In this document: positions 1-26,309 of the stretch, in pieces | Layout of the letters: the number at the start of each line of letters is the position of its first letter | How positions within the stretch are numbered: position 1 is the first letter of the stretch | IMG/VR virus record: IMGVR_UViG_3300038701_003139 | Coordinates: 1 to 26,309 of that record | DNA length: 26,309 nucleotides | Origin: a virus | Strand: one strand, 5' to 3' | Program-made: the position numbers and the translations under genes | Notes under the pieces: generated by a model | Seen by the model: the letters and a program-made list of their open reading frames with translations, nothing else | What the model was told of the DNA's origin: nothing | Databases searched by the model: none

Positions 1-19
1 AAAAAAAACGTAACACATC

Positions 20-421
20 ATGCATTCAAAAAAAAGGGCGAAACTTGAGCAAAAAATGAAAAAGAGAATTTTTAAATTATACACTCCAGGCAACAGAAAA
101 CAGTTTGAACCAAAGGAAAAAAAGGGGGGAAAACGGCCTGTTTCCCCTGGGTATTTTCAAGCTTGTAAGCTAAGAAGCTCCAGGAGATGGCAGGATTTAA
201 GCAGAATGTTTTTAGCTAGGTTTCCCCTTTGTGAAATTTGTTCAAAACCTGCTGAAGAAATCCACCATATAGAAGGAGCTTCAAAAAAGCCTGAGCTGTT
301 TTTTAGAGTTGATAATTTAGCAGGACTTTGTTGCAGCTGCCATTATAAAATAGAAGCAGCTTTAAAAAGAGGAATAAAACCTGAGGAATTATTTCCCAAA
401 GATAAAAGGAAAGGGTTTTAA
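20..421 (+). CDS. HNH endonuclease (packaging-associated)
   Basis: A 133-residue protein with an HNH-type zinc-nuclease core: C71-x2-C74, the His pair H82-H83, Asn99 and C104-x2-C107-H108. The first 65 residues are strongly basic and fit DNA binding. HNH proteins next to terminase genes in HK97-like phages assist cleavage of the packaging site, and here the gene lies three bases before the small terminase, so that role is inferred from position. The start at 20 lacks an obvious ribosome-binding site. An in-frame ATG at 56 is a possible alternative and leaves the nuclease core intact. The gene lies at the window edge, so its upstream control is not visible. Confidence 0.85.
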   Translation: MHSKKRAKLEQKMKKRIFKLYTPGNRKQFEPKEKKGGKRPVSPGYFQACKLRSSRRWQDLSRMFLARFPLCEICSKPAEEIHHIEGASKKPELFFRVDNLAGLCCSCHYKIEAALKRGIKPEELFPKDKRKGF

Positions 422-423
422 AA

Positions 424-912
424 ATGGCAAATCCAAAAGGTTCAGGAAAAGGTGGAAGGCCTCCCAAATCAAACCGGGTAAAAAAAATAATGGGAGCAAA
501 GAAAGAAAGGATTAATGAAGATGAACCTGCAATGATTGATGGAAATATTGTTCAATATGATAACCTTGGAAAAGTAGGGAAAAAGATTTTTGAACATTAT
601 TCCCCCATGTTAATCAATGCGAAATATTTAGCAATTACTGATTCAATAACATTTCATTTATTTTGTAAAGTTTTTGAGGAATGGTTCCAGGCAGAGGAGA
701 AGGTTAGAAAAGAGGGGAGATATAGAAACATAAGAAATAAATATGGAGAGATTATTGATGTAAAAGAAAACCCCTGGAGCAAAGTTCAACTAAAATTATA
801 TGACCAACTTTTGAAAATTATGAGGGAATTGGGAATGACTCCCCAAAGCAGGGGCAGCTTAAAACTGATTGCAACCGGGAAAGAAGAGAAAGGAATTAAA
901 CAAATAACATGA
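424..912 (+). CDS. terS: Terminase small subunit, P27 family-like
   Basis: A 162-residue protein. It has a Gly/Lys-rich N-terminus (GSGKGGRPPKSNR), usual in P27-type small terminases, then a helical body and the C-terminal stretch LGMTPQSRGSLKL, which resembles the family's conserved 'LGLTPSSRARL' ending. Small terminases bind the packaging site on phage DNA and load the large subunit. The gene sits between an HNH nuclease and the large terminase, and its stop overlaps the next start (ATGA), which implies translational coupling. The family call is from motif recognition and gene order. Confidence 0.85.
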   Translation: MANPKGSGKGGRPPKSNRVKKIMGAKKERINEDEPAMIDGNIVQYDNLGKVGKKIFEHYSPMLINAKYLAITDSITFHLFCKVFEEWFQAEEKVRKEGRYRNIRNKYGEIIDVKENPWSKVQLKLYDQLLKIMRELGMTPQSRGSLKLIATGKEEKGIKQIT

Positions 913-2555
913 AAAAAGAAATCAAACCGGAAAAGTTTTTCAAGAAATCTAAGAAACTGCCTAAAATTTGGCATGAGGAAATTCAAGGGTTTAACCCCTG
1001 GGAGAATTTAAACGGAAAATATTATTTTGATTTGAGAGTTGCAAAAGCTGTTTGTGATTTTTTCCCCAAATATTTAACCCATTCAAAAGGAGAATTTGCA
1101 GGAAAACCTTTTGAGCTCAGGCCATGGCAGAAAAAATATATAGGTCATTTATTCGCATGGAAAAGAAAGGAGGATGATTTAAGAAGATTCAGAACCTCTT
1201 TATTATTCATTCCAAAGAAGAATGGAAAAACTCAAATTGCTGCAGGGTTAGCTTTAATTCTTTTATCAGCAGATAATGAACCAGGTTCAGAGGTTTACTG
1301 TTGCGCTTCTGATGTTGGGCAAGCTTCAATTCTTTTTAATGCAGGTGCAAATATGGTTGATGGTTCTGATGAATTATCTGAATTTATCAGGATTCTCAAG
1401 GGCTATAAATTTATGGAGGTTGAAACAACCAAATCAATTTTGAAAGTATTGAGCTCTGAAGCTTCAACTAAACATGGGCCAAACGTTCACGGGTTAATTA
1501 TTGATGAATTGCATACTCAAAAGAATACAGAATTAATTGATACACTAACAGCCGGGGTTGTTAACAGGAGGCAACCCTTGATATTATATTTGACAACTGC
1601 AGATTTTGCCGGGCCTTCTCCCTGCAATGATGAATATGATTATGCTTGTAAAGTCAGGGATGGATTAATAAATGATATGGAATATTTTCCGGTTATTTAT
1701 GAGACAAAAAGAGAAGATGATTGGAGCAAAGTTCAAACCTGGAAAAAAGCAAACCCCAATTATGGAATTACAGTTAAACCAAGTTATTTTAAAAGCATAG
1801 TAAAAAAGGCAAAAGAAAAACCATCAGAACTAAATAAATTTCTTAGATTACACTTAAATGTTCAAACTGAAACTCTCACAAGGTGGATAAATATGGAAAA
1901 ATGGGATTCATCCGGGCATAAATTAAAGCCTGAACAGCTTAAAAACCAGGCTTGTTTTGGTGGTTTAGACCTCTCAAGCAGTAAAGATATAACAGCTTTT
2001 ATTCTGTTTTTCCCTGAATTCAAGGCCTGTATAGGTTCTTTTTGGGTTCCTAATGGAACAGCAGATGAAAGAATTGAATATCAATTATGGGCTAATGAAG
2101 GTTATGTTGATATTACTGATGGAGCTGTTGTTGATTATTCTTTCATTAGAAAAAGAATCAATGAATTATCTGCAGATTATGATATAAAAGATATTGGTTA
2201 TGACCCTTGGAACTCTTCTCAGTTAGCAATTCAGCTTGCAGATGAAGATGGTTTACCAATGATAGAATTTAGGCAGGGTTTCAAGTCAATGAATGAACCC
2301 TCAAAGGAGTTAGAAAAATTAGTTGAAAAAGGTGAGCTGATTCATTTTAATAATCCAGTTCTAAGATGGATGTGCTCCAATTGTGCCATTAAAGAAGATG
2401 CTGCCGGAAATATTAAACCAATAAAACCAAAGAAGAATAGCAAAATGAAAATAGATGGAATGGTTGCTTTAGTTATGGCTGTTGGTTTATCAATTGCCAG
2501 GCATGAAGAAGAAGATGAAAATGTTTATGAGAAAAGAGGCCTGGTTACTCTGTAA
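909..2555 (+). CDS. terL: Terminase large subunit (packaging ATPase and nuclease)
   Basis: A 548-residue protein of normal length for an HK97-type large terminase. The ATPase half has the variant Walker A PKKNGKT at 102-108, Walker B LIIDE at 196-200 followed by His202, and a coupling motif TTA at 229-231. The C-terminal RNase H-like nuclease half has acidic residues at the expected places: D354 in GGLDLSSSKD, D360, D432 in YDPW, and D516 in KIDGMVAL. The protein cuts concatemeric DNA and pumps it into the prohead through the portal. Its start overlaps the small terminase stop. No terminator hairpin follows directly. The next 460 bases hold a regulatory region and a small gene. Confidence 0.97.
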   Translation: MKKEIKPEKFFKKSKKLPKIWHEEIQGFNPWENLNGKYYFDLRVAKAVCDFFPKYLTHSKGEFAGKPFELRPWQKKYIGHLFAWKRKEDDLRRFRTSLLFIPKKNGKTQIAAGLALILLSADNEPGSEVYCCASDVGQASILFNAGANMVDGSDELSEFIRILKGYKFMEVETTKSILKVLSSEASTKHGPNVHGLIIDELHTQKNTELIDTLTAGVVNRRQPLILYLTTADFAGPSPCNDEYDYACKVRDGLINDMEYFPVIYETKREDDWSKVQTWKKANPNYGITVKPSYFKSIVKKAKEKPSELNKFLRLHLNVQTETLTRWINMEKWDSSGHKLKPEQLKNQACFGGLDLSSSKDITAFILFFPEFKACIGSFWVPNGTADERIEYQLWANEGYVDITDGAVVDYSFIRKRINELSADYDIKDIGYDPWNSSQLAIQLADEDGLPMIEFRQGFKSMNEPSKELEKLVEKGELIHFNNPVLRWMCSNCAIKEDAAGNIKPIKPKKNSKMKIDGMVALVMAVGLSIARHEEEDENVYEKRGLVTL

Positions 2556-2605
2556 ATTTCCCGGAAAAAAAGATTAAAAAACTTTCAATATTCTTTGCTT
2601 AAAAG

Positions 2606-2634
2606 GTTGACAAGTCAACTATAGGAGGTATTTT
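2606..2634 (+). promoter_or_regulatory. Promoter with 14-bp palindromic operator, copy 1
   Basis: The perfect palindrome GTTGACAAGTCAAC (2606-2619) contains a -35 box TTGACA (2607-2612). Sixteen bases later lies TATTTT (2629-2634), a plausible -10. An operator over a -35 box suggests repression, or possibly activation, by a dimeric DNA-binding protein. Copy 2 lies at 22952 in reverse-complement orientation. Promoter activity is inferred from sequence only. Confidence 0.6.
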
Positions 2635-2666
2635 AGATTAGAAACTAACAACAAAGGAGAGAGAAA

Positions 2667-2840
2667 ATGAAAGCAACAGTAACAAATTATCAGAGACAGA
2701 AAGCAAGAGCAAAGACAATCAAAAGAGCAATTGAAAAAAGGATACTAAACGGTGAAACAACACAAAATAGCAAAAAACTTGCAGAACTAAAAGACAGTAT
2801 TTATGCTTCACACTTTGTGGAAATGTATCACAGCAACTAA
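2667..2840 (+). CDS. Small basic protein (57 aa), unknown function
   Basis: A 57-residue ORF with a strong ribosome-binding site (AAAGGAGAGAG just before the ATG). The N-terminal half is rich in Lys and Arg (YQRQKARAKTIKRAIEKR) and probably forms a basic amphipathic helix. The C-terminal part is helical and charged and ends in FVEMYHSN. I recognise no family. The gene is alone between the large terminase and the portal, with its own palindrome promoter before it and a terminator after it, so it is expressed separately from the structural operon. The basic helix could bind nucleic acid, in the way short arginine-rich phage antiterminators do, but that is speculation. Its leader closely resembles that of the gene at 23026. 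Confidence 0.75.
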   Translation: MKATVTNYQRQKARAKTIKRAIEKRILNGETTQNSKKLAELKDSIYASHFVEMYHSN

Positions 2841-2841
2841 A

Positions 2842-2918
2842 CCCCTTGGATAAATGTTCCTTTTGAGGTATCGCAAGGGCAAGACTGAAAAGGAAAAGTC
2901 TTAAAATAAAAACCTTAG
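2842..2918 (+). ncRNA. Structured 3' region with a possible antiterminator helix
   Basis: Downstream of the 57-residue gene, CCCTTG (2843-2848) can pair with CAAGGG (2874-2879), and AAGACT (2881-2886) with AGTCTT (2897-2902). TTTGAGG (2862-2868) is also complementary to CCTCAAA (2922-2928), the 5' side of the following terminator. That pairing would exclude the terminator stem. The structures come from inspection of complementarity; no folding was run. It may only be a 3' untranslated region. Confidence 0.4.
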
Positions 2919-2945
2919 GCCCCTCAAATGAGGGGCTTTTTTTTT
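2919..2945 (+). terminator. Rho-independent terminator after the 57-aa gene
   Basis: A perfect 7-bp GC-rich stem, GCCCCTC (2919-2925) with GAGGGGC (2930-2936), a four-base loop AAAT and nine T residues (2937-2945). It ends transcription before the portal promoter. Confidence 0.9.
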
Positions 2946-2953
2946 GTTTACTC

Positions 2954-2982
2954 TTGACAAATAAAAATAATATGCTTAGAGT
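2954..2982 (+). promoter_or_regulatory. Promoter before the portal gene
   Basis: TTGACA (2954-2959) is followed 11 bases later by TATGCT (2971-2976). This gives an extended -10 element (TATGC) and a weak -10, TTAGAG with 16-base spacing or TAGAGT with 17. The same TTGACA-N11-TATGCT pattern precedes the capsid gene at 5208. It lies just after a terminator, as expected for the start of a new operon. Confidence 0.6.
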
Positions 2983-3018
2983 AAAAGAACAATTTAATTA
3001 AATTCCGGGAAAGAAAAA

Positions 3019-4548
3019 ATGGCTTTTACTGACTTTTGCAAAAACGTAGTTAACTTATTTGAACCTGCCGGGGAATTAGAAAAAGGTGGAAATGTTGATT
3101 TAACAGATGATGGTTGGTATACTTCAGGAGGGGAGAAGATTTCAAAAGATAAAGCCCTTAAATATTCAGCTGTATTTAGAGCGGTTAAATTAATTTCAAC
3201 TTCAGTTGGTAAACTTCCCTTATTCGTTTATGATAGACTTGAACAGGGGAAGCAAAAAGCCCCTTCTTCTCCTGCTTATAATATCCTCAGATATAAACCT
3301 AATGATGAAATGACTGCAAAGATATTTAAGCAAACAATAACAGCTCATGCTTTGCTGCAGGGTTCAGGATATGCTTATATTTTCCGGGATAATGCCGGGA
3401 GGCCTATAGAATTGATTCCCCTGGTTCCTGATGTAACTTATCCGATTAGGCGAAATGGGCAGCTTTACTATATTACCTCTGTTAATGGTGATATGATGAA
3501 ACTGCTCCCGGAAAACGTTCTCCATGTTAGGGGCCTGGGTTATAATGGAATTACCAGTTATTCCCTTTTAGAATATGCAAATATTTCTTTTAGTATGGGC
3601 CTTAATGGGCAAAATTATTCAAATAAATTCTTTGAAAATTCAGCCAGGCCTTCAGTAATTCTTGAACATCCACAAACCTTCTCAGATGAAAAAGCTATTA
3701 CCCGGTTGCGTGACCAATGGAGCAAGCTTTATTCAGGAGTTTCTAATGCTCATAAAACCGCAATATTAGAGCAGGGAATGAAAGCCCATGTATTAACCTT
3801 ATCTGCTAGAGATTCACAACTGATTGAAACTATGAAGTTTTCAATAATTGATGTTGCAAATTGGTTCTCTCTTCCTCCTCATAAACTAGGAGATTCAAGC
3901 AGAACAGCCTATAATTCTTTAGAGCAGGAAAATCAAAGTTTCCTTGATGAAGCTTTGGATGATTGGCTTGTTACCTGGGAAGAAGAATGCAGGGATAAAC
4001 TCTTAACCGAAAAAGAAAAGAATGATGATTCAAGGTTAGTAGAATTTGCAAGGCAAGCATTAGTAAGAGCAGATTTAAAAGGCAGAGCTGAATATTACGC
4101 AAAAGCTACAGCAGGGGCTCCCTGGATGACCGTTAACGAAGTTAGAAACCTTGAAAATGCTAATGATGCAGGAGAAGAATATGATGAAATAATTTTACCT
4201 GCAAACGTATTTGGCTCAACGGAGGAAGAAGAGGAAACAAACAGCACAACAACAGAACCTGAAAACAATTCTGATACCAAACCAAAAGGAACTGAAGGGG
4301 CAATAGCAGCTGCAAGGGGAGCCCTGGAGCATGTATTCCAAAAGATGTTAACACGAATTAGAAAAGATTTTGATAACTATTCAAAAAGAAATGAAGTTCA
4401 TCTATTTACTGAGAACTTTGATTCAAAGCATTCTGAAGTAATTAAAAGAGAAGTTGAACCTGTTGCAAAAGTTGTTGAAATGCTAACAGGGGAAACTGAA
4501 TTAATAAATAAAACAATTAAAAAATTAATGCGTGAGGTTCAAGGATGA
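3019..4548 (+). CDS. Portal protein, HK97 family
   Basis: A 509-residue protein. It has the typical HK97 portal series: AVFRAVKLISTSVGKLPLFV near residues 51-70, then the LLQGSGYAYIFRD strand-turn region, a central stem-helix area with NKFFENSARPSVIL, and the FSLPPHKLG segment near residue 290. Portals form the 12-subunit ring at one capsid vertex through which DNA enters and leaves and to which the tail attaches. The acidic, Thr-rich linker around residues 400-425 (EEEEETNSTTTEP) and the helical C-terminus look like a variable crown or tail. The stop overlaps the protease start (ATGA). The ribosome-binding site is weak (GGGAAAG). Confidence 0.95.
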   Translation: MAFTDFCKNVVNLFEPAGELEKGGNVDLTDDGWYTSGGEKISKDKALKYSAVFRAVKLISTSVGKLPLFVYDRLEQGKQKAPSSPAYNILRYKPNDEMTAKIFKQTITAHALLQGSGYAYIFRDNAGRPIELIPLVPDVTYPIRRNGQLYYITSVNGDMMKLLPENVLHVRGLGYNGITSYSLLEYANISFSMGLNGQNYSNKFFENSARPSVILEHPQTFSDEKAITRLRDQWSKLYSGVSNAHKTAILEQGMKAHVLTLSARDSQLIETMKFSIIDVANWFSLPPHKLGDSSRTAYNSLEQENQSFLDEALDDWLVTWEEECRDKLLTEKEKNDDSRLVEFARQALVRADLKGRAEYYAKATAGAPWMTVNEVRNLENANDAGEEYDEIILPANVFGSTEEEEETNSTTTEPENNSDTKPKGTEGAIAAARGALEHVFQKMLTRIRKDFDNYSKRNEVHLFTENFDSKHSEVIKREVEPVAKVVEMLTGETELINKTIKKLMREVQG

Positions 4549-5198
4549 AAACAGAAAAAAGATATATCAGTTTAAGCAGGGCCGGGATTCAGTTGAGAGC
4601 AAAAGGAGATGAAGAAAATAAAAACCTTGAAGGTTATGCTTCAGTTTTTTATGATGGAACTCCTGAAACAGAATACCAGTTATGGGATGGAGCAGTTGAA
4701 AGGATTGATAAAGCTGCTTTTGATAATGCAATTAAAAATGATGATATTAGGGCCTTAATGAACCATGACCCAAATTTGATTCTAGGAAGGAACAAAGCAG
4801 GAACTTTAACTCTTGAAGTTGATTCTGTTGGATTAAAATATTTAATTGATGTTCCTGATACTCAAGCCGGGAATGATACAAGAACATCAATTGAAAGAGG
4901 AGATGTTTCCGGTTCAAGCTTTTCCTTTATGCCAACAGTGGTTGAATGGTCAGATGATGGAGATAAAGAAATAAGATTGATTAAAGAAGTTCAGCTTTTT
5001 GATGTTGGGCCTGTTACATTCCCGGCATATACTGCAGCAAGTGCTTATGCCAGGGATTCAGAACCTGCAAAAGAAGAGCATGATAATATCAAATCAGAAA
5101 GAGAAGCTGAAAAAGAAAAGCAGGATGCAGAAGAAGCTGCAAAAGCAAAAGCTGATTTAGATTTAGCTGATGCAAAGATAAAAACTTTAGGACTTTAA
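4545..5198 (+). CDS. Prohead maturation protease, HK97 family
   Basis: A 217-residue serine protease of the HK97 prohead (U35) type. The family pattern is visible: GYASVF at 30-35, catalytic His74 in LMNHDPN, the strand LEVDSVGLKY, and the serine motif VSGSSFSF at 121-128, where S125 is the likely nucleophile. FDVGPVTFPAY completes the core. From about residue 170 it becomes a Lys/Glu/Ala-rich helix, probably a scaffold-like extension. It processes the capsid delta domain during head maturation. It is coupled to the portal by a four-base overlap and followed by a regulatory region before the capsid gene. Confidence 0.93.
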   Translation: MKTEKRYISLSRAGIQLRAKGDEENKNLEGYASVFYDGTPETEYQLWDGAVERIDKAAFDNAIKNDDIRALMNHDPNLILGRNKAGTLTLEVDSVGLKYLIDVPDTQAGNDTRTSIERGDVSGSSFSFMPTVVEWSDDGDKEIRLIKEVQLFDVGPVTFPAYTAASAYARDSEPAKEEHDNIKSEREAEKEKQDAEEAAKAKADLDLADAKIKTLGL

Positions 5199-5207
5199 AA
5201 AGAAAAC

Positions 5208-5235
5208 TTGACAATCTTTTTAATTATGCTATTGA
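5208..5235 (+). promoter_or_regulatory. Promoter before the major capsid gene
   Basis: TTGACA (5208-5213) and an extended -10, TATGC with TATTGA (5230-5235), give 16-base spacing. The arrangement TTGACA-N11-TATGCT is identical to that of the portal promoter at 2954. Transcription would begin near 5242, so the three hairpins and the terminator below would all lie in the capsid mRNA leader. Confidence 0.6.
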
Positions 5236-5249
5236 TAAATATTGATTTT

Positions 5250-5267
5250 TTGGAACTTAGTTTCCAG
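5250..5267 (+). ncRNA. CUUAG-hexaloop hairpin 1 (capsid leader)
   Basis: The stem TTGGAA/TTCCAG (four Watson-Crick pairs at the core 5252-5265, then T-A and a T-G wobble) closes the six-base loop CTTAGT at 5256-5261. It is the first of three tandem hairpins with near-identical loops and different stems. Confidence 0.6.
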
Positions 5268-5275
5268 TTTTAAAA

Positions 5276-5291
5276 ATTGGCTTAGACCGAT
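5276..5291 (+). ncRNA. CUUAG-hexaloop hairpin 2 (capsid leader)
   Basis: ATTGG (5276-5280) pairs with CCGAT (5287-5291), with one T-G wobble, and closes the loop CTTAGA (5281-5286). Its 3' arm shares CGAT (5288-5291) with the base of the following terminator, so the two structures are mutually exclusive at that point. Confidence 0.55.
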
Positions 5292-5342
5292 ACAAAAAAT
5301 TTGCAACTTAGATTGCAGGTATTTTTTGTGTCGTTTTTTTTT
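5288..5342 (+). terminator. Terminator or attenuator capped by CUUAG hairpin 3
   Basis: A 13-bp stem, 5288-5300 with 5321-5333 (one T-G wobble), is followed by nine T residues (5334-5342): a strong intrinsic terminator. It is capped by GCAA-CTTAGA-TTGC (5303-5316). It lies between a promoter and the capsid start at 5388, so it may act as an attenuator for capsid expression. Alternatively it only ends transcripts of the portal-protease operon. Confidence 0.8.
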
Positions 5343-5387
5343 GCCAAAGAATAATAAATAATTTTCATTTAAAAAAAGGAAAAGAAA

Positions 5388-6677
5388 ATGAAACTGAAAG
5401 AATTGCTAGAAAAACGGAATGAAGCAGCTCAGGGAATGGTTTCCCTCCGGGATAAAATCCAGGAAGAAGGCCGGGCCTTTACTGCTGAAGAAAAAGAAAA
5501 CTTTGATAAAGCATCTGCTGATTATGATTCCCTTGATGAACAGGTTGAAGCTATTAAAAGAGCTGATGATGTTCAGGCCAAAATGGATAAAATGCCGGGC
5601 CGGGATGAAGTCAAAGAAAAAGAAGAAAAAGCCGGGATTTCTGAAGATGATAAACGTTTGGCCTTTAATGGTTGGGTACGTTCTCACCTTCAAGGTGAAA
5701 TCAGGGAAGAAGAGCAGGATGCAATTGCAAAATGCAAACTGAATCCCAATGTTAAACAAATTGATTCCCGGATGCTTGCAACAGCTCCTAAAACCCTGGC
5801 AGAAGCAAGGGCTTTGTCTGTTGGTACTCCTGGTTCAGGTGGGTATACTGTTCCTGAAGGTTTTGTTTATAACCTGGAAATTGCTCTGTTGAAATATGGA
5901 ACAATGCGCAAGGTTGCCGAACTAATGAGAACTGCCTCAGGAAATGCCATGCCATGGCCTACTGTTAATGATACAACTAATGAAGGTGTATTGGTTGCTG
6001 AAGCAGGTGCAATTGCATCTGATGCAGACCCAACTTTTTCTGAAGTTGTTTTTAATGCCTATAAATACACTTCCAAATTTATCAAAGTTAGCTCTGAATT
6101 GCTTGAAGATTCAGCTTTTGATATGGCTGCATTCTTAGGAAGAGCTATCGGAGAACGTTTGGGAAGAGCTCAGAATACAGCTTGCACAACTGGAGATGGT
6201 TCCAGTAAACCTAACGGAATTGTAACAGCTGCAACTTCTCAAGATACAGCAGGTTCAGGAGCTTTTATTGCTGATGATTTGATTGATTTGGTTTATTCTC
6301 TTGATGAAGCTTATGATGAAAATGCTGCCCTGATGATGAACAAAGCAATTTTGAAAGTTGTTAGAAAGTTCAAAGACTCTCAAGGTCAGTATATATGGCA
6401 GCCTTCTTATCAAGCAGGAGAACCTGAAACTATTTTGGGTTATGCTGTTCATAAAAATACTAAAATGGCTTCAACTGTTGCATCAGGAAATAAAGTTGCA
6501 ATCTTTGGAGATTTGAGTAAATATAAAATCAGAGAGGTTAATTCTATTCGCCTGAAACGTTTGGTTGAACTGTATGCAGAAAACGACCAGGAAGGCTTTG
6601 GTGGATTCCTCCGCTTTGATGGTGATTTACTTGATGCAGGAACTAACCCTGTATTAGCCTTGAATGTAAAAGCGTAA
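5388..6677 (+). CDS. Major capsid protein, HK97 fold
   Basis: A 429-residue major capsid protein. Residues 1 to about 100 are a charged, coiled-coil delta domain (KELLEKRNEAAQGMVSLRDK onward), which serves as internal scaffold and is removed by the upstream protease. The mature part starts around LSVGTPGSGGYTVPEGF and has the usual capsid landmarks: MPWPTVNDTTNEGVLVAE (E-loop region), FIKVSSELLEDS (spine helix region), TTGDGSSKPNGI, and the C-terminal LRFDGDLLD. It forms the icosahedral shell. The ribosome-binding site is AAAGGAAAAG. Transcription may start near 5242 and has to pass the terminator at 5288-5342, unless reads come through from upstream. Confidence 0.97.
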   Translation: MKLKELLEKRNEAAQGMVSLRDKIQEEGRAFTAEEKENFDKASADYDSLDEQVEAIKRADDVQAKMDKMPGRDEVKEKEEKAGISEDDKRLAFNGWVRSHLQGEIREEEQDAIAKCKLNPNVKQIDSRMLATAPKTLAEARALSVGTPGSGGYTVPEGFVYNLEIALLKYGTMRKVAELMRTASGNAMPWPTVNDTTNEGVLVAEAGAIASDADPTFSEVVFNAYKYTSKFIKVSSELLEDSAFDMAAFLGRAIGERLGRAQNTACTTGDGSSKPNGIVTAATSQDTAGSGAFIADDLIDLVYSLDEAYDENAALMMNKAILKVVRKFKDSQGQYIWQPSYQAGEPETILGYAVHKNTKMASTVASGNKVAIFGDLSKYKIREVNSIRLKRLVELYAENDQEGFGGFLRFDGDLLDAGTNPVLALNVKA

Positions 6678-6699
6678 CATTCTCTCCCCTTGGTTTACT

Positions 6700-6740
6700 C
6701 TCCCAGGTGTCAAAACCTGGGAGGGTTCTTTTTAATTTTT
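6700..6740 (+). terminator. Rho-independent terminator after the capsid gene
   Basis: A perfect 9-bp stem, CTCCCAGGT (6700-6708) with ACCTGGGAG (6715-6723), a six-base loop GTCAAA, then a T-rich tail TTCTTTTTAATTTTT. It probably lowers expression of the neck genes relative to capsid. Confidence 0.85.
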
Positions 6741-6756
6741 AAAAGGGTTAAATAAA

Positions 6757-6957
6757 ATGAAAGTTTTAATAAAAGAATCAGTACAACTTGGAAAGAATTT
6801 TCTGAATCCTGGAACTGAAGCAGATTTACCTGAGAAGCAAGCAAAAGATTTAATTAAAATTGGAGTAGCATCTAATGCAGTCAGCAATAAAAATAAAAAC
6901 AGCTCCAACAGCGGAACCAGTAACAAAGCAGGAGCTAAAAGACAATCTAAGGCTTGA
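6757..6957 (+). CDS. Small head-region protein (66 aa)
   Basis: A 66-residue protein of unknown function between capsid and connector, a position where HK97-like phages often carry a small gene. The first 40 residues look folded (MKVLIKESVQLGKNF, PGTEADLPEKQAKDLIKIGVA). The rest is a low-complexity Asn/Ser/Lys tail. The folded pattern, PG-E followed by A-x-x-L-I-x-x-G-x-A, is also seen in the 46-residue protein at 8701, so the two may be distant relatives. Its last 83 bases overlap the connector gene in another frame, so the disordered tail is encoded by DNA that also encodes the connector N-terminus. The ribosome-binding site is weak. Confidence 0.75.
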   Translation: MKVLIKESVQLGKNFLNPGTEADLPEKQAKDLIKIGVASNAVSNKNKNSSNSGTSNKAGAKRQSKA

Positions 6958-7465
6958 TAATACTGAGCAGGATTCCTTGTTAGATATTTTAATTTCATCT
7001 GCAAGGCAAGCAATAGAGGCAAAGATTCATAGAACTCTGATTAATACAGTATATGTTCAGTATTATGATAAGTTTCCGGTTCTTATAGAACTATATCGGC
7101 CTCCTGTTTCAGCAGTTGCTTCTGTTAAGTATTATGATTCTGATGGAAATTTACAAACAGTTTCAGCTTCAGATTATAATGTTGATTATAATTCCCTTCC
7201 TCCAAGGATAGTATTAGCAGAAAATGCTACATGGCCTACAGTTCAAACCAATAAACCTTCAGCAGTTGAAATTGAATATACTGCAGGTTATGGAGCTGAT
7301 GAAACTGCTCCTCCTGAAGCACTAAAACAAGCTGTAATAATGTTAGCTTCTGATATATATGAACATCCTGAAGCAAATGTTGAACTAAAATTGGAAGAAA
7401 ATAGGGCCTTAAAATCTCTTTTAGCTGCCTATAATGTACCATATTTAGGAGGGAATTGGGAATGA
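6875..7465 (+). CDS. Head-tail connector (HK97 gp6-like)
   Basis: A 196-residue protein resembling the gp6/gp15 connector family. It has KTAPTAEPVTKQELKDNLRL near the N-terminus, DSLLDILISSARQAIE, a central beta region with YYDSDGNLQTV, and IEYTAGYG followed by PEALKQAVIMLASDIYEH. The family forms a ring under the portal. The conserved EPVT-x-x-E-x-K-x-x-L-R segment starts close to residue 15, so the upstream start at 6875 is needed and the overlap with the previous gene is real. The stop overlaps the next gene's start region. Confidence 0.9.
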   Translation: MQSAIKIKTAPTAEPVTKQELKDNLRLDNTEQDSLLDILISSARQAIEAKIHRTLINTVYVQYYDKFPVLIELYRPPVSAVASVKYYDSDGNLQTVSASDYNVDYNSLPPRIVLAENATWPTVQTNKPSAVEIEYTAGYGADETAPPEALKQAVIMLASDIYEHPEANVELKLEENRALKSLLAAYNVPYLGGNWE

Positions 7466-7785
7466 ATTCCGGGAGATTACGCCATAGGATAAAATTCCAG
7501 GAAGAAACAACAACCCTTGCTGCTGATGGTTCATCAGTTAGGGCCTGGAGTGATTTTTATAGCTGTTGGGCAGATGTTAGGAACCGGAAACAATCAGAGC
7601 AATTACAAGCAGATGCTCCTGTTGTAAAATCAAGCCATTCAGTAAGGGTTAGATATAACCCCGGCCTTATTACTTCAATGCGCATTCTTTGGGGTTCAAG
7701 GATTTTTCAAGTTGATGGAATTACAGCTGATAGAACAGATGCAAAATTTCAGCTTATTGATGCAACGGAAATAACAAATGGCTAA
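7462..7785 (+). CDS. Head closure protein (SPP1 gp16 / HK97 gp7 type)
   Basis: A 107-residue protein from the ATG at 7462. The start is set by AGGAGGG at 7447-7453, eight bases upstream; a TTG at 7456 is in frame but too close to that site. The family pattern is visible: an N-terminal LRHRIKFQ strand, a DGSSVRAWSDFYSCWADV turn, SHSVRVRYNPG, and the late IFQVDGI strand. These small beta-barrel proteins bind below the connector and close the filled head before tail joining. The gene overlaps both neighbours by a few bases. Confidence 0.9.
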   Translation: MNSGRLRHRIKFQEETTTLAADGSSVRAWSDFYSCWADVRNRKQSEQLQADAPVVKSSHSVRVRYNPGLITSMRILWGSRIFQVDGITADRTDAKFQLIDATEITNG

Positions 7786-8272
7786 TTTTTCAAAGATAAA
7801 TAAAAATGGAAATTTTGGTTTAGAATTAGTTGGAGATAAAAAACTAGCAAGGGAACTTGGAATTTTAGCAGGAAAATCTTTAAAAAAAATAATGAAACCT
7901 GCAATAAATGCCGGGTTGAATCCGATAAAGAAAAGAGCTGAACAATTAGCAAAAGGAAATTTTAAAAGTAAAACAATAGCAAAGCAGGTTAAAAAAAGTG
8001 CTAAAGTTTCAAAGGATAAAACCGGGATAGTTGGACAGGTTTTTATAAAACATCAGCCTGAAAGAACAATTAAAATTGAAGGCCGGGAGGCCCCTTTTGA
8101 AGTTGTTGCAAACATTCTTGAATTCGGTTCTGCAGAAATGAATATACCTGCCAGGAGCTACATGAGGAGAGGAAGAGAAGAGAAAAGAGCAGAAGCGATT
8201 AGAACAACAACCGCAAAAGCAAAAGAAAGATTAAGAATAGAGGCCGGGAAAGGAGGCTTGAAACTAAAATGA
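7778..8272 (+). CDS. HK97 gp10-like neck/tail protein
   Basis: A 164-residue basic protein. It has the gp10 arrangement: an N-terminal strand (FGLELVGDKKLARELG), an amphipathic region PAINAGLNPIKKRAEQLA, the beta segment TGIVGQVFIK, and VVANILEFGSAEMNIPARSYMR, which matches the family's conserved 'E-x-G-t-x-x-x-P-A-r-P-F-x-R' region. The family works at the head-tail junction, probably in tail completion. It is coupled to the neighbours by eight- and four-base overlaps. Confidence 0.85.
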   Translation: MANFSKINKNGNFGLELVGDKKLARELGILAGKSLKKIMKPAINAGLNPIKKRAEQLAKGNFKSKTIAKQVKKSAKVSKDKTGIVGQVFIKHQPERTIKIEGREAPFEVVANILEFGSAEMNIPARSYMRRGREEKRAEAIRTTTAKAKERLRIEAGKGGLKLK

Positions 8273-8691
8273 GTGTTAAAAGTGATTTAAGAGCTTTTAT
8301 TTTAAATGATGCTGCTATTGCTGCTATTATTTCTACCAGGTGCTATTCTTTCCCGGCTCCTCAGAAAGATAAGGAATACCCTTATTTAATGCTCTCAAGG
8401 ATATTTGAAAACCCTGGGAGAAACTTAGTAGCTCCTAATGAAAGGTATAGAGAATCCTGGCAGATTGATTGCTATGCTGAAACAGATGATGCAGCTGAAA
8501 GCCTTAAAGAGTTAGTTAGAGAAAGGGTTGATGTTTGCGCTCCCTTTACAATGGGCAGCTATTCAGTTTTAAATATGTTTGTTGAAGATTCAGCTGATTT
8601 ATCAGAGCTTGAATTAAAAGGGGGGGAGGATGGAATATACAGGAAGCAAATGGAATTGATTATAATAAGAAAGAAAACCCCTAACCCATAG
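8269..8691 (+). CDS. Tail completion/terminator protein (DUF3168-like)
   Basis: A 140-residue protein. MSVKSDLRAFILNDAAIAAIISTRCYSFPAPQ and then YPYLMLSRIFENPGRN, WQIDCYAETDDAAESLKELVRE and MELIIIRK follow the DUF3168/gp17 fold: an N-terminal helix pair, a central sheet, and a helix after the W-Q-I-D-x-Y strand. Members terminate the tail tube and join it to the neck. The gene order, immediately before the tail tube protein, supports this. It overlaps the previous gene (ATGA). Confidence 0.83.
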   Translation: MSVKSDLRAFILNDAAIAAIISTRCYSFPAPQKDKEYPYLMLSRIFENPGRNLVAPNERYRESWQIDCYAETDDAAESLKELVRERVDVCAPFTMGSYSVLNMFVEDSADLSELELKGGEDGIYRKQMELIIIRKKTPNP

Positions 8692-8700
8692 GAGAATTTG

Positions 8701-8841
8701 ATGAAAATAAGATTTAAAAAACCTTTTGCTGAAAAAACTGTTGTTTATCAGCCGGGAGAAGAAAGAGAATTTGATGAAACAAAAGCAAAAGCCATTATTA
8801 AAAAAGGTTTTGCTGAAAAAGTAGAACTTCAAAAGAAATAA
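8701..8841 (+). CDS. Small protein (46 aa) before the tail tube gene
   Basis: A 46-residue ORF starting at ATG 8701 with TAGGAG overlapping the previous stop. It is rich in Lys and Glu (MKIRFKKPFAEKTVVYQPGE at the start) and follows the pattern PGE-x-x-x-F-x-x-x-x-A-x-x-I-I-x-x-G-x-A, similar to the 66-residue protein at 6757. I know no function. Small proteins of this form are common in phage structural operons. It fills the gap between two well-supported genes with the correct spacing, which supports its being real. Confidence 0.75.
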   Translation: MKIRFKKPFAEKTVVYQPGEEREFDETKAKAIIKKGFAEKVELQKK

Positions 8842-8865
8842 AACAATAAAAAAGGAGGCTTTATT

Positions 8866-9273
8866 ATGAGCTTGCATTTTGAAGGACAGGGAACAACATA
8901 TACTGTTTCAGGTTTAACTCTTGAACCTAAAACAATTTCTGTTCCAGGATGGACTAAAGAAGAAATTGATGTAACAAACCTGAGTAATTCAGAGTTTAAA
9001 ACATTTATTTTAGCAACCCTAAAAACCAGTGCAAACATTGTTCTGAATTTGGAGTTTGACCCTTCAATTTATTCAGCCCTTCCTGAAGGTGCTGCAGAAT
9101 GGAAGATTAACTTTTCAGGAACAACTGAAAACATAACTTTTTGGGCTGATATTATGGAAGTTGGGGATGTTTCTCAAGAAACAGATGCTCAACCTGTTTT
9201 TGATTTAACCGTAAAAGTAACAAACCGGAATGATTCAGGGGTTGAAACTGCTCCTGCTTATTCTGCAACCTAA
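8866..9273 (+). CDS. Major tail tube protein
   Basis: A 135-residue protein with a strong ribosome-binding site (AAAGGAGG). Its beta-rich sequence has the features of siphovirus tail tube proteins: VPGWTKEEIDVTNLSNSEFK (the family's loop naming 'di-T-x-x-d-s'), VLNLEFDPS, and WADIMEVGDVSQETDAQPVF near the end, followed by DLTVKVT. Hexamers stack to form the tail tube. It has no Ig-like C-terminal decoration domain. Its position between the completion protein and the frameshifted chaperones is canonical. Confidence 0.92.
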   Translation: MSLHFEGQGTTYTVSGLTLEPKTISVPGWTKEEIDVTNLSNSEFKTFILATLKTSANIVLNLEFDPSIYSALPEGAAEWKINFSGTTENITFWADIMEVGDVSQETDAQPVFDLTVKVTNRNDSGVETAPAYSAT

Positions 9274-9298
9274 TTAATTTTCAAGAAAGGAGCAAAAG

Positions 9299-9583
9299 AT
9301 GTTAACCAAAGAACAACTTATAGCCATTAAAACAAAGGAAGTTGAACTTTCAGGGTTAGGAAAAGTAACTATCAGGAAACTCAAGATAAAAGAGGTTTAT
9401 GAAAAAGGAAAGAGTTTTGAAGAGGAAACTTTGAAACTCCTTTCCCTTTCCTTAGTAAAACCTCAAATGAGCCCTGAAGAAGTTGCTGAAATGGATTCTG
9501 ATGCTTCTTTACAGCTGCAAGATGAAGTTATGGAGTTTAGCGGATTAACTCCAACTGCTGCAGATGAACTTGAAAAAAACTAA
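9299..9583 (+). CDS. Tail assembly chaperone (gpG-like)
   Basis: A 94-residue protein encoded in the 0 frame, with AAAGGAG before the ATG. It is acidic with a short beta start (IKTKEVELSGLGKVTIRKL) followed by helices, the usual form of phage tail assembly chaperones. It lies between the tail tube and tape measure genes. The last codons are GAA AAA AAC TAA, which contain the slippery heptamer A AAA AAC directly before the stop, so a fraction of ribosomes should shift to -1 and make the longer gpG-T fusion. The chaperone coats the tape measure protein during tail assembly and is not in the virion. Confidence 0.92.
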   Translation: MLTKEQLIAIKTKEVELSGLGKVTIRKLKIKEVYEKGKSFEEETLKLLSLSLVKPQMSPEEVAEMDSDASLQLQDEVMEFSGLTPTAADELEKN

Positions 9584-9637
9584 AAAGGGATTCCTGCCGG
9601 GTTCTTTGTTTTAAGGTGGCGGCCCGGTTAGGAATCC
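9574..9637 (+). promoter_or_regulatory. Programmed -1 frameshift signal (slippery site and stem-loop)
   Basis: The heptamer A AAA AAC (9574-9580) lies in the correct reading phase. After a seven-base spacer, GGATTCCT (9588-9595) pairs with AGGAATCC (9630-9637) and CCGGG (9597-9601) with CCCGG (9623-9627). Thirteen base pairs are interrupted only by G against TT. Such a stem stimulates slippage. The 21-base loop could also form a pseudoknot, which I did not test. Confidence 0.93.
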
Positions 9638-9897
9638 TGGTTTCAGAACTGGAAGAAAAGATTGATTATTCTGAGTTAATGGAGTGGGCAATTTTCTTTG
9701 AAATGGAAATGAAGCAACACACTAAGGAACATTATTATTTAGCTCAGATAGCAGCAATGCAATCAGGAAAGCCCAAAGTTAAAATTTCTGATTTTTTAAT
9801 CAAGTTTGGAAAAGAAAAAATAAAGCCTCTGAAGTTAACAGGAAAAGAGCAACTAGCAATATTTAAAAAGGTGCTTGGAATAAAGGATAAAAAATAA
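9580..9897 (+). CDS. gpT-like extension of the tail chaperone (-1 frame)
   Basis: This frame is open from the slippery site through 9897 and adds 105 residues after residue 94 of the gpG-like protein, giving a fusion of about 199 residues. The extension is mostly helical (VSELEEKIDYSELMEWAIFFEMEM, then LAQIAAMQSGKPKVKISDFL). In lambda and many other phages the minor gpG-T form bridges the tube subunits and the tape measure. A GTG at 9616 has no clear ribosome-binding site, so independent translation is less likely. The stop overlaps the tape measure start (TAATG). Confidence 0.9.
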   Translation, partial: LKRDSCRVLCFKVAARLGILVSELEEKIDYSELMEWAIFFEMEMKQHTKEHYYLAQIAAMQSGKPKVKISDFLIKFGKEKIKPLKLTGKEQLAIFKKVLGIKDKK

Positions 9898-11357
9898 TGG
9901 CATTAGGGAATTTAAAAGTTTATCTAACAGCTGAAACTAAAAGATTTCAGCAAGGCCTGAATAGGGCTAAATGGAAAATGAAAAAGTTTTCCAAGAGTGT
10001 TAAAAATGTTAGTTTAGGCCTGGGAGCATTAGGAGCAGCAGGTTTTATTGCTGCTAATAAGATTACCAGTAAATTAGATTCAATTGGAAAATCAGCAAAA
10101 AAGCTTGGAGTTACAACTGATTTTTTTCAAAAAATGACTTTTGCTGCTGAACGTTCAGGGGCCTCTGTTGGAAATGTTTCTGCAGGTATGAAAAGAATGG
10201 CTAGAGTTATTTCTGATGCAAATAACAAACTTGAAACAGCTAAACGGCCCCTCCGGGAAATAGGGGTTAATTTTAAGGAGCTCCAGGGCTTAGGAATTGA
10301 AAAGCAGTTCCTTGTTATTTCTGATGCTTTGAAAAAGGTTCAGGATGGAAGTAAAAAAGCTGCATTAGCTCAGGAGATTTTTGGCCGTGCCGGGGTTGAA
10401 CTGATACCAATGATTCAAGATTACAGGGCTTTAGCTGAAGAAGCTGAAAACCTTGGTTTAATTATTGATGAAAAAACAATTTCAGCCGGGGAAAGATTCC
10501 AGGATTCAATTACCAATATTGGAAAATCCTTAACAGCTGCCTTTATGGATTCAGGTTTTGTTCCTTGGTTAGCTGATGTTGCTGAAGGTTTTGATGTTTT
10601 ATTGAACCGCTCTGAAAGGTTAGGCTCTGCCATGGTGAAATTAGGCCGGGCTCATGCGGAATATTCCGGTATAGGCCCCTTTAAAAGCCTGAAGTTTGTA
10701 GAAACAGAAGCTCTTTCAGAGGAGGAGCTTGAAAAAGAGCGGTTAAGGGTATTGAGAAGGTTCCAGGCTAGAGGAGATAAACAATTTGATAAGCTTGCAA
10801 AAAAGGCCTCTCCTGAAACCCTTAAAATACTTGAAACAGAAAAGAAGCTTGAAGAGGCCAGGAAAAGAATGGCAGCAAAAGCTGAAGAGCTCAAAAAGAA
10901 GCAGAAGGAGGCCGGGAAAATTGAAAAACTCAGGGTTTCATTAGCTCAAAAGCTTGAGCGGTTGAGAATGAGAGGAATGAATACTGAACAAAAAGCAGTT
11001 TTCCTTGCTGAAAAAAGAGCAAAATTATTAAAACAAATAGCTTCAGAATCAGGAGAATTAAAGCAGCTTGAATTAAAAATGAAATTAGCCGGGGTTGATG
11101 AACAGATTTTAGGATTAAAAGAAGATAAGCCTGAAAAGATGGAAGAAAAAAACAGGTTTGCAGGAGCAGTTGAAAAAGGAACTATTGAAGCTTATAGGCT
11201 TGAGATTCAGAGAAATTCAAAATCTCCTGAAAATGAAACAGCAAAAAATACTAAAAAATCAGTTGAGATTCAACAGCAGATTTTAGAGGAACAAAAAAAG
11301 AATAGTGTAGCAATGGCAGTTGGAGCTGTTCCTTTACCTGCTTTTCCAATAGGATAA
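9897..11357 (+). CDS. Tail tape measure protein
   Basis: A 486-residue protein after the frameshifted chaperones. The N-terminus (VYLTAETKRFQQGLNRAKWK) and the hydrophobic stretch at about 39-53 (SLGLGALGAAGFIAA) are typical of tape measures, as is LGVTTDFFQKMTFAAERSG and the KKAALAQEIFGRAGVELIP block. Residues from about 270 to 400 are a charged coiled coil. It sets tail length and probably enters the host with the DNA. It is short for a siphovirus. With the common rule of about 0.15 nm per residue, the tail would be near 70 nm. No lytic domain is visible. Confidence 0.9.
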   Translation: MALGNLKVYLTAETKRFQQGLNRAKWKMKKFSKSVKNVSLGLGALGAAGFIAANKITSKLDSIGKSAKKLGVTTDFFQKMTFAAERSGASVGNVSAGMKRMARVISDANNKLETAKRPLREIGVNFKELQGLGIEKQFLVISDALKKVQDGSKKAALAQEIFGRAGVELIPMIQDYRALAEEAENLGLIIDEKTISAGERFQDSITNIGKSLTAAFMDSGFVPWLADVAEGFDVLLNRSERLGSAMVKLGRAHAEYSGIGPFKSLKFVETEALSEEELEKERLRVLRRFQARGDKQFDKLAKKASPETLKILETEKKLEEARKRMAAKAEELKKKQKEAGKIEKLRVSLAQKLERLRMRGMNTEQKAVFLAEKRAKLLKQIASESGELKQLELKMKLAGVDEQILGLKEDKPEKMEEKNRFAGAVEKGTIEAYRLEIQRNSKSPENETAKNTKKSVEIQQQILEEQKKNSVAMAVGAVPLPAFPIG

Positions 11358-11361
11358 AATT

Positions 11362-12288
11362 ATGAGTGTTATTTATTTAGGCGAAAAATTTAATAGACCT
11401 GCAACTGAGCAAGATGGCAGGGTAAAAACAACTAGAGTTTTTCAAGTAAAAACAACCAATAATGAATCAGGAGTTGAGGTTTTAAAAGCTGCAGGTTTAC
11501 CTGTAAGAAATGACCCTTTAGACGATAGCAACCCGGATTTATTATGTAAAAATAGAACCGCAAATGTTGAAGTTGAAAAAGATACCTGGCTTGTAACATG
11601 CAGTTATGAACCTAGTTCCACTACTTATACAACTGAACCGGGAGAGGGTAAACCCTGGGAACTTCCTCCTTATAATGTCAGCTATGGAACAGTAGTTTAT
11701 AACCAGGTTTTAGAAAATGCTTATGATGAAGCAGACCCTAAAAGCAATCCAACAATTCCTGTTTTAAATTCTGTAGGTGATTCTTTCGACCCTCCATTAC
11801 AATATAATCAATACAATTCATTGTTGAAATTCAGCTATAATAAAAGGCATTTTAATTTGTTTGATGTTAAGGTTTATCAAGGAACATTAAATGAAATAAA
11901 ATTAACCGTTTTAGGTTATGAACTTGATTCAGGGGAGGGATTGATAACAAATCTGAATGCAAATAAAATTGATGTAAAAGATGAAGATGGTGATTTTCAA
12001 TACTCCTATTATCAAATTAATGTTGAAATTGAATTAGCTTCTTATTCCTGGGAAAAGAAAATACTAGATGCAGGATTCTATTATCTTGATGGGGAAACAA
12101 GAAAGGAAATAAAACTTTCTACAGATGGAACCCTGGGAGATTCAGGAGAAGCTGTTACTGAACCCATGAAATTAGATGGAGCAGGAGGAATTTTAGCTGC
12201 TGATGCAGAACCGCATTATTTAAGTTTTAATAAATATGCTTTTATTAATTGGAAAGGTTTGGGATTACCTCAAAAATTAGAGGGTTAA
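11362..12288 (+). CDS. Putative tail-tip structural protein (308 aa)
   Basis: A 308-residue protein directly after the tape measure, where siphophages encode the distal tail protein. I do not recognise the family. The sequence is beta-rich and acidic with many aromatic residues. It has a VFQVKTTNNESGVEVLKAAGLP start and a late EIELASYSWEKKILDAGFYYLD segment followed by DGAGG and LSFNKYAFINW near the C-terminus. There is no signal peptide and no membrane segment. Position and composition fit a structural protein of the tail tip. It could equally be a hub or an accessory baseplate component. Confidence 0.6.
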   Translation: MSVIYLGEKFNRPATEQDGRVKTTRVFQVKTTNNESGVEVLKAAGLPVRNDPLDDSNPDLLCKNRTANVEVEKDTWLVTCSYEPSSTTYTTEPGEGKPWELPPYNVSYGTVVYNQVLENAYDEADPKSNPTIPVLNSVGDSFDPPLQYNQYNSLLKFSYNKRHFNLFDVKVYQGTLNEIKLTVLGYELDSGEGLITNLNANKIDVKDEDGDFQYSYYQINVEIELASYSWEKKILDAGFYYLDGETRKEIKLSTDGTLGDSGEAVTEPMKLDGAGGILAADAEPHYLSFNKYAFINWKGLGLPQKLEG

Positions 12289-12294
12289 AATATA

Positions 12295-12771
12295 ATGACT
12301 GTTGGTTTTTCAGAAAAAGATGCAGGAAGGATTTCAAAAACTGTTGTACGTTCAGAAACTTCTGCTATAGGCCCTAATTCTCATAGGAGAAACCACAAGA
12401 ACCGGGGAGGAGCAGGAGAGGCTTATAGTGGTTATTTTCAAGCTGAAAATACTTCAAATGAATCAAGCCAAAAGGTAACAATTTCAGAAGGTAAATATCA
12501 GTTTAATCTTGAATCAGGAACAGCTTCTGAAACTGAATTAACATTATCTCAAACAGTAAATGATGAATATATATTTTTGAAAGGAGATGTTTCAACAGGG
12601 GCCTTGAATGTTTCCCTGGAAAGTTCAGAAACCTTTCCTGAAGATGAAGAGGAAATAGCCCGGCCTCTATTATATGTGGTTTCTTTTTCAGATAATAAAA
12701 TTTCAAATATAACCCGGCAATTTTCAGGCATTGTTAGAGATGTTATTTTTTCAAAGGTGGTTGCAACATGA
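12295..12771 (+). CDS. Tail-tip region protein, unknown (158 aa)
   Basis: A 158-residue protein with no recognised family. The N-terminal third is polar and rich in Gly, Asn, Arg and His (SHRRNHKNRGGAGEAYSGYF). The rest alternates as in a beta sandwich (KVTISEGKYQFNLESG, IFLKGDVSTGALNVSLESS), with a late stretch LLYVVSFSDNKISN. It lies between two other tail-tip genes and overlaps the next by four bases, so it probably belongs to the same complex. Confidence 0.55.
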   Translation: MTVGFSEKDAGRISKTVVRSETSAIGPNSHRRNHKNRGGAGEAYSGYFQAENTSNESSQKVTISEGKYQFNLESGTASETELTLSQTVNDEYIFLKGDVSTGALNVSLESSETFPEDEEEIARPLLYVVSFSDNKISNITRQFSGIVRDVIFSKVVAT

Positions 12772-13241
12772 GCGGAGCAATAAGAGATTTAAAAAATAAT
12801 CTTTGGAAACTTGCAGGAAATCCTGTTATTGCAGAAGTTTGTATTGATATAGCCCCTGAAAATGATGAATGGTATGAAGGTATTGGAGGAAAACCAGGCA
12901 AGCAATATTCATTAACTGGTGGAAATTATCGTATATTTTATGTTGATGGAGCAACTAAATTTAATCATTTTTTGACCTATTGGAATCAAAGCACTCCAGG
13001 AGTAACTGGAAAAAGGGGAATTTGTGCTATTGAAGTTGAAGGGGTTCCTGCTGAATTACCTAATTTTATAGGTTCTGAGGTTCCTCCTAGATGGACTTAT
13101 GAAGAAGCAATAGCTGCAGGAGCAGGATTATATTTAGATACTTTTTTACCTGCAGGAAATGTTACTTATGGTTATAGATACAATTATGATTCAGCCCCTC
13201 CCGGAGAAGGGAATATAAGATATGCCTTTGTTAAATTATAA
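12768..13241 (+). CDS. Tail-tip region protein, unknown (157 aa)
   Basis: A 157-residue protein of unknown family. It begins MSGAIRDLKNNLWKLAG and has YSLTGGNYRIFYVDGATKF, HFLTYWNQSTPGVTGKRG and a Tyr-rich end (VTYGYRYNYDSAPPGEG). The composition, rich in Gly, Tyr and Pro with short strands, suggests an extracellular or virion structural role. It overlaps the gene before it (ATGA), so the two are likely made together. Confidence 0.55.
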   Translation: MSGAIRDLKNNLWKLAGNPVIAEVCIDIAPENDEWYEGIGGKPGKQYSLTGGNYRIFYVDGATKFNHFLTYWNQSTPGVTGKRGICAIEVEGVPAELPNFIGSEVPPRWTYEEAIAAGAGLYLDTFLPAGNVTYGYRYNYDSAPPGEGNIRYAFVKL

Positions 13242-13266
13242 ATATTTAAAAATGGAGTTTTAAATT

Positions 13267-14547
13267 ATGTCAGATATACCGCAAAAAATAATTTTTGATG
13301 CAGGGAATAATAAATTAAGGGATTCCTCAGGAAATGAGATTACCACAAATGAATTATTTCCTAATGCAACCCAGGGCCAAAAATTTCCTATTAATATGCA
13401 GGTAACAAAAAACGCTGCAGGGGAAAAATACAAAGATATTGAAGATGGTTCAACTGCTGAAATATTAGTTGATGATGATTATTTGAACCCCTCTCCAATT
13501 ATTGACTTACCAGGAGATGCAACAGAAGATTTTTGGAAAGTTTCCTCAGGGAGTGAATATTACTATTCAGGAACAGAGATTGAAGCAGCTCCTGATAAAG
13601 TCTATTTAAATGATATTCTTGCAACAGAGGGAACCCTTGGAGCTTTAAATGCTTCAGAGTGGGTTTGGGATTCAGGCAATTCAAGATTAGTTGTTAGATT
13701 AGCTGATTCAACCGACCCTGACACAAAAGGAGATGGTTGGGTAGGCTATAAAATTACAGTAACTTATACTCCTGCTTTCATTGAAGTAGATGGAGCAACT
13801 TTTAACCTTGCTAATTCCTGGTATGATGAAGGGACTCAAACTTTCAGAAATCCAGTTATAACAGATGGGGAAATGAGTTTTGAAATAAATGCAAAAACAG
13901 CTGATTATTACAACCGATTAGAAAACAAAAAATGGAAAACTGAGACAACAATGCAGGTTCAGCTGCTGAAACCCTCAACCGCTGAAATGTATAAAATGTT
14001 TGAATTTCAGTTTGTTTGTAAAAATAGATATTTAGGAACTGGTTATACTGTTGAAATTTCAGGAGCTAATGTTTATTCAAAAGCTGAATCTGATGCTAGA
14101 TATTGGCAGAAAGATTTAAGTGTTTATACTAATAAACCAACTTTATCAGGTTCTGAAAGATTTGCAATTGATGATGGAGGAACCCCAAAACAAGCAACAG
14201 CCCTGCAGTTAAAAGATTATTTTTCATCTGATACAGGAGCAGAAGTTACATTGCCTGATGCAACTGAAACCCCGATTGAATTGGGAGATGCTGCAGTTTA
14301 TAGATATTTTGATTTGAGATTTACAATTGATGATTCTATTTCTTTTGATGTTTATGGTTATATTATTAAACATGATGGAGTAACCCCTGTAACAATTCCC
14401 TTTGGAAAAATGGTTGAATCAATAACAGCTGTTGCAATATCGTTTGATATTTCAGGGGGGAAAGTTAGATTAAAAGTAAATAATACCTCAGGGGGAGCCC
14501 TGAAATTAGTTTGGGTTAATGCAGCAAGATTAATTGTTTCAACATAA
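13267..14547 (+). CDS. Tail fibre/baseplate-like protein (426 aa)
   Basis: A 426-residue virion protein. The N-terminal two thirds are beta-rich with several acidic turns and may form the attachment domain. Around residues 270-282 is YSKAESDARYWQ, a motif repeated widely in trimeric phage tail fibres ('Y-s-K-a-E-s-D-a-R-Y'). The C-terminal 90 residues (DLRFTIDDSISFDVYGY, GGKVRLKVNNTSGGALKLVW) look like a small beta domain. No signal peptide is present, in contrast to the next three genes. The fibre role is inferred from the motif and from its place before the long fibre gene. The ribosome-binding site is GGAG. Confidence 0.7.
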   Translation: MSDIPQKIIFDAGNNKLRDSSGNEITTNELFPNATQGQKFPINMQVTKNAAGEKYKDIEDGSTAEILVDDDYLNPSPIIDLPGDATEDFWKVSSGSEYYYSGTEIEAAPDKVYLNDILATEGTLGALNASEWVWDSGNSRLVVRLADSTDPDTKGDGWVGYKITVTYTPAFIEVDGATFNLANSWYDEGTQTFRNPVITDGEMSFEINAKTADYYNRLENKKWKTETTMQVQLLKPSTAEMYKMFEFQFVCKNRYLGTGYTVEISGANVYSKAESDARYWQKDLSVYTNKPTLSGSERFAIDDGGTPKQATALQLKDYFSSDTGAEVTLPDATETPIELGDAAVYRYFDLRFTIDDSISFDVYGYIIKHDGVTPVTIPFGKMVESITAVAISFDISGGKVRLKVNNTSGGALKLVWVNAARLIVST

Positions 14548-14567
14548 TAAAAAAGGATTTAAAAAAA

Positions 14568-17500
14568 ATGAAAAAAATAACCTCTCTTTTCTTTGGTTTG
14601 ATGATTTGCCTCCAGGCTTTTAGTCAGCAGGATTTAGGAAATGTTAAAATTGATGATATAATTTCAGTTGATACAATTCAAAATAATATTTCAGTAACTC
14701 CTCCCTCTCATTCTGAAGGTTTAATGTATTGGGATTCTACAAATAAAACTCTTGCAATATTAAATGAAGAATCTGATGTTGTTTTACAATCAGGCCAGGA
14801 AATTTGGGTAAGGGTTTATAATAGCTCAGGAGCTACAATTAATAATGGAGATGTGGTTTATTTATCAGGAGTTCATACTGATGATTTTCCTTTGGTATCT
14901 TTAGCAAAAGCTGATGCAGCTGCAACCTGCCTTGCAACAATCGGAATTGCAACACATGACATTGAAAATACTTCTCATGGATATATAACAAGAATTGGAA
15001 CTGTTAGGGGCCTTGATACTTCAGGATGCTCCTCAGGTGATATTTTATATTTAAGTGCTACTACAGCAGGAGAATTAACAAATGTTCAGCCTGAAAGCCC
15101 AAATTATTCAGTAAGAGTTGGTAATTGTGGAAAAGTTGATGCTGCAACCGGAACAGTTGAGGTTGATATTTCTGTTTCCGGGAATACAAGAGATGTTTTA
15201 AAAATATTCAATGGGGCAATACTTGAAGACCATACTTTGGAAGTAACCTCAAATGGAACAATTATTACTGCAACCCTTGAAAAAACTGGAGGGGGAGATT
15301 TAAGCTTGTTTTTTGATGGTGAATTTTCAGTATTTGATTCAACCCCTGCTGCTTCTGTAACATTAACTGCAGGAAGTGATACAGCTCCAACTTTAAACTA
15401 TGTTTTTATTCCTGAAGGAACTAAGCTTTTAACGGCAAATACAACAGGGTTTCCAACTGCTGAACAGTTTGTGCCAGTTGCAACAGTTGTTGCTCAAAGT
15501 GCTTCAGATGCTCAAACAAACGGCCTTTACAAAGTTCATGCATGGACAGACCACCTTTCAGATTCAGTTGGGCAGGGGCATTTATCGCACGTTAACGAAT
15601 GGATTCGTTCTCAGAATGCAACCTGGATTAGCGGAGTTTCAACAACCTTAACTCCTACAATTGGAGGAGGGGTTGCTTTAACTGTTGATGTTGCAACTGC
15701 TGCCGGGGTTATTCTTCAACTTCATCAGCATACTTTCCCGGCATTAGATACTTCAACCGGGGAAGATATTCATATTATAAATGAACCAACAACCCCATAT
15801 TTAAAAATGCAGGGTTTAGTTAGGGCAACATTAACCCAGGATTCAACAGGGGGAACTCTTGCAGGAACTAGATATAATGTAGTTTTATGGGGAGTTGTAT
15901 CTGAAGCTGATGCTGATTGTCATTTATTTTTAAATCTTCCTTCAGGAAGTTATGGAAATGATACTGATGCTTTAGGAGATATTTCAAAATATAGTGATTT
16001 TTCAATTCCTGCTGCCTATAGGGGAACAGGTTTTTTAATCTCTAATATAACTCTGAGGGATAGAACAACTGGAGGAGGAACTTTAGAGGTTATTGGAATA
16101 ACAGATTTAAGGGGTTCCTCTCCATATAATGCAGGAGGAGGAGCAGGAGGAAATATTACTGAATTTTCAGATAATGATTTTTCTGTTTATTCTGTTTTAG
16201 ATGATACTGCAAAAATACAATTTGATTGCTCAAATATTTCAACCTTAACAACTCGCAGTATTATTTGGCCTGATGCAGATAAAGCATTTTATAAAGATAA
16301 TCAAACAACCTCAAGCCCCTCAGTAACTGATGATAACACTCAAGGTTATGCAGTTGGTTCAACCTGGGATAATACCGCAACAGGCCAGGCTTTCAGGTGT
16401 TTAGATGCTTCAACAGGGGCTGCAAACTGGATTGATATTACAGCAGGAGCTACTGCAGGAGAAGCAAATACTGCTTCAAATGTTGGAACTGCAGGAGTTG
16501 GAGTTTATAAACAAAAGGCCGGGGTTAATTTAGAGTTTAAAACAATCAATGCAGGTTCATCTAAGGTAACAATTACAGATGATGCAGGTGATTCAGAAAT
16601 TGATGTTGATGTTGATGGAGGAATTATCCTTGATGGAGAAATTGCTACAGATGGTTTTCTTGTCAGAACTGCAGCAGAAACCTATACCTCAAGAACCTTA
16701 ACAGGAACTGCTAGTGAAATAACAATTACTAATGGTTCAGGAGGGGCAGGAAATCCCATTTTAGGAATTTCTGATAATGCTGTTTTGCCGGGAACAGGTT
16801 CTGTTCAGGTTCCAGGAGGAACAACTTTGCAGCAACCAGGAACCCCGGTTGAAGGGATGCTTAGAAAAAATATTACTGAAAATATAATTGAGTATTATAA
16901 CGGTTCTAGTTGGCTTGATTTAACTGGTGACGTAGTTGGGCCGGGTTCTAGTGTTGCCGGGAATATTCCAACTTTTGCAGATGCTACTGGAAATTTAATC
17001 CAAGGTTCTTTAATGAACCATGGAGCAACAGGAACCTTTATTTTAACAGGGAATCCTGCAGCTCTAATTACAGCTTCATCTGCCTCAAATTATGGTGGTT
17101 TAAATCTTCAAGGAACAATTGGTTACATATTTTTTAAAGATGAATCAGCTGTTGAACAGGCTAGAATTGGAAGTGCTAACGATGTTATGAGTTTTTATAC
17201 AGGTTCATCAGCAACCCGGCAAGCATCTATATCAAGTTCAGGTTTAATTTTAAAAGATGGTTCACAATATGTTAATGAAATTGAAACAACTTTAACTGAT
17301 GATGATACTCATATACCAACATCAGGAGCAGTTTTTGATGCAATTGCATCAGTAGGAATTTCAGATACTTCCTGGAATGGTTCCAATTGGACTTCAACAA
17401 CAGGTGGGCAAAGTTCAAGAACCCTTGAGGAGGCCCTTGAAGAGGTTGCTATCAGATATACAGATAAAGCATCAACTTTAGTTCCAAATGACCATGATAA

Positions 17501-18665
17501 AATTATTAAGGCTAAAGTTGCTTCAGGTTCTTTTACGGTTGATTTTGGTGATACTTTAGCAAACAATGTTCCTCAATCTAACCAAACAATTAGAGTTAAA
17601 ATTCCTGCTAGTCAATTCTCAGAATCAGGTGATTATTTAAAAATAACCTTTCAGGCAGGAAGTTCAGGAACTCTTTTTATTGATAAGGCTTTTGTTGGAC
17701 ATCAAGCAACCTCAGGAAATGCCTGGGATTTTGATGGTTCACAAGTTCAAGTAACTTTTAACGGAAATGCAAATACTTTAATTACAACAGGAACAACAGG
17801 AACAACTGATGAAATTGCTTATTCCTCTTTTGATAACTCAAAAGATTTAATTGTATCAATGTATTACAGCAGTTCAACAAATTATTCTTATAATAATAGT
17901 TCTGTTACTACAACATATTTTGGAAGTGGAGATACAGCAGCAGATTCAGCTCCTGCAGGGTATTCAACTACAGCATCATTAAATTATTCCATTGATGTTA
18001 TAACTGTTGCTCCAACGGTTGCAGATTTCAGGGTTTCTAATGAAAAAGTAAACAGCCCTTGGTTTGAGATTGATTCAAGTAAATACACGGCAACCCCTGC
18101 TTCAACTTCAACTATTACCTTTTCAGATACTTCTGATATTACTGCAGGAATGGGAATTAAATATACTGATTTAAGAGGAACTTTTCATGCTTATATTTCA
18201 GCTGTTACAAGTTCTTTGTTAACAATTAAAGGAGCAGAATTTAATGTTGCTAATGATATTTTAAAAATTGAAATATGTGATTCTTCAAGGGTTCTAAGGA
18301 TTCCCTATTTTGTTCCTGGAAAATTTGCTGCTGCTGCTGAAGATGATTGCTTGAGGGATATTTCAAACAGCCCTGAACAGCATTTAGGAGCAAATATGTA
18401 TTTTTGCTTTTTCAGAATTTCACAAAGTTCAGTTGATGCAACCTCTCAGGCCTCAATAAATTTACAGATTGATGGTTCAGATGTTTTAAATTCTGATAAG
18501 GCTTTAGTTGGTTCTAATTCATGGGAAGAATCAGGAACAGTTAATACTTCAAATTATCTTTGTGATGATTTGAGTGAAATTGAAATAACAACAACTGCTG
18601 CAGGAGATGGAGCAGCAACTGCATCAGAAAATTTAACAGTAAACTCAATATGGATTTTAGAATAA
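14568..18665 (+). CDS. Long tail fibre-like protein with signal peptide (1365 aa)
   Basis: The longest gene of the window. Residues 1-20 form a clear Sec signal peptide (MKKITSLFFGLMICLQAFSQ), unusual for a tail protein. At about 74-205 is a domain common in phage fibres (EIWVRVYNSSGATINNGDVVYLSG, later IGIATHDIENTSHGYITRIG). Around 530 is another fibre segment, EFSDNDFSVYSVLDDTAKIQ, followed by RSIIWPDADK. Near 910 is TDDDTHIPTSGAVFDAIAS, a motif found in fibre trimerisation regions. Most of the rest is Thr/Ser/Gly-rich beta repeats. It probably contacts the host surface. Whether it is assembled on the tail or exported is unclear. Confidence 0.8.
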   Translation: MKKITSLFFGLMICLQAFSQQDLGNVKIDDIISVDTIQNNISVTPPSHSEGLMYWDSTNKTLAILNEESDVVLQSGQEIWVRVYNSSGATINNGDVVYLSGVHTDDFPLVSLAKADAAATCLATIGIATHDIENTSHGYITRIGTVRGLDTSGCSSGDILYLSATTAGELTNVQPESPNYSVRVGNCGKVDAATGTVEVDISVSGNTRDVLKIFNGAILEDHTLEVTSNGTIITATLEKTGGGDLSLFFDGEFSVFDSTPAASVTLTAGSDTAPTLNYVFIPEGTKLLTANTTGFPTAEQFVPVATVVAQSASDAQTNGLYKVHAWTDHLSDSVGQGHLSHVNEWIRSQNATWISGVSTTLTPTIGGGVALTVDVATAAGVILQLHQHTFPALDTSTGEDIHIINEPTTPYLKMQGLVRATLTQDSTGGTLAGTRYNVVLWGVVSEADADCHLFLNLPSGSYGNDTDALGDISKYSDFSIPAAYRGTGFLISNITLRDRTTGGGTLEVIGITDLRGSSPYNAGGGAGGNITEFSDNDFSVYSVLDDTAKIQFDCSNISTLTTRSIIWPDADKAFYKDNQTTSSPSVTDDNTQGYAVGSTWDNTATGQAFRCLDASTGAANWIDITAGATAGEANTASNVGTAGVGVYKQKAGVNLEFKTINAGSSKVTITDDAGDSEIDVDVDGGIILDGEIATDGFLVRTAAETYTSRTLTGTASEITITNGSGGAGNPILGISDNAVLPGTGSVQVPGGTTLQQPGTPVEGMLRKNITENIIEYYNGSSWLDLTGDVVGPGSSVAGNIPTFADATGNLIQGSLMNHGATGTFILTGNPAALITASSASNYGGLNLQGTIGYIFFKDESAVEQARIGSANDVMSFYTGSSATRQASISSSGLILKDGSQYVNEIETTLTDDDTHIPTSGAVFDAIASVGISDTSWNGSNWTSTTGGQSSRTLEEALEEVAIRYTDKASTLVPNDHDKIIKAKVASGSFTVDFGDTLANNVPQSNQTIRVKIPASQFSESGDYLKITFQAGSSGTLFIDKAFVGHQATSGNAWDFDGSQVQVTFNGNANTLITTGTTGTTDEIAYSSFDNSKDLIVSMYYSSSTNYSYNNSSVTTTYFGSGDTAADSAPAGYSTTASLNYSIDVITVAPTVADFRVSNEKVNSPWFEIDSSKYTATPASTSTITFSDTSDITAGMGIKYTDLRGTFHAYISAVTSSLLTIKGAEFNVANDILKIEICDSSRVLRIPYFVPGKFAAAAEDDCLRDISNSPEQHLGANMYFCFFRISQSSVDATSQASINLQIDGSDVLNSDKALVGSNSWEESGTVNTSNYLCDDLSEIEITTTAAGDGAATASENLTVNSIWILE

Positions 18666-18677
18666 AAGGAGAAAAAA

Positions 18678-19280
18678 ATGAAGAAGCTGATATTTTTAAT
18701 TTTAACCGTTTTTATTGTCTCAGGATTAGCTGCTGATAATTATCAGAAAGTTTTTATTGATGCTGCAGGAAAATATAAAATAAAATATATTCCTGCAAAA
18801 GGTAAACCTCAGTTTGTAAATGAAAATCAGGATTTATTCCAAGCTTGGTTAAATGATGGAAATAGCCCTGAAGAAATTCCTTTTGTTGCTTCTCCTCCTG
18901 CTCCTCCTGCAAGCCTGGAAAAGAAAAAAGGAACTGTTTTCAGGATGATAACCAATAAACAAAATTCCGGTTATGATGCAGGGTTTGAATTTAAAGGGAA
19001 AACTTTCCCTTCAGATAGTCAATACCGGGAGTTCATGTTAACAGGGGTTAGAATAGCACAAAAGGCCCTTGCTGATGGAGAAGAGGTTAATATTAATGCT
19101 TTTACCCAGGGAGGAGAATTAGTTACTTTAACAGCTCAGGAATTGCTTGATTTACAAAAGGCTTATGATACCTATTCATTAGCGGTTTATAACCTATATA
19201 TTGCAGAGGTTGCAAAGTGGAAACTTGCAATTGAGTCAGAAATAGACTATTATATAAAAAATGGAAAGTTTGAAGAATGA
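18678..19280 (+). CDS. DUF4376-like protein with signal peptide (200 aa)
   Basis: A 200-residue protein starting with a hydrophobic Sec-type signal (MKKLIFLILTVFIVSGLAA). A proline-rich linker (SPPAPPASLEKKKG) follows. The C-terminal half has the layout of the DUF4376 domain often seen with phage tail fibre genes: YDAGFEFKGKTFPSDSQYRE, then LTAQELLDLQKAYDTY and a final helix KWKLAIESEID. DUF4376 proteins are normally cytosolic fibre-associated proteins, so the signal peptide is odd. The start at ATG 18678 has AAAGGAG. The stop overlaps the next gene. Confidence 0.65.
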   Translation: MKKLIFLILTVFIVSGLAADNYQKVFIDAAGKYKIKYIPAKGKPQFVNENQDLFQAWLNDGNSPEEIPFVASPPAPPASLEKKKGTVFRMITNKQNSGYDAGFEFKGKTFPSDSQYREFMLTGVRIAQKALADGEEVNINAFTQGGELVTLTAQELLDLQKAYDTYSLAVYNLYIAEVAKWKLAIESEIDYYIKNGKFEE

Positions 19281-20380
19281 AAAAGGTTCTATTATTTTTA
19301 GCTTGTATCTGCTCCCTGGTTTTAATAACTGGAGGGGGAATAGTTCAAAAACGCCCCAGGGCATATTCACCAACAGAAACCCCTTCAGGTTCTGATTATA
19401 CAGAACTTACTCCAATTATAATAACCCCTACAGGAACAACCTCAACCTTTAACGATTATGATGTATTTACAAATCATTCAATTCCTAAGGGCTCAGTTCT
19501 TGATTTAATGGTTTGTAATTATTCCACAACAACAACTGAGGGAGGAGCCCGGAATGATGGTTCAAGCCTTTCAAGATACCTTGATTTAACAGGCTATTAT
19601 TCAACCAGTATTGGCTATATGTCTGCAAGGTTTATTTGTACTGTTGATTCCTCCTCAGGAAACATTGAACTTTATTCAGAAAATAATTCAAATATTAGAT
19701 TTATAATTATTGGTTATTGGGGTTCAGGAACCTATACAGAAAGATTTGATACAATAACAGTAACCTCAGGAACAGATAACCAGTTTACGGATATTAATTT
19801 AAATACTTTGTTTTCAACCCCTGTTTCAAGGGTTTATGATGTAGCAATGGGCCATGCTGTAAATGGTGCTAGAAATATGGGAGTTAGGGCTAATGGTTCA
19901 AGCCTCTCCCGGCTAATAGATGTTCCTAATTCCTTTGGAGGAGGAGCTACTGTTTTAAATATGTTTGTTAAAGCAGATGCTTCAGGAATTATTGAAATTT
20001 ATCTTGAGGTTTACAATCAATGTACCGGATATTCCATGGGCTATTGGGATTCTTCAACAGATTATGAAGAAAGATTTGATGATATTACTCCCACATCAGA
20101 TTCAACCTGGAATGATAAAGATTTAACTAGCTATGTTTCCTCTCCTTTATTTGTGGAGGTTTTAGGGTTGAAGAAAACAACAGGAACTCATACACTAGGA
20201 GTCAGGAGCAAAGATTCCTCAACATTAACAAGAACAATTGCAGTTGGAAATGGAGGGGCAAATACAACTCAATATGGAGGAGCAACTTTTACCTCAAATT
20301 TAGATGCGGATGATATTTTACAAGTCTATTCAACAGATTATGTTGATGCTCAATTTTACCATGCAGGATATTTTAAGTAA
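19277..20380 (+). CDS. Repeat-containing surface or fibre protein with signal peptide (367 aa)
   Basis: A 367-residue protein with a signal peptide (MKKVLLFLACICSLVLITGG). Three imperfect repeats of about 105 residues follow, at roughly 50-153, 154-265 and 266-367. Each carries a GSSLSR-like element (DGSSLSR 94-100, NGSSLSR 206-212, DSSTLTR 313-319) and ends with GYW, GYW and GYF (146, 255, 364). This repeated beta unit is suited to binding host surface glycans, by analogy with receptor-binding modules. I recognise no named family. It overlaps the preceding gene by four bases. Confidence 0.6.
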   Translation: MKKVLLFLACICSLVLITGGGIVQKRPRAYSPTETPSGSDYTELTPIIITPTGTTSTFNDYDVFTNHSIPKGSVLDLMVCNYSTTTTEGGARNDGSSLSRYLDLTGYYSTSIGYMSARFICTVDSSSGNIELYSENNSNIRFIIIGYWGSGTYTERFDTITVTSGTDNQFTDINLNTLFSTPVSRVYDVAMGHAVNGARNMGVRANGSSLSRLIDVPNSFGGGATVLNMFVKADASGIIEIYLEVYNQCTGYSMGYWDSSTDYEERFDDITPTSDSTWNDKDLTSYVSSPLFVEVLGLKKTTGTHTLGVRSKDSSTLTRTIAVGNGGANTTQYGGATFTSNLDADDILQVYSTDYVDAQFYHAGYFK

Positions 20381-20402
20381 AAAATAAAAAAAGGAGGCTA
20401 TT

Positions 20403-20684
20403 ATGCCTACAGATGTTTCAAACAAAAACTTTAGCGATATGGAAAAGGGCCTTGAATCAGGTGCAACAATCCATGAAGCAGTAACAGCAGGAACAGGAAA
20501 AACTTTCACGGTTGCAGATGCTCCTAGAGCAATTTATGTTGCAACAGATGGAAACCTGGTTATTAAGGATTGGACAGGAACAGCAGTTACTGTTACTTAT
20601 GCAGTAAAAGCCGGGGATGTTCTCCCTTTCACTCCATCAGAAATTGTTGATACAACAACCGCTAATATTGTTTTATGGTGGTAG
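20403..20684 (+). CDS. Small tail spike-base-like protein (93 aa)
   Basis: A 93-residue protein with a very strong ribosome-binding site (AAAAGGAGG). The second half (APRAIYVATDGNLVIKDWTG, then VTYAVKAGDVLPFTPSEI and TTTANIVLWW) has the pattern of small phage and gene-transfer-agent spike-base proteins: a-R-A-I-Y-V-g-t-d-G-n-l, then V-x-A-G-x-V-L-P. The fold is probably a small beta domain. The resemblance is from memory of the pattern and is moderate. It precedes a LamG receptor-binding gene. Confidence 0.6.
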   Translation: MPTDVSNKNFSDMEKGLESGATIHEAVTAGTGKTFTVADAPRAIYVATDGNLVIKDWTGTAVTVTYAVKAGDVLPFTPSEIVDTTTANIVLWW

Positions 20685-20693
20685 GAGGTTATT

Positions 20694-21524
20694 ATGTTAG
20701 GAATTATTCCGAAAAGAAGAGGCGGAGCATTAGACCCCACCAAAATAAACGGGCTTGATAAGGCTAATACAAGTGGTTGGACTGAATATACAGATGATAC
20801 GGATTGGTATTATCAAACACTAGAAAAAGCTGTTAGAAGTTCTTGGGCTGATTGCTATTTTTTCTCTAAATTCAATGGTGTTGACGAAGCTACAAGTGCT
20901 ACTGATTTAAGTGAAAGTGGAGTTGGTTCTCCGCATACAATTACCTTTGCTAATGATGCTCAAATTGATACAGGTATTGCCGATGTATGGGGGAATAATA
21001 ATGGAGTATTGAAGCTTGATGGCACTGGTGATTATTGCTCTTTGGCTCAACATGCTGATTTTAATTTAGGTTCTAATGAATTTCTAGTTGGTATGTGGGC
21101 AAGACGTAATAGCGTAGGTTCAGCACAATATCTTTATGGTCAATATAAAGGTGCTTCAGATGGTATTTATCTTTCTTTTTCTGCAACAAATACTGTAACT
21201 TTCCAAGCAGGGAATGGTTCATGGACTATTGACCTTGAATCTGTTAGAACAATAACCGATGATGGATTGTGGCATCATGTTGCCATTAGGAGAGTAGGCA
21301 ACGTGTGGGATTTATTGGTGGATGGATATGTGGAAGCAACTGTAACCAATTCTCTTACCCTTACAGATAAAACCTCTAATATCGCTATTGGTATAGCTGC
21401 ATGGGATTTTAGTGCTAACCCGTTTAATGGATGGATTGGCGATTTAACCGTCTTTAATGGTGGAGTTGAATCAATTCCTAGAGGTGGCCCTTGGGAGCAA
21501 TACTCTAAATATAATGTAGGATAA
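20694..21524 (+). CDS. LamG / concanavalin A-like tail protein (276 aa)
   Basis: A 276-residue protein with the start fixed by TAGGAGG. Residues 1 to about 75 are an attachment part. From about 80 onwards it is a LamG-type jelly roll: GVLKLDGTGDYCSL, then ISDGIY-like turns (GASDGIYLSFSATN), DGLWHHVAIRRVGNVWDLLVDG, which is the typical LamG core, and GWIGDLTVFNGG at the end. LamG domains bind glycans or proteins, so this is a likely receptor-binding component. Its glycine codons are mainly GGT with some GGC, whereas neighbouring genes prefer GGA, which suggests recent exchange. Confidence 0.85.
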   Translation: MLGIIPKRRGGALDPTKINGLDKANTSGWTEYTDDTDWYYQTLEKAVRSSWADCYFFSKFNGVDEATSATDLSESGVGSPHTITFANDAQIDTGIADVWGNNNGVLKLDGTGDYCSLAQHADFNLGSNEFLVGMWARRNSVGSAQYLYGQYKGASDGIYLSFSATNTVTFQAGNGSWTIDLESVRTITDDGLWHHVAIRRVGNVWDLLVDGYVEATVTNSLTLTDKTSNIAIGIAAWDFSANPFNGWIGDLTVFNGGVESIPRGGPWEQYSKYNVG

Positions 21525-21541
21525 ACGAAAGAAGGTAAACA

Positions 21542-21721
21542 ATTAAATTTCTTGAACATCAGGAACCTTTAGGGATGCCTCCCGGAACAGTTAGGGCTTT
21601 CATGGCTCTAATGGTTCTCTTTACTATTTGCCTGATGAATATCAGAGGAATTCAAATTGAAAATGATTTTTATTTAATATTAACAACTATAATTGGTTTT
21701 TATTTTGGGAGTAGGCAATAA
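21542..21721 (+). CDS. Small two-helix membrane protein (holin candidate), possible ATT start
   Basis: An open frame, read from ATT 21542 or ATG 21575, encodes 59 or 48 residues. It has the motif PPGTVRAFMAL, a hydrophobic helix (MVLFTICLM), a short polar turn, and a second hydrophobic helix ending GFYFGSR. Small phage proteins with 'P-x-G-T-V-R-A' and 'G-Y-Y-F-G-S-R' endings occur beside lysis genes, although I cannot name a family. GAAGG (21531-21535) is six bases before the ATT but about 39 bases before the ATG, which favours the rare ATT start. The stop overlaps the next ATG by one base. Two membrane segments would fit a small class II-type holin. Confidence 0.65.
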   Translation: MKFLEHQEPLGMPPGTVRAFMALMVLFTICLMNIRGIQIENDFYLILTTIIGFYFGSRQ

Positions 21722-22134
21722 TGGAAGAGCAAAAGAAAATGGTTCAGGATAAACCCAATATATGGGAAACAGGAACCCAGGCCTTTAGGAAAGAACTTTT
21801 TGCAGAAGTTAAAAAGCTAACTAAACCAAAACCCCCGGAACCCTGGATTTTCTTTTTAAAGGTTGGAGCTTTTGTTTTCTCCCTTATTTCAACAATTGCT
21901 ATAATCCTGGGAGGAGTTTTATTTATTATCAGGGCAGAGAATAAACCAATAAAAATTGATATTCAAAACATGAAAGAAGATATTAGGGAAATTAAAGAGG
22001 AAGATATACAAGAAATAAAAGAAGCTTGCAAGCCTATTAAATCAGAGGATGAACTAGCATTCTTTATTGATAGGAGAAATGAAATAAAAATACATGAACA
22101 TGAAAAAGTGTTCCATGAGAGGAGAAATCAATGA
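21721..22134 (+). CDS. Membrane protein with coiled coil (137 aa), lysis-region
   Basis: A 137-residue protein. A cytosolic N-terminus with Pro-rich KPKPPEPW leads to one hydrophobic segment at about 42-70 (FFLKVGAFVFSLISTIAIIL), then a charged heptad-like coil (MKEDIREIKEEDIQEIKEAC) and a basic end (FHERRNQ). The topology, with one anchor and a long soluble coil, fits an accessory of a holin or an inner-membrane spanin, given the lipoprotein encoded next. The sequence does not decide between them. Start and stop overlap both neighbours by one and four bases. Confidence 0.6.
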   Translation: MEEQKKMVQDKPNIWETGTQAFRKELFAEVKKLTKPKPPEPWIFFLKVGAFVFSLISTIAIILGGVLFIIRAENKPIKIDIQNMKEDIREIKEEDIQEIKEACKPIKSEDELAFFIDRRNEIKIHEHEKVFHERRNQ

Positions 22135-22478
22135 AAGAAAAATTAATCATTTTTACCGGGGTTATTCTGATTGTTCTTTTCCTGGCAGGTTGCGCAGGAA
22201 TTACTGTTAGAGATAAGGATAATAATATATTAAGGAAAATTGAAGCTCATGGAACATTAAGAACTGTTACCTCAAATGAACAGTATGAAAATGGAGTACT
22301 TGATAAAGAAATTGAAATAATTGCACCTGATGGAACAAAAACCATAACCCGGCATTATGTTCATAATATTCTGAAAGCTTCAACCATATCAACAGAATCA
22401 ACAATAAAAGATGTTTTACTTGGTTTAAATGAATTGTTTGATACTGCTGCAGAAACCTTTGGGAAATTAAAACCATAA
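22131..22478 (+). CDS. Lipoprotein (115 aa), possible spanin component
   Basis: A 115-residue lipoprotein. The signal sequence MKEKLIIFTGVILIVLFLAGC carries a classic lipobox LAGC with Cys21 as the lipidation site. The mature part is short, beta-rich and charged (ITVRDKDNNILRKIEAHG) with a helical C-terminus. A lipoprotein next to a single-pass coiled-coil membrane protein recalls the two-component spanins that fuse inner and outer membrane in Gram-negative lysis. This is inference from topology. It may instead be an exclusion or surface lipoprotein. It overlaps the upstream gene (ATGA). Confidence 0.65.
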   Translation: MKEKLIIFTGVILIVLFLAGCAGITVRDKDNNILRKIEAHGTLRTVTSNEQYENGVLDKEIEIIAPDGTKTITRHYVHNILKASTISTESTIKDVLLGLNELFDTAAETFGKLKP

Positions 22479-22910
22479 ATGAAAGATTACCTGTTGAAAG
22501 GGAAATATTGGGAGATGTTAAGGCCTGAAGAAAGGAGGCTTTATTTTAACGGTTGTGGCCCTGATTGGTTTCCTGAAAAATATCGGCACAAGCTAGATAA
22601 ATTTCTCCATTTATTCAAGGAATGTTTTGATATACATGATTTAGGTTATGGACTAGGAGAAACCTGGGAGGAAAAAGAAGAGATAGATGAAGAATTTTAT
22701 GCTAATATGAAAGCAGTTTGTTTTAATGAAATCCTGATGAAGGATTTATTTAATTGGAGAACCTGGAAAGAATATTTTAAATGGAGTGCAAGAGCTAAAG
22801 CTTGTTATTTAGCTGTTAAGCATGGAGGAGGGGCTGCTTTTTGGTATGAGGAGAAGTTAATCCGGTTAGGGCTAAATGAAGCTCCTGAGCCCTTATATAT
22901 AAAGAATTAA
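22479..22910 (+). CDS. Phospholipase A2-like protein (143 aa)
   Basis: A 143-residue protein that begins directly after the previous stop. It has features of the bacterial and phage phospholipase A2-like fold: the turn NGCGPDWFP (C26, a possible calcium-loop region), then KECFDIHDLGYGLGE, which carries the Cys-x3-His-Asp pattern with C49, H53, D54 and Y57, and a later acidic helix EEIDEEFYANM. In this fold His-Asp is catalytic and hydrolyses the sn-2 ester of phospholipids. Its place at the end of the membrane gene cluster suggests a role in lysis or membrane damage. Activity is inferred, not shown, and several phage members of this kind have no assigned role. Confidence 0.65.
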   Translation: MKDYLLKGKYWEMLRPEERRLYFNGCGPDWFPEKYRHKLDKFLHLFKECFDIHDLGYGLGETWEEKEEIDEEFYANMKAVCFNEILMKDLFNWRTWKEYFKWSARAKACYLAVKHGGGAAFWYEEKLIRLGLNEAPEPLYIKN

Positions 22911-22951
22911 GGAAAAAATAAAGGAATTTATCATTTTTTTTCGTTTAAATG

Positions 22952-22980
22952 GTTGACTTGTCAACTAATACCATTAAATT
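22952..22980 (+). promoter_or_regulatory. Promoter with 14-bp palindromic operator, copy 2
   Basis: GTTGACTTGTCAAC (22952-22965) is the exact reverse complement of the 2606 site. TTGACT (22953-22958) and TAAATT (22975-22980) are spaced by 16 bases. The leader then ends in AACAAAGGAGAGAAAG before the ATG at 23026, almost the same as that before 2667. It starts the regulatory and recombinase gene cluster. Confidence 0.6.
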
Positions 22981-23025
22981 GAGTTTATTGAAAGAAGCAA
23001 ATTCAACCCAACAAAGGAGAGAAAG

Positions 23026-23661
23026 ATGAACAAACAAGAAAGAACAGCAGCAGTAATTGAGGATTTCAAAGGAACCCCAAATGAATTTGATATGTTGAGG
23101 GGAATCCTTTGCATGAGTCACTACACAAACAAAATTCAAAAAGAACCTGTAACTAATGATTGGGCAAAATATCAGGCAGAATATAAGGAGATGAAAGAAG
23201 AGCAGGAAAAAATTGATATTTTTGATACTATGATGATAGCTGAAAGAATGGATGAAATCAACCGGGCAGAGCTGAAAAAATATCAAACCAAAAAAATAGC
23301 AACAACAACTGATGTTTGTTTGGATTGTGAAAATGAATTACAAGGGGATGAAATAGGAACTGAATATTGTGATAAATGCGCCCTTCCTGATGAAACCCCG
23401 GTTGAAGAAAAACCTGAAATGGTAAAAACCTCTCATAGGGGATATTATCAGACAGGGCATGGAAGAGGATTTAAAAAAGGCCCGGTAATTTATAAATATA
23501 AAGGTTGTTTTTTCGCTAAAGATAAAAAGAATGCAGAACTGGAATATTCTCCTTTAACTGGTGAACTTTCAGGATATGTTCAGCTTGCAGATTATGGAAC
23601 AAATGGGAATCATTATTTTTCACAATTAGGGGCCGGGGTTAAAAACATTCAAGGAAACTAA
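23026..23661 (+). CDS. Unknown protein with zinc-ribbon-like motif (211 aa)
   Basis: A 211-residue protein with a strong ribosome-binding site (AAAGGAGAG). The first 90 residues are helical and charged. A four-cysteine knuckle follows: C98-x2-C101 and C115-x2-C118, a plausible zinc ribbon. The C-terminal half is rich in Tyr and Gly (RGYYQTGHGRGFKKGPVIYK, then SPLTGELSGYVQLADYG). I do not recognise a family. It is the first gene after the second palindrome promoter, so it is probably controlled together with the 57-residue protein at 2667. Zinc ribbons often bind nucleic acid, but the function is unknown. Confidence 0.7.
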   Translation: MNKQERTAAVIEDFKGTPNEFDMLRGILCMSHYTNKIQKEPVTNDWAKYQAEYKEMKEEQEKIDIFDTMMIAERMDEINRAELKKYQTKKIATTTDVCLDCENELQGDEIGTEYCDKCALPDETPVEEKPEMVKTSHRGYYQTGHGRGFKKGPVIYKYKGCFFAKDKKNAELEYSPLTGELSGYVQLADYGTNGNHYFSQLGAGVKNIQGN

Positions 23662-23711
23662 TTAAGGTTTAACATCTGCCCCTCTTAGCAGGGGCAGCAG
23701 TTAAGGCTTAA
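23662..23711 (+). ncRNA. Long hairpin with CUUAGC hexaloop
   Basis: An upper stem CTGCCCCT (23676-23683) with AGGGGCAG (23690-23697) closes the loop CTTAGC (23684-23689). TTAAGGTTTAA (23662-23672) and TTAAGGCTTAA (23701-23711) flank it at equal distance and can pair at 10 of 11 positions, counting one wobble. No T run follows, so it is unlikely to be a terminator. The loop matches the three capsid-leader hairpins. Confidence 0.7.
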
Positions 23712-23736
23712 ATTTAAACAAAAAAAGGAAAAGAAG

Positions 23737-23886
23737 ATGAATATTTATCTGATTGAATTTACCGGGGATGATGAAATAAAAAGAACTGATACAGTTCATT
23801 CTAAAGCAAAATATAAAATAGGTGATTATATCAGCAATGCAGAAAATGGAGGAATTATTATTGATATTATCCAGGAGGAAAAATAA
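23737..23886 (+). CDS. Small unknown protein (49 aa)
   Basis: A 49-residue ORF with AAAAAGGAAAAG before the ATG. It alternates short strands and turns (MNIYLIEFTGDDEIKRTDTV, KYKIGDYISNAENGGIIIDI), which suggests a small beta domain. I know no family. It lies between a structured RNA hairpin and the next small gene, within a run of short genes that end at the recombinase. Confidence 0.6.
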   Translation: MNIYLIEFTGDDEIKRTDTVHSKAKYKIGDYISNAENGGIIIDIIQEEK

Positions 23887-23889
23887 TTG

Positions 23890-24102
23890 ATGTATAGAGC
23901 AATAGAAAGAATACTGGAGGAACTTAATTCAGATTTTAACCAAGTATGTTCAATAGAAATTAAATTCAATAAGGAGGCCCAAAGAATAACTTATGAAACA
24001 TATATAGGAACCCCTTCAATATGTGAACCCCATTCACAACAGCATTTTAAAATTGAGGAGGCTTTCAGGAGATTCCAACAACATTTAAAAAGGATTGAAT
24101 AA
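23890..24102 (+). CDS. Small unknown protein (70 aa)
   Basis: A 70-residue ORF starting at ATG 23890. A TTG at 23887 is in frame and is slightly better placed relative to GGAGG (23874-23878), so the start is uncertain by one codon. The protein is mixed helix and strand (YRAIERILEELNSDFNQV, CSIEIKFNKEAQRITYE) with a helical, basic C-terminus (EEAFRRFQQHLKRIE). No family is recognised. The last base of the stop overlaps the first base of the HTH gene's start. Confidence 0.6.
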   Translation: MYRAIERILEELNSDFNQVCSIEIKFNKEAQRITYETYIGTPSICEPHSQQHFKIEEAFRRFQQHLKRIE

Positions 24103-24287
24103 TGACAAAAGACAAAATTAAAAACCTCAGGAGCTGCCTGGGATTAACACAAGTGAAATTTGCAGCTATAACAGGCTTTTCTGTTAATTGCATTAAAAGA
24201 TGGGAGGGAGGCAGCAGGAACATACTTTCCCGGAATTGGGAAACAGTTCAGGAAAAGATTAATAAATGGGAGAAAAAGAATAAATGA
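24102..24287 (+). CDS. Small HTH DNA-binding protein (Cro/XRE-like)
   Basis: A 61-residue protein that is essentially one helix-turn-helix domain: KIKNLRSCLGLTQVKFAAI as the first helices, TGFSVNCIKRWEGGSRN as turn and recognition helix, and a terminal helix (WETVQEKINKWEKK). The L-G-L-T-Q-x-x-F-A pattern is typical of XRE-like regulators. It has no ligand or oligomerisation domain. It is a candidate to bind the GTTGAC/GTCAAC operator, which lies 1.1 kb upstream and also at 2606, but nothing in the sequence proves this link. Confidence 0.75.
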   Translation: MTKDKIKNLRSCLGLTQVKFAAITGFSVNCIKRWEGGSRNILSRNWETVQEKINKWEKKNK

Positions 24288-24436
24288 AATCTATCAGAAA
24301 AGCTTTTAAGGCAGCAAGAGAAATAAAACGTTTTTCAAGGCCCTTAAACAGCCCTGAGAGAAAGAAAATTAACTTTAGCCCCTGGCAGCTGCAGAATATG
24401 TTAAAGGCTCCCAGGCAATACAGGAGAGATAAATGA
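24284..24436 (+). CDS. Small basic protein (50 aa)
   Basis: A 50-residue ORF coupled to both neighbours by ATGA overlaps, which supports its being real. It is very basic (MKSIRKAFKAAREIKRFSRP at the start; net charge strongly positive) with a C-terminal region SPWQLQNMLKAPRQYRR. The function is unknown. Its charge makes nucleic acid binding plausible. It sits between an HTH regulator and the recombinase cluster, so it could be a recombination directionality or regulatory factor, but no motif supports that. Confidence 0.6.
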   Translation: MKSIRKAFKAAREIKRFSRPLNSPERKKINFSPWQLQNMLKAPRQYRRDK

Positions 24437-24636
24437 AAGAATTCAAAGTAATAGCGGTTCCTTTTAAAGATTCCCCTGCAGACCGGGAGAACAGAGGAAG
24501 AGCAGAAAAAAAGGTTTTTGCAATGAATCCTCAACATTCAATTAGGCTTGCAGTTGTTGATATGGATATATGCAGGGCAAATTATACCTTTTCAGTTTTA
24601 GATGTTGAAATGGATAAAAAAGCAAGGGGTTTATAA
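24433..24636 (+). CDS. Small unknown protein (67 aa)
   Basis: A 67-residue ORF, starting within the previous stop and ending one base before the recombinase start. It has a beta start (MKEFKVIAVPFKDSPADREN), a basic middle (RGRAEKKVFAMNPQ) and another strand region (IRLAVVDMDICRANYTFSVL). I recognise no family. The tight spacing suggests co-translation with the recombinase. Confidence 0.6.
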   Translation: MKEFKVIAVPFKDSPADRENRGRAEKKVFAMNPQHSIRLAVVDMDICRANYTFSVLDVEMDKKARGL

Positions 24637-24637
24637 A

Positions 24638-25291
24638 ATGGCAGCTTGTGAACCATATACACAAGAGCAGATGCTTAAAATGGTTGAAAGCTCTTCCTTT
24701 TCCATAGGTGATAGATTAAGAAATCAATGTATTTTTTCCTTGGAATGTGCTACAGGAGGCCGGGCTAATGAAATCCTGAAATTAAAGAGAGAAGATATTA
24801 TTGATTCCTTTGGGAGAATCCGGGAAAAGATTTACTTTACCAATACGAAAAACAAAACAACAATCCAGGTTGACCTGGTAAACCAATTTTGTATATTCTT
24901 CCTGAAAAAATGGCTCAAAAAAATGGAGGGGAAAGGGTTTACATTGTACAGAACCCCTTTATTTCCTTCTCCAGTTAAAGCCCTGCAGCAGAAAAAACCC
25001 CTCTCATATAGGCAAGTTCATAATATTTATGATAGAGCTCACAAAGAGCTGAAATTAGAGGGGCATTATTCAACCCATAGTTGCAGAAAAACATGGGCCA
25101 TTGAAACATATAGATATTATGAACGGTTAAGGGAGGAAGGAAAAAAAGTTGACCCTCTTCTTAAGCTGTTTGCTACTGGCAGATGGAAAACTATGGATGC
25201 TATGCAAAAATATTTACTTCCTCTGATGGGAGAAACCAAAGATTCCCAGGAAAATATATTCCCTGAATTAACAACTAGATTTGGAGTTTGA
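24638..25291 (+). CDS. int: Tyrosine recombinase (short integrase)
   Basis: A 217-residue protein carrying only the catalytic domain of a tyrosine recombinase. The active site shows R42 in ATGGRANEI, K71 or K73 in the beta-hairpin, H147-x2-R150 in THSCRK, and nucleophile Tyr192 in MQKYL. The usual second His of the LGH motif is replaced within GRW. The N-terminal arm-binding and core-binding domains seen in most phage integrases are missing. The start at 24638 follows AAGGGG. A longer frame from 24602 is possible but would overlap the previous gene. Integration, excision or dimer resolution is the likely function. Confidence 0.85.
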   Translation: MAACEPYTQEQMLKMVESSSFSIGDRLRNQCIFSLECATGGRANEILKLKREDIIDSFGRIREKIYFTNTKNKTTIQVDLVNQFCIFFLKKWLKKMEGKGFTLYRTPLFPSPVKALQQKKPLSYRQVHNIYDRAHKELKLEGHYSTHSCRKTWAIETYRYYERLREEGKKVDPLLKLFATGRWKTMDAMQKYLLPLMGETKDSQENIFPELTTRFGV

Positions 25292-25292
25292 T

Positions 25293-25823
25293 ATGAATGA
25301 AAGTATAAAAGCAAAATTAAAAAAATTAGCTGCATTATCAGAAAGGGGCTTTCATGGAGAAAAAACAGCAGCAAAAAAGCAATTATTGAAACTGCTTGAA
25401 AAATATAATATTTCAATAGATGAAATCATTGAAAAAGAATCTGAATATATAGCTTTTAATTGCTATACTAAATGGGAAAAAGATTTGCTTTTTCAAATTT
25501 ATTACAAAGTTAAAAATACCTCTCAAGTTACTTTTAAAAAGTGGAAAAAAGCAATTTATCTTGATTTAACACCAATTGAAGCTGCAGAGGTAAAATACCT
25601 CTTAAAGCTCTATAAAAAAGATTTTGCAAAATTCATTAAAGAAGAATCAGATATTTTATTTAGGGCCTACGTTATAAAAAACAGAATTTTTTCAGAAGCT
25701 AAGGATAAAAAAGCCCAACAGGAGCAAGAATTAACCCTGGAAGAAAAACAACGGTTAAGGAAAATTGCTAATACCATGTTTGAAATGGAAAGATTAAATG
25801 TTAGAAAAGCAATTGGAGAATGA
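25293..25823 (+). CDS. DUF2786-like protein (176 aa)
   Basis: A 176-residue protein. Residues 1-45 resemble DUF2786 (IKAKLKKLAALSERGFHGEK, then AAKKQLLKLLEKYNISIDEI), a helical domain common in phage and plasmid proteins. The remainder is helical and charged (KFIKEESDILFRAYVIKNRI) with a coil near the end (EEKQRLRKIANTMFEMERL). No enzymatic motif is visible. The start at ATG 25293 follows GGAG and is preferred to the in-frame TTG at 25281. It lies directly after the recombinase. The family role is unknown. Confidence 0.7.
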   Translation: MNESIKAKLKKLAALSERGFHGEKTAAKKQLLKLLEKYNISIDEIIEKESEYIAFNCYTKWEKDLLFQIYYKVKNTSQVTFKKWKKAIYLDLTPIEAAEVKYLLKLYKKDFAKFIKEESDILFRAYVIKNRIFSEAKDKKAQQEQELTLEEKQRLRKIANTMFEMERLNVRKAIGE

Positions 25824-25824
25824 T

Positions 25825-26064
25825 ATGAATGTTAAAATGAAACCCCCATTTATTAGGCATAGAAGAACCCTGCTTTGTGAAAATAACGGGGTTAGACTTT
25901 GTGAATGCTACAGAACAAAAGATGCTGTATTTGTCCTTAATGCGGTTCAGGTGCATGATGATTTGGTTTCTCTTGCAAAAGGTATTAGAACCTTTCAGAA
26001 TCAACTGCCTGAATTAGCAAAAAGAGCTGATGATATTTTGGATAAAATAGGAGAGGGTTTATAA
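25825..26064 (+). CDS. Small unknown protein (79 aa)
   Basis: A 79-residue ORF from ATG 25825, chosen because GGAG lies six bases upstream; an in-frame ATG at 25798 would overlap the previous gene. It has a basic start (MKPPFIRHRRTLLCENNGVR), two strands, and a helical C-terminus (LAKGIRTFQNQLPELAKRAD). No family is recognised. It is the last gene in the window and is followed by a repeat-rich non-coding region. Confidence 0.6.
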   Translation: MNVKMKPPFIRHRRTLLCENNGVRLCECYRTKDAVFVLNAVQVHDDLVSLAKGIRTFQNQLPELAKRADDILDKIGEGL

Positions 26065-26075
26065 AAGTTCACCAT

Positions 26076-26280
26076 AAATATTTTTTCAGGGCAGCAACTC
26101 CAAAATTTTGAGAATTTGCTGTAGAAAAATAAAAATATCAAACTTTGAAAATGGAGGCAAAAAACAAACTTTGCTCAAAATATTTTTTCAGAGGGTAAAC
26201 CTTAAAATTTTGGAGAAATCCAAAAGTTTTAACAAAAAGAACAAACTTTGAAAATAGGGCTAAATTTTGAGGCTAAATTA
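26076..26280 (+). repeat. Two-copy imperfect tandem repeat of about 102 bp
   Basis: AAATATTTTTTCAG occurs at 26076 and 26178, AAAATTTTG at 26102 and 26204, and CAAACTTTGAAAAT at 26139 and 26242. The constant spacing of 102-103 bp shows a diverged tandem duplication. An extra CAAACTTTG lies at 26165. The region has many stops in all frames that I read and no gene. It is AT-rich and next to the integrase cluster, so it could hold recombinase arm sites, an attachment site or a replication origin. None of these is proven. Confidence 0.7.
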
Positions 26281-26309
26281 AGGGTAAATACTCAGATAAT
26301 TTTAGAAAA

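Follow-up and report, generated by a model that had tools for sequence, protein, structure and literature searches.

The capsid protein of a phage is needed in hundreds of copies and the neighbouring portal protein and protease in few, and for tailed phages that have a single head operon it is, to our knowledge, rarely understood how this ratio is achieved. A related question is raised by the leader that separates the protease and capsid genes in a 26.3-kb virus record (the whole stretch of DNA analysed, hereafter the window): does the RNA of this leader govern the capsid gene behind it? If many uncultured phages carry a conserved RNA switch ahead of their capsid genes, it would directly answer the head-ratio question, and would also reveal a new RNA-binding factor and supply orthogonal regulators. 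Here, we describe a widespread RNA element before capsid genes, which is probably an on/off switch for virus shells.

In the window, the leader lies between the head maturation protease gene on its 5' side (4545..5198, plus strand; phrog_80, E 9.6e-49) and the HK97-type major capsid gene (5388..6677, plus strand; phrog_10 major head protein, E 3.7e-82). From 5' to 3', the leader holds a promoter-like site, two hairpins (H1 and H2), a third hairpin (H3) within a terminator, nine T, a purine-rich ribosome-binding site (RBS) region and the ATG at 5388, with an AAAGGA-type RBS before the gene. The promoter-like site (5208..5235, plus strand), read from the sequence, consists of TTGACA, a 16-nt spacer and an extended -10, TGC-TATTGA. 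The promoter that the initial annotation had placed upstream of the hairpins is thus upheld in part: its -35 is a perfect TTGACA (5208-5213), but its extended -10 (TGC TATTGA, 5227-5235) is weak, and a strict promoter scan does not list the site. Among the relatives described below, TTGAC-type promoters are enriched in capsid leaders (24/100 vs 2.8 in shuffles).

Three hairpins with CUUAGU, CUUAGA and CUUAGA loops on differing stems had been noticed here, and all three are present, with loops at 5256, 5281 and 5307 of the plus strand. H1 (or P1; 5250..5267, loop 5256-5261) reads TTGGAA-CTTAGT-TTCCAG, with the pseudotriloop C-UUA-G-U; H2 (or P2, the candidate antiterminator; 5276..5291, loop 5281-5286) reads ATTGG-CTTAGA-CCGAT, with the pseudotriloop C-UUA-G-A; and H3 (5299..5320, loop 5307-5312), which lies within the terminator loop, reads ATTTGCAA-CTTAGA-TTGCAGGT. 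They form the window's only triple of hexaloop hairpins with five common loop bases within 70 nt, and such a triple, with any loop, arose in 8 of 20,000 Markov sequences of the leader's length and composition. Moreover, the window has fewer CTTAG copies than expected (22 vs 55, both strands), and its four CTTAG-capped hexaloop hairpins, three of them in the leader, all lie on the plus strand and outside genes. The folding check proposed for the leader gave a mixed outcome: the leader folds better than its shuffles (z -2.73) and the core pairs of H2 have a pair probability of about 0.9-0.94, but at H1 an A/U-rich alternative is predicted to be more stable than the hexaloop (hexaloop pair probability about 0.19). 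The support for H1 consequently comes from comparison with relatives, and not from its own folding energy. The fourth hairpin (23676..23697, plus strand, loop at 23684; CTGCCCCT-CTTAGC-AGGGGCAG) carries the same UUA triplet on an eight-pair stem; it stands isolated between ORFs of 211 and 49 aa, near small HTH and integrase-like genes, with neither tandem partner nor terminator, and is possibly a second target of the factor that would bind H1 and H2, its membership being uncertain.

Capsid homologues were gathered from viral and genome contigs, among which the scans counted several hundred relatives beyond those used here; the 247 leaders obtained fell into 128 clusters, 100 of which, with at least 90 nt between genes, make up the non-redundant set. 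The nearest relative (L002), whose capsid is 72% identical, keeps the same order of elements and a U-tract at the end; its promoter aligns as TTGACA-N16-TATAGG, its H1 has a wholly different stem that is still paired (GAGAC/GTCTC, loop CTTAGA), its H2 is nearly unchanged (TGG-CTTAGA-CCG kept), and the counterpart of H3 is GCGA-CATAGT-TCGC. Farther away, the same layout carries other loops, such as CAAAG twice (L013 and L040), CCUAGC with UCUAAC (L009) and UCCAAU twice (L098). Most members of the L064 group have CCCAGA as their P2 loop and L096 has UCCAAU, so that both bases of the loop pair have changed at a single site; P2 stems of the L052 group read CCAGG/CCTGG, with CCAGT/ACTGG in L081. 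The earlier reading of a conserved loop on changing, paired stems therefore needs revision: stems do change and yet pair in relatives, but the letters CUUAG are not conserved across them. Apart from L002, the matches to a double CUUAG pattern (L034-L036) lay inside coding sequence and were set aside as chance, and no relatives came from the patterns of a terminase query. Five of the six cultured or named relatives (SfV, 16-3, Halomonas H4907, Labrenzia V1 and a Syntrophomonadaceae phage) leave no room for such a leader, with about 10-75 nt between protease and capsid; in the sixth, Pontimonas phiPsal1, the capsid gene is preceded by about 200 nt.

What is conserved is a rule rather than a word. 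The signature is a hexaloop, Y1-NNN-R5-N6, in which positions 1 and 5 are Watson-Crick paired (a pseudotriloop); often two such hairpins occur in one leader, and the triplet is matched between the hairpins of one leader and differs between phages (UUA, AAA, CCA, CUA, CGA, GAU, GGC, UGG). Among hairpins with five or more pairs in the 100 leaders, hexaloops are the clearest enriched loop class (91 vs 42.7, sd 5.6), four- and five-base loops showing smaller excesses. Positions 1 and 5 covary when no loop letters are chosen beforehand (C-G, 44 vs 6.0; U-A, 17 vs 3.2), and the mixed pairs C-A and U-G stay at chance in the same leaders. Positions 2 and 3 agree within a leader in 18 of 28 pairs, against 8.1 when permuted and with none as high in 20,000 permutations, whereas in hexaloops without a 1-5 pair such agreement is not clearly above expectation (9 vs 6.3). 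Furthermore, identical six-base loops on different stems occur in seven leaders (0.07 expected). A first definition of the motif, with A at position 4, proved too narrow when an unbiased search for equal loops returned the triplets GAU, GGC and UGG.

Matched tandem pairs are also tied to one place in the genome: 16 occur in 41 kb of sense-strand leaders and three in about 2 Mb elsewhere (~1 Mb, both strands), a density about 259-fold higher in sense-strand capsid leaders. Since part of the motif had been read from the first leaders, later ones were tested apart, and among 41 later-fetched leaders outside the motif-defining set a matched pair was found in five (0 in 100 shuffles). Two exact-pattern scans that took no account of the capsid, run over 2.9 million viral contigs, matched only contigs already in the capsid-leader set. 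These data bear on whether the repeats act in DNA, as a cruciform, operator or packaging signal, or are chance companions of an ordinary terminator. Inverted repeats can act in DNA and the terminator itself is ordinary, but Y-N-N-A-R-N loops are strand-specific (35 vs 2.2 in shuffles, and 2 on the opposite strand), stems contain G-U pairs, and the triplet matching is far beyond chance, so that we regard this explanation as highly improbable, the weakest of those considered.

The motif is scattered across most of the capsid tree, with 11 triplet changes among the labelled leaders, and even sister capsids may differ (L063 and L091, with UCA/CCA vs CGA/CGA). Two observations on its spread speak against an attenuator: 53 of the 100 leaders have no hairpin meeting even the looser Y1-R5 rule, with the strict matched pair found in a minority only, and a close relative (L037, capsid 62% identical) carries in its last 100 nt tandem UAAU tetraloop hairpins (stems GCTGGC/GCCGGT and ATGTC/GACAT) with no U-tract. 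This UAAU pair is another matched-loop solution, and one further leader (L102) has a CGAC loop twice, outside the looser rule; with matched loops of this kind, the rule may be too strict, or the class wider than it allows. Separately, the capsid leaders of L103 and L109 are alike, long and structured, with ACGCG hairpins and a ATCGTGCG repeat and no copy of the motif, and they appear to be another conserved capsid leader RNA.

The intrinsic terminator of the window (5288..5342, plus strand) has 13-bp arms, CGATACAAAAAAT and ATTTTTTGTGTCG (5288-5300/5321-5333), around H3, followed by nine T. It had been claimed that the third hairpin sits inside this terminator and that the second shares its foot, and both points are borne out: the 3' arm of H2 (5288-5291) doubles as the terminator foot, and as both structures use these bases they are mutually exclusive. 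H2 is able to form first. In folding of growing transcripts it is found for RNA ends 5292-5300 and again 5320-5328, ends 5304-5316 give another fold, and the terminator appears from 5332; the terminator is accordingly predicted to displace H2 when RNA polymerase is beyond about 5332. A fold constrained to keep H2 is 8.3 kcal/mol less favourable than the terminator fold, so the terminator should win when no factor is bound.

The same overlap recurs in relatives, where the 3' arm of a motif hairpin lies inside the 5' arm of the terminator in 11 of the 23 leaders having both (the window and 10 others); in about half of the 23 the two do not overlap, which counts against an attenuator. In a test that ignored U-tracts, the arm of the second hairpin has a downstream partner (combined p 4.5e-4, including the window, for which the automatic choice unfavourably took H3 as P2 and was kept), whereas the P1 arm has none (p 0.33). 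Competing helices also occur where no U-tract follows (L283 and others). In the last 123 nt before the capsid gene of L115, the second hairpin, with a CCCAGT loop, has as its competitor a helix GTGGCTCC/GGAGCCAC, in which the RBS is paired (GGAGCCAC before the ATG), and this masking suggests a translational version of the control.

Taken with the layout of promoter, tandem hairpins and terminator that recurs among relatives, and with a last hairpin that often overlaps the terminator foot, these results lead us to favour, with moderate confidence, the reading that the capsid mRNA leader holds a transcription attenuator, under the control of an RNA-binding factor acting in trans. An attenuator of capsid expression with a loop-binding factor was what the initial annotation had proposed; its architecture has held up, but its action is a prediction from structure. 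RNA polymerase would start near 5208-5235 and transcribe H1 and then H2. When the factor is missing, the strong terminator (5288-5342) would capture the 3' arm of H2, H2 would dissolve, and most transcripts would end after about 100 nt, short of the capsid gene. The factor, probably a dimer or a two-headed protein, would read the same triplet (UUA in the window) on two tandem hairpins; with H2 so held, the base pairs abutting the U-tract would be lost and the polymerase would read into the capsid gene. If the factor is a dimer that contacts both loops, the presence of two hairpins and the agreement of their triplets would both be accounted for.

Promoter, matched hairpins and terminator would also yield a stable RNA of about 100 nt, and a repeated binding site is typical of sponges. 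The short terminated RNA might thus itself be the product, an abundant decoy with two or three hairpins that, in the manner of CsrB-type RNAs, titrates an RNA-binding protein of host or phage. Such a sponge needs neither an arm shared between the last hairpin and the terminator nor a constant position before the capsid gene, and we consider it improbable.

For the attenuator, what the factor might be was approached through gene content. Head-module genes alone were found in common among the motif-bearing phages, which is a point against the attenuator reading and leaves as candidates a protein of the head or of the host, or else a phage protein diverged beyond detection. In this context, negative feedback has to be weighed: RNA-phage coat proteins repress by binding a hairpin, and a free head protein, perhaps the capsid protein, could bind the matched loops and favour termination or block ribosomes. 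The head module as sole common gene set, the matched pairs almost exclusively before the capsid gene and the RBS-masking helix of L115 fit such feedback. Yet binding at P2 should open the terminator and not form it, so the architecture favours activation; moreover, capsids that have diverged widely are found with the CCA triplet, and the triplets of the sister capsids named above differ. Feedback therefore seems unlikely to us, if somewhat less so than a sponge, and within the attenuator reading we expect the factor to raise capsid expression, a sign deduced from the modelled folds. Matched triplets suggest specificities differing by three loop bases. More tentatively, and at somewhat under an even chance, the triplet may be a private three-letter RNA address in a large class of HK97-type phages, read by a rapidly evolving phage factor, with both triplets changing in concert so that each factor knows its own leader.

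The closest known layout is the dual-hairpin RNA bound by ANTAR proteins (EutV, NasR, AmiR), which has two small hexaloop hairpins, a variable linker and a P2 overlapping the terminator, both loops having A as their first and G as their fourth base (PMC3369931). Capsid leaders likewise have two tandem hexaloop hairpins with similar loops, on stems from 3 bp up, a linker of 7-31 nt and bases common to P2 and terminator; in both, some cases probably act on translation. A host ANTAR protein acting on a diverged RNA of this kind would account for the likeness, and one host genome (G007, L114) does encode the domain. Nevertheless, the loops follow Y1-NNN-R5-N6 with a 1-5 pair, having C or U at position 1 and usually A at position 4, the triplet varies between phages, the target is a phage capsid gene, and a third hairpin sometimes lies in the terminator. 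The ANTAR domain (PF03861) was not found in the window and 12 other phage records, which may be incomplete and whose hosts are mostly unidentified, nor in the host genomes G001 and G002. The leader thus shares the tandem hexaloops and the P2/terminator overlap with ANTAR RNA and departs from it in loop rule and regulator, and control by a host ANTAR protein is very improbable, although marginally less so than an element acting in DNA.

The loop itself recalls the iron-responsive element (IRE), a pseudotriloop in which a C-G pair spans the loop, three bases are shown to the protein and the sixth is pinched out (PMC8466369). Both are hexaloops with a Watson-Crick 1-5 pair (here C-G and U-A are enriched) and a free base 6, and by analogy the freedom of that base and the C-G/U-A exchange are consistent with a pseudotriloop. 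The IRE has a fixed AGU and a bulged C, whereas the capsid-leader loops allow U-A, vary their triplet (UUA in the window), cap continuous stems, and stand in tandem in a setting of bacterial attenuation; the element is not an IRE by its triplet. In RAT antiterminators of the BglG/LicT type, a protein-held RNA hairpin overlaps the 5' arm of a terminator, but that is one hairpin with internal loops, in contrast to matched pseudotriloop hairpins. The phage antitermination sites lambda nut and HK022 put are RNA hairpins that let polymerase pass terminators; they modify it for distant terminators, whereas here the last hairpin excludes one adjacent terminator.

Attenuation by hairpins is thus already known; new here are the pseudotriloop, its matched but variable triplets and the use of a capsid gene as target. 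The earlier statement that no named class has this arrangement agrees with Rfam, where no family passed the gathering threshold in the window or its relatives save two unrelated tRNAs (the best lax matches falling far below), and with a literature search, most subscription journals lying outside it, in which no such capsid leader was described; the element is apparently undescribed so far.

Two other sites of the window are recorded here. Before the portal gene (2917-2990), a GC-rich terminator (GCCCCTCAAATGAGGGGC and a T-run) is followed by TTGACA-N16, with TATGC ahead of the -10 as in the capsid promoter. In addition, the palindrome GTTGACNNGTCAAC occurs exactly twice (2606-2619 and 22952-22965; none expected), each copy shortly before a gene that has AACAAAGGAGAGA ahead of it, and the two look like an operator pair.
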